This document shows, one piece after another, positions 1 through 64,000 of a stretch of DNA of 64,000 bases. Source of the DNA: Methylobacterium sp. AMS5 (lineage in GTDB: Bacteria > Pseudomonadota > Alphaproteobacteria > Rhizobiales > Beijerinckiaceae). The translations under genes and the position numbers were made by a program. How positions within the stretch are numbered: position 1 is the first letter of the stretch; every line of letters begins with the position of its first letter. Location of the stretch: assembly GCF_001542815.1 (NCBI RefSeq), contig NZ_CP006992.1:4469501-4533500 (forward strand), given 5' to 3'. The notes under the pieces are model-generated. The model searched no databases and had not been told where the DNA came from. It saw only the letters and a program-made list of their open reading frames with translations.

Positions 1-41
1 AGGATTCCCGTAGGCGAGCCCGGCCTCGCTCGCTCGACCTG

Positions 42-320
42 GTGCGACAGGATGCGCCTGGAACACCCTCCGAGAATCCCGGTTGCCCGGCTCAAACCGA
101 CACACCGGGAGACGACCTTCGCAGGTCGAAGCATCTGAAGACGGATATGCCGAGCGATGCCGACCTGAAGGGCAATCCGGGCATCGGGCAGTCGAAGGGG
201 CTGACCGGAACCGACCCGGAGGCGATCGAGGGGGATTCCACCTTCGAGGGCGATGTCGAGAACGAGACCGCGCCGGAGGGCGGGGTCGATCCCGATCACC
301 GCGGGCGCACGAACGCCTGA
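42..320 (+). CDS. Small acidic hydrophilic protein, possibly 5'-truncated
   Basis: A 92-residue frame (GTG start) rich in Asp, Glu, Gly and Thr, with no membrane segment and no recognisable domain. Its C-terminal two thirds (KHLKTDMPSDADLKGNPG, later GDSTFEGDVENETAPEGG) has the composition of a genuine soluble, probably disordered protein; the other frames here are Arg/Ala-rich and look like shadows. The same frame stays open to the window edge, so the true start may lie outside the window or at another codon. It converges on the DUF4336 gene. No function can be assigned. Confidence 0.5.
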   Translation: MRQDAPGTPSENPGCPAQTDTPGDDLRRSKHLKTDMPSDADLKGNPGIGQSKGLTGTDPEAIEGDSTFEGDVENETAPEGGVDPDHRGRTNA

Positions 321-350
321 GCGATCGGCGGGGCAGCGGTTCGGCCCGCC

Positions 351-1085
351 TCAGTCGAGCAACCAGCGGAGGGAGCGGCGCAGTTCGGCTGTGCCGTTCC
401 GGTCGAACCAAGCGCCGTGGCTGAACACCACCCGCTCCGGCGACAGGGCGACGAGCCGGGCCGCGGCACGGGCCGCGTCGCGCTTGCGCAGGCGCACCAC
501 CAGCCTGAGATAGATCGGCGCCCGTCCATCGGGCGCGGTCGCACCGGCGATCCGCAGGAACGGGCGCAGCAGGGGCGGGAGCTTACCCGGTTCCAAGTTC
601 AGCACGAGGTCGGTCAGGATCAGCGTCGCCGAGGCGGCGTGGAAGAAGGCGACTTCGCGAAAGCCGAAGCCGCCGGGCACCACGACTTGCGACAGGTCGT
701 CGGCCCATTCGGGCGGAGCCGTGTCGCCGAGATCCCGATCGAGCCGCACGCCCGCCTGACGGACCTGTCGGCGCTCGCGCAGGTTCGGGGCGGCCCAGGT
801 CAAGGCCTGCGGGCAATGCCGCTGCCATTCCTTCAGATAGGTCCAGTGCCCGACATTGGGAGCGACGAGGTGGCGGATCGACCCGAGCGCTTCGATCTCG
901 CGGTGCAGGCGCGCGTCGTAGCGGGTCGGCGAGTGCAGCCACAGGCCGCCGTCTGCGAGCCGCACCACGGTCATGCGCACGGGCAGCGGCAGGCCGGCAG
1001 CGTGGATCGGGCCGCTGTCCACGATCCAGAGACCGAAGGCCACGGGCTTGAGCCTGTCGAGGGGCGGATAGGTGGGATCACTCAC
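351..1085 (-). CDS. DUF4336 domain protein (metallo-beta-lactamase-like fold)
   Basis: A 244-residue protein matching DUF4336 in sequence style: a Leu/Trp-rich N-terminal half (LKPVAFGLWIVDSG), a conserved HLVAPNVGHWTYLKEW segment, and a C-terminal PERVVFSHGAWFDRNG. The family resembles metallo-hydrolases, but its activity is not established to my knowledge. I chose the GTG at 1085 (reads VSDPTYPPLD) because residues upstream of it are low-complexity; a longer in-frame start exists at 1178 and no Shine-Dalgarno clearly decides. An IS element sits about 250 bp upstream, so its native promoter may have been altered. Confidence 0.7.
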   Translation of the reverse strand: MSDPTYPPLDRLKPVAFGLWIVDSGPIHAAGLPLPVRMTVVRLADGGLWLHSPTRYDARLHREIEALGSIRHLVAPNVGHWTYLKEWQRHCPQALTWAAPNLRERRQVRQAGVRLDRDLGDTAPPEWADDLSQVVVPGGFGFREVAFFHAASATLILTDLVLNLEPGKLPPLLRPFLRIAGATAPDGRAPIYLRLVVRLRKRDAARAAARLVALSPERVVFSHGAWFDRNGTAELRRSLRWLLD

Positions 1086-1337
1086 GGCATCGGGTCCGGA
1101 ATCGAGGGGTTTTGCCCAGGGCCGATCATGGAGCCGCCGCTCGGCAGCCGCGTGACAGGAGCATCGAGACGGCGGCACGGGACATCAACGGCACGGTGAC
1201 GGACCCTGAGATCGCAAATGCCGGGTCGCCCTGGCGACCGATAGACCTCCAACCGGAGCGCGCGCGCTCGGTTTCCGAATGAATGTCCCGCGGCCGTCGT
1301 TTCTGTCCTGTCGCGGTGCGGGAACAACGCTTTCGCG

Positions 1338-2202
1338 CTAGAGCCTGTTATGCACTTGTCATAAGCTTTTCAGCTTGTCGGAGCATGAGGCAGACGAAGG
1401 CGACCATGTGCAGGCCAGCCAACGTGCTGGCGTAGCGCTCGTAATCTTTGACCAGCCGCCGACAGCGGGTGGCCCAGGCAAACGAGCGCTCCACCACCCA
1501 TCGGCGCGGCAGCAGGACAAAGCCGCGCTTGGCCTCAGGCGCCTTCACCACTTCCAAGTCGATGCCGTGCGCGCTCGCGGCGGCGGCGGGCTTAGGCCCG
1601 GAATAGCCCTGGTCGACAAAGGCCAACTCGACGCTGTCGCCCGTCTCCGCCTGCACCTCGGCGGCCAGCCGGCCGACCTCGGCCCGGTCGTCGACATCGG
1701 CGGGCGTCACGTGCAGCGCCACGACATGGCCCGGCGTGTCAACGGCCAGATGCAGCTTCGCACCCCGCTTGCGCTTGGCCCCGTCATAGCCGGCCCGCTC
1801 GCCGCTCTCGGGCGAGGAGCGCAGCGTCCGGCTATCGAGGATCACCGCCGAGGGCTCCGGCTCCCGCTCCGCCGCCATCCGCAGCACCGCCCGCAGGTCG
1901 CCGGCCACGTCCGCGAAACTGTCGGCCGACAGCCAACGCTGCGTCTGCTGATACACGGCCGCCCAAGGCGGCAGATCGTGCGGCATGAACCGCCAGGGCG
2001 CCCCCGTCTTCACGATGTAGCGCAGCCCGTTAAACACCTCGCGCAACTCGTGGTCGCGCTGAGCCGAGTCCTCCCGCAGCAGCGCGAGGTAGGGCGCTAC
2101 CAGTGCCCATTCTTCATCAGACACGTCGGACGGATAGGAGCGGCGATCAGAAGGCATGATCCACAACGCCAATCCTGCCTATCAGTTCATAACACGCTCT
2201 AG
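1338..2202 (-). mobile_element. IS5-family insertion sequence, apparently complete
   Basis: An element of about 0.86 kb containing one transposase gene and bounded by imperfect terminal inverted repeats. Reading inward, the left end (from 1338) is CTAGAGCCTGTTATGCACT and the right end (complement from 2202) is CTAGAGCGTGTTATGAACT, 17 of 19 matching. CTAG at both outer ends could be a 4-bp target duplication of the YTAR type known for IS5, though its palindromic nature leaves the exact edge ambiguous. Ends and transposase look intact, so recent activity is plausible. Both genes to its right are damaged. Confidence 0.85.
1348..2157 (-). CDS. IS5-family DDE transposase
   Basis: A transposase of about 269 residues. 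It has the N-terminal DUF4096-like segment (SDVSDEEWALVAPYL, then GLRYIVKTGAPWRFMP) typical of IS5 transposases, then an RNase-H-fold core: the first Asp in AVILDSRT, the second in FVDQGYSG, and the Glu in the RRWVVERSFAWATR signature. All three catalytic residues are therefore visible. The ATG at 2157 is used here; TTG codons at 2166 (with AGGA six bases upstream) and 2172 are possible longer starts. The TAA stop lies inside the left terminal repeat. It catalyses transposition of the surrounding element. Confidence 0.88.
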   Translation of the reverse strand: MPSDRRSYPSDVSDEEWALVAPYLALLREDSAQRDHELREVFNGLRYIVKTGAPWRFMPHDLPPWAAVYQQTQRWLSADSFADVAGDLRAVLRMAAEREPEPSAVILDSRTLRSSPESGERAGYDGAKRKRGAKLHLAVDTPGHVVALHVTPADVDDRAEVGRLAAEVQAETGDSVELAFVDQGYSGPKPAAAASAHGIDLEVVKAPEAKRGFVLLPRRWVVERSFAWATRCRRLVKDYERYASTLAGLHMVAFVCLMLRQAEKLMTSA

Positions 2203-2291
2203 CCTTCCCGTGACGCCTCTTCCCGTGACGATCCTTCCCGCACGGCTGGAACGCTTGCCGGCTCCCGTCCCACCTCGCACAGGAGAAGGCC

Positions 2292-2628
2292 ATGGCGCCG
2301 CAGATCCCGATCAGCCGCGAGGCCCGCGCCGACGATCCGCGGGCCGATGCCGAGCGCGACGACGGCACCCATGAGATCGCGCCCGATCTCGCCGATCGCC
2401 GCCTCGTTCTGGCCAACGCTCGTGTTCGTCGGCTCCCTGCGCAGCCTCGCGGCGCTGAAGCCCGAACGGGTGGTGACGGGCCACGGATGCGCCCTGCACG
2501 GGCCGGAGCTGCGCCACGGCCTCGATGCGCTGGCGCAAGACTTCGAGCACGTCGCCGTGCCGGATCAGGGCCGCTACGTCGAGACGCCGGCGCGGGCCGA
2601 GGACGTCTCCGCCTACCGTTCACCGTGA
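2292..2628 (+). pseudogene. Remnant of an MBL-fold metallo-hydrolase (internal deletion plus frameshift)
   Basis: Two gene ends lie in different frames. From the ATG at 2292 the frame reads MAPQIPISREARADD, then RDDGTHEIAPDLADRRLVLAN, which looks like the N-terminus of an MBL-fold hydrolase. In the next frame it continues LVFVGSLRSLAALKPERVVTGHG and ends YVETPARAEDVSAYRSP, which looks like the C-terminus of the same family. Roughly 110 residues expected for a protein of this kind are missing, including any HxHxDH zinc motif, so no hydrolase activity is possible. A strong AGGAG ribosome site just before 2292 survives. The IS lies 90 bp upstream. Confidence 0.65.
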
Positions 2629-2639
2629 GGCCGGTGGCG

Positions 2640-3157
2640 ATGCGCGATCAAGCGAGCGCTCCCGCGCCGACGGAGGGGGCCGACTTCCCGGTCGCGGCGG
2701 GCGTGCTGTTCGGGCTCGGCCTCGGCGGCTTCTTCGACGGCATCGTGCTGCATCAGGGGCTGCAATGGCACCACATGCTCAGTTCCTGGTACCCGATCAC
2801 CTCGATCGAAAACCTCGAACTCAACACGCTCTGGGACAGGATTTTCCACAGCGTGACCTACGTCTTCGTCGTGGTCGGGTTGTTCATCCTGTGGCGCCGG
2901 GCGCGGGGGGGCGGCATCTCAGCTGGTCGAACCGGGCGCTGGCCGGCAGCCTTCTCGTCGGCTGGGGGCTGTTCAACCTCGTCGAAGGTCTGGTCGACCA
3001 CCAGTGGCTCGGCGTGCGCCACGTCAACGAGCAGGTGGACCGGGCACACTGGCTGGCCTGGGATCTCGGCTTCCTCGCCATTCTGTTGGGCGGCGTCTGG
3101 CTGCTGCGGACAGGGCGCCGGCAGGCCGGGGCGGCTCCCGCCGCGCTGTGGCGATGA
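2640..3157 (+). pseudogene. DUF2243 membrane protein, frameshifted in a G-run
   Basis: Residues from the ATG at 2640 (MRDQASAPAPTEG, then GVLFGLGLGGFFDGIVLHQ and LQWHHMLSSWYP) match the DUF2243 membrane family with its conserved His residues. The frame breaks after ILWRRARGGG. The continuation, SWSNRALAGSLLVGWGLFN and VDHQWLGVRHVNEQVD, is in the -1 frame and ends at 3157. The switch falls at the seven-G run 2905-2911; one more G would restore a protein of about 172 residues with four hydrophobic segments. This could be a true mutation, slippage-based phase variation or a sequencing error. Confidence 0.8.
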
Positions 3158-3333
3158 GGCGGGCGGGAGAGGGCGGCCTGCGGCGGGAAACGAATGCCCG
3201 ACGGCGGGCTTGGCCCCGGCTCGTCTTCGCCGCAGGCCTCGGCCTTGCGACGATGCCGGCTTGGCGCGTTCCGGTGTTCGGCATCCGGGTGAGCGCGGAG
3301 GATCTGCTTCAGATCCGCGGCCTGCCGTGGTGA
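3154..3333 (+). CDS. Small protein overlapping the DUF2243 stop
   Basis: A 59-residue frame whose ATG overlaps the TGA of the DUF2243 frame (ATGA), so it would be translated by coupling in the intact operon. It begins MRRAGEGGLRRET, contains a short hydrophobic stretch (RLVFAAGLGLATM) and ends SAEDLLQIRGLPW. The sequence is not one I recognise. The tight overlap and hydrophobic segment argue that it is real and envelope-associated. If the frameshift upstream is genuine, coupling would be lost and this gene may be silent. Confidence 0.45.
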   Translation: MRRAGEGGLRRETNARRRAWPRLVFAAGLGLATMPAWRVPVFGIRVSAEDLLQIRGLPW

Positions 3334-3378
3334 GAACCCCCACGGGCCGGCGCCGCTCTCATGACACCCAACCGAATT

Positions 3379-4185
3379 CTACGACATGTAGAACTTCATC
3401 AAAGACAGATATTGAAGGGCGCTGTCATCGCGGACATCGTTTTTATCGTGCGCGCGCCACATTTCTTCGAATCTTTCCTGGGATTTATTGATCTTATCAT
3501 CGTTGATTCCGAAATATCCGCGCGTTGCCTTCTTCTTGTACTGCTCAAGAGAGCGGACATGGTAGTGGTTGATTCTCAGTTTTTGATGTGATGGCGTCAT
3601 GTCGTCATAAAATCCATGCGGCGGGCGATCATGAAGAGCCGCTTTGGTTTCATCTACGAACGCGCCATCCAGCTTGAACGTATGCGATCCGAAAGGGTAG
3701 AATACCTTGGACGGTTTAACGATCGACTTCACATGTCTGTTCATGATGTAGTTGTCATCAGCCCGGTGAAGCATGGTTTCGATGACGGTCCCCTCCGGCT
3801 TCGTCTGATGCCCAGACGATCCGTAGATGTGCCAATAAACCCCGATGCCGGAGACATCTTCGTAGTCGCATAAAATATTCCTGATATCGCCGCCCTGGCT
3901 GGGGAACAGAAATTCGTCGGCATCGATGAAAGCAATCCAGCGAAACTGGTCGCCAAATATTTTAATCGCATCGATCTCGAAATCGATCGGGTCGCCCGAT
4001 CGACGATGCAGATATGTTACCGAAGCGGCATCGCGAAATCTTTTGACGACGGAGCGCGAATTGTCTGAGCTTCCATTATCTGTGATAATGAGATGCTCAA
4101 ATCCGACTGCTCGGTGGAATGCCATCCATTCGAGAATAAGGTCGTCTTCGTTTTTGATATGCACATATGCCGCAGCGTATTTCAT
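3379..4185 (-). CDS. GT92/GT2-like glycosyltransferase, AT-rich and probably acquired
   Basis: A 268-residue GT-A-fold glycosyltransferase of the GT92/DUF23-like type. It shows an N-terminal KNEDDLILEWMAFHRAVGF, the TDNGSSDNS motif of the nucleotide-sugar site, and a DADEFLFP metal-binding DxD segment near residue 90, followed by the late INHYHVRS motif. No membrane segment is visible. It probably transfers a sugar to a surface polysaccharide or lipid; the donor and acceptor cannot be told. Codon use is conspicuously AT-rich compared with every neighbour, and both flanks are AT-rich, indicating horizontal acquisition. It stands alone with no other polysaccharide genes beside it. Confidence 0.8.
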   Translation of the reverse strand: MKYAAAYVHIKNEDDLILEWMAFHRAVGFEHLIITDNGSSDNSRSVVKRFRDAASVTYLHRRSGDPIDFEIDAIKIFGDQFRWIAFIDADEFLFPSQGGDIRNILCDYEDVSGIGVYWHIYGSSGHQTKPEGTVIETMLHRADDNYIMNRHVKSIVKPSKVFYPFGSHTFKLDGAFVDETKAALHDRPPHGFYDDMTPSHQKLRINHYHVRSLEQYKKKATRGYFGINDDKINKSQERFEEMWRAHDKNDVRDDSALQYLSLMKFYMS

Positions 4186-4727
4186 TTTTGCTCCTTTGAA
4201 GATGTTTGATATAAAATATAAATTTCAATATATCTATCGGTCTATTTAATAATGAAAAGGTAAATTGCTTAAATTATCCTGTAGGTTGGCATTTTACTGT
4301 TATGATTACACGAATAATTTCCTTTTACACTATCGATTTTACCTTTGTGGCACCTTGCGATACTCTAAGGTGATTTTTCTACGAAAATTAATTTTGGGTT
4401 GTAAAAGAGTCAAGGTTCTCTTGCTATCGTGCTGCGCATCCAATCGGCCGGGCGTTCCCGCCGGATAGGTGACTTGGGCGCGGCCCATTCCCGCTCCTCC
4501 GGCACCGGCGTGCGAGCGGTGGTTGCAAGGGTGACCTCGGCGGTCGGACCCATTTCCCTGACTTCGAATCTCGCCGATCCCCGTCGCTCTTCGCGCCGGC
4601 GCCCCGATCGGTTAAATGGGCCGTTTACTCGGTGCCTTTCACGGGGGCCGCCGCGACGTTCCGCTGGAGGCGAGGGCGGCGGCTGGGCGATTCGTGAAGC
4701 ACTCTCGACGGCAGAGAGCGGATTTCG
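4186..4727. other. AT-rich to GC-rich transition, no convincing gene
   Basis: About the first 240 bases (to ~4430) are unusually AT-rich and probably hold the promoter of the leftward glycosyltransferase gene plus the edge of the transferred segment. Composition then returns abruptly to the chromosomal norm. The rest is the leader of glmU. A 67-codon frame at 4265-4468 has Cys/Tyr/Leu-rich, non-native composition and is not called. Confidence 0.6.
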
Positions 4728-6113
4728 ATGACGGCAGGCGCGAACCACGGGGCGGAGAGCGGCTTCACCGCGATCGTGCTAGCGGCCGGCAAGGGCGTAC
4801 GGATGCGCTCCGGCCGCCCCAAAGTGCTTCACGCGCTGGCCAACCGCTCGATGCTCGGCCACGTGCTCGCCGCGGTGCAGGAGGCGGGCGCCGCCCGCCT
4901 CGCCGTGGTGGTCGAGCCGGGCCGCGAGGATGTCGTCCGCGAGATCGAGCGGCTGGCGCCTGGCGCCAGCGTCCATCTGCAGGCCGAGCGCCTCGGCACC
5001 GCGCACGCGGTGCTCGCCGCCCGCGCGGCGCTGGAGGGGGGGCAGGACGTGCTCGTGGCCTTCGGCGACACACCGCTCGTCACGGCCGAGACGTTTGCCC
5101 GGCTGCGTGCCCCCCTGCATGAGGGTGCAGCGGTGGCGGTGCTGGCCTTCGAGGCCGCCGACCCCACCGGCTACGGACGCGTGCTGACGGAAGGGGACCG
5201 TGTCTTGGCGATCCGCGAGGAGAAGGACGCCTCGCAGGACGAGCGCCAGGTCAATTTGTCGAATGCCGGGTTGATGGCGCTCTCCGGCGCCCATGCCCTC
5301 GGCCTCCTGGAGCGGATCGGCAACGACAACGCCAACCGCGAATACTACCTCACCGACGCGGTGGCGCTCGCCGCCGGCGACGGCCTCTCCGTCGCCGTGG
5401 TGCCCGTGGCCGAGGCGGAGGCGCAGGGCGTCAACGACCGGGTGCAGCTCAGCCAGGCCGAGGCCACGATCCAGGCGCGCCTGCGCCGGGCGGCCCAGCT
5501 CGGCGGGGCGACGCTGATTGCGCCCGAGACGGTGTTCCTCAGTGTCGACACGGTTCTCGGCCGCGACGTCGTCGTCGAGCCGCACTGCGTGTTCGGCCCC
5601 GGCGTCGTCGTCGGCGATGGCTGCACCATCCGCGCCTTCTCGCACCTGCACGATGCCCGGCTGATGGAGGGCGCCGATATCGGTCCGCATGTGCGTCTGC
5701 GCGGCGGCGCGGTACTGGGGGCGGGCGTCCACCTCGGCAACTTCGTCGAGATCAAGAACGCGACCCTGCATGCGGGCGCCAAGGCCTCGCACCTGACCTA
5801 TCTCGGTGACGCCGAGGTCGGAGCGGGCGCTAATATCGGCGCGGGCACCATCACCTGCAATTACGACGGCGTGTCGAAGCACCGCACGCTCATCGGCGAG
5901 GGCGCCTTCATCGGCTCGAACTCGGCGCTGGTGGCGCCGGTCAGCGTCGGCGCGGGGGCACTGGTCGGGGCCGGCTCGGTCATCACCCGCGACGTGCCGG
6001 CGGATGCGCTTGCCGTCGCGCGGGGGCGGCAGGTCACCCGCGAAGGGGCGGCCAAGACCCTCCGCCAGACCCTGAAAGCCGCCAAGGCGGCCCGCGAGGC
6101 GAAGAAGAGCTAG
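4728..6113 (+). CDS. glmU: Bifunctional GlmU: GlcN-1-P acetyltransferase / GlcNAc-1-P uridylyltransferase
   Basis: A 461-residue enzyme that acetylates glucosamine-1-phosphate with acetyl-CoA and then couples it to UTP, giving UDP-GlcNAc for peptidoglycan and lipid A. The N-terminal uridylyltransferase domain carries LAAGKGVRMRSGRPKVLH (residues ~18-36) and AFGDTPLV. From about residue 250 the protein becomes a left-handed beta-helix of hexapeptide repeats (GDGCTIRAFSHLHDA, GAGANIGAGTITCNYDG) with the acetyltransferase NYDG/KH region near 380. Length is normal. glmS follows on the same strand after 285 bp containing a hairpin. Confidence 0.97.
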   Translation: MTAGANHGAESGFTAIVLAAGKGVRMRSGRPKVLHALANRSMLGHVLAAVQEAGAARLAVVVEPGREDVVREIERLAPGASVHLQAERLGTAHAVLAARAALEGGQDVLVAFGDTPLVTAETFARLRAPLHEGAAVAVLAFEAADPTGYGRVLTEGDRVLAIREEKDASQDERQVNLSNAGLMALSGAHALGLLERIGNDNANREYYLTDAVALAAGDGLSVAVVPVAEAEAQGVNDRVQLSQAEATIQARLRRAAQLGGATLIAPETVFLSVDTVLGRDVVVEPHCVFGPGVVVGDGCTIRAFSHLHDARLMEGADIGPHVRLRGGAVLGAGVHLGNFVEIKNATLHAGAKASHLTYLGDAEVGAGANIGAGTITCNYDGVSKHRTLIGEGAFIGSNSALVAPVSVGAGALVGAGSVITRDVPADALAVARGRQVTREGAAKTLRQTLKAAKAAREAKKS

Positions 6114-6114
6114 G

Positions 6115-6158
6115 GCGCCTTCCGACGAAGTGGTCACCGTTTCGTCGGAAGAAGGCGC
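6115..6158 (+). terminator. Hairpin after glmU
   Basis: Begins two bases after the glmU stop codon. GCGCCT + TCCGACGAA pairs with TTCGTCGGA + AGGCGC, with a three-base bulge (AGA) on the 3' side and an 11-base loop. It is followed by AAAA rather than a U-run, so it may be a weak terminator, an mRNA-stabilising structure, or a dispersed palindrome. A second small palindrome, CCTGAT-gca-ATCAGG, lies at 6184-6198. Confidence 0.5.
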
Positions 6159-6398
6159 GAAAACATGGAGCTCGAGACGCCGGCCTGATGCAATCAGGTC
6201 GGATATGGCTCCGGCAGCCGAGCCGAACGGCGTCCCACGGCCGGGAGCTAGCCTTCTCGCGCCGCGATCCGTACAAGCCCTTCCATCCGCGCCAAGCTCA
6301 AGGTCGGGCTCCTCTTGCACCGCAGGAAGCCTTGCCTCGGGCGGACATCCCATCATGGAATGTGACGGCGCCTCTGATCAACGGCTTCAGGATCGGCC

Positions 6399-8225
6399 AT
6401 GTGCGGAATCGTCGGCATCGTCGGGCGTGAGTCGGTCGCGGACGCGTTGGTCGAGGCGCTGCGGCGGCTCGAATATCGCGGCTACGATTCGGCCGGTGTG
6501 GCCACCCTGGAGCACGGCCGGCTCGACCGCCGCCGGGCCGAGGGCAAGCTCGCGAACCTGCAGCTCAAGCTGGTCCAGTCGCCGCTTCCGGGCGCGATCG
6601 GCATCGGCCATACCCGCTGGGCCACGCATGGACGCCCCAACGAGACCAACGCCCACCCGCACGCCACCGAGCGGTTGGCGGTGGTCCATAACGGCATCAT
6701 CGAGAATTTCCGCGAGTTGAAGAGCGAACTCGAAGCGGCGGGCGCGCGCTTCGAGAGCGAGACCGACACCGAGGTCGTGGCGCAACTCGTCAGCCACCTG
6801 ATGGAGCAGGGGCTCGGGCCTGTGGCTGCCGTCGAGGCGGCGCTGCCGCGCCTGCACGGCGCCTTCGCCCTGGCCTTCCTGTTTTCGGGCGAGGACGGTT
6901 TCCTGATCGGCGCCCGCCACGGCGCGCCGCTGGCCATCGGCTTCGGGCAGGGCGAGACCTATCTCGGATCGGACGCGCTCGCGCTCGCGCCCTTCACCGA
7001 TCAGATCACCTATCTCGAAGAGGGCGACTGGGCGATCCTGACCCGCGACGGCGCCGAGATTCGCGACATCTCCGGTGCCGCGGTGCGCCGGCCGCGCCAA
7101 AGAATCGCGACGCAGGCCTTCCTCGTCGACAAGGGCAATCACCGCCACTTCATGGCGAAGGAGATCCACGAGCAGCCGGAGGTCGTCGGTCGCACGCTGG
7201 CCCACTACATCGACATGGCGCGCGGTCGGGTCGTCCTGAAGGAGGAATTGCCCTTCGACCTCGCCCGGCTCTCGCGCCTCTCGATCACCGCCTGCGGCAC
7301 GGCGTACTATGCCGGACTTGTCGCCAAATATTGGTTCGAGACCCTGGCGCGTCTGCCGGTCGAGATCGACGTCGCCTCCGAGACCCGCTACCGCGAGCCG
7401 CCGCTGGAGCGGGACGGGCTGACGCTCGTGATCTCGCAATCGGGCGAGACCGCCGATACGCTCGCCTCGCTGCGCTACGCCAAGGCGCAGGGGCAGCACA
7501 CGCTGGCGGTCGTCAACGTGCCGACCTCGACCATCGCCCGGGAATCCTCGGCGGTGATGCCGACCTTCGCCGGGCCCGAGATCGGGGTCGCCTCGACCAA
7601 GGCCTTCTCCTGCCAGCTCACGGTTCTGCTCTGTCTCGCGCTGGCTGCCGGGCGCGCCCGCGGCACCCTGAGCGCGGAGCGTGAGCGCGCCGTCGTCGAT
7701 GCGCTCATCACCGCCCCTGGCCTGATGGCGGAGGCAGTGAAGATGGAGGCCGAGGTCGAGGGGCTCGCCCGCGAGATCGCGAAGGCCCGCGACGTGCTCT
7801 ATCTCGGCCGCGGCACGAGCTACCCGATGGCGCTCGAAGGCGCGCTGAAGCTGAAGGAAATCAGCTACATCCACGCGGAAGGCTACGCGGCGGGCGAACT
7901 CAAGCACGGGCCGATCGCCCTGATCGACGAGAGCGTGCCGGTGATCGTGATCGCGCCGCACGACGCCATCTTCGAGAAGACCGTCTCGAACATGCAGGAG
8001 GTCGCCGCCCGCGGGGGCAAGATCATCCTCATCGGCGACGCGAAGGGCGCGGCGGCCGCCGGGCTCGACACGCTGGCGACGCTGACCATGCCGGACGTCG
8101 ACCCGGTGATCGCGCCGATCGTCTACGCGGTGCCGATCCAGCTCATCGCCTACCACACCGCCGTCTTCATGGGGAAAGACGTCGATCAGCCGCGCAACCT
8201 GGCGAAGTCCGTCACGGTGGAGTGA
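6399..8225 (+). CDS. glmS: Glutamine-fructose-6-phosphate aminotransferase (isomerising)
   Basis: A 608-residue GlmS, the entry enzyme of hexosamine synthesis: fructose-6-P + glutamine to glucosamine-6-P. The start is fixed by the catalytic N-terminal cysteine exposed after Met removal (MCGIVGIVG). The class II glutaminase domain shows GHTRWATHGRP. Two SIS domains follow, with ISQSGETADT (phosphosugar site) and the C-terminal LAKSVTVE typical of the family. It feeds glmU just upstream; the usual intermediate enzyme GlmM is not in the window. The leader shows hairpins, but I do not see a glmS ribozyme, which is a Gram-positive feature. Confidence 0.97.
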   Translation: MCGIVGIVGRESVADALVEALRRLEYRGYDSAGVATLEHGRLDRRRAEGKLANLQLKLVQSPLPGAIGIGHTRWATHGRPNETNAHPHATERLAVVHNGIIENFRELKSELEAAGARFESETDTEVVAQLVSHLMEQGLGPVAAVEAALPRLHGAFALAFLFSGEDGFLIGARHGAPLAIGFGQGETYLGSDALALAPFTDQITYLEEGDWAILTRDGAEIRDISGAAVRRPRQRIATQAFLVDKGNHRHFMAKEIHEQPEVVGRTLAHYIDMARGRVVLKEELPFDLARLSRLSITACGTAYYAGLVAKYWFETLARLPVEIDVASETRYREPPLERDGLTLVISQSGETADTLASLRYAKAQGQHTLAVVNVPTSTIARESSAVMPTFAGPEIGVASTKAFSCQLTVLLCLALAAGRARGTLSAERERAVVDALITAPGLMAEAVKMEAEVEGLAREIAKARDVLYLGRGTSYPMALEGALKLKEISYIHAEGYAAGELKHGPIALIDESVPVIVIAPHDAIFEKTVSNMQEVAARGGKIILIGDAKGAAAAGLDTLATLTMPDVDPVIAPIVYAVPIQLIAYHTAVFMGKDVDQPRNLAKSVTVE

Positions 8226-8298
8226 CGAGAACGGGGACCGCCTTGCAGCCCCCATATGCGCCTGATTATGCTTCCGCCACCCGGCGGGAACTCCTTAG

Positions 8299-8940
8299 AT
8301 GGTCGAATCAGCCCTGCCGTCCGAGGTCGTGTTCGTCGATGTCGAGACGACGGGTCTTGGAGCGGCCGATCGGGTGGTGACGCTTGCCGCGATCCACCTT
8401 GATACGGCGAGCTTGGCGGCGGGTGAGGTGATCCTCGATTATCTCCATCTCGCCTTCGATCCCCGACGGGATTGCCACCCCGGTGCGGCGGCCGTCCACG
8501 GCTATTCCGATTGGGATCTGCGGCATCAGGATCTGTTCGCGACGCACGCGGCAACGATCCAAGACTTCCTCCATCGTGCGCCCCTGATCGTTGCCCACAA
8601 TGCCGCCTTCGATCTCCGCTTCATCGGGCAGGAGTTTCAGAACTGCGGCCTGCACCCCCTCGCGCGGCCGCATTTCTGTACGACGCAGGCCTACCGCGAC
8701 CGCGGCCATCCCGGCTCCTCGTCGCTGGACGCCGTCTGCCGGCGCATCGGCGCCGCCCGCGCCGGCGTGCGGCACGGCGCTCTGGAGGATGCGTGGCTCG
8801 CCTTGCGGGTCTATCTCTGGCTCCAAGGCGGGAAGGCAACCCTGCCAATGCCGGATGCCTTCCGGGAGCGGCCGGTGAACTGGGTCGATCCGCCGCCGCG
8901 GCCGGAAGGGCCGCTGCCGCGGCGGACGAGGAAGACCTGA
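8299..8940 (+). CDS. DEDDh 3'-5' exonuclease (DnaQ/epsilon-like)
   Basis: A 213-residue exonuclease of the DnaQ superfamily. Motif Exo I is VFVDVETTGLG (residues ~10-20), Exo II is VAHNAAFDLRFI, and Exo III-epsilon is HGALEDAWLA, giving the Asp-Glu-Asp-His-Asp set. It lacks the extra C-terminal tau-binding region that would mark the replicative epsilon subunit, so it is more likely a stand-alone proofreading, repair or RNA-processing exonuclease. It starts 74 bp after glmS on the same strand. Its C-terminus is Pro/Arg-rich. Confidence 0.85.
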   Translation: MVESALPSEVVFVDVETTGLGAADRVVTLAAIHLDTASLAAGEVILDYLHLAFDPRRDCHPGAAAVHGYSDWDLRHQDLFATHAATIQDFLHRAPLIVAHNAAFDLRFIGQEFQNCGLHPLARPHFCTTQAYRDRGHPGSSSLDAVCRRIGAARAGVRHGALEDAWLALRVYLWLQGGKATLPMPDAFRERPVNWVDPPPRPEGPLPRRTRKT

Positions 8941-8963
8941 CCGGCCGCGCCTGGGATAAAAGA

Positions 8964-9398
8964 TCAGGTGCGCCAGGGGTGGTCGGGCAGTTCGGTGTCG
9001 CCGATCGCGCTGGCGCCGGCGAGCGCCACCGCGTCATCGTTCTCCACCGACGAGCCGCTGACGCCGATGGCGCCCGACATCTCGCCGTCCGCATCGACGA
9101 TCGGGATACCGCCGGGGAAGGTGATGAGGCCCTGGTTCGAGTGCTCGATGCCGTAGAGCGACCCGCCGGACTGCGACAGGGCGCCGATCTGGCCGGTCTT
9201 CATGCCGAAGAAGACGGCGGTCTTGGCCTTCTTCTGCGCGATGTCGATGGAGCCGACCCAGGCGCCGTCCATGCGGTGGAAGGCCTTGAGGTTGCCGCCC
9301 GAATCGACGATCGCGATGCACATCTGGGTGCCGAGTTCGACCGCCTTGGCGCGGGCCGCCTCGATCGCCTTTTCCGCCTGTTCGATGGTGACGTGCAT
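8964..9398 (-). CDS. GlcG/HbpS-family protein (DUF336)
   Basis: A 144-residue one-domain protein of the GlcG/HbpS family. It has the family's [11 protein letters not shown] helix, [17 protein letters not shown] strand-turn, [13 protein letters not shown], and [24 protein letters not shown] signature. Members bind haem or act next to glycolate oxidation and cobalamin-dependent diol use; the biochemical role is often unknown. No signal peptide is visible, so it is probably cytosolic. It converges on the exonuclease gene and is divergent from the DUF502 gene. Confidence 0.85.
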
Positions 9399-9565
9399 CG
9401 CGTCTTCTCCCTAAAACTTGGCCGCAATGGGCTGTACGGAGGTAAGATTTCGCGCCGGCCGATCAAGTTGCCTCGCGCACCACCAATCCGCCCTCTGGCA
9501 CCGGTTGCTCTTGAGCCGCCCGTGCGCAGCCGCTACGTCTCTGCCCCGGAGAGCCGGAGGCCGGG

Positions 9566-10411
9566 ATGGATCCGTCCGTCCGCTCGTCCGTCTCTCGAGG
9601 TGCATGCGTGGCGCCGACCCTCTCGCCGATTCCGGATGCTCCGGAACCCGCCTCGTCCAAGACGCGCGTCAGCGCCCGGGGCCGGCTGCGGACCTACTTC
9701 CTCACCGGCGTGATCGTCGCGGGCCCGCTCGCGATTACGATCTACATCACGTGGTGGTTCATCGCCCTCATCGACGGATGGGTGAAGCCGCTGGTGCCGG
9801 TCAGCTACCTGCCGGACCATTATCTGCCCTTCTCGATCCCCGGAATCGGCCTCGTCATCGCCTTCGTCGCGGTGACGCTGCTGGGCTTTCTCACCGCCAA
9901 CCTCGTCGGGCGCTCGGTGGTCGAGTTCGGCGAGGTGCTGCTTGCCCGCACGCCCGTCATCTCCGGGCTCTATCGCGGCTTGCGCCAGATCTTCGAGACG
10001 CTGTTCTCGGCCAACGGCACCTCGTTCCGCACCGTCGGACTCGTGGAGTTTCCGGTGAAGGGGACGTGGTCGGTGGTGTTCCTCTCCGCACCCGCGGCCA
10101 ACGAGGTGCAGGGCGCGCTCCATGCGAAGGAGGGGGGCGAGTCCAAGGATTACGTCGGCGTGTTCCTGCCCTGCGCGCCGAACCCGACCACGGGGTTCTT
10201 CTTCTACCTGCCGCGCTCGGAAATCGTCGAGGTCGGCATCAGCGTGGACGACGCGGCCAAGCTCGTGATGTCGGCGGGCGTGATTCAACCGGAGGATCCG
10301 CGGGCAGGCCTGCAGGCCATGGCCGCCTCCTTACGGCAGGCGCAGATGCAGGAAGGCGAGGCCTCCGAAACGGAAAAGGCGCGCCGTGAACCGGCGCGCC
10401 AGGATCTGTAG
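9566..10411 (+). CDS. DUF502 membrane protein
   Basis: A 281-residue protein of the DUF502 family. After a hydrophilic N-terminus of about 35 residues there are two membrane segments (LTGVIVAGPLAITIYITWWF and GIGLVIAFVAVTLLGFLTANL), then the conserved TPVISGLYRGLRQIFETLF and a soluble C-terminal domain ending in a charged tail. GGAGG five bases upstream supports this start. The family is widespread in proteobacteria; its function is not established. The last codons form a strong GC palindrome (GGCGCGCC at 10378-10385 and 10393-10400) that could double as part of a terminator. Confidence 0.85.
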   Translation: MDPSVRSSVSRGACVAPTLSPIPDAPEPASSKTRVSARGRLRTYFLTGVIVAGPLAITIYITWWFIALIDGWVKPLVPVSYLPDHYLPFSIPGIGLVIAFVAVTLLGFLTANLVGRSVVEFGEVLLARTPVISGLYRGLRQIFETLFSANGTSFRTVGLVEFPVKGTWSVVFLSAPAANEVQGALHAKEGGESKDYVGVFLPCAPNPTTGFFFYLPRSEIVEVGISVDDAAKLVMSAGVIQPEDPRAGLQAMAASLRQAQMQEGEASETEKARREPARQDL

Positions 10412-10432
10412 AGCGTCCCGAGACCCGAGGTC

Positions 10433-10759
10433 TCAGTGCTGGAGCGACGCCTTCTCGACCGGCAGCGTCGGCGGGGTCGCGTCGGCGACCTGATGCGTGG
10501 CCGCAGGGCGGGCGACCGGCGAGGACCAATCGCTGGCGATCTGGACCGTTACCAGCAAGGCGAGGCCCGCACAGAGCGCGTTGGCCGTGATCCAGAGCCG
10601 GCGCGAGGAGTGCCGTACAGCGCTGACCAGCGCGTCCGTCGACGTCTCGTCGCGCGTCTCGCGGTCCGAGATCGGCATGAGCCAGGGTTCGACGGAAAGC
10701 GTGTCGGCTCCCCAATTCTCGGAGGAACCCGGCAGGCGTTGGAACGGTGCGATCGACAT
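10433..10759 (-). CDS. Small single-pass membrane protein
   Basis: A 108-residue protein starting MSIAPFQRLPGSS. The start at 10759 is chosen because AGGAGG stands six bases before it; a 117-residue form would begin at 10786. A hydrophilic N-terminal half of about 55 residues leads into one membrane segment (LWITANALCAGLALLVTVQI) and a short Pro/Thr-rich tail, suggesting a single-pass inner-membrane protein with a cytosolic N-terminus. No family recognised. It converges on the DUF502 gene, with 21 bp between stops. Confidence 0.65.
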   Translation of the reverse strand: MSIAPFQRLPGSSENWGADTLSVEPWLMPISDRETRDETSTDALVSAVRHSSRRLWITANALCAGLALLVTVQIASDWSSPVARPAATHQVADATPPTLPVEKASLQH

Positions 10760-10808
10760 GGCGATCCTCCTTTTTTCCAGTGGCACCCCGGTCTACGAGG
10801 CCGTTTGT

Positions 10809-11045
10809 TCATCTCCAGTTAAGCGGCAATTGGGGCAGATACAAGGTAATTCCGCTTTTTCCGCCCTGCCGCGCGCTCGCTTCGAGTGCGAACGATGCTG
10901 TGCAAGAGCTTGATCGGAAACGAAAACCGCCCTTTTCCCGCGCAGAGTTGCCGCAGCCGGGAATGTCCTGAGCGGCAGCTTCGGCTTCCTGAATGAGCCA
11001 TTCAGGATCGTCCGTTTCTGAACGCTTTTCTGAACGAGCGGTCAT
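10809..11045 (-). CDS. Hypothetical small protein
   Basis: A 78-residue frame. The first 40 residues (MTARSEKRSETDDPEWLIQEAEAAA) have the acidic helical composition of a real protein; the remainder, Ser/Arg-rich and ending LYLPQLPLNWR, is less convincing. No domain is recognised and no clear ribosome site is seen. It reads in the same direction as the following membrane-protein gene, 49 bp away. Treat as tentative. Confidence 0.3.
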   Translation of the reverse strand: MTARSEKRSETDDPEWLIQEAEAAAQDIPGCGNSAREKGGFRFRSSSCTASFALEASARQGGKSGITLYLPQLPLNWR

Positions 11046-11114
11046 ATTCGGCGTCCGACGGGCTCCCTCCGATGGCGGAAACGGGCTTTGCCCAACCGCC
11101 GCGCGGACGCGGTG

Positions 11115-13244
<2,130 letters not shown>

Positions 13245-13275
13245 CGGTGGGTGGGTTGGAGGAGCGGAGTGCCTG

Positions 13276-14334
13276 TCACCGGGCCGCGCGCTCCTTCAGG
13301 ATGAAGGTGGCCCGCTCACGCACGGACGGGCTCTTGTCGTCGGCCAGTTTTCGGACCAAGGCGAGCATCGCGTCGTCGAGTCCGGAACGATGCTGGACCA
13401 AGGCATCGCCCGCCACCCGCCGCACGATGGCGGAACGGTCCTGCGCGCCCTGCACGATCAAGGTCTTCAAGTCCGAGGTCCGAACGAACCGGCGCTCCCC
13501 GATTACGCGAACGCGATGGGTGAGGCCATAGGTCTTGTCGACCCATTCCCACCGGGTGCCTTCCGGCCATGTCGCCCGCTCCTCGATCAGGAAACGCAGG
13601 GCATAGGCTCGGACGGAAGGCAGGAAGGCGCAGCGCGCCAATTCCGGCAGGAAGGGGTCGAGGCCGGGCCATCGGACCGCGTGCCGGAGCAGCTTCCCCA
13701 TCCGTCCGGTGCGGGCAGCGCACAGGCGCTCGGCGAACCGCGCGCAGACATCGGGCCGCGCCATCAGTTCGTTGAGAATCCGCTCGTTGTCCTCCTGCTC
13801 CGCACGCCAGCGCTGCCACTCCGACATCCGATCGAGGAGGAAGAACAGGGCTTCGACCACAAGTCCTGCTTCTGTCTCCGGGAAGATGCGCAGGGCGGCG
13901 CTCCGCGCCGAGACTCGGACCGGAAACGCCCAGTCATTGAGCCGGTAGGCGATCGCCGCGATCTCGAAGGCTGTGCGCGCTGGGCCGCTCAGCATCCGTA
14001 GGGCGGCCTCGCGCACATATCCGTCGGGATGGAGAACGAAGAGGCGTTCGAGGCCGTCCGTCGCGCACAGACGAGTCAGGTCGGCCTCACGGTGCTCCCA
14101 CGCCGGTACGCCTCCCGACCTATGGCGCGAGAGCAGCACCAGTTCCGCGACAGCGGCGCCGGCTGCCGGGACGGCGGCGGGTGGAAGGGCGGTCAGACCT
14201 GATACGGCAGCTTCGAGATCAGTGTGTTGCAGGCTGCCGTCTCGAAGGCCCTCGATCACGCGCTGGATAGCATCAAGGAGAGGGCTCGGCACGGTGGCGG
14301 CATCGCCGCGCGGCATCGGATCCTCGTCATCCAT
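13276..14334 (-). CDS. HEAT-like helical repeat protein upstream of recG
   Basis: About 352 residues, almost wholly alpha-helical in appearance, with repeated paired-helix patterns such as DGYVREAALRMLSGP, FPVRVSARSAALRIFP, DRSAIVRRVAGDALVQH and DKSPSVRERATFILKE. These resemble HEAT/PBS-type repeats used for protein contacts. No catalytic motif is seen and the protein is not one I can name. The start is uncertain: the ATG at 14334 (MDDEDPMPRG) is chosen, with 14358 or 14415 possible. The 31-bp gap to recG suggests co-transcription. Confidence 0.65.
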   Translation of the reverse strand: MDDEDPMPRGDAATVPSPLLDAIQRVIEGLRDGSLQHTDLEAAVSGLTALPPAAVPAAGAAVAELVLLSRHRSGGVPAWEHREADLTRLCATDGLERLFVLHPDGYVREAALRMLSGPARTAFEIAAIAYRLNDWAFPVRVSARSAALRIFPETEAGLVVEALFFLLDRMSEWQRWRAEQEDNERILNELMARPDVCARFAERLCAARTGRMGKLLRHAVRWPGLDPFLPELARCAFLPSVRAYALRFLIEERATWPEGTRWEWVDKTYGLTHRVRVIGERRFVRTSDLKTLIVQGAQDRSAIVRRVAGDALVQHRSGLDDAMLALVRKLADDKSPSVRERATFILKERAAR

Positions 14335-14728
14335 GCTTGTCCAGGACGCCTCGCGCATGATGTTTTGGCGCCGGCATCGCATCAAGACGGCGCGCATCCA
14401 TATCGGTAAGCTCATCGCGATCTCCGCTCAACCAAGCCGCAATCGTTGCACGCAAGGCTTGCAATTCGAAGCCGTGCCTGCAGAGCCTCCCGCACGAGGC
14501 GTTGCACGCTCCGTCAATCGAGGTTCGTTCCCGGTTGTCGTAGCAGGCCGACGACAGGGGCGCTCAATGCTTGGCGCTCGACCCTTGGCGCTTCGCGGCC
14601 ATCCGCACACGATGCCGACGACGTTCCGCCAGAGGTGAGGGCGAACCTGATCGATGCGCCGACACGCCGTTTGCCCGCAGCCGCCCGCCCCTCTACATGC
14701 CTGTGCAGATGATTGCAGGGGACAGCCC
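14335..14728. other. Divergent intergenic region before sdhE
   Basis: Separates the leftward HEAT/recG unit from the rightward sdhE. It should hold both promoters and the possible N-terminal extension of the HEAT-like protein. I see no convincing gene, repeat or RNA. A purine-rich AGGGGA element before 14729 serves as the sdhE ribosome site. Confidence 0.5.
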
Positions 14729-15025
14729 ATGTCCGGCACCACCCGAACCAGCGCCGACCTCGACCCGCGCCGCCGCCGCACGCTGTTTCGCGCGTGGCAC
14801 CGCGGCATCCGCGAGATGGACCTCATCATGGGCCGCTTCGCCGATGCCGAGATCGGCGCACTCTCCGAGGAGGAACTGACGCAGTTCGAGGCGCTGATCG
14901 AGGTGCCCGACCGTGACCTGTTCCGCTGGCTCACCGGCGAGGACGCGACCCCGGAGAATTACGACACCGCCGTGTATCGCCGGCTCAAGGCGTTCCACCG
15001 GCACGACGCGCCGATCCACAACTGA
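14729..15025 (+). CDS. sdhE: Succinate dehydrogenase flavinylation factor SdhE (Sdh5 family)
   Basis: A 98-residue protein that promotes covalent FAD attachment to succinate dehydrogenase subunit A. It matches the SdhE/Sdh5 family in length and motifs: RRRRTLFRAWHRGIREMD contains the RGxRExD-type FAD-attachment signature, followed by FADAEIGALSEEEL, FEALIEVPDRDLFRWLTG and a closing AFHRH. The start is supported by GCAGGGGA a few bases upstream. sdhE before mfd and near recG is a common alphaproteobacterial order. Confidence 0.93.
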   Translation: MSGTTRTSADLDPRRRRTLFRAWHRGIREMDLIMGRFADAEIGALSEEELTQFEALIEVPDRDLFRWLTGEDATPENYDTAVYRRLKAFHRHDAPIHN

Positions 15026-15219
15026 ACGTTTGCCACCGCGGACAGCTTCCTGAGGACCCGCCGGCGTTCCCTTTGCGAGAGCAGGCGGATGAGGGGGCGG
15101 CTCACGCCCTTCCGGAAGCGGCGCTCCCCTCTCCCGACCCTCGCTGATGCGAGGGTCATCCTCCCTCGTAAGAAGGGGAGGGCGACGACGTCGAGCGCAC
15201 GCAGAAAACCAACGAACCG

Positions 15220-18200
15220 ATGGCCAAGCCCCAACCCAAGCCACCCGCTCCGAAGCCGCAGACCGCCCGCTTCGCCCTGCCGAAATCGGCGCCCCTGACC
15301 AAGGCGCTCGATGCGATCAAGCGCGGCGACAGCCCGACGCTGGCGAGCGTCCCCGACGGCTTCGATGCGCTGGTGGCCGCCGACCTCGCCCGCGCGCTGT
15401 CCGGCTCGTTCGAGGGACCGGCGGTGCTGGTCCACGTCGCCCGCGATTCCGGCCGCTCCAACGCCTTCCAGAACGCGCTGAAATTCGTTGCCCCCGAGAT
15501 CGAGGCGATGAGCGTTCCGGCCTGGGATTGCCAGCCCTACGACCGCGTCTCGCCGAACGGGGCCATCGCCGCCCAGCGCATGACCGCGCTCTCACGGCTG
15601 ACCCGCTCGCGCTCGTCGGAGGAGAAGCCCCGCATCCTCTGCACCACCGTCAACGCCCTGGTGCAGCGGGTGCCGCCGCGGTCGCGCGTGGCCGTCGAGA
15701 CCTTCTCGGCGGCGATCGGCAACGTGGTGCCGATGGACAAGGTCGTGGCCTGGGTGGAAGCGAACGGCTTCCTGCGCACGGGAACGGTGCGGGACACGGG
15801 CGAATATGCCGTGCGCGGCGGCATCCTCGACCTGTCGCCCCCCGGCCTGCCGAACCCGATCCGCCTCGATTTCTTCGGCGACACGCTCGAATCGATCCGC
15901 GCCTTCGATCCCGAGACGCAGCGCACGGTGGGGAGCTTGCGCTCCCTCGATCTCGTGCCGATGAGCGAGGTGCAGCTCACCACCGAGACGATCCGGCGCT
16001 TCCGCCAGGGCTACCTGTCGAGCTTCGGCGCGGCGACCCGCGACGACCGGCTCTACGAGACGGTGAGCGAGGGCCGGCGCTATGCCGGCCTCGAGCACTG
16101 GATGCCGCTGTTCTACGACGGCCTCGACACCCTGTTCGACTATCTCGGCGACGTGCCGATGCTGTTCGACCCGCAGGTGGAGGAGGCGGCCACCGAGCGG
16201 CTCGCTTTGATCCAGGACTATTTCCAGGCTCGCGAAGCCGCGCTGAAGAACCCGCAGAGCGGCGTCGCGCCCTATAAGCCGCTGCCGCCGCGCGCGCTCT
16301 ACCTCACGCCCAACGAGTGGAAGAGCAAGATCGAGGCCGGCACGGTGGCCCGGCTCACCCCCTTCGCGATGCCGGATTCCGACGCGCTTGCGGTGATCGA
16401 TTGCGGCGCCAGGGCCGGGCGAAGCTTCGCGCCCGAGCGGGCCGACGACGCGGCCAGCGTGTTCGACGCGGCGGTCGCGCATATCCGGGATCTCCAGGCA
16501 TCCGGGCATCACGTGATCCTTGGATCCTGGTCCGAGGGCTCGCGCGACCGGCTCTGCGGCGTGCTGACCGACCACGGGCTCAAGAAGCCGACGGTGATCA
16601 ACACCTTCGCCGCGGTCAACGCGCTCAAGCGCGGCACCGACGTGGCGGTCGCGGTCTGGGGGCTGGAATCCGGCTTCACCCTGGACCGGCTCGCGGTGGT
16701 GGCCGAGGGCGACATCCTGGGTGACCGGCTGGTGCGCCAGAAGCGCAAGTCCAAGCGCCCGCAGGACATCATCCTCGAGGTGCAGGCGCTCCAGCCCGGC
16801 GATCTCGTGGTTCATGCCGACCACGGCATTGGCCGCTTCGTCACGCTCAAGACCGTCACCGCGGCGGGCGCGCCGCACGATTGCCTCGAACTGCAATATG
16901 CCGGCGGCCTGCTGCTGCTGCCGGTCGAGAACATCGAACTCCTGACCCGCTACGGCTCCGAGGATACGGAGGTCGCGCTCGACCGCCTGGGCGGTGGCGC
17001 CTGGCAGGCCCGCAAGGCCAAGATGAAGCGCCGCATCCTCGAGATGGCCGGCGACCTCATCAAGATCGCCGCCGCGCGGTTCGTGAAGTCCGCCCCCAGC
17101 CTCAAGGCGCCGGAGGGGCTCTACGAGGAATTCGCTGCCCGCTTCGCCTTCCAGGAGACCGAGGATCAGGCCAACGCCATCGATGCGGTGCTCGACGACC
17201 TCAACGCGGGGCGTCCGATGGACCGGCTGGTCTGCGGCGATGTCGGCTTCGGCAAGACCGAGGTGGCCCTGCGCGCCGCCTTCGCCGCGGCGATCTCCGG
17301 CAAGCAGGTGGCGGTGGTGGTGCCCACCACGCTTCTCGCCCGCCAGCATTTTCGCACGTTTGCCGAACGGTTTAAGGGCCTGCCGATCAACGTCGCGCAA
17401 CTCTCCCGCTTCGTCTCTGCCGGCGATCAGCGGCAGACCCGCGCCGGGCTCAGTGAGGGCCAGGTCGATATCGTCGTCGGCACCCACGCGCTCTTGGCCA
17501 AGAACGTCGCGTTCAAGGATCTCGGCCTCATCATCGTTGACGAGGAGCAGCATTTCGGCGTCGCCCACAAGGAGCGGCTCAAGGCGCTCCAGGCCGACGT
17601 GCACGTGCTGACGCTCTCGGCCACCCCGATTCCGCGCACGCTGCAGCTTGCCATGACGGGCGTGCGCGAACTCTCGATCATCGCCACCCCCCCGATGGAC
17701 CGGCTGGCGGTGCGCACCTTCGTGACGCCGTTCGATCCGCTGCTGGTCCGCGAGGCGCTGCTGCGCGAACGCTATCGCGGCGGCCAGTCGTTCTACGTCG
17801 CTCCCCGCATCGAGGATCTGGCCGAGGTCAAGCGCTTCCTCGATACCGAGATGCCCGAGACCACCGTCGCGGTCGCCCACGGCCAGATGGCGGCGGGCCA
17901 GCTCGAAGACGTGATGACGGCGTTCTACGAGGGCAAGTACGACGTGCTGCTCTCGACCACGATCATCGAATCCGGCCTCGACATCCCGACCGCCAACACG
18001 CTGATCGTGCACCGGGCCGACATGTTCGGGCTTGCCGCGCTCTACCAGTTGCGCGGGCGCGTCGGCCGCTCGAAGGCACGGGCCTACGCCCTGTTCACGA
18101 CGCCGGCCAACCGCCAGCTCACGGCCCAGGCCGAACAGCGCCTGAAGGTGCTCCAGAGCCTCGATACGCTGGGCGCCGGCTTCCAGCTCGCGAGCCACGA

Positions 18201-18810
18201 TCTCGACATCCGCGGCGCCGGCAACCTGCTGGGCGATGCCCAATCCGGCCACATCAAGGAGGTGGGCTACGAGCTCTACCAGCAGATGCTGGAGGATGCG
18301 GTGACCGCCCTCAAGGCCGGCATCGAGGAGCCGGTGGAGGAAGCATGGTCGCCGACCATCGCGCTCGGCGCTCCGGTCACGATCCCCGAAGACTACGTCG
18401 AGGACCTGACCGTCCGGCTCGGCCTCTACAGGCGCCTCTCGACCCTCGAGAACGATGCCGAGATGGAGAGCTTCGGCGCCGAGTTGATCGACCGCTTCGG
18501 CCCGCTGCCGCCGGAGGTGGAACAGCTCCTGAAGATCGTGACCATCAAGATCCTGTGCCGCGAGGCCAATATCGAGAAGGTCGAGGCGGGCCCCAAGGGC
18601 GTGGTCGTCCACTTCCGGAACCGCTCCTTCGCCAACCCGCAGGGGCTCGCGGCCATGGTCGTGGAGCAGGGCTCCTTCGCCAAGGTGCGGCCCGACATGA
18701 GCGTCGTGTTCATCCGCGAACTCGACGGCATCCCGCGGCGGCTGAAGGAGACGACGCAGATCCTGCGCGGGCTCGTCACGATTGCCAAGCGAGCCAAGAA
18801 GGCCGCGTGA
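15220..18810 (+). CDS. mfd: Transcription-repair coupling factor Mfd
   Basis: A 1196-residue translocase that removes RNA polymerase stalled at lesions and recruits UvrA. The N-terminal UvrB-homology module includes PAWDCQPYDRVSPN and GEYAVRGGILDLSPPG. The polymerase-interaction domain is near residues 525-580 (GDLVVHADHGIGRF). The RecG-like motor has Walker A GDVGFGKTEVALRAAF (~675), DEEQHFGV (~775), LSATPIPRTLQLAM, ESGLDIPTANTLI and QLRGRVGRSKARA. The C-terminal TRCF domain follows from ~1045. Length and order are canonical. A strong hairpin lies about 110 bp downstream. Confidence 0.97.
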   Translation: MAKPQPKPPAPKPQTARFALPKSAPLTKALDAIKRGDSPTLASVPDGFDALVAADLARALSGSFEGPAVLVHVARDSGRSNAFQNALKFVAPEIEAMSVPAWDCQPYDRVSPNGAIAAQRMTALSRLTRSRSSEEKPRILCTTVNALVQRVPPRSRVAVETFSAAIGNVVPMDKVVAWVEANGFLRTGTVRDTGEYAVRGGILDLSPPGLPNPIRLDFFGDTLESIRAFDPETQRTVGSLRSLDLVPMSEVQLTTETIRRFRQGYLSSFGAATRDDRLYETVSEGRRYAGLEHWMPLFYDGLDTLFDYLGDVPMLFDPQVEEAATERLALIQDYFQAREAALKNPQSGVAPYKPLPPRALYLTPNEWKSKIEAGTVARLTPFAMPDSDALAVIDCGARAGRSFAPERADDAASVFDAAVAHIRDLQASGHHVILGSWSEGSRDRLCGVLTDHGLKKPTVINTFAAVNALKRGTDVAVAVWGLESGFTLDRLAVVAEGDILGDRLVRQKRKSKRPQDIILEVQALQPGDLVVHADHGIGRFVTLKTVTAAGAPHDCLELQYAGGLLLLPVENIELLTRYGSEDTEVALDRLGGGAWQARKAKMKRRILEMAGDLIKIAAARFVKSAPSLKAPEGLYEEFAARFAFQETEDQANAIDAVLDDLNAGRPMDRLVCGDVGFGKTEVALRAAFAAAISGKQVAVVVPTTLLARQHFRTFAERFKGLPINVAQLSRFVSAGDQRQTRAGLSEGQVDIVVGTHALLAKNVAFKDLGLIIVDEEQHFGVAHKERLKALQADVHVLTLSATPIPRTLQLAMTGVRELSIIATPPMDRLAVRTFVTPFDPLLVREALLRERYRGGQSFYVAPRIEDLAEVKRFLDTEMPETTVAVAHGQMAAGQLEDVMTAFYEGKYDVLLSTTIIESGLDIPTANTLIVHRADMFGLAALYQLRGRVGRSKARAYALFTTPANRQLTAQAEQRLKVLQSLDTLGAGFQLASHDLDIRGAGNLLGDAQSGHIKEVGYELYQQMLEDAVTALKAGIEEPVEEAWSPTIALGAPVTIPEDYVEDLTVRLGLYRRLSTLENDAEMESFGAELIDRFGPLPPEVEQLLKIVTIKILCREANIEKVEAGPKGVVVHFRNRSFANPQGLAAMVVEQGSFAKVRPDMSVVFIRELDGIPRRLKETTQILRGLVTIAKRAKKAA

Positions 18811-19154
18811 CCGGGCCTTTGCGGTTGGAGCGGGCGTGTCACGCGCGACATGAGAGGGACATCGCGGCGTGGGAGATCCTGCTCAACTCACGCTGCGCGT
18901 TGATGAATCGCTTGAAGCGGCAGGTCATTTCGAATGACCTGCCAACAATTCTTGCATCTCGAAAAATAAAACGAGCCTTGATAAAGCTTCATTCGAGTCG
19001 CATATAGATCTTATCGATGCGAGGCCGGATTTTCTGGGCCGTGACGCCTCCGCAGGGCGGTTCTCATTTTCCTTCGTTATCGGTCGAACGACATAGCCCG
19101 GCGCTACATGGCGCAAGGCTCTCTGCCTGAATCCTGCGGAGACAAGGACATTCT
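18811..19154. other. mfd - csp intergenic region
   Basis: About 340 bp holding a palindrome at 18919-18943, a short AT-rich patch (18945-19010), and the leader of the cold-shock gene. A long untranslated leader would fit cold-shock mRNAs, which often fold differently with temperature, but no specific structure can be proved by eye. No protein gene is called. Confidence 0.5.
18919..18943 (+). terminator. Perfect 11-bp hairpin downstream of mfd
   Basis: GGCAGGTCATT, loop TCG, AATGACCTGCC: an 11-bp perfect stem with a three-base loop. It is followed by AACAATTCTTG, so the U-tract is imperfect on the plus strand. Its position 110 bp after the mfd stop makes a terminator the simplest reading. Confidence 0.55.
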
Positions 19155-19364
19155 ATGAGCATCGGCACCGTCAAGTGGTTCAACGAGCAGAAGGGCTTCG
19201 GCTTCATCCAGCCTGAGGACGGCTCGAAGGACGTCTTCGTCCACATCTCCGCCGTCGAGCGCGCCGGCCTGCGTGGCCTCACCGAAGGCCAGAAGGTTTC
19301 CTACGAGATGGAAACCGACCGTCGCTCCGGCAAGCAGTCGGCGGGTCAGCTCCAAGTCGCGTAA
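19155..19364 (+). CDS. Cold-shock domain protein (CspA family)
   Basis: A 69-residue single cold-shock domain. It has [15 protein letters not shown] (RNP-1 KGFGFI) and [13 protein letters not shown] (RNP-2 VFVHI), the two nucleic-acid-binding strands, then [20 protein letters not shown]. Such proteins bind single-stranded RNA and melt secondary structure. GGAGACAAGGACATTCT gives a ribosome site before the ATG. A clear terminator follows the gene; a DUF6481 gene lies just beyond, an arrangement common in alphaproteobacteria. Confidence 0.95.
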
Positions 19365-19390
19365 TTCGCGCCTGAACCCGATATGTCGAA

Positions 19391-19422
19391 GCCGCTCCGG
19401 ACTGGAGCGGCTTTGCGCTTTT
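19391..19422 (+). terminator. Rho-independent terminator after csp
   Basis: GCCGCTCC - ggact - GGAGCGGC stem followed by TTTGCGCTTTT. It lies 27 bp after the stop codon, between csp and the DUF6481 gene. A partial U-tract would allow read-through into the downstream gene. Confidence 0.75.
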
Positions 19423-19466
19423 AAGGCCGTGGTCCATCCCGGGCTCGGTACGATCAAGGACACTCT

Positions 19467-19835
19467 GTGAGCTTCACCAAACAAAACTCCTTCGACGACC
19501 GTCGCCAGGATTCGGCTTCCTCCCGGGAGGCCATGCTCGCCCGCTTCCGCGCCCGCCCCTCCAACGATGATCCGGCTGTGCAGGCCCGCCAGGCCGAACG
19601 CCGTGCGATCGCCGTTGCGCGCGACGAGCGGGTCAAGGAGCGCGAGACGCAGCGGCGCCTCGACGCCGAACGGCTGGCCGCCATCGCCGCCGCCGAGCGT
19701 GAGGCCGAAGTGGCGCGCAAGGCCGCCGAGATCGAGGCCGCTGCCGAGCGTGCCCGCGAGGCCCAGGCCAAGCAGAAGGAAGAGCGGGACGCCCGCTACG
19801 CCGCCCGCAAGGCCAAGATCAAGCTGCGCCGCTGA
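19467..19835 (+). CDS. DUF6481 family coiled-coil protein
   Basis: A 122-residue, highly charged protein. The N-terminus (MSFTKQNSFDDRRQDSASS) and long Ala/Arg/Glu helix from residue ~35 to the end (for example RKAAEIEAAAERAREAQAK) match the DUF6481 family. A continuous coiled coil is likely and the C-terminus is very basic (AARKAKIKLRR), suggesting nucleic-acid or ribosome contact. The family regularly follows cold-shock genes in alphaproteobacteria, which implies a shared context, but no function is known to me. Confidence 0.85.
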   Translation: MSFTKQNSFDDRRQDSASSREAMLARFRARPSNDDPAVQARQAERRAIAVARDERVKERETQRRLDAERLAAIAAAEREAEVARKAAEIEAAAERAREAQAKQKEERDARYAARKAKIKLRR

Positions 19836-20014
19836 GCGCGCTGATAGCTTTCCCGTGAGTCGGATCCCCGGCTCGTGGGCTTGCCCTGGCACGGAGCCGG
19901 GGCCGCTCTCGGTCGAACATGCGATCGAGACCAGCTCTGACCCGTTGTCTTGAAGGGGCTCTCCTCCGCCGAAGCGGCTTCCCGCTTCGACGGAATGCGT
20001 TCGAGGAGACATCG

Positions 20015-20212
20015 ATGTTTCATAAGTTCAAGATCGGCCAGCGCGTTCGCCGTGCTCAATCGTCCCCCACCGACGAGCGGCTGGGATTCGGTACGATCAG
20101 CGAAGTCGTCCGCCTGATGCCCGACGATCCGACCGGTGAGCCCTCGTACCGGATCCGCTCCGGCTCGGCGGAACGCGCCGTCCGCGAGAGCGAGATCATC
20201 GCCGCGGCGTAA
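20015..20212 (+). CDS. Small basic SH3-like protein
   Basis: A 65-residue protein, MFHKFKIGQRVRRAQSSP onward, ending SAERAVRESEIIAA. The pattern (GQRVRR, then FGTISEVVRLMPDD, PSYRIRSGSAERAVRES) resembles small beta-barrel proteins in which a short strand-turn-strand precedes YRIRS; it is a common style of alphaproteobacterial hypothetical protein. GAGGAGACATCG upstream gives a good ribosome site. Role unknown. Confidence 0.65.
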   Translation: MFHKFKIGQRVRRAQSSPTDERLGFGTISEVVRLMPDDPTGEPSYRIRSGSAERAVRESEIIAAA

Positions 20213-20278
20213 TCGCCCGGCGGCGCACGAAACAGGCGGGCCCGCGGCCCGCCGTCATTGTCCTGTTACGGGAAAGAC

Positions 20279-20620
20279 CTAGAGTTCGGGCTCGGCCAGC
20301 ACGTAGGGACCGATCCGGCTCTTGAGATCGACCGGTGCGCCGGGGCGGGGTCCCGCGTCGTCCATCTCGATGACCGGAATGCCACCAGCACGCATCCGGA
20401 CGCGCAGCCGTTCGGCGAGCGCGGCGAGATGCGGGTTCGTGCTGGACGAGAGCTGAAGGAGGATCGCCGCGGGACGAGCGATCACGGCAAGGACATCGTC
20501 CGCCGCTTCGATGGAAGCGGTGACGCTTGCGTAGCCGAGCCCTGCAAGGTCGGCGGCAAGAGAGCGATCGACGGCACGGCGGCCATCGTCGACGACAAGC
20601 ACTTGTTGCAGCGCACCCAT
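20279..20620 (-). CDS. Degenerate receiver-like (pseudo-response-regulator) protein
   Basis: About 113 residues starting MGALQQVLVVDDGRRAVD, the usual opening of a receiver domain with its acidic pair. The strand that should end in the phosphoacceptor Asp instead reads PAAILLQLSSST, so the Asp is replaced by Gln, and no clear Thr/Ser-Lys switch pair follows. It therefore looks like a non-phosphorylatable receiver fold. An alternative longer start at 20704 exists. No kinase gene is adjacent. Confidence 0.55.
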   Translation of the reverse strand: MGALQQVLVVDDGRRAVDRSLAADLAGLGYASVTASIEAADDVLAVIARPAAILLQLSSSTNPHLAALAERLRVRMRAGGIPVIEMDDAGPRPGAPVDLKSRIGPYVLAEPEL

Positions 20621-20878
20621 AAGCTTCAGCGTTACCCCATGTCGCGCCCTGTGTGAAGGGGCACCCCGGATAACCTGCATGGCCACGATTGGTTCGCCGG
20701 CCATGCAGGTGGGTGACCATGGAATCGCTGAGCTGAAGGCTGAATGAACTGCGCCGCACAGGTCGGGGGCAGGAGGCCTCAGCCGCGCTGTTTCCCGTCT
20801 AAATCATTTTCTGCAATCGGTTTTTTATCGGGCTGCGTGGAGCGGCGGCACCGCGGACCGCGCCGTTGGCAGGCTCGA

Positions 20879-22279
20879 TTACGCAGGCGCAAAAATTTTT
20901 GGCGAGCCGGTGGAATCGGACGGCTCCACGACCTCGATCGCGGTGGCGAAACCTGCGAACAGCACCGGCGCGAACGGCGTCTCCTGCCACACCCCGTTCG
21001 GGATCGCCTGCCGATTCCCGCGCTGCAACGGCGTCACGGTGCAGGCTTGGCCGCGGAAGGCGAGGCGATCGTCCGCGTCGCGCTTCATGGACATCAGGGC
21101 TGCGGGGAGGGAGAGCCGCTCCGGCTTGCCGAGCACCAGCGAGAGGTCGCCCGCCGTCCCGCGCCGGCCGGAGAGGATCGCCGTCTCGTCGAAGGCGACG
21201 GTGTCGATCACCGTATCGAGGCGCAAGCCCTGCGGCCGGTCCGCGGCGCGGCTGCGGCTGGGGAAGCGGGCGGGCGCCCGGTGCACCAGGGCGACCGAGC
21301 GCAGATCCGTCGGCAGGTCGCGGCCGGCGAGGTTCCTTTCGAGGAAGGCGGGCGCGACGAGATGCGTCGGACCCGGCCGGCGCAGGGCCGTCGCGAAGGC
21401 CGCCCCGTCGAACAGCGGCAGCGTCTCCAGCGTGGCCCCCGCGACGAGGGCGGCCGCGAGTCCGGTGGCAAGGCCGCGCAGGTCGTGCGGGCCGATGAGG
21501 CTGAGGATGCGCTCGGCGGGCGCGACCCGCATCGCCACGAGATGGGCGGCAGCGGCGGCTACCACCGATTCGCCGCTGCGGTAGACCGGCCGCTCGGGGT
21601 CGCCGCCGATGAAGCTGACGATGCCGGCCGCGGCGGGTGCCGGTCCGGCCGGCTCTCCGGCAGGGCCGTCGAGGACGAACCGGTCGAGATTGATCACCCC
21701 ATCCGGCACGTCGGGGCCGAAGGCGGCGAGGTAGCGCAGTCCGAAATAGCGCGCGGCGACGGAGCAGAGGCGCTCGGCGGGTGCGGCGGAGCCGAGCCGG
21801 GCCTGGGTCAGCACCGCGCTCAGCGCGACGTTCTGCGCCGCGGCGAGCAGGTGATCCTCGTCCCAGGAGACCGGGAGCAGGCAGGCGACGTGGCCGGCGG
21901 CCTCGACGGCGAGGATCGCCAGCGCGCTCTCGGCCGAGCCCGGCAGGCACAGGCCGATGCGGCTTCCCGGCGGCAGACGCCAACTCCGCAGGCCGCGGGC
22001 GAGGCGCTCCACGATCTCGGCGGCCGCGGCGTAGGTCCAGGTGATGGCGGGCCGGTCGCTCCAGTCCGGCTTGTCGGCGGGGTCGACCACTGCGATCCGG
22101 TCGGGATGGCGCCGCGCCGTGGCGGACAGCAGGCTGCCGAGGCTGACGCGCCGAAGGGGAGCGTCGGCCGGCGTCTCGTGCGAGGCCGCGTCGGGGGTTC
22201 CCTGCAAGGCGCCTTTCAAGGCTCCTTGCAAGGCCCTTTGCGAATCCTCAACCTGCGTGATTGCCCGTTGCGCCGACAC
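20879..22279 (-). CDS. Degenerate AMP-binding (ANL superfamily) protein
   Basis: A 466-residue protein with the overall plan of an adenylate-forming enzyme: ATARRHPDRIAVVDPAD, ITWTYAAAAEIVERLARGL, GSRIGLCLPGSAESALAILA and a central domain. The signature phosphate loop (usually TSGTTGxPKG) is replaced by VSFIGGDPERPVYRSGES. I see no YGxTE, YxTGD or C-terminal catalytic Lys segment, and the chain is about 80-100 residues shorter than typical ligases. It may bind an acyl group without activating it, or be decaying. The N-terminus contains a small repeat (ALQGALKGALQG). Confidence 0.65.
   Translation of the reverse strand: MSAQRAITQVEDSQRALQGALKGALQGTPDAASHETPADAPLRRVSLGSLLSATARRHPDRIAVVDPADKPDWSDRPAITWTYAAAAEIVERLARGLRSWRLPPGSRIGLCLPGSAESALAILAVEAAGHVACLLPVSWDEDHLLAAAQNVALSAVLTQARLGSAAPAERLCSVAARYFGLRYLAAFGPDVPDGVINLDRFVLDGPAGEPAGPAPAAAGIVSFIGGDPERPVYRSGESVVAAAAAHLVAMRVAPAERILSLIGPHDLRGLATGLAAALVAGATLETLPLFDGAAFATALRRPGPTHLVAPAFLERNLAGRDLPTDLRSVALVHRAPARFPSRSRAADRPQGLRLDTVIDTVAFDETAILSGRRGTAGDLSLVLGKPERLSLPAALMSMKRDADDRLAFRGQACTVTPLQRGNRQAIPNGVWQETPFAPVLFAGFATAIEVVEPSDSTGSPKIFAPA
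22196..22245. repeat. Short tandem repeat in the N-terminus of the AMP-binding gene
   Basis: Degenerate repeats built from CAAGG(C/G) units, read on the minus strand as RALQGALKGALQG. The repeat could vary the length of a Leu/Gly/Lys linker ahead of the enzyme domain. Confidence 0.45.
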
Positions 22280-22474
22280 TCGCGCCCGCCCTCGAAAGCC
22301 ACCCCCGGTGATGCGCGAATAGGGTTAAGTAAGACTTAATGTTTGGTGGACGCCGGTGTCTCGCGTAGAGATTTCGTATGAGGGGAGGCCGCATTCGCCG
22401 GCGTACCCGATCGTTCATGTCTCGGGCCTCGTCCTGGAAATCGAATCCGGAGCGATGCCCCCATTTTTTGTTCG

Positions 22475-22517
22475 AGCATCGTCCCGAAAGCCTGGCGCTA
22501 TCTTTCGGAACGATGCT
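22475..22517. repeat. GCATCGTCC-type palindrome before the ethylene-receptor-like kinase
   Basis: AGCATCGTCCCGAAAG (22475-22490) pairs with CTTTCGGAACGATGCT (22502-22517) around an 11-base loop. The same half-sites recur in three tandem copies just after the kinase gene and, in variant form, near 59.7 kb, so this is a dispersed REP-like element. Confidence 0.75.
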
Positions 22518-22576
22518 GTCGCAGGGGCCTGCGCAGCCTTCGGGATCGTGCGCGGCGGAGCGGGAGACCGGGATTG

Positions 22577-23830
22577 ATGCTCGAACTTCTGCGGCGGCTG
22601 TGGGAGGTCGAAAACCTTTCGCCCCACGGCATCTGTCTGCTTTGGCGCCCGGAGCTGATCTGGACGCATGTCATTTCCGACAGCCTGATCGCCTTCGCCT
22701 ACTTCTCGATCCCCGTCGGACTGGCCTATTTCGTGTCCCGCCGCCGCGACGTGGTGTTCGGGTGGATATTCTGGTCGTTCGCGGTGTTCATCACCGCCTG
22801 CGGCGCGACGCATCTCATGGCGATCTGGACGCTCTGGGTGCCGGATTACGGACTGGAAGCGGCGGTCAAGCTCATCACCGGCATGGCCTCCATCGGCACG
22901 GCGGTGGCGCTCTGGGTCCTGATGCCGAAGGCGCTGACCTTGCCGTCTCCGACTCAGCTCCGGCAGGCCAACGAGGCGCTGCAGGCCCGCATCGCTGAGC
23001 GCGACGCGGCGCTGGCCGCCCTGGAAGCCGCCAATGCCGAGCGCGCGCGTGCCGAGGAAGCACTGCGCCAGAGCCAGAAGATGGAGGCGATCGGGCAGCT
23101 CACCGGCGGCGTGGCCCACGACTTCAACAACCTGCTCAACGTGGTGCTGCTCAACCTCGACCGGGTCGAGCGCGGCCTGCCCGAGGCGAGCCCCCTGCGC
23201 ACGCGCCTGCGCGATGCGGTGAAGGGCGCCGAGCGGGCAGCGACGATGACGCACAAGCTGCTGGCCTTCGCCCGCCGCCAGCCGCTCTCCCCGGTCAGCA
23301 CCGACGTCAACGCCCAGATCGCCTCCTTCGCCGAGTTCCTGGGCGGAACGATCGGCTCGCGCATCCGGCTGGAGACCGATCTTGCCCCGAACCTGCCGCG
23401 GGTAAGGATCGATCCGAACCAGTTCGAGAACGCGATCCTCAACCTCGCGGTCAACGCCCGCGATGCGATGCCGGAGGGCGGCACGCTGACCCTCGTCACC
23501 CGACCGCTGCCCGAAGGCGACGGGATCGCCGTCGAAGTGTCCGACACCGGAACCGGGATGCCGCCGGAGGTCGAGGGGCGGGCCTTCGAGCCGTTCTTCA
23601 CCACGAAGCCGTTGGGGCAGGGGACCGGCCTGGGTCTGAGCCAGGTCTTCGGCTTCGCGCAGCAATCGGGCGGCAGCGCCGCTTTCGTGCGCGGCCATAG
23701 GCCCGGCACGACGGTGCGCCTGTCCTTCCCGGCGCAGGCGCCCGCCGTGAGCCGTCCGGTGGTGCGGCCGGCCCCGGTTGCCGAGCCGAGCGTTGCGCCG
23801 CTGCTGCCACCGGTGGCAGTCGCGGGCTAA
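22577..23830 (+). CDS. Sensor histidine kinase with ETR1-like ethylene-binding membrane domain
   Basis: A 417-residue kinase. Residues ~28-115 form three membrane helices aligning without gaps, at an offset of +10, to the ethylene receptor ETR1 as I know it: Asp35, Tyr42, Ile45, Pro46, Ile72, Cys75 and His79 correspond to ETR1 Asp25, Tyr32, Ile35, Pro36, Ile62, Cys65 and His69. Cys65/His69 are the copper(I) ligands. The core signatures are ISDSLIAFAYFSIP and CGATHLMAIWT. A coiled coil (~130-175) leads to the H-box QLTGGVAHDFNNLL, N-box NLAVNARDAMPEGG, and GTGLGLSQVFG. No GAF or receiver domain is present. A response regulator follows. ATG 22577 is preferred over TTG 22574. Confidence 0.9.
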   Translation: MLELLRRLWEVENLSPHGICLLWRPELIWTHVISDSLIAFAYFSIPVGLAYFVSRRRDVVFGWIFWSFAVFITACGATHLMAIWTLWVPDYGLEAAVKLITGMASIGTAVALWVLMPKALTLPSPTQLRQANEALQARIAERDAALAALEAANAERARAEEALRQSQKMEAIGQLTGGVAHDFNNLLNVVLLNLDRVERGLPEASPLRTRLRDAVKGAERAATMTHKLLAFARRQPLSPVSTDVNAQIASFAEFLGGTIGSRIRLETDLAPNLPRVRIDPNQFENAILNLAVNARDAMPEGGTLTLVTRPLPEGDGIAVEVSDTGTGMPPEVEGRAFEPFFTTKPLGQGTGLGLSQVFGFAQQSGGSAAFVRGHRPGTTVRLSFPAQAPAVSRPVVRPAPVAEPSVAPLLPPVAVAG

Positions 23831-23831
23831 T

Positions 23832-23990
23832 GCATCGTCCCGAAAGGTGGCCTCCGGCTTTCGGAAAAAAGACGATGCAAAAACAAAAGCGAAGAGCATC
23901 GTCCCGAAGGGTGGCCGCCGGCTTTCGGAAAAAGACGATGCAAAAACAAGAGCGAAGAGCATCGTCCCGAAAGGTGGCCGCCGGCTTTCG
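23832..23990. repeat. Three tandem copies of the GCATCGTCC palindrome
   Basis: Copies begin at 23832, 23896 and 23959 (period 63-64 bp). Each reads GCATCGTCCCGAA(A/G)GGTGGC, then CCGGCTTTCGG. Copies 1 and 2 close with GACGATGC; copy 3 lacks that arm. Spacers are nearly identical A-rich runs (AAAAACAA(A/G)AGCGAAGA). Arms CCGAAAG/CTTTCGG and GCATCGTC/GACGATGC would fold. The array starts at the kinase stop codon and separates it from the response-regulator gene. Confidence 0.85.
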
Positions 23991-24093
23991 GGCGGAGGTG
24001 GTGCGGGCGGGCCCGCACTCGAAATATCCTGCGGCTCTTGCGCCTTCCGGGGTTGGGCCTGTCGAATAACAAGAAGACGAAGGAGGGGGGCGT

Positions 24094-24456
24094 ATGGCCG
24101 ACAAGCGGACGGTGCTCGTCGTCGAGGACGAAGAGATGCTGCTCAACGCCGTGACCATGGAGTTCGAGGATGCCGGCTTCGCCGTGCTCAGCGCCGGCAC
24201 CGCGGAGGAGGCCTACGGCCTGCTCCAGGGGGCCGGGCGGGTCGATCTCCTGTTCACCGATATCCGCCTGCCGGGCCAGCTCGACGGCTGGGACCTCGCC
24301 GAGCGCGCCCGCGTGCTGCACCCGGCCCTCCCGGTGATCTACGTGACCGGCTACAGTGCCGAGCAACCCCGGCAGGTGAGCGAGAGCGTGCTGGTGATGA
24401 AGCCCTACCGCATGACGGCGATCATGAGCGCCGCGCAGCAATTGGGCGTGGAGTGA
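24094..24456 (+). CDS. Single-domain response regulator, partner of the upstream kinase
   Basis: A 120-residue receiver domain with no output domain. It has the acidic pocket (VVEDEEM, residues 9-15), phosphoacceptor Asp56 in LLFTDIRLPG, Thr85 in YVTGYS and Lys103 in VMKPYR. It is probably phosphorylated by the ethylene-receptor-like kinase encoded 263 bp upstream on the same strand, and would act by protein-protein contact like CheY or DivK rather than by DNA binding. A GGAGGGGGGCGT ribosome site precedes the ATG. Confidence 0.9.
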   Translation: MADKRTVLVVEDEEMLLNAVTMEFEDAGFAVLSAGTAEEAYGLLQGAGRVDLLFTDIRLPGQLDGWDLAERARVLHPALPVIYVTGYSAEQPRQVSESVLVMKPYRMTAIMSAAQQLGVE

Positions 24457-24469
24457 AGCTGGCCGCGGA

Positions 24470-24766
24470 TCACGACAGGGGACGGCGTGCCGTATGTCGG
24501 AAGCGGCGCACGACGATGTCTCGGTCCGTAGCGCGATAGTCGATCAGGTAGGGAAACGAGCTGAGCGGAAATCGCCGAATGCCCCGCTTACTTGTCAAAC
24601 GCCCTGCCTGGGGATGCGCTTGCAAGAGGGCCACGACCGATAGGATGCGCTCTTGCAGCCTGAAGGCGGCTTGGGGCGACTCGCTTGCGAGAAAATCAAG
24701 TGCCGCTTCGATTTGCCGAGCGGCGGTAAGAGTGTAGCGGACCCTCACCGACCATACTTCGCCCAT
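24470..24766 (-). CDS. RelE/ParE-family toxin
   Basis: A 98-residue RelE/ParE fold protein: VRYTLTAARQIEAALDFLAS, the ERILSVVALLQAHPQAGR helix, and the C-terminal strands FPYLIDYRATDRDIVVRRFRHTAR typical of ParE toxins. ParE members poison gyrase and RelE members cleave mRNA; sequence alone favours the ParE branch. Its start overlaps the end of the antitoxin gene by 22 bases, giving translational coupling, as in classical antitoxin-first modules. Confidence 0.85.
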   Translation of the reverse strand: MGEVWSVRVRYTLTAARQIEAALDFLASESPQAAFRLQERILSVVALLQAHPQAGRLTSKRGIRRFPLSSFPYLIDYRATDRDIVVRRFRHTARRPLS

Positions 24767-24972
24767 ATGGCGCGCATCTGGTCCTCCGTTGCGAAATCAC
24801 CGCGCGCCTCTTCGACATCTGACTCCGCGAGATCAGCCTCTTCCTCGGGCGTAAGCGGAATGACCGATTGCTCCTCACCCGCATAGGCGAGCACGAGACG
24901 CGCGATCTCGTCCTGCATTTCCGGGGAGAGCCCCCGCGCGGTGGCGACCGCTCGTTCGAGAAGATCCGTCAT
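24745..24972 (-). CDS. Antitoxin partner of the ParE/RelE toxin
   Basis: A 75-residue acidic protein, MTDLLERAVATARGLSPE onward, with TPEEEADLAESDVEEARGD and the closing AIWAKYGR. This matches short antitoxin-type proteins that wrap their toxin through a C-terminal helix. No clear N-terminal DNA-binding fold is recognised. The ATG at 24972 is preferred to 24981 because AGGA lies eight bases upstream. It precedes and overlaps the toxin. Confidence 0.8.
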   Translation of the reverse strand: MTDLLERAVATARGLSPEMQDEIARLVLAYAGEEQSVIPLTPEEEADLAESDVEEARGDFATEDQMRAIWAKYGR

Positions 24973-25015
24973 GAGGTCCATCCTATCGAGGCGGACAAAG
25001 CGCCGAAAGCGGCCT

Positions 25016-26653
25016 TCACGCGTCTCCCTCCCGCGCCTTCTCCCGCAATAAGAATTTCTGCACCTTGCCCGTCGAGGTTTTCGGCAGCTCGCCGAACACC
25101 ACGTGACGCGGCAGCTTGTAGGGGGCGAGCCGCTCGCGGCACCATGCGACCAGTTCCTCGGAGGTCGCCTCCCGCCCCTCCTTCAGCTCGATGAAGGCAC
25201 AGGGCGTCTCGCCCCATTTCGCGTCGGGCTTGGCGACGACGGCGGCGGCCGCGACCGAAGGGTGCTTGAACAGCGCGTCCTCCACCTCGATCGAGGAGAT
25301 GTTCTCGCCGCCCGAGATGATGATGTCCTTCGAGCGGTCTTTCAGCTGGATGTAGCCGTCGGGATGCTTCACCCCGAGATCGCCGGAGCGGAACCAGCCG
25401 CCCTTGAAGGCAGCTTCGGTCGAGGCCGGGTTCTTCAGGTAGCCGCGCATCACCACGTTGCCGCGGAACATCACCTCGCCGAGGCTGGTGCCGTCGGCGG
25501 GCAGGGATTCCATCGTTTCGGGGTCGCGCACGTCGAGCCCTTCCAGAACGGGGTAGCGCACGCCCTGGCGCGCCTTCTTCCTGGCCTGCTCGTCGGAGGA
25601 CAGCGCGTCCCAATCCTCGTGCCACGCGTTCACGACCGCCGGGCCGTAGGTCTCGGTCAGGCCGTAGAGATGGGTGACGTCGAAGCCGGCCTCGCCCATG
25701 GCGGCGAGCACCGCCTCGGGCGGCGGCGCGGCGGCGGTGAGGAAGTGGACCCGGCGGGGGAGGGGGCGCTTCTGCTCATCGGGGGCGTTCAGCAGCGTCG
25801 ACATCACGATCGGCGCACCCGACAGGTGGGTGACGCCGTGCTCGGCCAGAGCCGCGTACATCGCGGGCGCCCGCACCTGCCGCAGGCAGACATGGGTGCC
25901 GGCCACGATCGAGAGCGTCCAGGGGAAGCACCAGCCGTTGCAGTGGAACATCGGCAGGGTCCAGAGATAGACCGCGTGCTGCGGCAACCCGGCGGTGATG
26001 ACGTTGCCGAGCGAGAGCAGGGCCGCGCCGCGGTGGTGATAGACCACGCCTTTCGGATCGCCGGTGGTGCCGGAGGTGTAGTTCAGCGAGATCGCGTCCC
26101 ACTCGTCGCCCGGCATCGCCCATGCGTAATCGGGATCGCCCGCGGCGAGGACGTCTTCGTAGTCGGTCTCGCCGACGGGGGCGCCGTCCCCGGTGAATTC
26201 AGGGTCGTCGTAGTCGATGACGAGGGGCGAGACACCTGCCTTGTCGAGCGCCTCGCGGCCGACCCGCGCGAACTCGCGATCGACGATGAAGACCTTGGCC
26301 TCGCCGTGGTCGAGGCAGAAGGCCAGAGCCGATGCGTCGAGGCGGGTGTTGAGGGTGTTGAGCACCGCCCCCGTCATCGGCACGCCGTAGTGGCACTCGA
26401 TCATCGCCGGCGTGTTGGCGAGCAGCACCGCCACCGTGTCGCCTCGGCCGATGCCGCGGGCAGCCAGCGCCGCGGCGAGGCGGCGGCAGCGGGCGTAGAG
26501 GTCGGCATAGGAGCGGCGCAGGGGCCCGTGGATCACCGCAACCCGGTCCGGGAAGGTGCGGGCGGCGCGATCGAGATAGGTCAGCGGCGTGAGCGGCTGG
26601 AAGTTCGCGGGATTCGGGTCGAGATCGCGGTCGTAGATCGTCGTGCGCGCCAT
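25016..26653 (-). CDS. Fatty-acyl / medium-chain acyl-CoA synthetase
   Basis: A 545-residue AMP-forming acyl-CoA ligase. The phosphate loop is intact (YTSGTTGDPKGVVYHHRG), followed by LTETYGP, the RSGDLGVKHPDGYI motif, DRSKDIIISGGENIS, and the C-terminal catalytic Lys in PKTSTGKVQKFLL. Its overall style is that of the DmdB/FadD-like family acting on short- to medium-chain or branched acids; substrate cannot be told. It stands 43 bp upstream of the antitoxin gene on the same strand, though that need not mean a functional link. Compare the degenerate ANL protein at 20879-22279. Confidence 0.92.
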   Translation of the reverse strand: MARTTIYDRDLDPNPANFQPLTPLTYLDRAARTFPDRVAVIHGPLRRSYADLYARCRRLAAALAARGIGRGDTVAVLLANTPAMIECHYGVPMTGAVLNTLNTRLDASALAFCLDHGEAKVFIVDREFARVGREALDKAGVSPLVIDYDDPEFTGDGAPVGETDYEDVLAAGDPDYAWAMPGDEWDAISLNYTSGTTGDPKGVVYHHRGAALLSLGNVITAGLPQHAVYLWTLPMFHCNGWCFPWTLSIVAGTHVCLRQVRAPAMYAALAEHGVTHLSGAPIVMSTLLNAPDEQKRPLPRRVHFLTAAAPPPEAVLAAMGEAGFDVTHLYGLTETYGPAVVNAWHEDWDALSSDEQARKKARQGVRYPVLEGLDVRDPETMESLPADGTSLGEVMFRGNVVMRGYLKNPASTEAAFKGGWFRSGDLGVKHPDGYIQLKDRSKDIIISGGENISSIEVEDALFKHPSVAAAAVVAKPDAKWGETPCAFIELKEGREATSEELVAWCRERLAPYKLPRHVVFGELPKTSTGKVQKFLLREKAREGDA

Positions 26654-26713
26654 GGTCTCGCCTCCCGTTTCGGGAGGAGATTATCCGAGCCCCGCGGGCG
26701 ATCAACGGCATAG

Positions 26714-26746
26714 AAAAGGCCCCGCGGGCGCGAGCCCGGGAGCCTT
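26714..26746 (-). terminator. Terminator of the small gene at 26792-26986
   Basis: On the minus strand AAGGCTCCCGGGC - tcgc - GCCCGCGGGGCCTT folds into an imperfect GC-rich stem followed by TTCT. It lies 46 bp past the stop of the small leftward gene and upstream of the acyl-CoA ligase start. Confidence 0.6.
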
Positions 26747-26791
26747 GTCAGGTCTGAGGGATTTGAGGCGTAAGCCGGCCGAAAAGGCCGA

Positions 26792-26986
26792 TCAACGCTC
26801 CCGGCCGCTGAGGAGCTTTTCCAGGGCGGCGAGCCCGCTGCGCTCTGCGGCTTCTTCCGTGGTCTGCACGCGATCCGCGCGCTGGAAGAGTTTGCCGTTC
26901 CGGCGGATGGCCCAGGTGAAGTGCCCGGCCGGGCGCTCGCAGGCTTCGATTTCGAGGGTGTAGGGATTTGCGCTGTTGTTTGCCAT
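26792..26986 (-). CDS. Small conserved-looking protein
   Basis: A 64-residue protein, MANNSANPYTLEIEACERP onward. A predicted beta-strand core (FTWAIRRNGKLFQRADRV) leads into a helix (TTEEAAERSGLAALEKLL). The Trp-Ala-Ile-Arg-Arg-Asn-Gly pattern and length suggest a small globular alpha/beta protein; no named family is recognised. The start is set by the ATG at 26986, because upstream in-frame sequence is unlike protein. A terminator follows. Confidence 0.6.
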   Translation of the reverse strand: MANNSANPYTLEIEACERPAGHFTWAIRRNGKLFQRADRVQTTEEAAERSGLAALEKLLSGRER

Positions 26987-27235
26987 GAGCGGAATATAGG
27001 GTCGCCCTTCCGGTCCGGCTACCCACCCAGTGCATGGTCGCGTTGCTTTTTGCTGGTGGCCCCGCAGCCGGTCGCGCTTCAGATGTCCGCATTTGACAAT
27101 CGTAAGCGGATCATCGACACGGCCCCCGGCCGGGGCGCGGGCCGTCCGCCGGCCTTTTTCATCCGCGCCCGAGCCGCCGATGCCCGTTCCTCCCCGCCAG
27201 AGCCGGACCGCACCCATCGGGGGCGGGCCCCGCCG

Positions 27236-29023
27236 ATGACGCGCCTTGGCGTCGCGCCGGTCGCGCTCTCACGAGCGGAGAGTGGCTGGCCGCTCGATGG
27301 AGCGCTGCGCCTTGGCGATCGGGTGCTGTCCTTCGGGGCCGCGAGCCATCTCCGTGCCTGCCTCCTGCTCCTGCTGATCGGTCTCGCGAGCTTCCTGCCG
27401 GGCTTTGCCTCGCTCCAGCCGATGGACCGGGACGAGCCGCGCTTTGCCCAGGCCTCCAAGCAGATGCTGGAGACGGGCGACCTCGTCGACATCCGCTTCC
27501 AGGCCGAGGCACGCCATAAGAAGCCGGTCGGGATCTACTGGGCCCAGGCCGCCGCCGTCGCGGCTGGCGAGGCGCTCGGTGTGGACCGGGCGCGCACGCA
27601 GATCGGGCTCTACCGGATTCCCTCGCTCCTCGGCGCGCTGGCGGCGGTCCTGCTGACCTACTGGGCCGGCCTCGCCGTCCTCGACCGGCGCCGGGCGCTG
27701 CTGGCCGCCGCACTGTTTTCCGCCTGCATCATGCTCTCGGCGGAAGCGCGGCTGGCCAAGACCGACGCGCTGCTCACCGCCTGCGCGGTCGCCGCCTTCG
27801 GCGCGCTCGCCCGGGCCTGGCTCGGGCGCGCCCGGCTGGAACGGCGCCGCGGCCCGGCCTCGCTCGGGACGGCCCTGGTCTTCTGGCTCGGACTCGCGCT
27901 CGGCATCCTCGTGAAGGGGCCGATGGTGCCGCTGTTTGCCGGGCTCGCCGCCTTCGTGCTGTGTCTGCGCGAGGGCTCGGCCCGCTGGCTGCTCGACCTG
28001 CGCCCGCGCCTGGGGCTCCTCATCACGCTCGCGGTCGTGGCGCCCTGGTTCCTGGCGATCGCCTGGAAGAGCGGCGGCGCCTTCTTCGGCGAGGCGGTGG
28101 GGCGCGACATGCTCGGCAAGGTCGGCACCGGCGCCGAGAAGCATTGGGGCCCACCCGGCGCCTACGCGCTCGCCTTCTTCGCCACCTTCTGGCCGGGTGC
28201 CGCCTTCGCCGCCCTCAGCCTTCCCTTCGCCTGGGCGCGGCGGGGCGAGGAGGCGGTGGTGCTGCTGCTCGCCTGGATCGTGCCGATGTGGCTGATCTTC
28301 GAGGCGGTGCCGACCAAGCTGCCGCACTATGTCCTCCCCCTGATGCCGGCGGTGGCGATCCTCACCGTGCTGGCGCTGTCGCGCGGCGCGCTCGATCCGC
28401 GGCGTCCGGGCGCGCGCTGGGTGGCGGGTCTCGTCGTGCTGATCCCGGTCGGGCTGACGCTGGGTCTCAGCCTCGCCGCGTGGCGGCTCGACCATGTGCT
28501 GCCGCTCGCCGCCCTGCCGCCGCTGCTCGCTGCCTGCGTCCTCGCCGGCCTCGCCTGGGCCGCCTTTGCCCGCGGGGCGAGAGAAGGGGCCGGGCAAGGG
28601 ACAGGGCAGGAGGGCGCTCTGGTGCTCGCCGTCGCCGCCTCGGTGGTGCTGTCGGGCGCCGTGTTCGGCCTGACCCAGCCGGTGCTGCAAAGCCTCAAGG
28701 TCTCGCCGCGGCTCGCCGCGATCCGCGACGCCCTGCCCTGCGAGGCGCCGCGCGTGGCGAGCCTCGGCCTTCGCGAGCCGAGCCTCGTCTTCACCGTCGG
28801 CACGGATCTGACCATGCTGAATTCCGGCGCTGAGGCCGTCGCGTTCCTCAGAGAGGGCGGCTGCCGCCTCGTGCTGGTCGAGGACCGGTTCGCCGCCGAA
28901 TTCGCGGCGGCCGAAGGCGGGCAGCCGCTTAGCCCCGTCGGCCGGGTCACCGGCTTCAACATCAACGGCGGCAAGCCGGTCGGGGTCTCCGCCTACGCCG
29001 CGCTGCCGGGTGCCACACCATGA
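27236..29023 (+). CDS. ArnT/PMT-type glycosyltransferase (GT39/GT83, membrane)
   Basis: A 595-residue polytopic membrane glycosyltransferase using a polyprenyl-phosphate sugar. The first periplasmic loop has MDRDEPRFAQASKQM with the acidic catalytic pair of ArnT-like enzymes, followed by KKPVGIYWAQ. Around ten further hydrophobic helices are visible (for example LLLLLIGLASFLPGF and LVFWLGLALGILVKGP). The last 90 residues form a soluble tail. ArnT adds aminoarabinose to lipid A; here the sugar is unknown. The ATG at 27236 is chosen because upstream sequence is non-native. It overlaps the next gene by ATGA, so the two are coupled. Confidence 0.88.
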   Translation: MTRLGVAPVALSRAESGWPLDGALRLGDRVLSFGAASHLRACLLLLLIGLASFLPGFASLQPMDRDEPRFAQASKQMLETGDLVDIRFQAEARHKKPVGIYWAQAAAVAAGEALGVDRARTQIGLYRIPSLLGALAAVLLTYWAGLAVLDRRRALLAAALFSACIMLSAEARLAKTDALLTACAVAAFGALARAWLGRARLERRRGPASLGTALVFWLGLALGILVKGPMVPLFAGLAAFVLCLREGSARWLLDLRPRLGLLITLAVVAPWFLAIAWKSGGAFFGEAVGRDMLGKVGTGAEKHWGPPGAYALAFFATFWPGAAFAALSLPFAWARRGEEAVVLLLAWIVPMWLIFEAVPTKLPHYVLPLMPAVAILTVLALSRGALDPRRPGARWVAGLVVLIPVGLTLGLSLAAWRLDHVLPLAALPPLLAACVLAGLAWAAFARGAREGAGQGTGQEGALVLAVAASVVLSGAVFGLTQPVLQSLKVSPRLAAIRDALPCEAPRVASLGLREPSLVFTVGTDLTMLNSGAEAVAFLREGGCRLVLVEDRFAAEFAAAEGGQPLSPVGRVTGFNINGGKPVGVSAYAALPGATP

Positions 29024-29778
29024 GCACGACGACCGAGTCCGAGCCGCCGCGCCTCAGCGTGGTGGTGCCGGTGAAGAACGAGGCCGGCAACATCGAGGCC
29101 CTGGTGGCCGAGATCGGCCATGCCTGCCAGACCCTGGCGCCCTTCGAGGTCATCTACGTCGATGACGGCTCGACCGACGCGACGCTGCCCACCCTCCGGA
29201 GCCTGCAGGCCAAGAATCCGTGGCTCAGGGTGGTGCGCCACGACCGCGGCGGCGGCCAGAGCGGGGCGGTGCGCAGCGGCGTGCTGCGCGCCCGCGCGCC
29301 CGTCCTCGCCACGCTCGACGGCGACGGCCAGAACGATCCGTCCTTCATCCCCGTGCTCTATGCCGCCCTTGAGCAGGCTGGCCCGACGGTCGGCTTGGCC
29401 CAGGGGCAGCGGATCGGCCGGAAAGGGGCCTGGAAGCAGTTCCAGTCGCGGATCGCCAACGGCGTGCGCGGAAAGATCCTGAAGGACGCCACCCGCGATA
29501 CCGGCTGCGGGCTCAAGGTGTTTCGCCGCGAGGTCTACCTCACGCTGCCCTATTTCGACGCGCTCCACCGCTTCATGCCGGCGCTCGTCACGCGCGAAGG
29601 GTTCGGCGTCGTCCACCGCGACGTGGTGGACCGGCCCCGCTTCACCGGGCACTCGAATTACGGGATGTTCGACCGGCTCTGGGTCGGCATCCTCGATCTG
29701 GCCGGGGTGTGGTGGCTGATCCGGCGGCGGCGCCCAGCCCCGCGGGCCGAGGAAATCCCGCACAGCGAGAGCCGGTGA
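29020..29778 (+). CDS. Polyprenyl-phosphate sugar synthase (GT2, DPM1-like)
   Basis: A 252-residue GT2 enzyme. The nucleotide-sugar site shows VPVKNEAGNIEAL and YVDDGSTDATL, the metal site LDGDGQNDP, and the acceptor region GCGLKVFRREVYL. It probably moves a hexose or derivative from a nucleotide sugar to undecaprenyl phosphate on the cytosolic face, supplying the ArnT-like enzyme encoded just upstream. It overlaps the latter by four bases and precedes the LAB_N gene by four bases, a typical lipid-linked sugar module. Confidence 0.9.
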   Translation: MSTTTESEPPRLSVVVPVKNEAGNIEALVAEIGHACQTLAPFEVIYVDDGSTDATLPTLRSLQAKNPWLRVVRHDRGGGQSGAVRSGVLRARAPVLATLDGDGQNDPSFIPVLYAALEQAGPTVGLAQGQRIGRKGAWKQFQSRIANGVRGKILKDATRDTGCGLKVFRREVYLTLPYFDALHRFMPALVTREGFGVVHRDVVDRPRFTGHSNYGMFDRLWVGILDLAGVWWLIRRRRPAPRAEEIPHSESR

Positions 29779-29782
29779 ATCC

Positions 29783-30112
29783 ATGCTGATCCAGCTCGCC
29801 GAGGACCTGCCGGCCTATTTCTACGACGTGTTCGTCACCCGCTTCGATTTCTGGCTGGTGTTCGGCATCGGGGCGCAGCTCGTGTTCGGCTCGCGCTTCA
29901 TCCTGCAATGGATCGCCAGCGAGCGGGCGGGCAAGAGCGTGATGCCGCTCTCGTTCTGGTTCCTGTCGATCATCGGCGGGCTGATGACCCTGGTCTACGG
30001 CTTCGTGCGCCGGGAGCCGGTGATCATCATCGGGCAGGGGCTGTCCACCTTCATCTACCTGCGCAACCTCGCCCTCATCTTCCGCGAGCGGCGCCGGGCC
30101 CGCCGGACTTGA
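29783..30112 (+). CDS. Lipid-A-disaccharide synthase N-terminal-like membrane protein (LAB_N)
   Basis: A 109-residue protein of the LAB_N family with three membrane helices (WLVFGIGAQLVFGSRFILQW, SFWFLSIIGGLMTLVYGF, and VIIIGQGLSTFIYLRNLAL) and a basic tail. Such small proteins also occur free-standing beside GT2/ArnT genes, where they resemble sugar-lipid flippase-like helpers. I infer that it helps translocate the polyprenyl-phosphate sugar, but this is untested. The next gene, encoding a DUF2721 protein, starts 15 bp later. Confidence 0.85.
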   Translation: MLIQLAEDLPAYFYDVFVTRFDFWLVFGIGAQLVFGSRFILQWIASERAGKSVMPLSFWFLSIIGGLMTLVYGFVRREPVIIIGQGLSTFIYLRNLALIFRERRRARRT

Positions 30113-30127
30113 GACGAGCCCGACGGC

Positions 30128-30646
30128 ATGTTCCAGACCGCGACGGGCGATCCCGAGAGCATCGCCCACATCATTCAAGTGGCGCTCGCCCCCGCCTTCC
30201 TGCTCTCGGCGCTGGCGACCCTGCTCAACGTGTTCTCGACCCGCCTCGGCCGCGTCGCCGACAAGGTCGATGCGCTCTCGGCCAGCCTGCCCGGTGCGGA
30301 CGAGGCGGCGCGGGCGACGCTGGCCCGCCGCCTCGCCTATCTGCGCCAGCGCTCGCTTCTGCTCGATCTCGCCGTGGTGCTGGCGAGCCTCGGCGGCGTG
30401 ATGACCGGCGCGGCCGTGCTCACCCTGTTCGTCGGCGCGCTCAGGGACGCCTCCGCGGCCTCCGTCCTGTTCGCCTGCTTCGGCCTTGCGCTCGCTTGCA
30501 CCGTCCTGGCGATCCTGGCCTTCCTCGCCGAAATCCTCCTGGCCGGCCGGGGCATCCGCCTGGAGGTCGAGCGCAAGCAGGACCGGCCGGGATCATCAGG
30601 GTTTCGAAAGGGCAAGCCCTTTCGCGGGTCCAGGGCGGAGCCCTGA
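30128..30646 (+). CDS. DUF2721 membrane protein with repeat-derived C-terminus
   Basis: A 172-residue protein of the DUF2721 family. There are three hydrophobic segments, starting with APAFLLSALATLLNVFSTRL, then LLLDLAVVLASLGGVMTGAA, and a third near residue 120. The family function is unknown. The final ~18 residues (SSGFRKGKPFRGSRAEP) are encoded by the 42-bp double-hairpin repeat at 30605-30645 and are unlikely to be part of the ancestral protein. It overlaps the end of the convergent monooxygenase gene by 51 bp. Confidence 0.85.
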   Translation: MFQTATGDPESIAHIIQVALAPAFLLSALATLLNVFSTRLGRVADKVDALSASLPGADEAARATLARRLAYLRQRSLLLDLAVVLASLGGVMTGAAVLTLFVGALRDASAASVLFACFGLALACTVLAILAFLAEILLAGRGIRLEVERKQDRPGSSGFRKGKPFRGSRAEP

Positions 30647-32107
30647 GGAACCGATGAAGTCGTAATCCTCTGCCCGCATCCGCTCGGTGCCGCGCACGTA
30701 ATCACCGACCGTCCCAGGCCAGAGGGTGCGGTTGCGCCCCGAACGGTCGAGATACCAGCTCCCGCAGCCGCCCCGCATCCAGATGCTGCCTTCCATCCGC
30801 GCATCGACCTCGGCGCGGAAGCGTGCCTGAGCCGCGGGGCGCACCTCCAGCACGCCGCCGGGCTGGTCGCGCAGCCGTTGCAGCGCGCCGAGCACGTGCG
30901 CGACCTGCGCCTCGACCATCAGCAGCACCGAGTTGTGGCCGAGCCCGGTATTGGGGCCGAGCAACAGGAAGAAGTTCGGGAAGCCTGCCACCGAGACGCC
31001 GCGGAATGCGTCCGCTCCCTGCTTCCAGGCTTGCAGCAAACTTAACCCGTCGCGTCCGATCACCTCCGTGCGCAGAACGCTGCCGCCGGGGGAGAAGCCG
31101 GTGGCGAAGATCAGCACGTCGAGCGGATGTTCGGCGCCGTCGGCCGTGACGATGCCGTGGGGCAGAACCTCGCGGATCGGCGCGGTGACGAGGCTCGCAT
31201 GGGGCCGGGCCAGCGCCGGGTAATAGTCGTCGGAGAGCAGCACCCGCTTGCAGCCGAGCCGGTAATCGGGCGTGAGCTTTCGTCTCAGAGCCGGATCGGC
31301 GATCGAAGCCGCGAGGTGCCGGCGGGACCACGCTTCCGCCAGCGCCGTCACGCGCGAGACGCGGGTGAAGCCCGCGAGCGCCGCGACCTCGCGGCGCCAG
31401 AACAGCGAGGCGCGGTGGAGACGGCGCAGGGGGGCGATCCGCATCAGCCGCTGGAGACCACGCCCGGTCGGGCGGTCGCCGCGGGGCAGGATCCAGGGGG
31501 CCGAGCGCTGGAACTGGGTGAGGTGGGCGACCCGGCCGACGATCTCCGGCACGAACTGCACCGCGCTCGCCCCCGTGCCGATCACGCCGATGCGCTTGGC
31601 CCTCAGGTCGCAGGAATGATCCCAGCTCGCCGAGTGGAAGGCTTTTCCCGAGAACCGCTCCAGGCCGGGGAGGCGGGGCAGGGCAGGGTGGTGCAGGGCG
31701 CCCATGGCACCGACGAGCACGCGGGCGGAGACGACGCCCCTGTCGGTCTCGACCCGCCACAGGCCCGCTCCCGCATCGAAGACGGCGCGCGTCACGCACG
31801 TCTCCAGGCGCAGGAACGGCGCGAGGCCGTGCGCGGCCACGAGCCCTTCGAGATAGGCCTCGATCTCGGGTTGCGGCGCGAAGAGGCGCGACCAGTCGGA
31901 TTTCGGGGCGAAGGAGAGGGAGTAGAGCTGCGAGGGCACGTCGCAGGCGGCCCCCGGATAGGTGTTCTCCCGCCACGTGCCGCCGACGCCCGCGGCCTTC
32001 TCCAACACGAGGAGGCGGTCGAACCCGGCCTGCCGCGCGCGGATCGCCATGGCGAGGCCGGAAAAGCCGGCGCCGACGATAACGAGATCGAGGGGCGCTT
32101 CGCTCAC
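30596..32107 (-). CDS. Flavin-dependent Baeyer-Villiger monooxygenase
   Basis: A 503-residue class B flavoprotein monooxygenase. The FAD-binding site is VIVGAGFSGLAMA (residues ~8-20). The Baeyer-Villiger fingerprint FxGxxxHxxxW is present as FSGKAFHSASW near residue 150, and the NADPH site follows as GVIGTGASAVQFV. The GTG start at 32107 overlaps the TGA of the esterase gene (GTGA). It inserts oxygen next to a ketone, giving an ester or lactone. The C-terminus (GLRPGPAKGLALSKP) is contributed by the 42-bp repeat shared with the convergent DUF2721 gene. Confidence 0.88.
   Translation of the reverse strand: MSEAPLDLVIVGAGFSGLAMAIRARQAGFDRLLVLEKAAGVGGTWRENTYPGAACDVPSQLYSLSFAPKSDWSRLFAPQPEIEAYLEGLVAAHGLAPFLRLETCVTRAVFDAGAGLWRVETDRGVVSARVLVGAMGALHHPALPRLPGLERFSGKAFHSASWDHSCDLRAKRIGVIGTGASAVQFVPEIVGRVAHLTQFQRSAPWILPRGDRPTGRGLQRLMRIAPLRRLHRASLFWRREVAALAGFTRVSRVTALAEAWSRRHLAASIADPALRRKLTPDYRLGCKRVLLSDDYYPALARPHASLVTAPIREVLPHGIVTADGAEHPLDVLIFATGFSPGGSVLRTEVIGRDGLSLLQAWKQGADAFRGVSVAGFPNFFLLLGPNTGLGHNSVLLMVEAQVAHVLGALQRLRDQPGGVLEVRPAAQARFRAEVDARMEGSIWMRGGCGSWYLDRSGRNRTLWPGTVGDYVRGTERMRAEDYDFIGSSGLRPGPAKGLALSKP
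30605..30645. repeat. 42-bp double-hairpin repeat, copy 1 (convergent gene ends)
   Basis: Stem 1: CGAAAGGG-caag-CCCTTTCG. After a GCGGGTC spacer comes stem 2: CAGGGC-gga-GCCCTG. The same element, in reverse orientation, occurs at 58028-58069. Here it forms the last codons of both the DUF2721 gene and the convergent monooxygenase gene. Confidence 0.85.
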
Positions 32108-33045
32108 GCGGTGGCCTCCGCCTCGGGATGGGCGACCGCTTTCAGGGCGCGGTGCAGGAAAAGCGCGGCCTCGTCGAGGGAGCGGCGTGCCTCGGGCAGA
32201 AAGCTTTCGGCGAGCTGCCAGGCATGCGCCACCACGGGAAACACCGTGAGTTCGACCGGCACGCCCGCGGCCTTCGCCTTCTCGGCGAGGCGCAGGGAAT
32301 CGTCGCGCAGGATCTCGCGGGCACCGACATGGATCAGGAGCGGCGGAAACCCGGAAAGGTCCGCCTCGATCGGCGAGGCGCGCGGGTCGGCGGGGTCGGC
32401 CCCGGCGAGGTAGGCCGGAACCAGCCGCATCAGCGCCTCGGGGCGGAACATCGCGTCGCGCCGCCCATTCGTGCGGAACGAGGCGCTGCGGCCGATCAGG
32501 TCGGTGGCCGGCGAGAACAGGGCGGCCGCCACGGGCGGGGTCAGGCCGAGGCGGCGCGCCTCGATGATCGTGGTGAGCGCCAGCGTGCCGCCCGCGGAAT
32601 CCCCGGCGGCGACCGCCGGGCCCGCTTCCGCGAGCGTGGCCCAGACGCGCGCGCAATCCTCGATCGCCGCGGGGAAGGGGTGCTCCGGCGCCAACCGGTA
32701 ATCCGGCGTGAACACCCGGAAGCCGGCTCGAGCGAAGCGGCCGGTGACCGGGCGGTACAATTGCGCCGAGCAAGCGATGAAGCCGCCGCCGTGGCAATAG
32801 AGCAGGGTGGGGCGCACGCCCTTCGCGCCGGTCCCTTCCGTCTTCGCCCCTTCAGCCTCCGCCCACTCGCCGGGCACGCCCCCGACCTCGCCGGGGGTGA
32901 AGGCGACGCCGGCCGGCGTCGGGAACCGGGCACCCTCGAAGGCGCGGCGGATGGCGTAGACATCGTGGGTGCCGCCGAGCCGCCCCTTCACCGCGAGGCG
33001 GATGGTGAGATCGTAGAGATGGGCGCGCAGGCTGGCCATGGTCAC
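32104..33045 (-). CDS. HSL-family alpha/beta hydrolase (esterase)
   Basis: A 313-residue esterase of the hormone-sensitive-lipase group. It shows the oxyanion motif YCHGGGFIAC, the nucleophile elbow AAGDSAGGTLAL, the Asp segment LIHVGAREILRDDS and the His in VVAHAWQL. It probably hydrolyses esters, including those made by the monooxygenase encoded next. The GTG start at 33045 overlaps the stop of the SDR gene; an ATG at 33039 is possible. Confidence 0.9.
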   Translation of the reverse strand: MTMASLRAHLYDLTIRLAVKGRLGGTHDVYAIRRAFEGARFPTPAGVAFTPGEVGGVPGEWAEAEGAKTEGTGAKGVRPTLLYCHGGGFIACSAQLYRPVTGRFARAGFRVFTPDYRLAPEHPFPAAIEDCARVWATLAEAGPAVAAGDSAGGTLALTTIIEARRLGLTPPVAAALFSPATDLIGRSASFRTNGRRDAMFRPEALMRLVPAYLAGADPADPRASPIEADLSGFPPLLIHVGAREILRDDSLRLAEKAKAAGVPVELTVFPVVAHAWQLAESFLPEARRSLDEAALFLHRALKAVAHPEAEATA

Positions 33046-33866
33046 GTGTCTCGAACGGCGCGGCGGATCAGCGACCAGTAGCGCACCGGCATCAGGCGCT
33101 GGATCAGCAGGGCGCGGCGGGCGTCGGCGCCGATCACCACGCGGGGCGCCCGGGTCTCGATTCCGCGCAGGATCGCCTCGGCGGCTTTCGCCGGGCTCAT
33201 CGTCAGGAGGCGCTCGAAGGCGAGATGGGCCTCGGCGGCTTCAAGGGGATCCATGGTGCGGGGCCGCCGGGCGTTGCGGGCGATGGCGGTGGCGACCCCG
33301 CCCGGATGCACCAGGGTTACGCCGAGCCCCGTGCCCTCGACTTCGTGGCGCAGGGCCTCGGTGAAGCCGCGCACCGCGAACTTGCTCGCCGCGTAGGCCG
33401 CCTGCCCCGCGGGCGCGATGATGCCGAACACGCTCGACAGGTTGACGATCTGCGCCTGGGCCTCGGCCCGCAGCAGCGGCAGGCAGGCATGGGTCAGCCG
33501 CATCACCGCGTGCAGGTTCACGTCCATCAGCCAGTCGATGTCGGCCGGGTCCGTGTCCTCGAACCGGCCGCCGAGCGCCACGCCGGCATTGTTGACGAGG
33601 AGGTGCAGCCCGCCGTGGCGGGTGCGGACCGCCTCCGGCAGGGCAAGCAAGGCATCCCGGTCGGCGAGGTCGAGCACATGCTCGCTGACCGTGACGCCGG
33701 CAGCGCGGGCGGCGCGCGCCGTCTCGGCGAGGCCCTGCGTGTCGCGGTCGGCCAGCGCCAGGGCGCAGCCGCGCCCCGCCAGCGCGCGGCTCAGCGCCGC
33801 GCCGATGCCGCTCGCCGCCCCCGTGACGAGGGCGGTGCGACCCCGCAGAGCGAAACGCTGCGCCAT
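33042..33866 (-). CDS. Short-chain dehydrogenase/reductase
   Basis: A 274-residue classical SDR. Cofactor motif TGAASGIGAAL near the N-terminus, LVNNAGVALGG, and the catalytic set Ser in VNLSSVFG plus Tyr/Lys in YAASKFAVRG. The Asp at ALADRD favours NAD over NADP. It is first in a GTGA-overlapping operon with the esterase and monooxygenase, which suggests oxidation of a secondary alcohol to the ketone used by the monooxygenase. Confidence 0.9.
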   Translation of the reverse strand: MAQRFALRGRTALVTGAASGIGAALSRALAGRGCALALADRDTQGLAETARAARAAGVTVSEHVLDLADRDALLALPEAVRTRHGGLHLLVNNAGVALGGRFEDTDPADIDWLMDVNLHAVMRLTHACLPLLRAEAQAQIVNLSSVFGIIAPAGQAAYAASKFAVRGFTEALRHEVEGTGLGVTLVHPGGVATAIARNARRPRTMDPLEAAEAHLAFERLLTMSPAKAAEAILRGIETRAPRVVIGADARRALLIQRLMPVRYWSLIRRAVRDT

Positions 33867-33873
33867 GCCCGCC

Positions 33874-35370
33874 TCAGGCCTCCGGGGGGAGGGCTTGCGT
33901 GCCGTAGGCCCCGGCCATGGTCTCGATCTCGGCGAGCTTGGCGTGAAGCGCCGACCAGTCGTCGGCCACGGCGATCGGCGCCCAGAGCGCCTCGACCTCG
34001 TCGATCAGCATCGTGCAGGGCTTTTCGCGGGCAAAGTAAGGGTGGTCGAGGTTGGCCCTGGCGGCGGGGCGCATCGCCTGGAGCGCGGTGTGCACCGGGC
34101 GAAAGGCATCGCTGGCGTAGTGCTCGCCCGCCGGGCTCCGGGCCGCGCGGGGTTCGCTCGCCAGCCCGCCGCGCCAATCGAAGAAGACCTGTTCGAACGG
34201 CGCGCGGCTGGTCTCGAGGAAGGCCCAGAATGCACCGACCAGCCGGTGAACCGCGCCCTCGCCCTCCCCTTGCGCGGGCGTGACCCCGAGCCGGAACAGG
34301 ATCGCCTCGGCGAACGCGTCCTGAAGCGCCGGGCCGAAGCCTTTCAGCCCCGCCTCCAGCCGCTCCTTCGGCACGAGGCCGAGCAGGCAATCGGCCAGCC
34401 GGCTCAGGTTCCAGAACAGGGCCTCGGGCTGGCGGCCGAAGCTGTAGAGGCCCCACTCGTCGAAATAGGCCGCGGTGAAGGCCGGATCGTGGGCGGGAGC
34501 GAAGCGCCATGGGCCGTAATCGAAGCTCTCGCCGGTGACGTTGATGTTGTCGGTGTTGAGCACGCCGTGGACGAAGCCCGCGGCCATCCACTGCGCGCCC
34601 ATCCGCGCCACCCGCGCCAGCATCGCCTCGAAGAACAGGGCCGCCCGCTCCGCCGGCTCGGCTTCTTGGATGCCGGGATAGTAGGTTTCGACCACGTAAT
34701 CGACGAGGCGGGCGATCGCCTCGGGCTGTTCGAGGAACCGGAAGCGCTGGAAGGTGCCGATGCGCAGGTGCGAATGCGACAGCCGCACCAGGACCGCCGA
34801 GCGGGTGGGAGAGGGCTCGTCCCCCCGCTCCAGCGCCTCGCCGGTCTCGATCAGGCTGAACGACTTCGAGGTCTCGACGCCGAGCGCCTCCAGCATGGTG
34901 GTGGCCAGCACCTCGCGCACGCCGCCCTTCAGCGTGAGCCGCCCGTCCGCCCCGCGCGACCAGGGGGTCGTGCCGCTGCCCTTGGTACCGAAATCGCGCA
35001 GGCGCCCGTCGCGTCGGTCGTGCGCCTGCGCGAACAGGAAGCCGCGCCCGTCGCCGAGATCCGCGTTGTAGGAGCGGAACTGATGGCCGTGATAGCGCAG
35101 CGCCAGCGGCCGCTCGAACGAGCCGGGCAGGGGCGTGAAGCGCGCGAAATGCGCGATCCACGCCGCGTCCGACAGATCGTCGAGCCCGACGCGCCGCGCC
35201 CAGGCTTGGTTGCGGTAGCGCAGGATCGCCGAGGGGAAGTCGGCCGGGGCCACGACGTCGTAGAAGTCGGGCCCGAGATCGGCGTGGCGGCGCGAGGGTT
35301 TGAAAGCGGGCAGGGGTTCGGCTCCGTCCGGTGTGGCGGGAGGAGTCGGGCAGGCGCGGGGGAACGTCAA
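33874..35370 (-). CDS. selO: Protein adenylyltransferase SelO (YdiU family)
   Basis: A 498-residue SelO pseudokinase that transfers AMP to protein hydroxyl groups. Recognisable segments are RYHGHQFRSYNADLGDGRG, FGTKGSGTTPWSRGADGR (nucleotide loop), VREVLATTMLEALGV, VLVRLSHSHLRIGTFQ and FVHGVLNTDNINVTGESFDYGPW, where HGVLNTDN and DYG hold the catalytic and metal residues. The C-terminus ends YGTQALPPEA without a selenocysteine or Cys pair. Family links exist to redox and oxidative stress. It ends 8 bp before the SDR gene start, so these genes may be co-transcribed. Confidence 0.95.
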   Translation of the reverse strand: MTFPRACPTPPATPDGAEPLPAFKPSRRHADLGPDFYDVVAPADFPSAILRYRNQAWARRVGLDDLSDAAWIAHFARFTPLPGSFERPLALRYHGHQFRSYNADLGDGRGFLFAQAHDRRDGRLRDFGTKGSGTTPWSRGADGRLTLKGGVREVLATTMLEALGVETSKSFSLIETGEALERGDEPSPTRSAVLVRLSHSHLRIGTFQRFRFLEQPEAIARLVDYVVETYYPGIQEAEPAERAALFFEAMLARVARMGAQWMAAGFVHGVLNTDNINVTGESFDYGPWRFAPAHDPAFTAAYFDEWGLYSFGRQPEALFWNLSRLADCLLGLVPKERLEAGLKGFGPALQDAFAEAILFRLGVTPAQGEGEGAVHRLVGAFWAFLETSRAPFEQVFFDWRGGLASEPRAARSPAGEHYASDAFRPVHTALQAMRPAARANLDHPYFAREKPCTMLIDEVEALWAPIAVADDWSALHAKLAEIETMAGAYGTQALPPEA

Positions 35371-35506
35371 GCCGACGAAAGGCTGAACCCGGCGGGGGGA
35401 GGGGCGATCCCTTCACCGAATGGCTGATGAGCCCTCCCCTGGCTATTCCGGGACCGGCGCGGCATGGCATCGGACTGGAACGAGCGTCGCATACGGATCT
35501 TCCAGC

Positions 35507-36439
35507 GTGACCCAAGGCACCACCGGCACCCGCGCCTCCGCGGCGGCTTACCCGATCCTGACGCTGACCACCCTCCTCTGGGCGGGCAACACGGTGGCCG
35601 GCAAATGGGCGGTGGGCGAGGTCTCGCCGCAGGTGCTGACCACCCTGCGCTGGGCCTTCGCCTTCGCGGTGCTGCTCGTGGTGGCCCGCCGCCAGGTTCT
35701 GGCGGACCGGGACCGGCTGGTGCAGCGCTGGCCCTACCTGTTCCTGATGGGCGCGTGCGGCTTCACCATCTTCGCCAGCCTGTTCTACGCCGCCGGCACC
35801 TATACCAGCGCGGTCAACGTCGCCCTGATCCAGGGAGCGGTTCCCGTCTTCGTCATGGCGCTGAACCGCGCCGTGCGCCGCGTGCCGGTGAGGGCAGGGC
35901 AGGTGATCGGCGCCGCCGTGACCCTGGTGGGTGTCGCGGTGGCGACCACCCACGGCGATCTCGCGGTGCTGGCGCATCTCGGCCTCAACCGCGGCGACGG
36001 TCTGATGCTCGCTGCGAGCCTCGTCTATGCCGGATACACCGTGGCGCTCGCCGGGCGCCCCGCCGTGTCGGGGCTCGCCTTCTTCACCGCGCTGGCGCTG
36101 GCCGCCTTCCTCACCTCGCTGCCGCCGCTCGCCGCCGAATGGGCGCTCGGCCACGCGATCTGGCCCACCACCGCGACGGCCTGGACCATCGTCGCCTTCG
36201 TCGCGCTCGGTCCGTCGTTGCTGGCGCAGCTGTCCTTCATCCGCGGCGTCGAACTGATCGGCCCGAATCGGGCCGGGCTGTTCGTCAACCTCGTGCCGGT
36301 CTTCGGCGCGGGGCTCGCCGTGCTGCTGGCGGGCGAACCCTTCGGCGGGGCCGAGATGCTGGCGCTGCTCCTCGTGCTCGGCGGCATCCTCATCGCCGAG
36401 ATCGCCGGGCGGCGCGCGGCACGATCCCCGGTTCGTTGA
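35507..36439 (+). CDS. EamA-domain DMT superfamily exporter
   Basis: A 310-residue transporter with two EamA repeats and about ten helices; for example ILTLTTLLWAGNTVAGKWA opens repeat 1 and GDGLMLAASLVYAGYTVAL opens repeat 2. It probably exports amino acids or other metabolites, but the substrate cannot be inferred. The GTG at 35507 (MTQGTTGTR) fits the family start; a longer form from 35420 is possible and adds residues that do not resemble the family. It diverges from selO. Confidence 0.82.
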   Translation: MTQGTTGTRASAAAYPILTLTTLLWAGNTVAGKWAVGEVSPQVLTTLRWAFAFAVLLVVARRQVLADRDRLVQRWPYLFLMGACGFTIFASLFYAAGTYTSAVNVALIQGAVPVFVMALNRAVRRVPVRAGQVIGAAVTLVGVAVATTHGDLAVLAHLGLNRGDGLMLAASLVYAGYTVALAGRPAVSGLAFFTALALAAFLTSLPPLAAEWALGHAIWPTTATAWTIVAFVALGPSLLAQLSFIRGVELIGPNRAGLFVNLVPVFGAGLAVLLAGEPFGGAEMLALLLVLGGILIAEIAGRRAARSPVR

Positions 36440-36755
36440 ACCGAGGAAGGGCAACGGCAAGTACAGCGAGAGGCGAGGGGGAGGGTGCTGCTCCTGGTCG
36501 CAGCCAATCCTGAAATAGATCGCCCTGCGCCGAAATGGATGCCCGCCGGGCGTGCAAAAACGCGGAAGAAGAGGAACTTGGAACCCTGCGCGATTGCAGC
36601 GCGATCGAGCATGGCCTCGAGGGTTGAGCATCATCTCATCCGCCCCGTCCCGAACGACGGGCGGAAAAACCTGCACCGCGGTGGGCGGGACACAGATCGA
36701 GCCTGAAAACCGGATAAAGTTCATCCGAATCACATTTCGGACTTTTCCCCACCAG
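36440..36755. other. Leader of the DUF4118 kinase gene
   Basis: A stretch of about 315 bp with no good gene. A frame from GTG 36552 is in phase with the kinase but its sequence (Arg/Thr/Gly-rich) is not protein-like, so it is treated as untranslated. It is locally less GC-rich toward 36700-36740. No operator or RNA motif is recognised. Confidence 0.5.
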
Positions 36756-37772
36756 ATGCCGTCCTCCCTCGCCCCTGCCGCCGGACGGCTGCCCGCGCCT
36801 TCGTGGTTCGGCGACGTCGCCGCCCTGGGCGCGACGGGGATCGCCATCGCCATGCGTCACGCGCTCGACGACGTGCTGCCGCCGGGTTTCCCGTTCCTGA
36901 CCTTCTTTCCGGCGGTGATCCTGACGGCGTTCTTCTTCGGCCTGCGGCCGGGGATCATCTGCGCGGTGCTCTCGGGGCTCGCCGCGTGGTACTTCTTCAT
37001 CGGCGAGGCGAACATCTTCCTTCTCGATGCGCAGACCGCACTGGCGCTCGGCTTCTACGCCTTCATCGTCACGGTCGACATCGCGCTCATCCACCTGATG
37101 CGCGTCGCGGGCGAACGGCTGAGCGCGGAGCGGGCGGTGAGCGCCCAACTCTACGAGCGGCAGCGCACCATGTTTCAGGAGCTGCAGCACCGGGTCGCCA
37201 ACAACATGCAGTTCGTGGCGGCCCTCCTCGCTCTTCAGAAACGCAAGGTCATCGACAATCCGCAGGAGGCGGCCGGTGTCTTCGACGAGGCGCAGGCCCG
37301 GCTGCAAACGATCGCGCGCATCCATCGCCGCCTCTACGACCCGGCGCGGGCCGACCAGCCCGTGGGCCAGTACCTGCAGGAACTCTGCGCCGACCTGCTC
37401 GACGCGACGGGCGCGCGCAACATCGTCTGCCTCGTCGATGCGCCGCCGGTGCGCCTCGATCTCGCCCGCCTGACCACCCTGTCGCTCCTCGTGGTCGAGG
37501 TGGTGACGAACGCCCTCAAGCACGCCTTCCACGGGACCGAGCGCGGCACCATCACCATCCGGTTCGAAACCCTCGGAGCGGGGCAGGCGTCGCTCAGCAT
37601 CGCCGATAACGGGCCAGGCATCCCCGCGACCTTCGATCCGGACACGAGCCGCAGTCTCGGCTTCCGGATCGTTCAGGGGCTCGCCGGCCAGCTCGACGGC
37701 ACGCTGACCTACGCCAACGAGGGCGGCACGGTGGTGCGCCTCGTCTTCGTCACCGGTCCGACGGACGCCTGA
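36756..37772 (+). CDS. Membrane sensor kinase, DUF4118 + HisKA_2/HWE-type
   Basis: A 338-residue kinase. Residues ~20-115 hold the DUF4118-type membrane domain with four helices (PFLTFFPAVILTAFFFGLRP, IICAVLSGLAAWYFF, LALGFYAFIVTVDIALIHLM). The phosphoacceptor block is ELQHRVANNMQFVAALLALQ (His near 145), the HisKA_2 type seen in general stress and light kinases of alphaproteobacteria. The ATPase domain has VVTNALKHAF, ADNGPGIP and GFRIVQGL. No response regulator is adjacent, so it may signal to a PhyR-like or orphan regulator elsewhere. Confidence 0.9.
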   Translation: MPSSLAPAAGRLPAPSWFGDVAALGATGIAIAMRHALDDVLPPGFPFLTFFPAVILTAFFFGLRPGIICAVLSGLAAWYFFIGEANIFLLDAQTALALGFYAFIVTVDIALIHLMRVAGERLSAERAVSAQLYERQRTMFQELQHRVANNMQFVAALLALQKRKVIDNPQEAAGVFDEAQARLQTIARIHRRLYDPARADQPVGQYLQELCADLLDATGARNIVCLVDAPPVRLDLARLTTLSLLVVEVVTNALKHAFHGTERGTITIRFETLGAGQASLSIADNGPGIPATFDPDTSRSLGFRIVQGLAGQLDGTLTYANEGGTVVRLVFVTGPTDA

Positions 37773-38149
37773 CGGAGCGTCCGCGAGCCGTCACGGTCGG
37801 CCGGGGCAGGGCGCCTTCGCGTGAGGCAAGGCCGAAGCAGGCTCATGCGTCCGACCGAGTGCCTGCGCGCCGCTTCGGGCCGTGGATCCGGCGCCCGTTC
37901 ATGTCTCTCGCAGCCCGTGAAAGCCGTTCGCATAAGATATATTATGGAACATGTAGACGGGTGCAGAGGCCCTTGCAGGTATCTGTTAACCATAAACTGT
38001 CGGCATTTTCCCGGTTTTGGCCCTCCGATACCGATAATGCCGCCGGCATGCGGAACGCACGGATTGGAGCGGCGCTCTCGCAATCGTCACAATCATCCGG
38101 CAACAGCCCGGGACATCGGGAAACAGAATCGGCTGCCAGACGTTTCGCC
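37773..38149. other. Intergenic region before the SGNH hydrolase gene
   Basis: About 375 bp, with a locally AT-rich patch around 37925-38000 (ATAAGATATATTATGGAACA, and later GTTAACCATAAACTG) likely to contain the promoter of the SGNH gene. An in-frame upstream ATG at 38048 exists, but the signal peptide places the real start at 38150. Confidence 0.5.
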
Positions 38150-38953
38150 ATGTTGAACCACCCGCTCTACGGTCTCATCCTCGCCACCGTCCTTGCCGGC
38201 CCGCTCGGCCTGTCTGGCGCCTGCGCGCAGCCCGATGCGTCGCCGGTCGTGGCACCGCAGATGCCGGCGTCCGGCGAACGCCTGCCAACCAAGCTGGCAC
38301 GGCTCGCCTCACAGCTCGGGCGCGACGGCGATGTGCGGATCGTGGCCTTCGGCTCCTCCTCGACGGAAGGGGCAGGCGCCTCGTCACCGGCCATGGCCTA
38401 CCCTGCCCTGCTTGAGCGCGACCTGGAGGAGCGCCTCCAGATCGGCGCATCGAGCCGGCGCTCGATCACCGTGATCAACCGCGGCAAGGGTGGTGACACC
38501 GCCGAGGCGATGGCGCGGCGCTTGGAGCGCGACGTGCTGGCCGAGCGCCCGGATCTCGTGGTCTGGCAGACCGGCAGCAACGATCCGCTCGCCGGGGTGC
38601 CACTGGAGCGTTTCGTCGAACTGACCCGCGCGGGCATCCTGGCGATCCGCGCCACGGGGGCCGACGTGGTGCTGATGGACCAGCAATGGTGCAGCAAGCT
38701 CTCGGGCATGGAGGGTGCCGCGCGCTACGGCGAGGCTCTGCACGCGCTCGCCACCGAACTGCGCGTGCCGGTGATCCGCCGCCGCGCCCTGATGCAGTCC
38801 TGGGTCTCGCACGGATTGATGACCCCGGCCCAGATGATCGGCCCCGACGGCCTGCACATGACCGATGCCGGCTACCGCCAGCTCGCCAAGGCGGCGGCCG
38901 CCCAGATCCTCGTCGGCGCCGGCCTGATCCAGCCCTCGCTCGCCCGGAACTGA
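38150..38953 (+). CDS. Exported SGNH/GDSL-type hydrolase
   Basis: A 267-residue SGNH hydrolase with a Sec signal peptide (LYGLILATVLAGPLGLSGACA, probable cut before QPDAS). Block I reads VAFGSSSTEGAGA (a GSS variant of GDS, Ser nucleophile), block II GKGGDTAEAM, block III QTGSND, and block V GPDGLHMTDAGY with the Asp-His pair. It would act on ester or acetyl groups of envelope glycans or lipids in the periplasm. The start is chosen from the signal peptide. Confidence 0.88.
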   Translation: MLNHPLYGLILATVLAGPLGLSGACAQPDASPVVAPQMPASGERLPTKLARLASQLGRDGDVRIVAFGSSSTEGAGASSPAMAYPALLERDLEERLQIGASSRRSITVINRGKGGDTAEAMARRLERDVLAERPDLVVWQTGSNDPLAGVPLERFVELTRAGILAIRATGADVVLMDQQWCSKLSGMEGAARYGEALHALATELRVPVIRRRALMQSWVSHGLMTPAQMIGPDGLHMTDAGYRQLAKAAAAQILVGAGLIQPSLARN

Positions 38954-39020
38954 CCGGGGCAGGGGCGGCTTTCGCAAGCATGAAGCCCCCTCCCCGCGCT
39001 GTCGTATCCCGCGCTGTCGC

Positions 39021-39413
39021 ATGAAGCAGGCCGAACTCACCGAAGCGGCTCTGGCCGCCTTCCTCGACGCCTTCTACGCCCGGGTGCGCCGCGATCCGCT
39101 GATCGGCCCCGTCTTCGCGGCAAAGATTCCGGACGAGGCGTGGCCGCGCCATCTCGCCACGATCCGCGATTTCTGGTCCTCGGTGCTGCTGAAGACCGGC
39201 CGCTACAAGGGCAACCCGTTCGGGCGCCACCTCGGCATCGAAGGCATCAACCCTGCGCATTTCGCGCGCTGGCTCGGCCTGTTCGAGGAGACCGCCAGGG
39301 AGGTCTTCGTGCCCGAGATCGCGCAGATCATCGTCGAACGGGCGCATCGCATCGGCGACAGCCTGAAATCCGGGCTGTTCTTCCGGCCGGAGATGCGGAC
39401 CGTAAGGCCCTGA
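39021..39413 (+). CDS. Group III truncated haemoglobin
   Basis: A 130-residue protein matching group III truncated globins: FLDAFYARVRRDPLIGPVF, FWSSVLLKTGRYKGNPFGRH and the haem-proximal INPAHFARWLGLFEETA. These globins bind oxygen and nitric oxide and are linked to nitrosative stress or microaerobic growth. The gene lies 67 bp downstream of the SGNH gene on the same strand and converges on the MBL hydrolase gene, with only 6 bp between them. Confidence 0.92.
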   Translation: MKQAELTEAALAAFLDAFYARVRRDPLIGPVFAAKIPDEAWPRHLATIRDFWSSVLLKTGRYKGNPFGRHLGIEGINPAHFARWLGLFEETAREVFVPEIAQIIVERAHRIGDSLKSGLFFRPEMRTVRP

Positions 39414-39419
39414 TCTTCT

Positions 39420-40238
39420 TTAGAGATCCAGGGTCGCCGTCAGCCCGTCATAGGCCGGCACCACGTGTCCCGGCAGCTTCCTGGCCAGCGTCGCATAATC
39501 GAGATCGGTGTGGAGGTTCGTCAGGATGGCGCGGCGCGGCGCGACCTCCTCGATCAGGGCGAGCGCGTCCGAGACCGAGTAATGCGAGGGGTGAGGGGTT
39601 TCGCGCAGGGCATCGATGATGAGCAGGTCGAGGCCGTGCAGGCGGGCCTTGGCCGCCTCGGGCATCACGCTGACGTCCGGCGCGTAGGCGGTGGGGCCGA
39701 AGCGGAAGCCGTGGGCGATCTCGTTGCCGTGCTCCATGCGGAAGGCATCCGCCACGATCGGGCCGCCCGCACCCACGATGGTCAGCGGTTCGTCCGCCTG
39801 CATCTCATGCAGGTCGAGGATCGGCGGATAGAGGCTGCCCGGCGGCGTCTCGAAGGCGTAGCCGAAGCGCTTCATGAGGAGCGCGTGGGTGAGGGGGTCG
39901 GCATGGACCGGGATGCGCCGGTGCATGTGGATGACGAGCGGGCGCACGTCGTCGATGCCGTGGGTGTGGTCGGCATGCGCGTGGGTGTAGAGCACGGCGT
40001 CGAGGCGGGTGACGCCGGCGTCGATGAGCTGCTCGCGCAGGTCCGGCGAGGTATCGACCAGCACCGTCGTGGCGCCCCCTCCCCCGTTTCCGTCCCCTTC
40101 GCGCCGCTCCACCAGCAGCGAGCAGCGGCGGCGGCGGTTGCGCGGCTCGGACGGGTCGCAGGCGCCCCAGCCGTAACCCACCCGCGGCACGCCGCCGGAC
40201 GAGCCGCAGCCGAGGATGCGCAGGGTCAGACTCGCCAT
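39420..40238 (-). CDS. MBL-fold metal-dependent hydrolase (PhnP-like)
   Basis: A 272-residue metallo-beta-lactamase-fold protein. It opens LRILGCGSSGGVPRVG and has the zinc motif THAHADHTHGIDD, then a late HYSVSDALAL and TNLHTDLDY. This style matches PhnP/cyclic-phosphodiesterase-like hydrolases encoded next to tatD in alphaproteobacteria. The natural substrate is not clear. It lies 30 bp downstream of tatD on the same strand. Confidence 0.87.
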   Translation of the reverse strand: MASLTLRILGCGSSGGVPRVGYGWGACDPSEPRNRRRRCSLLVERREGDGNGGGGATTVLVDTSPDLREQLIDAGVTRLDAVLYTHAHADHTHGIDDVRPLVIHMHRRIPVHADPLTHALLMKRFGYAFETPPGSLYPPILDLHEMQADEPLTIVGAGGPIVADAFRMEHGNEIAHGFRFGPTAYAPDVSVMPEAAKARLHGLDLLIIDALRETPHPSHYSVSDALALIEEVAPRRAILTNLHTDLDYATLARKLPGHVVPAYDGLTATLDL

Positions 40239-40268
40239 GCGCCCTCCCCCGTGCTCATCGCGCGATCC

Positions 40269-41066
40269 TCATGCGCTCACGCCCTCGATCGCCGCGGCCT
40301 TGGAGAACAGCCGGTAGAAGTTGGCGGTGGTGGTCGCTGCGAAATCCTCGAAGGGCAGGCCGAGCGCCTTGGCCAGCACGCGGGCGGTGTCGGCGGTGTA
40401 GGCCGGCTCGCAGCGCCGGCCGCGGTGCGGCTCGGGCGCGAGGAACGGCGCATCGGTCTCGACCAGGATGCGGTCGAGGGGCACGCTGCGGGCGATGTCG
40501 CGCAGCGCGTCCGAGCGGCGGAAGGTGACGATGCCGGAGAATGAGACCGACAGGCCGAGCTCGACCCCGACTTCGGCCAGCCGGGCGCCGGACGAGAAGC
40601 AGTGCAGCACGGCCTTGAAGGGCCTGCTAGCCATCTCGTCGGTGAGCACCGCTTCCATCTGCGCGTCGGCGTCGCGGGAATGGATCACCAGCGGCAGGCC
40701 GGAGAGGCGGGCGGCCTCGATATGGGCGCGCAGCACCCGCTCCTGCACCGCCTCCGGTGCGGCGTCCTCGTAATGGTAGTCGAGCCCCGCCTCGCCGATG
40801 CCGACGCAGCGCGGCGTATCGGCCAGAGCGGCGATGGTGTCGGCCGGCACGGCCGGCTCCTCGGCGGCGCCGTGCGGGTGGGTGCCGACCGTGTACCACA
40901 CCGCCGTGTGCGCCTCCGCGAGCGCGCGGTAGCTGTCGGCCTTGGCGACCCGCGTCGAGATGGTGAGGAGGCGCGTCACGCCGGCCTCGGCCGCGCGGGC
41001 GATCACACCCGGAATGTCCTGCGCGAAGTCCGGGAAATCGAGGTGGCAGTGGCTGTCGACCAGCAT
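40269..41066 (-). CDS. TatD-family metal-dependent hydrolase / DNase
   Basis: A 265-residue TatD family hydrolase. It starts MLVDSHCHLDFPDF (HxH metal site), and continues with GIGEAGLDYHYEDA (Glu metal ligand), LPLVIHSRDAD, VLHCFSSG and ILVETDAPFLAPEPHRGR (Asp ligand). TatD enzymes are Mg-dependent 3'-5' exonucleases or deacylases for D-aminoacyl-tRNA-type substrates. It follows metG by 49 bp on the same strand, a conserved arrangement. Confidence 0.95.
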   Translation of the reverse strand: MLVDSHCHLDFPDFAQDIPGVIARAAEAGVTRLLTISTRVAKADSYRALAEAHTAVWYTVGTHPHGAAEEPAVPADTIAALADTPRCVGIGEAGLDYHYEDAAPEAVQERVLRAHIEAARLSGLPLVIHSRDADAQMEAVLTDEMASRPFKAVLHCFSSGARLAEVGVELGLSVSFSGIVTFRRSDALRDIARSVPLDRILVETDAPFLAPEPHRGRRCEPAYTADTARVLAKALGLPFEDFAATTTANFYRLFSKAAAIEGVSA

Positions 41067-41115
41067 GGTCTCTTGAGCGGATTCGTTGGGGAGGGAGCGA
41101 TGTGGGGAGGCGGCG

Positions 41116-42684
41116 TCAGGCCGTCGCCTCCGGCTTCTCGAAGCGGGGGAAGATCGGGGCCGGGGCGGGCAGCGCCGTGCCGCCCTGCAGGCGGTGCTCC
41201 GAGCCGGTAAAAGCGAAGCTGCGTGCGTTCACCGGCACGGCGAGCAGGTCGAGCAAAGCGGCACCCGCCGTCGGCACGAAGGGCTGCACGATCAGGCCGA
41301 CCCGGCGCAGGGTCTCGACCGTGACGTAGAGCACCGTGTTCATGCGCGCCGGATCGGACTTGCGCAGTTTCCACGGCTCTTCGGAGGCGAAGTAGCGGTT
41401 GGCCTCGCCGACCACGGCCCAGATCTCGGCCAGGATCGCGTGCAGGGCGAGATTCTGCATCAGCCCCCGTGCCTTCTCCGGCAGGGCGGCGGCGGCGGCG
41501 AGCAGGCGCTCGTCGGCCTCGGTGAACGTGCCCGGCTCCGGCACCGTGCCCTCACAGTTCTTCGCGATCATCGAGAGCGAGCGCTGGGCGAGGTTGCCGA
41601 GGTCGTTGGCGAGGTCCGCGTTGATGCGGTTGATGATCGCCTCGTGGTCGTAATTGCCGTCGCTGCCGAACGGCGCCTCGCGCAGGAGGAAATAGCGCAC
41701 CGGATCGACGCCGTAGGTGCCGACGAGATCGAGCGGATCGACCACGTTGCCGAGCGACTTCGACATCTTCTCGCCGCGACTGAGAAAGAAGCCGTGGCCG
41801 AACACGCGCTTGGGCAGCGGCAGCCCGGCCGACATCAGGAAGGCCGGCCAGTAGACCGCATGGAAGCGGACGATGTCCTTGCCGATGACATGCAGGCTCG
41901 CCGGCCAGAACCGGGCGTTGGCTGCCCCCGCATCGGGAAACCCCGTCACCGTCAGGTAGTTGGTCAGGGCATCGACCCAGACATACATGACGTGGCCCGG
42001 CCGGTCCGGCACCGGCACGCCCCAGTCGAAGGTGGTGCGGCTGATCGAGAGATCCTTGAGGCCGGAGCGCACGAAGCTCGCGACCTCGTTCATCCGCGTC
42101 TCGGGGCCGAGGAAGTCCGGCTGCTCCGCGTAGAGCTTGAGCAGGGGCTCCTGGTACTTTGAGAGACGGAAGAGGTAGTTTTCCTCCTCCATCCACTCGA
42201 CGGGCGTGTCCGTCTTGATCGAGCGGCGGTTGCCCTCAGAGACGAGCACGGTCTCGGCCTCGTCGTAATAGGCCTCGTCGCGCACCGAGTACCAGCCGGC
42301 ATATTTGGCGAGGTAGATGTCGCCGTTGGCCTCCATCCGCCGCCACAGCTCCTGGGCCGCGGCGTAGTGGTCGGCTTCCGTGGTGCGGATGAAGCGATCG
42401 TAGCTGCAGTCGAGCCGGTCGGCCACGGCCTTGAAGCGCCCGGCCATGTCATCGACGAAGGCGCGTGGCGTCACGCCGGCGCGGGACGCCGTCTGCTGGA
42501 TCTTGAGGCCGTGCTCGTCGGTGCCGGTGGTGAACAGCACGTCGCGCCCGTCGAGGCGGTGGAAGCGGGCGATGGCGTCGGTGGCGATCACCTCGTAGGC
42601 GTGGCCGATATGCGGCGCGCCGTTCGGGTAAGAGATCGCCGTGGTGATGAGGAAGGGCTCGTTCGCCTTCTCGCTCGCGCTCAC
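41116..42684 (-). CDS. metG: Methionyl-tRNA synthetase
   Basis: A 522-residue class I synthetase charging tRNA-Met. The HIGH motif is [14 protein letters not shown] and KMSKS is [14 protein letters not shown]. The connective insert reads [15 protein letters not shown] and lacks the CxxC zinc pairs of the E. coli type. No C-terminal tRNA-binding extension is present, as is usual in alphaproteobacteria. The GTG at 42684 ([10 protein letters not shown]) is chosen because sequence upstream is not protein-like. tatD and the MBL gene follow on the same strand. Confidence 0.95.
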
Positions 42685-42810
42685 GTCAGAAGATGTCCCG
42701 GATGCGAAGGTCGGACTGTCATGCCTTGTGGCGCGCAACGTCCCGCGACGCAACCGGCCCGCCGGGCGCCGTCCGGACTTGGCCCGAAGCTGCGCTCCTT
42801 ATGGAGACGC

Positions 42811-42844
42811 AAAAGAGCCCTGCCGGGACCCGGCAGGGCTCTTT
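42811..42844. terminator. Strong bidirectional terminator upstream of metG
   Basis: AAAGAGCCCTGCCGG - gac - CCGGCAGGGCTCTTT: a perfect 15-bp stem flanked by A-run and T-run. It lies 34 bp past the stop of the small leftward gene 42878-43102 and would isolate metG from read-through. Confidence 0.85.
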
Positions 42845-42877
42845 GGACGTGCAGCACGCGTGTGGGGTCGAGGGCGC

Positions 42878-43102
42878 TCAGGCGGCGCGCTGAGCGCCGA
42901 CGGGCAGGACGTTCTCGTTGCCGATCTTGACGGCGGCGCGCTTCGCAGAAGCGGGCGCAGCCCCACCGACGGCCACGAATTCGCCGGCCGCAGCGGTATC
43001 GGCCTTCGGGCCCAGACGGTTGGCCACCAGGGCGACCAGGGCGATGTTGATGACACCAGCAGTGAGGGCGGCGAGCAGAGCCAGGGAGATCATGGTGGGC
43101 AT
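42878..43102 (-). CDS. Small membrane-anchored protein
   Basis: A 74-residue protein. It opens MPTMISLALLAALTAGVINI, one membrane helix, then a short Ala/Gly-rich domain (EFVAVGGAAPASAKRAAV) ending VLPVGAQRAA. The start could also be the ATG at 43093. It may be an inner-membrane or exported peptide of unknown role. The strong terminator just after it supports an independently transcribed gene. Confidence 0.6.
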   Translation of the reverse strand: MPTMISLALLAALTAGVINIALVALVANRLGPKADTAAAGEFVAVGGAAPASAKRAAVKIGNENVLPVGAQRAA

Positions 43103-43391
43103 CCCGTGCGGTTTGTTGCGTTGCAGCGTATGTGCCACCAACCGGGCCGTTCTGGTATACCAAGCACCAAATGCCAGATATTCGCTGGACGCATGTATCG
43201 GGCGCTGCGGGGCCTGAGCCCCGAGCATTTTGCATTATGGTGCTATAATACCCAGTGTCCTGTTCTATTTTGCATGGACACGGCCGGGATCATCGGGTTA
43301 ATCCTCGGCGGCGCTGCGAACGGCCGGTAAGGTTCCAGCGTGAGCCACAAGCGTTGGCTAACCCTCGCCGACGACTTCGAGGACGGTTTTC

Positions 43392-43592
43392 ATGTCAATC
43401 GCCAAGGTTCGCCAGCCTGAAGAGCAGTGGATCGAGCTCCCGGAGCCGAATCTTGACCGTTACCTGCTGCACTCATGCTCCCGCACTGCGAACGACAACC
43501 GCCGGCCGGCCGGCGAGATCTTTCGTGTCGTGCAAATCGGCGCATGCGTGGTCCTGATCGGTGCAACCACCCTGATCAGTGCTTTGATCTGA
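43392..43592 (+). CDS. Small C-tail-anchored membrane protein
   Basis: A 66-residue protein, MSIAKVRQPEEQWIELPEP onward. A hydrophilic N-terminal half (EPNLDRYLLHSCSRTANDN) ends in one membrane helix at the C-terminus (VVQIGACVVLIGATTLISAL). GAGGACG upstream of the ATG supports translation. I recognise no family. Together with the preceding divergent gene it splits the metG and holB-tmk block. Confidence 0.55.
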   Translation: MSIAKVRQPEEQWIELPEPNLDRYLLHSCSRTANDNRRPAGEIFRVVQIGACVVLIGATTLISALI

Positions 43593-43705
43593 CAGGCGCC
43601 GCGCGGTTGCATGGATCGCGGGTGCGAGCCGGGAAAAAGTCCGGCCTCGCCCACTGACGGCCCGCGCCCGATCCGTCCGGCGCCGTTCTCAGCCCATCAG
43701 GACTT

Positions 43706-44791
43706 TCACGGAATCCGCGTCGCCCCCGCCAATTCCCGGAAGGCCGCGAGCATCAGCGGCCGGCGGTCGAGGTTGTAGATCGCGGCCTCGCGGGCCGAGG
43801 ATGCGATGCGCTCGGCGGCCTCCACCAGCGCCAGCAGCCGGGCCGGGCCCTCCCCTTGCCGCCGATCGATCTCGGTGGCGACGTGGCGTTGGATCGCGTC
43901 GAGAACGGTGGCGAGCAGGGGTTCGGCGTCGCGGCCCGCAAGCGTTTCGGCCAGCTTGAGCACGCGCCGCCCGTCCGGCTCGGGCAGGCCGGCGAGAAGG
44001 GCCGAGACTTCCGCCTCGACCGCGGCGGTGGCGGGGTCGAGGAGCGCCACCGCGCGGGCGACCGAGCCCTCGCAGAGCGAGACGGCCCGCGCCAGAGCCG
44101 CCGCGTCGGGCCGGGCGAAGGGCGCCGGAAATTCTTCGATGATCGCGCGCACGTCCGCCTCCGGCAGCGCACGCAGCGTCAGGGCCCGGCAGCGCGAGCG
44201 GATCGTCGGCAGCAGGCGGCCCGGCGCGTGCGAGACGATCAGGAAGATGGCGCGGGGCGGCGGCTCCTCGATCATCTTCAGGAGGGCGTTGGCGCTGTTG
44301 GCGTTCAGATCCTCGGCGCTGTCGACGATGCAGACGCGCCAGCCACCCTCCCCGCCCGCGGTGGCCCCGAACAGCGCAAGCGCCTCGCGGGCGGCATCGA
44401 CCGAAATGCGGGTCGGCAGCGTCTTGGCACCCGGCGCCTGGACCCGGCGCAGCGCGACCAGATTCGGGTGAGACAGGGCCGTCACCTGCCGCGCGGCCGG
44501 GTGATCCTCCGGTACGTCAAGGGAATCGGGGGAGGGGAGCGTGCGCGGGTCAGCCACGAGCCGGCGCGCGACCCGGTAGGCCAGCGTCGCCTTGCCGATG
44601 CCGGCAGGACCCCCGATCAGCCAGGCATGATGGAGCCGGCCCGCGGCCAGCGCCCCCGCGAAAGCGGCTTGCGCGTGACCGTGCCCGAGAAGGCGGGTCT
44701 GTTCGCGCGGGCGCGGGACGTGGGCGAGATCGCCCGCCTCGGCCTCGGTGCGACTGGCGTCGCGAGCGGTCCGGGCGGAATCAGGCCGCAT
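43706..44791 (-). CDS. holB: DNA polymerase III delta' subunit
   Basis: A 361-residue clamp-loader subunit. The AAA+ region has WLIGGPAGIGKATLAYRVA (P-loop-like), IVDSAEDLNANSANALLKMIEEPP (sensor region) and the SRC motif in TIRSRCRAL. I see no CxxC zinc module of the E. coli type. It positions the beta sliding clamp together with delta and tau. It overlaps the tmk stop by 11 bases, giving the conserved tmk-holB pair. The start at 44791 is chosen because upstream residues are low-complexity. Confidence 0.9.
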   Translation of the reverse strand: MRPDSARTARDASRTEAEAGDLAHVPRPREQTRLLGHGHAQAAFAGALAAGRLHHAWLIGGPAGIGKATLAYRVARRLVADPRTLPSPDSLDVPEDHPAARQVTALSHPNLVALRRVQAPGAKTLPTRISVDAAREALALFGATAGGEGGWRVCIVDSAEDLNANSANALLKMIEEPPPRAIFLIVSHAPGRLLPTIRSRCRALTLRALPEADVRAIIEEFPAPFARPDAAALARAVSLCEGSVARAVALLDPATAAVEAEVSALLAGLPEPDGRRVLKLAETLAGRDAEPLLATVLDAIQRHVATEIDRRQGEGPARLLALVEAAERIASSAREAAIYNLDRRPLMLAAFRELAGATRIP

Positions 44792-45515
44792 GACCTCGTC
44801 CCTCCCGCTCCTTGCCCTCCCGCTCCGTGTCCGCTTGCCCCTGCCCTTCTCCCGCGGCTGGCAGCAGATCCGGCCACCGGGCGGCGATGGCGGCGGCGAT
44901 GGCGGTCTCGACCGCATCGGGGCCGAGATCCGCGTCGATGACGCGGCAGCGCTCCGGCTCGGCCTCGGCGATGCTGCGGAAGGCCGTCCGCAGCCGCTCG
45001 TGGAACCGCATGCCCTCGGCCTCGAAGCGGTCGGCGGGTTCGCCCGCCCCGCGCCGCCGCGCCCGGGCGAGGCCGGCCTCGGGCGGCAGATCGAGGATCA
45101 GGGTGAGGTCGGGGCGCAGATCCTCGAGCGTCACCCGCACCAGGCTGTCGATCAGCGCCGGATCCAGGCCGCCGGCCGCGCCCTGATAGGCGCGGGTCGA
45201 ATCCGAGAAACGGTCGCACAGCACGATCGCGCCGCGGTTCAGGGCCGGGCGGATCAAGTTCTCGATGTGGTCGATGCGGGCGGCGGCGAACATCAGCGCC
45301 TCGGCGAAGGGCCCGTAGGGCTTCGCCACGCCCCGCAGCAGCGCAGCACGCAGGGCTTCCGCCCGTTCCGTCCCGCCGGGCTCGCGGGTGGTCACGACCT
45401 CGCGCCCGCTCACCCGGCGCAAGGTCTCGGCAAGGCGCGCGATCTGGGTGGACTTACCCGCCCCCTCCCCGCCCTCGAAGGTGATGAAGACGCCCCGCGG
45501 CGCATCGCTCGACAT
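44781..45515 (-). CDS. tmk: Thymidylate kinase
   Basis: A 244-residue kinase making dTDP from dTMP. P-loop FEGGEGAGKSTQ (near residue 12), TREPGGTERAE, DRFSDSTRAYQGA (the DRx motif) and LDLPPEAGLARARRRG are intact. It ends in an unusual charged tail (QADTEREGKEREGRGHAA) beyond the normal C-terminus, which overlaps the start of holB. Start at 45515 fits the family. Confidence 0.95.
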   Translation of the reverse strand: MSSDAPRGVFITFEGGEGAGKSTQIARLAETLRRVSGREVVTTREPGGTERAEALRAALLRGVAKPYGPFAEALMFAAARIDHIENLIRPALNRGAIVLCDRFSDSTRAYQGAAGGLDPALIDSLVRVTLEDLRPDLTLILDLPPEAGLARARRRGAGEPADRFEAEGMRFHERLRTAFRSIAEAEPERCRVIDADLGPDAVETAIAAAIAARWPDLLPAAGEGQGQADTEREGKEREGRGHAA

Positions 45516-45556
45516 CGGGCGGGGCTAGCACACTGGGGGGCGCTGCGCGACCACGG

Positions 45557-46333
45557 CTAGACCGCCGCCCCTTTCCGCCCCGTGAGCCAGGATGCGCCCA
45601 GCACCACGAGGCCGACGGCGGCGATCAGCAGGGTCGAGGCGGCGTTGATCTCCGGGTTCACCCCGAGGCGGACCTGGCTGTAGATCCGCATCGGCAGGGT
45701 GGTGGCGCCGGGCCCCGAGACGAAGCTCGCGATGACGAGATCATCCAGCGACAGGGTGAAGGCGAGCAGGAACCCGGCCGCGACCGAAGGCGCGATCAGC
45801 GGAAGGGTGATCCCGAAGAACACGCGGGCCGGCCCCGCGCCGAGATCGGCGGCGGCCTCCTCCAGCGAGCGGTCGAGACCCTTCAGGCGCGCACCCACCA
45901 CCACGGCGACGAAGCCGGTGGCGAAGGTCGCATGTGCGATGACGAGGGTCGCGATGCCCCGGTCGAGGCCGATGCCGACGAAGAGCAGCAGCAGCGACAG
46001 GCCGGTGATGACTTCCGGCATCACCATCGGCGCGTAGAGCAGCCCGGTATAGGCGCCGCGCCCCCAAAAACGCCCGTGCCGGTCGAGCGCCAGCGCGGCG
46101 CATGTGCCGAGCACCCCGGCGATCGCGGCCGACAGGACGGCGACCTTGAGCGAGACGAGGGCCGAGGCGATCAGCGGCCCGTCCCGGAACAGCACCCCGT
46201 ACCAGCGTGTCGAGAACCCGCCCCAGACGGTCACGAGCTTCGAATCGTTGAAGGAATAGGCGACCAGCACGAGGATCGGCGCGTAGAGGAAGGCCAGCGC
46301 GAGGGTCAGCGCCGTACGGGCGAAGAGGCTCAT
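45557..46333 (-). CDS. ABC transporter permease, PotC/PotI-type
   Basis: A 258-residue inner-membrane permease with about six helices (for example LALAFLYAPILVLVAYSF) and the coupling EAA loop EEAAADLGAGPARVFFGITLP. It matches the spermidine/putrescine (PotC/PotI) branch. The ATG at 46333 overlaps the previous gene's TGA (ATGA). It forms a heterodimer with the permease encoded upstream. No periplasmic binding protein gene is found in the cluster. Confidence 0.9.
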   Translation of the reverse strand: MSLFARTALTLALAFLYAPILVLVAYSFNDSKLVTVWGGFSTRWYGVLFRDGPLIASALVSLKVAVLSAAIAGVLGTCAALALDRHGRFWGRGAYTGLLYAPMVMPEVITGLSLLLLFVGIGLDRGIATLVIAHATFATGFVAVVVGARLKGLDRSLEEAAADLGAGPARVFFGITLPLIAPSVAAGFLLAFTLSLDDLVIASFVSGPGATTLPMRIYSQVRLGVNPEINAASTLLIAAVGLVVLGASWLTGRKGAAV

Positions 46334-47334
46334 CGCTGAGCCGCTTCCTGAGCCCCTTCCACCGCTTCCTCGCGGCGCAGCTCGGCCTCGCGGAACAGCA
46401 CCACGGGGCCGACCACGAGGATCAGCAGCAGCACGGCCACCGCCGAGGCGAGCGGCCAGTCGCGGTTGGAGAAGAACTCGCTCCACAGCACGCGGCCGAG
46501 CATCAGCGTGTCGGAGCCGCCGAGCAGATCGGGGATGATGAACTCGCCGACCATCGGGATGAAGCAGAGCAGCGCCCCGGCGGCAAGACCGGGCAGGCTC
46601 AGCGGCAGGGTGACGGTGAAGAAGGCCCGCGCCCGCGACGCGCCGAGATCGGCGGCGGCCTCGGTGAGCGCCGGATCGAGCCGGCTCATCACCGCGTAGA
46701 GCGGCAGCACCATGAAGGGCAGGTAGGCGTAGGAGAGGCCGACCAGCACGCCATAGGGGCTATCGAGGATCGGCAGCGGCGCGGCGATCAGGCCGAGCTT
46801 CAGGAGGGCGGCGTTGAGCAGACCTTCGGGCTTGAGGATCGCGATCCAGGCGTAGACCCGGATCAAAAAACTCGTCCAGAACGGCACGATGACCAGCGCC
46901 ACGAGGATCGGCTGCCAGCGCACCGAGGCGCGGGCCATGGCGTAGGCCGTCGGCGTTCCGATCAGAACGAGGATCGCGGTGGCGAGCGCGGCATAGCCCA
47001 GCGAGGAGAGGGCGGCGTCGCGGTAGAGCGCGTCGGCCGCGATCATCAGGTAGTTCTGGAAGTCGAGCGCCTCGAAGAACTCGCGCCAGCCCTCCAGGCC
47101 GCCATCCCATTCGAGTACGGGCAGGTAGGGCGGCTGCGCGGTGGCCGGCGAGGAGAAGCTGATCTTCAGCGTCACCGCGAAGGGCACGACGAAGAACAGC
47201 GCCAGCCACAGCAGCGGCAGGCCCCGGACGAGGCCGCGCCCCAGGCGTTGGGGCAGCCGCCCCGCATGTGCGGGGGCAACCGGCGACGAGCGGTCACCGC
47301 CGGTCGGTCGAGGCTGTCGCGACAGCCCGCTCAT
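46330..47334 (-). CDS. ABC transporter permease, PotB/PotH-type
   Basis: A 334-residue permease of the PotB/PotH branch. It opens with a hydrophilic tail followed by the first helix (LLWLALFFVVPFAVTLKISF), with further helices and the EAA loop EAAADLGASRARAFFTVTLP. The ATG at 47334 overlaps the ATPase gene stop as ATGA and is chosen for that reason; a start at 47349 is possible. It works with the neighbouring permease and ATPase. Confidence 0.9.
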   Translation of the reverse strand: MSGLSRQPRPTGGDRSSPVAPAHAGRLPQRLGRGLVRGLPLLWLALFFVVPFAVTLKISFSSPATAQPPYLPVLEWDGGLEGWREFFEALDFQNYLMIAADALYRDAALSSLGYAALATAILVLIGTPTAYAMARASVRWQPILVALVIVPFWTSFLIRVYAWIAILKPEGLLNAALLKLGLIAAPLPILDSPYGVLVGLSYAYLPFMVLPLYAVMSRLDPALTEAAADLGASRARAFFTVTLPLSLPGLAAGALLCFIPMVGEFIIPDLLGGSDTLMLGRVLWSEFFSNRDWPLASAVAVLLLILVVGPVVLFREAELRREEAVEGAQEAAQR

Positions 47335-48416
47335 GCCGGCAGAATCCACGCGGAGTCCGCGGGCACCCCGAGGGTGATGGTCTCGCCGACGGCCGGGATC
47401 GGGCCGGGCGCCGGCAGGGCGGCGGAGGCGCGCAAGGTCGTGCCGTTCGCCATCTCGACCCGGTAGCGGATGCGGTCGCCGAGGAAGGTCGCCTCGGTCA
47501 GAAGTCCGGACAGCCCATGGGCCCCCCCCTCCCCGCCCACGATCAGACGCTCGGGGCGAACCGCGATCACGACCGCATTGCCCGCCTCGCCCTCGCCGCT
47601 CGCGCGCAGGATGCCCAGAGCCGTCTCGACGCTGCGGATTCCACCCGGCTCCGCCCGCCCGAGGCGACCGTCGATCAGGTTCACGTCGCCGAGCAGGCCC
47701 GCGACGTAGCGGCTCGCCGGATGCTCGTAGAGCGCGCGCGCCGGCCCCACCTGCACGAGGCGGCCGCGCTCCATGACGCCGATCCGGTCGGCGAGCGCCA
47801 TCGCTTCCGCGGCATCGTGGGTGACGACGACGAAGCTCGTGCCGAGCCGCCGCTGGATCGCCCGCAACTCGCCTTGCGTCTCCTCGCGTAGGGCCCGGTC
47901 GAGCGCTCCGAGCGGCTCGTCGAGGAGGAGGAGGCGCGGTTCGCGGGCCAGGGCGCGCGCCAGGGCCACGCGCTGGCGCTGGCCGCCCGAGAGCGTGTCG
48001 GGGCGGCGCGCCTCGAAGCCTTCGAGCCGCACGAGCCGGAGGAGGTCCCTCACCCGCCCGGCGGCCTGCGCCCGGCTCAGGCCCAGACCCTTCAGGCCGT
48101 AGGCGAGGTTGGCCGCCACGCTCATATGCGGGAACAGCGCGTAGGACTGGAACATCATGTTGACCGGCCGCCGGTGCGGCGGCAGCGCCGTCAGATCGGT
48201 CCCGCCGAGGCGGATCGTGCCGGAATCCGGCGTCTCGAACCCCGCCACCATCCGCAGCAGGGTGCTCTTGCCGCAGCCGGAGGGACCGAGCAGGCAGAAG
48301 AACTCGCCTTCCCCGAGGTCGAGGGAGACCGCATCGACGGCCGTATGCGCGGAAAAGCGCTTGGTGACCCGCTCCAGGCGGAGCCTCTGGTCCGGACGGG
48401 GAGGGCTGGGGTGCAA
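47331..48416 (-). CDS. ABC transporter ATP-binding protein, PotA/PotG-type
   Basis: A 361-residue ATPase. Walker A GPSGCGKSTLLRM, Q-loop MFQSYALFPHMSV, signature LSGGQRQRVALARAL, Walker B LLLDEPLGALD and the His switch VVVTHDAAEAM are all intact; a C-terminal TOBE domain (NAVVIAVRPERLIVGG) follows. The TTG at 48416 (reading MHPSPPRPDQRLRLERV) is the best visible start; the frame remains open upstream. The three-gene order ATPase - permease - permease lacks a substrate-binding protein. Confidence 0.88.
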   Translation of the reverse strand: MHPSPPRPDQRLRLERVTKRFSAHTAVDAVSLDLGEGEFFCLLGPSGCGKSTLLRMVAGFETPDSGTIRLGGTDLTALPPHRRPVNMMFQSYALFPHMSVAANLAYGLKGLGLSRAQAAGRVRDLLRLVRLEGFEARRPDTLSGGQRQRVALARALAREPRLLLLDEPLGALDRALREETQGELRAIQRRLGTSFVVVTHDAAEAMALADRIGVMERGRLVQVGPARALYEHPASRYVAGLLGDVNLIDGRLGRAEPGGIRSVETALGILRASGEGEAGNAVVIAVRPERLIVGGEGGAHGLSGLLTEATFLGDRIRYRVEMANGTTLRASAALPAPGPIPAVGETITLGVPADSAWILPA

Positions 48417-48478
48417 GATGGATCTTCGAACCGGTGCCGCGACGGATCTCGGTGACGTACCGTGGGAAAGACGATGCT

Positions 48479-49183
48479 CTAGGCGTCTTCGCGCAGCGCC
48501 TCCTGCACCCGCGCCTCCAACAGGTCGGGGCGGCGGATGACGAGGGCGCCGCGGGTGCGGTCGATCAATCCCTCGCCCGCCATCACCGTGAACTCGCGGG
48601 TCACCTGCTCCCGGCGGCAGCCGATGCGGGCGGCCAGAACGTGGTGGTAGGGCGGCGGCGTCACCACCCGCTCGCCCACGGAATCGCTCCCCTGCCCGGC
48701 CCGCGGCACGGAGAGGCGCAGCAGTTCGGCGTAGAGACGATGGCGCAGGTCGAGCAGCGCGTGCTCCATCAGCCGCGTGTTCAACTCGCGCACGCGCTTG
48801 GCGAGCAGGCGGAACAGCCGGTCGGCGATGACCTCTGAGGCGAACACGATCTGACGGAAGACAGGGGCGGGTACGACACAGACCTCGCCCCGGGTCAGCG
48901 CCGTGACGTTGGCCGAGCGGCCGATGCCGTCCAGTGCCGCCAGCTCGCCGAAGAAGGCGCCCACGCGCATCTCGCCGAGGATCACCTCTTTGCCGGATTG
49001 CGACCGGTTGAGAATCCGCACTTCCCCCATGGCGAGGAAGTACACGTCGGTGGAGATGTCGTCGTAATCGACGAGCGTCTCGTTCTCGTCGAAGCGCCGC
49101 CAATGGCAGCGCGTCTCGAACGGGGAAAGATCGACACCCGGTTCCTTGAAGAACGGGATGCTCGCCAACCGGGCTGTCGCCAC
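48479..49183 (-). CDS. Crp/Fnr-family transcriptional regulator
   Basis: A 234-residue regulator with a cyclic-nucleotide-like sensor domain (GEMRVGAFFGELAALDGIGRS) and a C-terminal winged helix (VLAARIGCRREQVTREFTVMAGEGLI) containing the recognition helix. It lacks the N-terminal cysteine cluster of Fnr and the full cAMP-contact set, so its effector is unknown. A perfect 18-bp palindrome 15 bp upstream of its start is a probable operator. The ABC transporter genes follow on the same strand 62 bp away. Confidence 0.88.
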   Translation of the reverse strand: MATARLASIPFFKEPGVDLSPFETRCHWRRFDENETLVDYDDISTDVYFLAMGEVRILNRSQSGKEVILGEMRVGAFFGELAALDGIGRSANVTALTRGEVCVVPAPVFRQIVFASEVIADRLFRLLAKRVRELNTRLMEHALLDLRHRLYAELLRLSVPRAGQGSDSVGERVVTPPPYHHVLAARIGCRREQVTREFTVMAGEGLIDRTRGALVIRRPDLLEARVQEALREDA

Positions 49184-49197
49184 GCCTCTTGTACCTT

Positions 49198-49215
49198 AGT
49201 CTACGCGCGTAGACT
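49198..49215. promoter_or_regulatory. Perfect 18-bp palindrome upstream of the Crp/Fnr gene
   Basis: AGTCTACGC followed by GCGTAGACT, a fully symmetric 18-mer starting 15 bp before the ATG at 49183. It does not resemble the Fnr box. It may be an operator for autoregulation, or a site for another dimeric regulator. Confidence 0.6.
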
Positions 49216-50064
49216 GAATGGTGAGGCTCCTGCCGGGGCGGGTCAAGTCGCCGGGCGCGGCGGCCGGACGATTGACGTGGACGGCGCGGGCGTCCGGTCG
49301 GGAGCGGCTCCGCGTGGGGCAGGCCCGACGCCCCGAGCGTGCCTGCCAGAATGGACGCATCGCGCGGCCGTCATGGCGCCAAAAGACCAGAATGAGAAGC
49401 GCTTGGTGTCTCTCACGAAGCTCCCGGGGCGTCGCCGTGCCCAGAACGGAGACGGTCGGTGATCGGGCGTTTCGTGCGGCACTCTCAGCTGAAGAACGAA
49501 TAGGGACTCCCTAGCCGGCTTCCATGAACTTGCCCGTTACGCAACAGATTTTTTTGACTTCAAGTAGCCATTTTCCTCGTGATTTCAGTGCTCATTAACC
49601 GTAAAGTTTGGTTGCGGATCTGAAGCAATCGCGGAGTTAACCGATGTTGGAAGGTTACCGTGACTTATTTCTGCAGGATGCTTTCAAGGTAGGACTGATT
49701 TCATCTTCGGGGGGACGCAATGATATCGGATGCCTCATTTGGGACGAGACACCCGATGGTGTCGATGTCGAAGTTGGCCCAGATGTCGTCGTGCCTGATT
49801 CTGTGCGCTTGTTCATCGGCTGTCTGAAGATCGATTGTCGTTGTGCCGTCGTCGAACGCGAGGGTTGCCGTCTTCATCTCGCCTTCGTCCGCTGAGGCCG
49901 CGCCGCTCTGGCGTCCGCTGCGAACGCCTGAACCGCCAAGCATTTGCAAGACCGCGCGATCTGTAGGAGTCGTGACACCACGATTCACGAGCGTGTGAGC
50001 ACCCGCACCCGTAAGGGCCGGAAACAAGGCTAGCTTCGCCGCTCCCGAAGCGGACGCTCGGCCT
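49216..50064. other. 850-bp region with little coding evidence
   Basis: 49216-49500 has chromosomal composition and only Arg-rich frames. 49505-49640 is AT-richer and includes TTTTTTTGACTTCAAGTAG, a promoter-like patch, and GCTCATTAACCGTAAAG. 49640-49900 carries two opposed short frames, of which the minus one is called tentatively. Up to 50064 is the leader of the DUF2339 gene. No RNA or repeat is recognised. Confidence 0.5.
49701..49877 (-). CDS. Tentative 58-residue protein
   Basis: Begins MKTATLAFDDGTTTIDLQ and ends LVPNEASDIIASPRR. The sequence has balanced, soluble-protein composition. AAGG a few bases before the ATG could serve as a ribosome site. An 83-residue frame (MLEGYRDLFLQD...) runs antisense across it at 49644-49895 with GGAG upstream; only one of the two is likely to be real. 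No family recognised. Confidence 0.35.
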   Translation of the reverse strand: MKTATLAFDDGTTTIDLQTADEQAHRIRHDDIWANFDIDTIGCLVPNEASDIIASPRR

Positions 50065-52767
50065 ATGGACGATGGTTTTTTCCTGAGTGCGGCGCTGATC
50101 GTGCTGGCGCTCGCGCTGTCCGGTCCGGCGGGCCTGCTGCTGGCGCTGCGGCAGCGGCAGCATATCCGGGTGCTCGAGCGGCGCCTCGCTCTGGTGGAGG
50201 CGCGTCCGGTCGCCGGCTCCGGGCCGATCACGGCTCCGATGACGACCCCGATCCCTGCTCCGGAGCCGGTTCGCCCGGAACCGGCGCCTGCTGCGGTGCC
50301 GCCCGTTTCCTCGCCTGCCCTTCCGCCTGCGCCGCCGCGCGGCGCCGTTCCGGCCGTGGCACGGGAGCGGCCGATTTCGGCCCCCGCCCCGTCCATCGAG
50401 GAGCGCTTCGGCACCCGCTGGACCGTATGGGTCGGCGGCCTCGCCCTCGCCTTCGGCGCGGTGCTGCTCGTGCGCTACTCGGCCGAGCGTGGCCTGTTCG
50501 GGCCGGGCGTGCGAATCGCGGGCGCTCTTGCCCTCGCGCTCAGTCTCGTCGGGCTCGGAGAGTTCCTGAGGCGACGCCTGCGCGGAGCGGAGCCTGTGCC
50601 TCCGATCTGGCCCGATGTGCCGGCCATGGTCACCGCCGCGGGCACGGTCGGCCTGTTCGGCGCGGTCTACGCCGCGCACGCCCTCTACGGCTTCATCGGG
50701 CCGGCCCTGGCCTTCACCGGACTCGCGGCGACGGGCCTCGCTGCCATGGTCGCCGCCCTGCTGCACGGGCCGGCTTTGGCGGGCATCGGCCTCGTCGGGG
50801 CGCTCGCCACGCCGATCCTCGTCGGGGGTGGGGGGACGAGCCTGTGGCCGCTCGCCCTCTACCTGCCGGTGGTGGCAGGCAGCGCCTACGCCTTCGCCTG
50901 GCTGAAAGGCTGGCGCGCGCTCGCGGTGGCGGGCGGCGTCGGCGCGGCGGCCTGGGCCCTGTTCCTCACCCTCCTGCCCGGTGAGAGTGTCGCCGTGCAG
51001 GTCCACCTCGTGCTGCAGCAGGCGCTGGCGATCCTCGTCTTCGCCGTTCTGCCGGGGCGTGACGTACCGGACGCGGAAGCGCGCCTCGACCGCTTCGCCG
51101 CGCTCGCCCTCGCGGCGGCAGCGAGCGTGGCGTTGGCGGTGCTCGGCCTGACGGCCCATGCTGGCAGCGGTCTGGGTTGGGCGGCCGCCGCCCTGGCGGC
51201 GATCGTGCTGCCCGCGCTTGCGGGCTTCGTCGCCGCCCCCGCCGCCCTAGGTGGTGCCGTCGCGGCCCTGACGCTCGCCGGCGCCCTCGTGCTTTGGCCG
51301 GAGGCGGCCGAGCCCTCGAGCGCCGCCTTGTTCTTTCTCTGGTACGGCACGGACCATCCCGGTCTGCTGCTGGCGCTGGCGGTGGCCGGATCGCTCGCGG
51401 TCGCGGGGCTCGGCACGCTGCGGCTCCTGGGCGGCAGCCGCCTGCCCTATGCCACCGCGCTGGCCTTCGCGGCGGGCGCGGCGGTGGCGCCCCTCGCGGC
51501 GCTCGCCCTGGCCTATCTGCGAATCACGGGCGGCGCGGTGGCGCCGGACTTCGCCGCCGCCGCGGGAGGGCTGGCCGCCGGATTCTGCGGTCTTGCCGTC
51601 CTGTGCCGGCGTCAGGGCGACGCGACCCCCTCCCCGGCCCTCACGCTGGGGCTCGGTGCCTTCGCCGCGGCAGCGGTGGCGAGCCTGTGCCTCGGCCTCG
51701 TCTTCGCCCTCGCGGGCGGCTCGCTGACGCCGGCCTTGGCCGGGACGGCGCTCGCCACCGGCCTGATCGCCCGGCGCCTCGACATCCCGGCCCTGCGCTG
51801 GTGCGTGGCCGGTCTGGCCGTCATCGTCGCCGCGCGGCTCGCCTGGGATCCGGCCCTGATCCGGGGCGGCCTGTCGGACCGGCTCATCCTCAACGGGCTC
51901 GTGACCGCCTACGGCCTGCCGGCCCTGTGCTTCGGCCTCGCCGCCTGGGCGATCCGCCGTCCGGATCGCTCGGCGGACATCCCGGAGCAGGTGGCCCAAG
52001 CCTTGAGCCTTCTGCTTTCGGGCCTGTTCGTCTTCCTGGAGATCCGTCACGCGCTCCACGGCGGCACCCTGGCCGACTCGGGGACGAGCGTGCTGGAACA
52101 GGGTCTGACGACGCTGACCGCCCTCGGCTTCTCCCTGGTGCTGGTGCGGTTCTCCGGTCCCTCGGCCTCGCCGGTGATCCGCTTTGCTGGCCTCGCCTTC
52201 GCCTGCCTCGCCCTGTTTCAGGGCGCACTCGGCCTCGGGCTTGCCGCCAACCCGCTCCTGACCGACGAGCCGGTCACGGGCGGGCTCATCCTGAACGACG
52301 CCGTGCTCGCCTACGCCCTGCCGGCGGCGGCGGCCTTCGCCCTGGCGCGGGCGGCACGCGGCGTGCGGCCCGTCTGGTTCGTGCGCATGGCCGGCGGTCT
52401 GGGGCTGGCCCTGAGCTTCCTCGCCCTGTGCCTCGCCGTGCGCCACGGCTTCCAGGGCGAGCGGCTCGGGCTCGACCGCGAGACGGGACAGGCAGAGTGG
52501 TACGCCTACTCGGCGGTGTGGCTCGGCCTGGGCCTCATCGCCCTCGGCTACGGCATCCTGCGCGGGTCGGCGACCGCGCGGCTGGCCTCCGCCGTGCTGG
52601 TGGGCCTGGCAACGCTCAAGGTGTTCCTGTTCGATCTCTCGGGCCTGGAGGGGCCGCTGCGGGCGCTCTCCTTCCTCGGGCTCGGCGGCTGCCTGATTGG
52701 CATCGGTCTCGTCTACCAGCGCCTCGTCTTCGCGCCCGCCCCCCGGCCGGCCGCGCCGGATGCGTGA
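50065..52767 (+). CDS. DUF2339 polytopic membrane protein
   Basis: A 900-residue protein of the DUF2339 family: one N-terminal helix (LIVLALALSGPAGLLLALRQ), a Pro-rich cytosolic linker (~50-115), the conserved IEERFGTRWTVWVGGLALAFGA and then some 25 further hydrophobic helices to the C-terminus. Its function is unknown. Length is normal for the family. The gene stands alone with long intergenic regions on both sides. Confidence 0.9.
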   Translation: MDDGFFLSAALIVLALALSGPAGLLLALRQRQHIRVLERRLALVEARPVAGSGPITAPMTTPIPAPEPVRPEPAPAAVPPVSSPALPPAPPRGAVPAVARERPISAPAPSIEERFGTRWTVWVGGLALAFGAVLLVRYSAERGLFGPGVRIAGALALALSLVGLGEFLRRRLRGAEPVPPIWPDVPAMVTAAGTVGLFGAVYAAHALYGFIGPALAFTGLAATGLAAMVAALLHGPALAGIGLVGALATPILVGGGGTSLWPLALYLPVVAGSAYAFAWLKGWRALAVAGGVGAAAWALFLTLLPGESVAVQVHLVLQQALAILVFAVLPGRDVPDAEARLDRFAALALAAAASVALAVLGLTAHAGSGLGWAAAALAAIVLPALAGFVAAPAALGGAVAALTLAGALVLWPEAAEPSSAALFFLWYGTDHPGLLLALAVAGSLAVAGLGTLRLLGGSRLPYATALAFAAGAAVAPLAALALAYLRITGGAVAPDFAAAAGGLAAGFCGLAVLCRRQGDATPSPALTLGLGAFAAAAVASLCLGLVFALAGGSLTPALAGTALATGLIARRLDIPALRWCVAGLAVIVAARLAWDPALIRGGLSDRLILNGLVTAYGLPALCFGLAAWAIRRPDRSADIPEQVAQALSLLLSGLFVFLEIRHALHGGTLADSGTSVLEQGLTTLTALGFSLVLVRFSGPSASPVIRFAGLAFACLALFQGALGLGLAANPLLTDEPVTGGLILNDAVLAYALPAAAAFALARAARGVRPVWFVRMAGGLGLALSFLALCLAVRHGFQGERLGLDRETGQAEWYAYSAVWLGLGLIALGYGILRGSATARLASAVLVGLATLKVFLFDLSGLEGPLRALSFLGLGGCLIGIGLVYQRLVFAPAPRPAAPDA

Positions 52768-53157
52768 GACGGTCCCGTTCCGGCACGTCGCCGGTTCCCG
52801 GCATTGACCGTCGGCTAACCGGTCGCGGTCATTCTACGGGGGAGCCACGTTGCGTATCGGCTCGGTCGTGCGAACGACACCCCCCGCCGTCCCGCGTGGA
52901 CGGCGGGGACGCCCGCACCGGCTCGACGGAGCGGTTGCGACGCCGCCGAACGCCCTCTCCCCGCCGACACCAATGCGGCGCTGAACGGGGTGAGCCGGGC
53001 CAACCCGCCGGTGGCGATCCGTCCGTTCGAGGGCAGTCGCGTGCCGCCCGCCGACGGCCCCGCGCTCGCTTTCGGCCCCGTCTCGGGGCTTGGCAGGTCC
53101 CGTGCCTGATCCTTTAAAAGGGGGACCGTTCCCTTGTCCCTTCCTCTTGGCAGGGCC
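52768..53157. other. Intergenic region after the DUF2339 gene
   Basis: About 390 bp of high-GC sequence. All frames are Arg/Pro-rich and unconvincing on both strands. I see no hairpin with a U-tract, repeat or operator that stands out. Confidence 0.5.
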
Positions 53158-53583
53158 ATGGATTCGGAACCGAGGAGACGGGACAGAGAGCGCATGGCCA
53201 AGCCGGCGGACGAAGACGAGCAGGCCATCGACCGCCTGACCCTGTACATGCTCAAGGAGACGTACTGCGCCGCCGCGGGCGCCCTGATGCGGATGAGCCC
53301 GCAGGCGGCCGGGACCCTGTTCGAAGCCTTCGAGCGGCAGATCGCCGACGCGCTCCAGCGCATGCACGCCCACCGCTCGGAGGGGCCGGATTCGACCGCG
53401 ATCGCCCTGGCGGTCGGCGACCGGATCGCCGACATCCTCGATCAGGCCCATCGCCGTCAGTTCGAGCCGGCGACCGCGCCGGGATTCGAGGACCGCAGCC
53501 TCGAGGCGGTACGGGAGACGGGCATCTCGAACGAGGCGGTCGAGATGCTGGCGGACCTTCAGCGCCGCTTCCCCCTGCCCTGA
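53158..53583 (+). CDS. Hypothetical helical protein
   Basis: A 141-residue hydrophilic, helical protein: a charged N-terminus (MDSEPRRRDRERMAKP), then AIDRLTLYMLKETYCAAAGALMRM and FEAFERQIADALQRMHA, ending DLQRRFPLP. The ATG at 53158 follows GGCAGGGCC; a second ATG at 53194 follows AGAGAG and may be the true start. Not recognised as any family. It converges on the MFS gene, with a hairpin between them. Confidence 0.6.
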   Translation: MDSEPRRRDRERMAKPADEDEQAIDRLTLYMLKETYCAAAGALMRMSPQAAGTLFEAFERQIADALQRMHAHRSEGPDSTAIALAVGDRIADILDQAHRRQFEPATAPGFEDRSLEAVRETGISNEAVEMLADLQRRFPLP

Positions 53584-53586
53584 ACC

Positions 53587-53611
53587 GTCGCCGCGGGGAG
53601 AGCGCGGCGAC
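53587..53611. terminator. Hairpin between convergent genes
   Basis: GTCGCCGCG - gggagag - CGCGGCGAC, a 9-bp GC stem starting four bases past the stop of the upstream gene and ten bases before the MFS gene stop. It could terminate both genes, but the U-tract is poor. Confidence 0.5.
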
Positions 53612-53620
53612 GGGACGGTT

Positions 53621-54922
53621 CTACTCCGCCGGTACCACCCGCGGGGTCACGGGCGCCGGTTCATCCTCGAACGGGCGCTCGGGGTGCATGGTGAAGGCGA
53701 GGCCCGCGCCCAGAAGCAGCAGGCCGACCGACCCGGCAAACGGCAGGATCCAGTTGCCGGTGAGATCCACGATCAGGCCGAAGGTGAGCGGCGAGACGAT
53801 CGCGGCGAAGGCCGAGCCGAAATTCATCAGCCCGCTCGCGGTGCCGGCATATTGCGGGGCGATGTCCATCGGCACCGACCAGATCGGCCCGATCACCAGT
53901 TCGAGGAAGAAGAATCCGCCGCTCAAGAGCAGCGCCACCAGGGTCAGCTCCTTGGTGAAGAACACGCCCGCGAGGCAGGCGGCGGCGCCCAGCATGCCGA
54001 AGCTGATCACGTTGCGGCGCGCCTTCTGCAGGTCGCCGGTCTTCTTCAGGATGCGGTCGGAGATCACGCCGCCGAGCGTGTCGCCGACCACGCCCGCGAA
54101 GAACACGCCCGAGGCGAACAGGGCCGAGTTCTTGATGTCGAGGCCGTAGCCGTCCTTGAAGAAGGAGGGCAGCCAGTTGAGGTAGAGCCAGAGCGACCAG
54201 CCGTAGCAGAAATAGGTCAGCGTGACGGGCGCCATGCGCGGGATCAGCCGGCGCCACGGCACCGGCGGTTTGGCGGCGGGCTTGGCCGTCCGGTCGTGGA
54301 TCGCCAGCCGCTCCAGATCCTCGTTCGTGATGGCCTTATGCTCGCGCGGGTCGTCCCGGTAATAGAACGCCCAGACCAGCACCCAGGCGAAGCTGACGAT
54401 GCCGAGCACGACGAAGGCGCCGCGCCAGCCGACATAGGCCATCATCAGCACTACCAGCGGCGGCGTGATGGCGTTGCCGAAGCGGGCGAACGAGTGGGTG
54501 ATGCCCTGCGCGAAGCCGCGCTGGTCCTTGGCGACCCAGGACTGCATCGCCCGCGTCGCGGTGGGGAAGGTGGCGCCCTCGCCGAAGCCGAGCGCGAAGC
54601 GCGCGAGGAACAGCGAGACCACGCCGCCGACGAAGCCGGTCGCCACCGTCGCCGCCGCCCAGATCAGGCCGCAGAAGAGCAGGGTGCGCCGCGCCCCCCA
54701 CTTGTCGGCCATCACGCCGCCGACGATCTGGAACACCGCGTAGGGGTAGGCGAAGGCCGAGAAGACAAGGCCGAGTTCGGTGTTGCTGAGGCCGAGTTCG
54801 CGCTTGATCTCCGGGGCGGCGGTGCCGACGTTGACCCGGTCGACATAGGTGATGAAGTACATCAGGCAGAGCAAGAACAGCACCATGCCCGGCGCCGTCA
54901 CGCGGCGTGGGATCGTGATCAT
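53621..54922 (-). CDS. MFS transporter, anion:cation symporter (ACS) type
   Basis: A 433-residue MFS carrier of the ACS family (relatives carry glucarate, galactonate and other organic acids). It opens FLLCLMYFITYVDRVNVGTAAP, then VFQIVGGVMADKWGARRTL, with about twelve helices. Neighbouring genes act on glyoxylate and hydroxypyruvate, so a C2-C4 organic acid such as glycolate, glycerate or tartrate is a reasonable but untested substrate. It lies 89 bp downstream of the aminotransferase gene on the same strand. Confidence 0.87.
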   Translation of the reverse strand: MITIPRRVTAPGMVLFLLCLMYFITYVDRVNVGTAAPEIKRELGLSNTELGLVFSAFAYPYAVFQIVGGVMADKWGARRTLLFCGLIWAAATVATGFVGGVVSLFLARFALGFGEGATFPTATRAMQSWVAKDQRGFAQGITHSFARFGNAITPPLVVLMMAYVGWRGAFVVLGIVSFAWVLVWAFYYRDDPREHKAITNEDLERLAIHDRTAKPAAKPPVPWRRLIPRMAPVTLTYFCYGWSLWLYLNWLPSFFKDGYGLDIKNSALFASGVFFAGVVGDTLGGVISDRILKKTGDLQKARRNVISFGMLGAAACLAGVFFTKELTLVALLLSGGFFFLELVIGPIWSVPMDIAPQYAGTASGLMNFGSAFAAIVSPLTFGLIVDLTGNWILPFAGSVGLLLLGAGLAFTMHPERPFEDEPAPVTPRVVPAE

Positions 54923-55011
54923 CGGGGCTTCCTCCGGTTCTTATGAGCAAGCGCCCCGGGCCCCGCATCTGACGCGCGGCTTGGCCCGGGGCGTGGGCGT
55001 TCGGGAAAAGA

Positions 55012-56187
55012 TCAGCCGTCGAGGCCGGAGCGCAGGCGCGCCATGGCGGCGAGCACGCCGCCCTGCCGGTGCGGCACGCCGGCCGCCGCCAAGCCCATCT
55101 CGACGCCGGACAGGGCGCCCATCAGGGTCAGGTCGTTGGTCTCGCCGAGATGGCCGATGCGGAAGATCTTGTCGGCGAGCTTCGACAGCCCGGCGCCGAG
55201 CGACATGTCGAACTTGTCGAGCACGAGCGCGCGGAAGGCATCCGCCCCCTTGCCGTCCGGCATCATCACGGCGGTGAGCACCGGCGAGTGCTCGTCGGGG
55301 TTCAGGCACAGAACCTCGAGCCCCCAGGCCTCGACCGCGGCGCGGGTCGCGGCGGCCAGCCGCTGGTGGCGGGCGAAGACGTTGTCGAGCCCCTCCTCCA
55401 TCAACATCGCGACCGCCTCGCGCAGGCCGTAGAGCAGGTTGGTGGCCGGCGTGTAGGGGAAGTAGCCGTTGGCGTTGGGCTTCAGCATCTCCTCCCAGTC
55501 CCAGTAGGAGCGGGGGAGGTTGTTGGACTTGCCCACCGCCCGCGCCTTGTCCGAGATCGCGGTAAAGCCGAGGCCCGGCGGCAGCATCAGGCCCTTCTGC
55601 GAGCCGCTGACGGTGACGTCGACGCCCCACTCGTCGTGGCGGACATCGACCGAACCGAGCGAGGAGATCGTGTCGACCAGCAGCAGCGCCGGGTGGCCGG
55701 CAGCGTCGATCGCCTTGCGGATGGCGGGGATGCGGCTCGTCACGCCGGTGGAGGTCTCGTTGTGGACCACCATCACCGCCTTGAAGGTGTGGCTGCGGTC
55801 CTCGGCGAGCTTCGCCTCCACCAGGGCCGGATCGACGCCGTGGCGCCAATCGCCGGGCACGAACTCGACCTCGATGCCCCACCGCGCCGCCATCTGACGC
55901 CATAGCGTGGCGAAGTGGCCGGTCTCGAACATCAAGACCCGGTCGCCCGAGGAGAGCGTGTTGACGATCGCTGCCTCCCAGGCCCCCGTGCCGGAGCCCG
56001 GATAGATCACCACCGGTCCCTTGGTGCGGAAGATCGTGCGGCAGCCCTCCAGCACCTCGCGGCCGAGCACGCCGAAGTCCGGCCCGCGATGGTCGATCAC
56101 CTGCCGGTCCATGGCGCGCAGCACGCGCTCCGGCACCGGGCTCGGACCCGGAATGTGCAGGAAGTGTCGTCCGGTGCGGCGCGTCAT
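55012..56187 (-). CDS. Serine-glyoxylate / alanine-glyoxylate-type aminotransferase
   Basis: A 391-residue class V PLP aminotransferase. It begins GRHFLHIPGPSPVPERVL, has VIYPGSGTGAWEAA, the pyridoxal-contact Asp in LLLVDTISSLGSVD, and the Schiff-base Lys198 in GSQKGLMLPPGLGF. This matches SgaA-type serine-glyoxylate aminotransferase, which makes glycine and hydroxypyruvate; a related PucG/ureidoglycine role is possible. GGGAGG upstream of the ATG at 56187 fixes the start. The gene diverges from the GntR regulator gene. It might be a second copy distinct from that of the serine cycle. Confidence 0.9.
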   Translation of the reverse strand: MTRRTGRHFLHIPGPSPVPERVLRAMDRQVIDHRGPDFGVLGREVLEGCRTIFRTKGPVVIYPGSGTGAWEAAIVNTLSSGDRVLMFETGHFATLWRQMAARWGIEVEFVPGDWRHGVDPALVEAKLAEDRSHTFKAVMVVHNETSTGVTSRIPAIRKAIDAAGHPALLLVDTISSLGSVDVRHDEWGVDVTVSGSQKGLMLPPGLGFTAISDKARAVGKSNNLPRSYWDWEEMLKPNANGYFPYTPATNLLYGLREAVAMLMEEGLDNVFARHQRLAAATRAAVEAWGLEVLCLNPDEHSPVLTAVMMPDGKGADAFRALVLDKFDMSLGAGLSKLADKIFRIGHLGETNDLTLMGALSGVEMGLAAAGVPHRQGGVLAAMARLRSGLDG

Positions 56188-56251
56188 GGTCCCTCCCGTT
56201 GGGCCGGATGCCGGGCGCTTCACGTCATGCCCGGTCGTTTCATCCTGTAGG

Positions 56252-56268
56252 TTTGCATTCATTTTTAG
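56252..56268. promoter_or_regulatory. Candidate GntR operator A (aminotransferase / regulator divergent promoter)
   Basis: TTTGCATTCATTTTTAG; its complement contains TGAATGCA, the octamer also present at sites B and C. It lies 65-81 bp upstream of the aminotransferase ATG and about 71-87 bp upstream of the GntR ATG, in the only divergent space of the locus. Confidence 0.5.
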
Positions 56269-56338
56269 CCGAGACAAGAAGTATCATGCCTACATTCGTC
56301 CCATCGACGGCGGTTGAGCCCGCTGCTACCAATCGGCC

Positions 56339-57130
56339 ATGACTTCCGCCATGACACGCGCCGAACGCGAATCGGAGGGCGCAGACGGCCCGATCCCCCT
56401 CCCCGCCCCGCTCCCGGTCGAACTGCCGGCCAAGCCTCGGGAAAACCTCGTGCATTCCCTCCACGACGAGGTGCTGGCGCGGCTGCGCGAATTCATCGTC
56501 GAGGGCAATCTCGCGCCGGGCGCCCGTGTCCCCGAACGGCTCCTGTGCGAGCGCTTCGGCATCTCGCGCACGCCCCTGCGGGAGGCGCTGAAGGTCCTGG
56601 CCTCGGAGGGGCTGATCGACCTGCTGCCGAACCGTGGGGCGCGGGTGCGCCGGATCGGCGAGCAGGAAATCGTCGAGCTGTTCGACGTGATGGGCGGGTT
56701 GGAGGCCCTGGCCGGCCGTCTCGCCTGCGAGCGCATCACGGACGAGGCCTTTGCCGAGATCGAGCGGCTCCACCATGAGATGTACGGCCACTATCTGCGG
56801 CGCGACCTGCACGGCTACTTCGCGTGCAATCAGGCGATCCACGACCGGATCGTTCAGGCCGCCGGCAACGGGCCCTTGAGCGCCACCTATGCCGGCTTCG
56901 CCGGGCGTCTGCGGCGGGCACGCTACTCGGCCAATCTCGATGCCAACCGCGACCGCTGGGGCGAGGCGATGCGCGAGCACGAGGAAATCCTCGACGCCCT
57001 GCGCCGCCGGGCCGGTTCGGAACTCAGCGACATCCTGTTCCGCCACCTGCGCAACAAGCGGAAGGCCGCGGCCGACCGGGAGGCCGCGCAGCCCATCTCC
57101 CGCGAGCCGGCCACAGCCGACATCGATTGA
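56339..57130 (+). CDS. GntR-family regulator, FadR/FCD subfamily
   Basis: A 263-residue regulator. The winged helix (VLARLREFIVEGNLAPGARV, then CERFGISRTPLREALKVL) precedes an FCD effector domain (LFDVMGGLEALAGRLACERI) whose metal-type residues are visible in NQAIHDRI, REHEEILDAL and FRHLRN. It probably senses an organic acid from the pathway encoded around it. It lies between the aminotransferase and isomerase genes. The start could be 56351. Candidate operators share TGAATGCA. Confidence 0.93.
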   Translation: MTSAMTRAERESEGADGPIPLPAPLPVELPAKPRENLVHSLHDEVLARLREFIVEGNLAPGARVPERLLCERFGISRTPLREALKVLASEGLIDLLPNRGARVRRIGEQEIVELFDVMGGLEALAGRLACERITDEAFAEIERLHHEMYGHYLRRDLHGYFACNQAIHDRIVQAAGNGPLSATYAGFAGRLRRARYSANLDANRDRWGEAMREHEEILDALRRRAGSELSDILFRHLRNKRKAAADREAAQPISREPATADID

Positions 57131-57148
57131 TGTCGGCAAAATCCATCA

Positions 57149-57165
57149 TTTTTGAATGCATTTTG
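57149..57165. promoter_or_regulatory. Candidate GntR operator B, before the isomerase gene
   Basis: TTTTTGAATGCATTTTG, 21-37 bp upstream of the isomerase start at 57186 and 18 bp after the GntR stop. It shares a 13-base identical run, TTTTTGAATGCAT, with site C. The core AATGCATT is palindromic. Confidence 0.55.
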
Positions 57166-57185
57166 TGCGACCAGACGGCCCGGAT

Positions 57186-57962
57186 ATGCCCCGCTTCGCT
57201 GCCAATCTGAGCCTGCTGTTCACCGAACGGCCGCTGCTCGATCGGTTCGCGGCAGCCCGCGCTGCCGGATTCGCGGCCGTGGAGATGCAGTTTCCCTATG
57301 TCGAGCCGAAGGAGGCGCTGGCGCACCGCCTCGCGGAGACGGGCCTGCCGCTGGTGCTGCACAACCTGCCGCCCGGCGACTGGGCGGCGGGCGAGCGCGG
57401 CATCGCCATCCTGCCCGACCGGGTCTGCGAATTTCGCGAGGGCGTCGCGCGCGCGATCGAATATGCCGGGGCACTCGGATGCCGGCAGATCAACTGTCTT
57501 GCCGGCCTCATACCGGCCGGCATCGAGCGGGCGTGCCTTCTCGCGACGCTGACCGAAAATCTCGCCTACGCCGCCGACGCGCTGGGACGAGCGGGCCTGC
57601 GCCTGCTGATCGAGCCGATCAACGACCGCGACATGCCAGGCTTCTTCCTGAACCGTCTCGCCGACGCCGCTCGCGTGATCGAGGCGGTCGGCGCCGCAAA
57701 CCTCTTCATCCAGGCCGACCTCTACCACATGGCGATGATGGGCGAGGATCTGGCCACCGAACTCGCAGCCTACCGCGCCCGCATCGCTCACGTCCAGATC
57801 GCCGACGCCCCCGGCCGCCACGAGCCCGGCACCGGCCGCATCGATGTCGCCGCCGCGTTCGCGACCCTCGACCGCCTCGGCTACGACGGCTTCATCGGCT
57901 GCGAATACCTGCCCGCTTCCGGCACGGAAGCCGGCCTCGGCTGGATGTCCGCGTACCGCTGA
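57186..57962 (+). CDS. hyi: Hydroxypyruvate isomerase (Hyi family)
   Basis: A 258-residue TIM-barrel isomerase of the Hyi family, interconverting hydroxypyruvate and tartronate semialdehyde. It starts MPRFAANLSLLFTERPLLDR and has EMQFPYVEPKEAL, LIEPINDRDMPGFFLN (metal-binding Glu), IQADLYHMAMMGED, HVQIADAPGRHEPGTG and GCEYLPASGTEAG. A longer form from 57156 is less likely, as it would overlap operator B. Placed after the GntR gene on the same strand, it may channel hydroxypyruvate made by the aminotransferase. Confidence 0.9.
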   Translation: MPRFAANLSLLFTERPLLDRFAAARAAGFAAVEMQFPYVEPKEALAHRLAETGLPLVLHNLPPGDWAAGERGIAILPDRVCEFREGVARAIEYAGALGCRQINCLAGLIPAGIERACLLATLTENLAYAADALGRAGLRLLIEPINDRDMPGFFLNRLADAARVIEAVGAANLFIQADLYHMAMMGEDLATELAAYRARIAHVQIADAPGRHEPGTGRIDVAAAFATLDRLGYDGFIGCEYLPASGTEAGLGWMSAYR

Positions 57963-57975
57963 AAATCCCGGGATC

Positions 57976-58069
57976 CCAAAGGGATCATTCCTTTGGCGGG
58001 GTGCCGGGGCAGCGCCCCGGCTTGTCTCCAGGGCTCTGCCCTGGACCCGCGAAAGGACCTGTCCTTTCG
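57976..58069. repeat. Multi-hairpin block including the 42-bp repeat, copy 2
   Basis: Four successive stems: CCAAAGG/CCTTTGG, CCGGGGC-a-GCGCCCCGG type, CCAGGGC-tct-GCCCTGG and CGAAAGGAC-ct-GTCCTTTCG. The last two (58028-58069) are the reverse complement of the 30605-30645 element: the shared core is CGAAAGGRCARGYCCTTTCG + CGGGTCCAGGGC. The block codes for the tail of the AraC-family protein and lies just past the hyi stop. Confidence 0.85.
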
Positions 58070-59061
58070 ACACCTGGACTTGTGAGGTGCAGGCGGCGCC
58101 AAGCCCGTGGTGTCAGGCCGGTCCAGCCGAGAAAGGCACGGGTGAAGTGGGCCGCATCGGCGTAGCCGAGATCGAGCGCGATCCGGCCGATGGGGCTTGT
58201 GGGCTGCGCCAGCAACGCCTCGGCACGCACCCGCAGAACATGCTGGAGGATGTGTGCGAAGCCCGTGCCCTCCGCCTCCAGCCGCCGCTGCAAGCCGCGC
58301 CGCGACAGGCCGAGCCGGCGTGCGACCCAGTCGATCGAGGGACGGCCCTCGCACAGTGCGAGATCGACCAGCCCGGCGACGCAGGCCGGCAGGCCGTCCG
58401 GCAGCGGTTGCGGCGGCGTGTCGAGGAGCGGGCCGGGCGCTGGATTCGGCGTGGTCAGCAGCGCGGGGCCGAAGTGAAGGCCGGCACGCGGCCCGAGATC
58501 CAGATCGCAACCGAAGACGCGCTCGATCTCGGCCCGGTCGGGCAGGGTCGCGCCGGTCAAGATCGCGCGCCGCGGGCGCCAGCGTGGCCCGAGAAAGTGC
58601 CTCACCGTGCCCAGCAGGTAGCCGAGCGCCAGCATCTCGTTGGCTTGCCGCCCCACCTCGATCCGCTCGGCGACGGCGTACCCGTAGACGGCGTCCCCGC
58701 CCTCCTGGCGCAGGCCGGTCCAGGTCGCGGTCTGGAGAAGCTCCGGCGTGATCGCCTCGACCCGCGCCAGCGCCGCGCCGAGGGTCGCGCATGCACGGAC
58801 GTGCCGGCCGATGGCGCCGAGGCCGCCGATTCCCGTGGCGATGGAGAGCCGGGCGGGCAAGGCAGGGTCGCCGCTCTCGCGCACGGCCTCTTCCACGAGG
58901 CGGAGCTGATCGCGCAGCAGGATGAGGCGGTCGGGCGCGTCCATCAGGGCGAGCGGCATCTCGGCCCGCCGGAACACCCGCGCGATCGAACCGCCCGCGG
59001 TCTCCACCGCCCCCACGATCGGGCCCATTGTGCACGCCCGCGTCAGTCCCGCCCTGTCCAT
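57985..59061 (-). CDS. AraC-family transcriptional regulator, arabinose_bd type
   Basis: A 358-residue regulator. The N-terminal ligand domain (LGAIGRHVRACATLGAAL, then NEMLALGYLLGTVRHFL) leads to a C-terminal AraC/XylS DNA-binding domain, where PSIDWVARRLGLSRRGLQRR is the first helix-turn-helix and IGRIALDLGYADAAHFTRAF the second. The ligand is unknown. GGGAGGAGGGCCC before 59061 supports this start. The last ~30 residues (SPGVERTGPFAGPGQ...) come from the repeat block and are not part of the domain. Confidence 0.88.
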   Translation of the reverse strand: MDRAGLTRACTMGPIVGAVETAGGSIARVFRRAEMPLALMDAPDRLILLRDQLRLVEEAVRESGDPALPARLSIATGIGGLGAIGRHVRACATLGAALARVEAITPELLQTATWTGLRQEGGDAVYGYAVAERIEVGRQANEMLALGYLLGTVRHFLGPRWRPRRAILTGATLPDRAEIERVFGCDLDLGPRAGLHFGPALLTTPNPAPGPLLDTPPQPLPDGLPACVAGLVDLALCEGRPSIDWVARRLGLSRRGLQRRLEAEGTGFAHILQHVLRVRAEALLAQPTSPIGRIALDLGYADAAHFTRAFLGWTGLTPRAWRRLHLTSPGVERTGPFAGPGQSPGDKPGRCPGTPPKE

Positions 59062-59180
59062 GGGCCCTCCTCCCGGTGCGCAGGCTCGACCGGGCGGCAC
59101 CGAATGGCAAGAGGCCGGGCCCCGAGCGCCGTAGCGTCCCCCTGAGCCGCCTCATGCGGTGTTGGTGGAACGGGGTGATC

Positions 59181-59657
59181 ATGAGCGGAACCTATGGCGC
59201 CCGATGGGGCGCGCAGCTTGCTGCGGCCGGTCTCATCCTGGCGGCAGCGCCGTCCGCCCCGTGCGCCGAGCCGAGACCGACGACCTTGGCGATCCTGCCG
59301 CTGAAGCTCCTCGACACGTCCGGCGAGCCGATCGACCAGGGGCCGGAGCACGCCCGCCGCCTCGCGGTCATGGCCCAGGATCTCGCGGCCGATCTCGGCA
59401 GCGACGGCAGCTACCGCACCCTGCGGCTCGCCTCGGAGACGCTCCGCACCCGTTGCCCGGGCGAGCACCCCGAATGCCTCCTCGCCGCTGCCCGGGAAGC
59501 GGATGCGAGCCTCGTCTTCGTCGGTGTGGTCCACAAGAGCAGCACGTTGATCCTGCAGATCTTCGCGCGGGTGGTCGATACGCACACCGGCCACGCGGTG
59601 CTGACCCGCGACCTCAATTTCCGCGGTGATACCGACGAGGCGTGGCACCGGGCCTAA
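59181..59657 (+). CDS. Secreted DUF2380 protein
   Basis: A 158-residue protein with a Sec signal peptide (WGAQLAAAGLILAAAPSAPCAEP, cleavage near CA-EP), followed by the DUF2380 fold: TTLAILPLKLLDTSGEP, EHARRLAVMAQDLAADLG, ASLVFVGVVHKSSTLILQIF and RDLNFRGDTDEAWHRA. DUF2380 proteins are periplasmic and often linked to quinoprotein dehydrogenase or methanol-related gene sets, but no activity is known to me. The ATG at 59181 is chosen by the signal peptide. Confidence 0.82.
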   Translation: MSGTYGARWGAQLAAAGLILAAAPSAPCAEPRPTTLAILPLKLLDTSGEPIDQGPEHARRLAVMAQDLAADLGSDGSYRTLRLASETLRTRCPGEHPECLLAAAREADASLVFVGVVHKSSTLILQIFARVVDTHTGHAVLTRDLNFRGDTDEAWHRA

Positions 59658-59714
59658 GCCTTCCTCGCCGGGCAGATCCGGGAGGCCAGACCCTGATCGG
59701 CTTCGGCTCCGCCG

Positions 59715-59757
59715 CCGGCGCATCGTCCTGGATCTCGGATCGAGGACGATGCGCCGG
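59715..59757. repeat. Perfect 15-bp palindrome of the GCATCGTCC family
   Basis: CCGGCGCATCGTCCT - 13-base loop - AGGACGATGCGCCGG, between the convergent DUF2380 and SDR genes. The GCATCGTCC core is shared with the elements around 22.5 and 23.9 kb. It could also act as a bidirectional terminator. Confidence 0.75.
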
Positions 59758-59773
59758 GGTGGCGGAGGGGATG

Positions 59774-60646
59774 TCAGAAGATCGGCATGCCGCCGGCGAC
59801 GGTGATCAGGGCGCCGGAGGTGTAGCTGCTCTCTTCGGCTGCCAGCATCACATAGGCCGAGGCGAGCTCCGCCGGCTGGCCGGGGCGGTTGAACGGCACT
59901 TGGCTGCCGAAGGTCTTCACCGCATCCTCGCTCATCCCGGCGGGGATGAACGGCGTCCAGATCGGGCCGGGCAGCACGCCGTTCACGCGGATGCCCTTTT
60001 CGGCGAGCAACTGTGCGAGGCCGAGCACCATGTTGCTGAGCGCGCCCTTGGTGGCGCTGTAGGCGAACAGGGTCGGCACCGGGTGCTTGGAATTGACCGA
60101 GGAGGTGAAGATCACCGAGGCGCCGGGCTTGAGATGCGCCAGCGCGGCCTTGGTGGCGTAGAACGGGCCGAAGATGTTGGTCTGGAAGTGTTTTTCGAAC
60201 ACGTCGTCGTCGATGTCCGCGACGCCCTGGTTCGGCTGCTGGAAGGCGGCGTTGTTCACCAGGATATCGAGCCGGCCGAATTCCTTGGCCGTGCGCTCGA
60301 CGATCTCGCGGGCATAGGCCGCGTCCTTGATGTCCCCGGGCAGCAGCAGGGCGCGCCGGCCCGCCTTCTCGATCCATTGGCCGACGCTCTCCGCATCCGC
60401 CTGCTCGTCGGGCAGGTAGGAGATCGCCACGTCGGCGCCCTCGCGGGCATAGGCGATGGCGACCGCCTTGCCGATGCCGCTGTCGCCGCCCGTCACCAGG
60501 GCCACCTTGCCGGCGAGCCGGCCGGAGCCCTTGTAGCTCTCCTCGCCGTGGTCGGGCTCGGGCGCCATCTTGCCCGTCTTACCGGGGAAACTCTGCGACG
60601 GCGTCTCGAAGGGCGGGCGCGGGTACTTGGTCAGCGGATCGGACAT
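59774..60646 (-). CDS. SDR oxidoreductase (YghA/GsiB-like, glucose/ribitol type)
   Basis: A 290-residue SDR with an N-terminal extension (KYPRPPFETPSQSFPGKTGKM, PDHGEESYKGSG) characteristic of the YghA subgroup. The NAD(P) motif TGGDSGIGKAVAIAYAREGA, LVNNAAFQQP, Ser in TSSVNSKH and YSATKGALSNM are intact. It is often stress-induced; the substrate is unknown. AGGAG five bases before 60646 fixes the start. It follows the FAD/Fe-S dehydrogenase gene by 77 bp on the same strand. Confidence 0.92.
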   Translation of the reverse strand: MSDPLTKYPRPPFETPSQSFPGKTGKMAPEPDHGEESYKGSGRLAGKVALVTGGDSGIGKAVAIAYAREGADVAISYLPDEQADAESVGQWIEKAGRRALLLPGDIKDAAYAREIVERTAKEFGRLDILVNNAAFQQPNQGVADIDDDVFEKHFQTNIFGPFYATKAALAHLKPGASVIFTSSVNSKHPVPTLFAYSATKGALSNMVLGLAQLLAEKGIRVNGVLPGPIWTPFIPAGMSEDAVKTFGSQVPFNRPGQPAELASAYVMLAAEESSYTSGALITVAGGMPIF

Positions 60647-60723
60647 CACGGCTCCTGTTCGGGGATTGCCGCGACAACCGGATGGGACGGCCTGCGTTCC
60701 GAAGCGGCGACCCTGAGCCGCGG

Positions 60724-63696
60724 TCAGCCCGCCGGCATAAGGGCTGTATCGAGCACGCGGGCCACGTGGATCGCGTCGCGGCCGAGACCGTCGTGGATCT
60801 GGTGGCGGCAGCTCGTGCCGTCGGCGACCACGAGGTCGTCGGCGGACGCTTTCCGGAGCGCCGGGAACAGCGACAGCTCGGCCATGGCGAAGGAGACGTC
60901 GATCGTATCCTTGCCGTAGCCGAAGGCGCCGGCCATGCCGCAGCAGCTCGATTCGATGACGCGCACATCGAGCCCCGGCACGGTGCGCAGCACCGTCTCC
61001 ACCGACCCCATCACTCCGAACGACTTCTGGTGGCAATGGCCGTGCAGGTGGGCGACCCGGCCGCCCTGGTCGGCGAGCGGGAGGCTGATGCGGCCGGCGG
61101 CGAGATCGGCGGCGAGCAGTTCCTCGAACAGCAGGGCGCTCTGGGCCAACGCGCTCGCCTCCTCCCGCGGCAGCAGGGACAAAAACTCGTCGCGGAAGGT
61201 GAGGAGGCAGGACGGCTCCAGGCCGACCACGCGGGCGCCGGCCCGCACGAAGGGCAGGAGCGTGTCGAGCGTGCGCCGAGCCTCCTCGCGCGCCCTGTCG
61301 GTCTGGCCGGAGGCGAGATAGGTGCGGCCGCAGCAGAGCGGGCGGCGGCCCTCATGGGCGACGACGCGGTGCAGGCGGTAGCCCGCCGCGCGCAGCACCC
61401 GCTCGGCGGCTTCCAGGTTCTCGCGCTCGAAGGCGCGGTTGAAGGTGTCGCCGAACAGGACGAGGTCGCGGTGGTCGCCCGCCACGTCTTGCGGATGGGC
61501 CACCTCGCCGGTCTCCCGCCAGGGCCGGCGCCATTCCGGCAGCGAGCGGCGCGCGGAGAAGCCGGTCCATGCCTCACCGAACCGGGCGAGCGCCGGGTAG
61601 CGGTTGCGCAGGTTGAGCAGCGGCGCGAGGGCTGCGGCGACGCCGGCGTAGCGCGGCATCTCGGCGACCAGCCGCTCCTTCAGCGGCAGGCCGTGCCGGG
61701 CGTGGTAATGGTGCAGGAACTCGATCTTCATCTTGGCCATGTCGACGCCGGTCGGGCATTCCCGGCGGCACGCCTTGCACGACACGCACAGATCCATCGT
61801 GCGCTTCATTTCAGGCGACAGGAACGCGTCCGGCCCGAGCTGGCCCGAGATCGCGAGGCGCAGCGAGTTGGCGCGTCCGCGGGTCAGGTGCTGCTCGTCG
61901 CGGGTGGCGCGGTAGGAGGGGCACATCGCGCCGCCGGCAAGCTTCCGGCAGGTGCCGTTGTTGTTGCACATCTCGACCGCCGGGCCGAACCCGCCCCAAT
62001 CCGACCAGTCCAGCGCCGTCTTCTGCGGGGCGCTCACCGCGTAGCCGGGGCCGAAGCGCATCAGCGTGCGGTCGTCCATCTTCAGCGGACGGACGATCTT
62101 GTTGGGGTTCAGGCGGTTGTCGGGATCAAAGCCGTCCTTCACCGTCTCGAAGGCGCGGGTGAGTTTTTGGCCGAACAGCGGCTCCACGAATTCGGAGCGC
62201 GAGATGCCGTCGCCGTGCTCGCCCGAATAGGAGCCCTTGTGACGGCGCACCAGCTCTGCCGTCTCCTCGGCGATGGCGCGCATCTTTTTGACATCGCCGC
62301 CCTGCTTCATGTCGAGGATCGGGCGCACATGCAGGCAGCCGACGGAGGCGTGGGCGTACCACGTGCCGCGGGTGCCGTGCCGCGAGAACACCTCGGTGAC
62401 CGCATCGGTGTAGTCGGCCAGATGCTCCAGAGGGACGGCGCAATCCTCGATGAAGGAGACGGGCTTGGCGTCCCCCTTCATCGACATCATGATGTTGAGG
62501 CAGGCCTCGCGCACCTCCCAGACCGCCTTCTGGCGGTTCGGCTCCACGACCTCGACGACCGCGTCGGGAAAGCCGTGATCGGCCATGCACTGGTCGAGGC
62601 GCCTGAGGTCTCGCTTCAGCGCGGCAAGGTCGTCGCCGGCGAACTCGGCCAGCAGCAGGCAGTTCGGCTGGCCTCGCGTGATGTCGGCCAGGGTCGTGCG
62701 GAACAGCGGGATGTCGGCGCCGAGCACGAGCACGTTGTTGTCGACGAGTTCGACCGCCACGGGGTCGAGGCCGACGATCGCCTTCGTCGTCTCCATGGCC
62801 GCGCGGAACGAGGGGAAGTGACACACGCCCATGGCCCGGTGGGTCGGTAGACGGGAGAGCTTGAGCGTCACCGCGGTGGTGGCAGCGAGCGTTCCTTCCG
62901 AGCCGACGAGGAGGTGGGCGAGGTTCGGGCGCGGTTCTATCAGCGAATCGAGATTGTAGCCGCCGACCCGCCGCTGCACCTTCGGGTACATCGTCTCGAT
63001 TTCGTCGCGGTGGGCATCCGCCAAAGCGAGCATGCGTCGGGCGAGGTCTTCCGCCCGCGCGCCGCCGGTCACGGCGCTCGCCGCGTTGCCGGTGAGCCCG
63101 AAGCCGAAGGCGGCGCCGTCGTGGAACAGGGCCTCCAGAGCGAGCACGTTGTCGCTCATCTTGCCGTAGCGGAGCGAGCGGGCGCCGCAGGAATTGTTGC
63201 CGGCCATCCCGCCGATGGTGCAGCGGGTCGCGGTCGAGGGCTCGACGGGGAAGAACCAGCCGTCGGCTTTCAGCCGCGCGTTGAGGCGCTCCAGCACGTG
63301 GCCGGGTTCGACGGTGACCGTGCCCCCTTCCGCGTCGTAGGCGAGCACACCGTTGAAGTGGCGCGAGCAATCGACCACGAGGCCGGAGCCGATCGGCTGG
63401 CCGTTCTGCGAGGTGCCGCCGCCGCGCAGGATCACGGGGACGTCGTAGTCGGCCGCGACCTTCAGCGTCGCGGCGATGTCGGCGGCGCTCTTGGGGAAGA
63501 CCACGCCCGCCGGCATGATCTGGTAGATCGAGGCATCGGTGGCGTAGCGTCCGCGGGTGAAGGCGTCGAAGCGGGCCTCGCCCTGCAGGGTCTCCGCGAG
63601 CTTGCGCGGCAGCCCCGCATCGTTGCGGGCCTTCGCCCGCGCGCTGGAGGCCGTTGCCCCAAAAGCCGCTTCGCCCGGTGTCGCGCTCGCGCCCAA
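60724..63696 (-). CDS. FAD- and Fe-S-binding 2-hydroxyacid dehydrogenase (GlcD-GlcF fusion/YdiJ type)
   Basis: A 990-residue fusion. The N-terminal FAD (PCMH) domain has RGGGTSQNGQPIGSGLVVD and PSTATRCTIGGMAGNNSCGA, then the FAD-oxidase C domain. The second part is a GlcF-like iron-sulphur section with CVSCKACRRECPTG, an extra CNNNGTCRK Cys pair, and two CCG motifs (CCGRTYL, CCGMAGAFG). It would oxidise glycolate, D-lactate or a related D-2-hydroxyacid, passing electrons to quinone. The TTG at 63696 is chosen because GGAGG lies six bases upstream; longer ATG or GTG starts would overlap the candidate operator. Confidence 0.92.
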   Translation of the reverse strand: MGASATPGEAAFGATASSARAKARNDAGLPRKLAETLQGEARFDAFTRGRYATDASIYQIMPAGVVFPKSAADIAATLKVAADYDVPVILRGGGTSQNGQPIGSGLVVDCSRHFNGVLAYDAEGGTVTVEPGHVLERLNARLKADGWFFPVEPSTATRCTIGGMAGNNSCGARSLRYGKMSDNVLALEALFHDGAAFGFGLTGNAASAVTGGARAEDLARRMLALADAHRDEIETMYPKVQRRVGGYNLDSLIEPRPNLAHLLVGSEGTLAATTAVTLKLSRLPTHRAMGVCHFPSFRAAMETTKAIVGLDPVAVELVDNNVLVLGADIPLFRTTLADITRGQPNCLLLAEFAGDDLAALKRDLRRLDQCMADHGFPDAVVEVVEPNRQKAVWEVREACLNIMMSMKGDAKPVSFIEDCAVPLEHLADYTDAVTEVFSRHGTRGTWYAHASVGCLHVRPILDMKQGGDVKKMRAIAEETAELVRRHKGSYSGEHGDGISRSEFVEPLFGQKLTRAFETVKDGFDPDNRLNPNKIVRPLKMDDRTLMRFGPGYAVSAPQKTALDWSDWGGFGPAVEMCNNNGTCRKLAGGAMCPSYRATRDEQHLTRGRANSLRLAISGQLGPDAFLSPEMKRTMDLCVSCKACRRECPTGVDMAKMKIEFLHHYHARHGLPLKERLVAEMPRYAGVAAALAPLLNLRNRYPALARFGEAWTGFSARRSLPEWRRPWRETGEVAHPQDVAGDHRDLVLFGDTFNRAFERENLEAAERVLRAAGYRLHRVVAHEGRRPLCCGRTYLASGQTDRAREEARRTLDTLLPFVRAGARVVGLEPSCLLTFRDEFLSLLPREEASALAQSALLFEELLAADLAAGRISLPLADQGGRVAHLHGHCHQKSFGVMGSVETVLRTVPGLDVRVIESSCCGMAGAFGYGKDTIDVSFAMAELSLFPALRKASADDLVVADGTSCRHQIHDGLGRDAIHVARVLDTALMPAG

Positions 63697-63740
63697 GTGG
63701 AACCTCCCTCCCCGCGCCGCAGCCTGTACGGGCGCATGGC

Positions 63741-63758
63741 TTTTTGAATGCATAATTC
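63741..63758. promoter_or_regulatory. Candidate GntR operator C, before the FAD/Fe-S dehydrogenase gene
   Basis: TTTTTGAATGCATAATTC. It shares TTTTTGAATGCAT with site B and contains the partial palindrome GAAT-gcata-ATTC. It lies 45-62 bp upstream of the dehydrogenase start. Confidence 0.55.
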
Positions 63759-63806
63759 CAGCGCGGGGGCGGGTCAAACGCGGTGGGGTCGCAGCGTCCC
63801 TTCCAC

Positions 63807-63845
63807 GTCAAAGCGGCCGCCGAAGGAATCGGCGGCCGCTTTGAC
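63807..63845 (-). terminator. Hairpin after the edge gene
   Basis: GTCAAAGCGGCCGCCG - aaggaat - CGGCGGCCGCTTTGAC, a perfect 16-bp stem located 30 bp past the stop of the partial leftward gene. There is no evident U-tract, so it could act as a Rho-independent terminator only weakly or as a 3' stabiliser. Confidence 0.6.
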
Positions 63846-63874
63846 GGATGGCGGAGAGCGGTTGGGAGCAACGG

Positions 63875-64000
63875 TTACAGGGCAATCCGCTGCCGGATCG
63901 CTTCCGGTCGTTCCTGCCGATCGGCCATGGCCTCGGGCAGCATGATGGCGCGGGCGGGTGTGGCGCGCGGAGACTGCAGGACGGGGCTGTGGCGCAGAAG
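63875..64000 (-). CDS. C-terminal fragment of a gene entering from the right
   Basis: An open frame of 41 residues with a TAA stop at 63875-63877 and no start inside the window. The visible tail reads LPEAMADRQERPEAIRQRIAL. Too short to name; it has a plausible acidic/helical composition. The hairpin at 63807-63845 follows it. Confidence 0.4.
   Translation of the reverse strand, partial: LLRHSPVLQSPRATPARAIMLPEAMADRQERPEAIRQRIAL

Follow-up and report, generated by a model that had tools for sequence, protein, structure and literature searches.

Ethylene receptors outside plants are described as little studied in one account (PMC11819568), which also reports ethylene binding by AzoEtr1 of Azospirillum brasilense, both in yeast and in cells, as well as altered biofilm formation and root colonisation upon disruption of AzoEtr1. 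SynEtr1 (slr1212) of Synechocystis likewise places an ethylene-binding domain ahead of a histidine kinase and signals via a response regulator (PMC11819568 and PMC6682694); according to these accounts it is bifunctional, responding to light as well as ethylene, and its regulator, slr1213, enhances transcription. It is compared here by description only.

Within the window (the whole stretch of 64,000 nucleotides of Methylobacterium sp. AMS5 DNA that was analysed), we observed a sensor histidine kinase, P0001, followed on the same strand by a single-domain response regulator, P0002 (Table 1). We regard it as highly probable that the two constitute a two-component ethylene receptor. The arrangement recalls that of AzoEtr1 and AzoRRetr1, where a single-domain receiver also lies immediately downstream of the kinase: the ETR1_N domains of AzoEtr1 and P0001 align gaplessly over residues 16-145 at 60% identity, D35, C75, H79 and K98 bear the same residue numbers in both (PMC11819568), and both lack a GAF domain. 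In contrast, AzoEtr1, whose sequence was taken from the Azospirillum brasilense Sp7 plasmid record, has a PAS domain that P0001 does not, its kinase core is more distant (30% identity), and its gene slightly overlaps that of its receiver, whereas 263 nt lie between the P0001 and P0002 genes. The AzoRR receiver and P0002 are only weakly alike (34% over 82 aa), so the outputs may differ, a point against the reading. Plant ETR1 has all seven binding residues in common with P0001 and is 37% identical to it across the domain; unlike ETR1, P0001 has no GAF domain, no fused receiver and a helix 2-3 loop that is three residues shorter. As no GAF domain follows the membrane domain, P0001 was not filed in the plant ethylene receptor subfamily. 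Among the best 25 NCBIfam matches of each protein, the P0001 core (residues 155-392) finds its best model in the hybrid kinase PRK13557 and P0002 in the receiver part of PRK13557, with CckA and CpdR models coming next. Our locus differs from the hybrids of the CckA and PRK13557 types in having kinase and receiver encoded separately and an ETR1_N sensor, and the NCBIfam cut-off is reached by none of those 25 matches for either protein.

Table 1. Features of the P0001/P0002 locus, with coordinates given as positions of the window
Feature	Coordinates	Strand	Basis or composition
Sensor histidine kinase P0001, 417 aa	22577..23830	+	ETR1_N - coiled coil - HisKA - HATPase_c
PHGIC, residues 16-20, PHGxC motif immediately ahead of helix 1	22622..22636	+	Outside the Pfam model
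ETR1_N membrane domain, residues 26-122	22652..22942	+	Pfam PF25487, models
Asp35 (ETR1 D25)	22679..22681	+	Sequence comparison
Cys75 (ETR1 C65), expected Cu(I) ligand	22799..22801	+	Comparison; PMC11819568
His79 (ETR1 H69), expected Cu(I) ligand	22811..22813	+	Comparison; PMC11819568
Lys98 (ETR1 K91, AzoEtr1 K98), output residue	22868..22870	+	Comparison; PMC11819568
Long helix, residues 125-200, in which a coiled coil continues as the dimerisation helix carrying His181	22949..23176	+	Model
His181, phospho-accepting histidine (VAHDFNN)	23117..23119	+	HisKA match; invariant in 44/44 aligned
HATPase_c ATP-binding domain, residues 279-387	23411..23737	+	Pfam, 64 bits, over cut-off
Three tandem palindromic repeat copies, 63-64 nt apart	23832..23996	+	Between the kinase and receiver genes
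Single-domain response regulator P0002, 120 aa, Asp56 acceptor, YVTGY, Lys103	24094..24456	+	Pfam

The coordinates and reading frames first proposed for the kinase and the receiver were borne out, P0001 starting at an ATG with a possible alternative TTG one codon upstream. Its membrane domain matches the Pfam profile PF25487 (ETR1_N) over the full length of the profile, with 131.9 bits against a cut-off of 27 (E 1.1e-38); the genome holds one copy of this domain, and the profile found none in the 14 control genomes. With this score far above the cut-off, the HMM search gave the opposite of the outcome that the original prediction had named as telling against it, namely a domain nearer to some other family of sensors that lacks the Cys/His pair. 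Pfam returned no GAF or PAS match in P0001, in line with the predicted lack of a GAF domain, and the predicted coiled coil before the kinase corresponds to the long modelled helix running into it. The description of a full HisKA kinase was slightly generous: P0001 has its H, N, G1 and G2 boxes, but the HisKA match, at 25.5 bits, falls slightly below the Pfam cut-off of 26.9, and a score just below the cut-off counts against the reading of a two-component ethylene receptor. Residues H181, N293, D323/G325/G327 and G349/G351/G353 of the H, N and G boxes are invariant across all 44 sequences of an alignment made of P0001 and 43 of the 120 homologues listed, the best of 1065 relatives matched in a protein search with residues 1-130. 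CckA is the nearest solved structure to the kinase core, both by sequence and by fold, and the best 50 of 504 rows of the fold search are all described as histidine kinases, complexes of such kinases or hybrids related to them, with no ethylene receptor named among these 50.

P0001 has the full set of seven residues required to bind ethylene (D35, Y42, I45, P46, I72, C75 and H79), and they do correspond, at the constant +10 offset that had been claimed for them, to ETR1 D25, Y32, I35, P36, I62, C65 and H69. The core strings AYFSIP and CGATHL, said to be nearly those of ETR1, are likewise found in the kinase. The supposed gapless fit to ETR1 extends through helix 2, but in helix 3 the register changes by three residues: at +10 the identities to the ETR1 sequence number 15/27 for residues 30-56, 12/32 for residues 57-88 and 1/32 for residues 89-120, and the +7 register gives 8/32 for the last stretch, hence the shorter loop between helices 2 and 3. 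PMC11819568 also pairs ETR1 K91 with AzoEtr1 K98. The seven residues and K98 are kept in all 42 canonical copies of the genus, along with an HGxC motif; all eight fall among the 32 of 97 domain positions that are invariant in the 44 aligned homologues (K98 in 44/44), and the seven are exact in every one of the 120 homologues listed, the best of the 1065. The ETR1_N match, the complete set of seven and the 60% identity to AzoEtr1, which has been shown to bind ethylene, uphold the reading of this domain as one of the ethylene-receptor type.

Across the genus, 45 of 111 genomes match ETR1_N, 44 of them over the cut-off, and the canonical gene is present in 42 and missing from 69. One weak match, in G095 (24.5 bits, under the cut-off), was missed by phmmer and stands in neither the canonical nor the degenerate count. 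Five Methylobacterium copies are degenerate, namely those of G030 and G032 and the second copies in G048, G050 and G051 (loci L019, L020, L024, L026 and L028); L020 has kept the Cys and His and lost Asp35 and Pro46, and a matching receiver still adjoins it. Even draws from wider groups, which overlap in some genomes, gave ETR1_N matches in 64/397 genomes of the order (55 over the cut-off), 28/385 of the class (28) and 29/398 of the phylum (28), with 0/14 controls in each. Hybrid kinases at four loci (L163 and L164, L262 and L263; two Bradyrhizobium and two same-order genomes) carry the set D-F-T-A-(A/V)-C-R, with His79 replaced by Arg, and this class is predicted from its residues to comprise natural forms without the usual ethylene binding. 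Among the matches listed in the protein search, a relative in M. extorquens is 97% identical over residues 1-130 and named only 'ATP-binding protein', and one in Methylorubrum aminovorans is 98% identical over the same residues and named 'SasA'; the suggestion of a leaf-dwelling methylotroph fits these two named species of Methylorubrum. A scan of named genomes, from which the source genome was possibly excluded and in which most of the at least 80 loci share the kinase core alone, gave among the matches listed Methylorubrum podarium at 89% (residues 1-417), Methylobacterium oxalidis at 72% and then Bradyrhizobium at 44-53%. These relatives place the window in the Methylorubrum clade within Methylobacterium.

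Shorter receptor frames were also noticed, of 345 and 274 aa stop to stop at L021 and L039 and of 327 and 243 aa for P0009 and P0021, and the receptor gene may be truncated in some lineages. Given that the canonical gene is missing from 69 of the 111 genomes and its frame is shortened in some species, the gene is dispensable, which likewise counts against the reading. It undergoes 6 changes on a tree built from rpoB-rpoC, which covers 109 genomes (the other two of the 111 are without the marker, and a few have partial genes). Distances among the kinases mirror those on the species tree (Mantel r 0.91, 0/999 permutations as high, 40 genomes), although only 18 of 37 splits are common to both trees. 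These observations fit mostly vertical inheritance with losses, on a tree that does not separate gain from loss. ACC deaminase (TIGR01274 over the cut-off) occurs in 71 of the 111 genomes; with canonical receptors only, and acdS only above the NCBIfam cut-off, 13 genomes have both genes, 29 the receptor without acdS, 58 acdS without the receptor and 11 neither (Fisher p 3.4e-8). On the rpoB-rpoC tree, where acdS has 10 changes, this reduces to 6 independent pairs with a median sign-test p of 1 (range 0.25-1), too few pairs to show an effect, and we read the opposition of receptor and deaminase as a clade effect and discount it as a sign of a trade-off. The source genome itself has only a weaker ACC deaminase homologue (236 bits against a cut-off of 392).

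P0001 carries the PHGxC motif where plant ETR1 has an N-terminal Cys pair. Within the genus, HGxC is found in all 42 canonical copies and in none of the five degenerate ones. We further assembled a wide set of 85 loci, consisting of the best-scoring ones from the order, class and phylum draws and 11 chosen named ones, with three own-genus loci dropped (including the degenerate G032) and some genomes contributing two loci; 84 of these gave a profile match, and all seven residues are exact in 61 of the 84 domains. Here a domain counts as 'canonical' if no more than one of the seven residues differs, both Cys and His are retained and position 35 is Asp or Glu; on this definition HGxC occurs in 67/70 canonical versus 3/14 non-canonical domains (Fisher p 6e-9, phylogeny ignored), L309 being scored as non-canonical solely because its aligned stretch starts late. 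L303, L304 and L288 go against this association, being canonical yet without PHGxC, and so do the His-to-Arg domains, of which three out of four retain it. The motif reads PHGHC in three cyanobacterial plasmid copies; a Deinococcus copy of the domain has no PHGxC motif. A literature search matching four PHGxC strings gave, among the papers listed, nothing on ethylene receptors, as judged by titles and abstract openings. The position of the motif's His and Cys on the outer side suggests a possible part in copper handling or in a disulfide.

An AlphaFold2 model of the kinase (44 sequences, mean pLDDT 81.4, pTM 0.49) places the helices of the ETR1_N domain at residues 25-55, 59-87 and 91-120, alongside which lie three hydropathy peaks, and ends helix 3 with a four-residue break at residues 121-124 that includes Pro123; confidence is lower about residues 161-180 (block pLDDT 62-66). 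A second model, of the domain alone, has the same helices and the same break, and a single unbroken helix from helix 3 to the kinase was rejected because the models break there. The spacing from the binding site to the phospho-accepting His is constant within the subfamily of P0001 only. K98 and H181 are 83 residues apart in 44/44 aligned homologues and 41/42 genus copies (81 in the remaining copy), and H79 precedes the H-box His by 102 residues in 117 of the 118 homologues, out of the 120 listed, in which the motif was found, the other having 88, or 14 less. In the wide set, canonical forms below 130 show spacings of 88 (four), 97 (two), 104 (two) and 122 (one), and non-canonical forms 90 (one), 101 (four, the His-to-Arg class) and 111 (one); with the spacings varying in this way, a universal heptad rule for the linker was rejected. 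We tentatively advance, as an idea more doubtful than not, that PHGxC (His17, Cys20) might be a second conserved element of bacterial receptors, absent from plant ETR1, kept with the canonical copper site and mostly lost on decay, which might load or gate Cu(I) or form a dimer disulfide. Equally tentatively, in the compact receptors of methylotrophs the fixed His79-His181 spacing, interrupted solely by the brief gap that separates helix 3 from a single long helix, might provide the simplest known route from site to kinase. If true, the long-open question of how ethylene binding reaches the kinase would become directly testable, and ethylene would be a signal to leaf methylotrophs.

The stand-alone receiver expected after the kinase is indeed a separate gene, its product matching PF00072 (Response_reg) with 55.8 bits. 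Residues E11, D12, D56, Y83, T85, G86 and K103 are invariant in 42/42 receiver rows (41 from canonical genomes and the partner of the degenerate G032 kinase), and the motif takes the form Y-[V/A]-T-G-[Y/F], with Y in 22 and F in 20 rows at position 87 and a first letter Y, unlike the F of FATGUY. The YVTGY of P0002 is close to this FATGUY motif of CckA Rec, CpdR, MrrA and SdrG; MrrA, SdrG and CckA Rec hand phosphate on, according to PMC9981736 and PMC5964349. We infer for P0002 a role as relay or hub rather than in DNA binding.

A same-strand downstream receiver of the same family is present in 41 of the 42 canonical genomes; in the remaining one, G072, the contig stops 235 nt past a short kinase frame. 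Kinase and receiver were both found in each of the 29 canonical loci with sufficient flank (one of them, L042, without upstream sequence), where the two upstream neighbours recur in 10/29 and the downstream acyl-CoA ligase in 7/29. That the linkage is kept while the neighbours change is the best evidence that the pair works together. Fused ETR1_N-kinase-receiver proteins also exist (P0121 and the Bradyrhizobium forms), and this linkage and these fusions point to phosphotransfer from kinase to receiver. The 263 nt and the three repeats between the genes weigh against the reading, co-transcription being putative. The repeats occupy much of the gap and are not part of the two-component system; their 33-nt core has 124 matches in the genome at up to 3 mismatches, with 0 for a reversed-pattern control, and looks like a dispersed REP-like element. 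The small frame at 24470-24766 (-), which looks like a ParE/RelE-type toxin, has no counterpart in any of the 29 related loci compared. We rejected identity of P0002 with CstR (Mext_1965), a single-domain receiver recently studied in Methylobacterium extorquens that has a 381-nt gene, about 126 aa and 10 Asp according to PMC13344952. The rejection draws on size, aspartate content and a single primer: P0002 is 120 aa long with 7 Asp, and allowing 1 mismatch, the published CstR reverse primer finds no site in its vicinity. Two 1-mismatch sites for this primer elsewhere in the genome have no good second-primer match and no receiver frame nearby, and the primers thus did not locate CstR itself.

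The same copper site could serve another ligand or cue (copper, CO, another alkene or light, as in SynEtr1), with ethylene not being the natural signal. That SynEtr1 responds to both light and ethylene (PMC11819568) lends this some substance, as do the degenerate-site relatives that persist (G030, G032, G048b, G050b, G051b and the Bradyrhizobium His-to-Arg class) and imply that the fold can persist without the ethylene site. We nevertheless hold it to be unlikely, for the seven residues, including the non-ligand Tyr42, Ile45, Pro46 and Ile72, are invariant in 42/42 canonical genus copies, and AzoEtr1, at 60% identity, binds ethylene (PMC11819568). The occurrence of degenerate copies in the genus might be taken to mean that P0001 is merely an orphan kinase of the usual CckA type, whose ethylene domain has decayed, no longer binds and survives by chance; as the copy in P0001 is canonical, the domain is conserved across the depth of the genus and the gene tree follows the species tree, we consider this very improbable.

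A further possibility, which we rate as the most credible of these alternatives though still doubtful, and which is compatible with an ethylene receptor, concerns the output: the kinase might signal mainly elsewhere, to an HPt protein or into the general stress response, with P0002 acting as a phosphate sink or serving several kinases. P0002 has a FATGUY-like motif and no output domain, for MrrA and SdrG an exchange of phosphate with a number of kinases has been reported (PMC5964349 and PMC9981736), and the genome has 45 receiver matches, P0002 included, making cross-talk possible; set against this are the linkage of the pair in 29/29 loci despite changing neighbours and the existence of fused forms.

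Returning to P0001/P0002 as a two-component ethylene receptor, we observed directly the sequence with its domains, the conservation of the residues and the linkage between the two genes; ethylene and copper binding, the sign of the response, phosphotransfer and the target we infer. We posit that in helix 2 of a dimeric kinase Cys75 and His79 would hold Cu(I) between them, and that ethylene would bind there and alter the packing of helices 1-3, with the involvement of Asp35 and Lys98. The change would cross the break at 121-124 into the long helix with His181 and thereby set the balance of kinase and phosphatase activities; by analogy with ETR1, SynEtr1 and the AzoEtr1 prediction, ethylene would probably lower kinase activity. 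His181 would phosphorylate Asp56 of the adjacent P0002. Since P0002 lacks any output domain and shares its build with relay receivers of the CckA/MrrA/CpdR class, it would in turn act as a phosphate relay, a hub or a protein-binding switch.

Thus, P0001 is a canonical, compact member of the known bacterial ethylene-receptor family with a dedicated single-domain partner, and its kind is already known; what is worth following is the group of bacteria that carries it, its compact build and the association of PHGxC with a canonical site. Our search of the literature by titles and abstract openings found, among the papers listed, no Methylobacterium ethylene receptor. The genetics of Methylobacterium and Methylorubrum are easy. 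The two form a major leaf-dwelling group (PMC8561711). With this compact relative of the plant receptor, a methanol-eating, probably leaf-associated bacterium may sense the plant hormone ethylene. The single-copy P0001, being without PAS or GAF and smaller than ETR1 or AzoEtr1, would make the control of a kinase by a gas at a membrane copper site addressable, and would allow one to ask whether leaf bacteria listen to the ethylene of their hosts.
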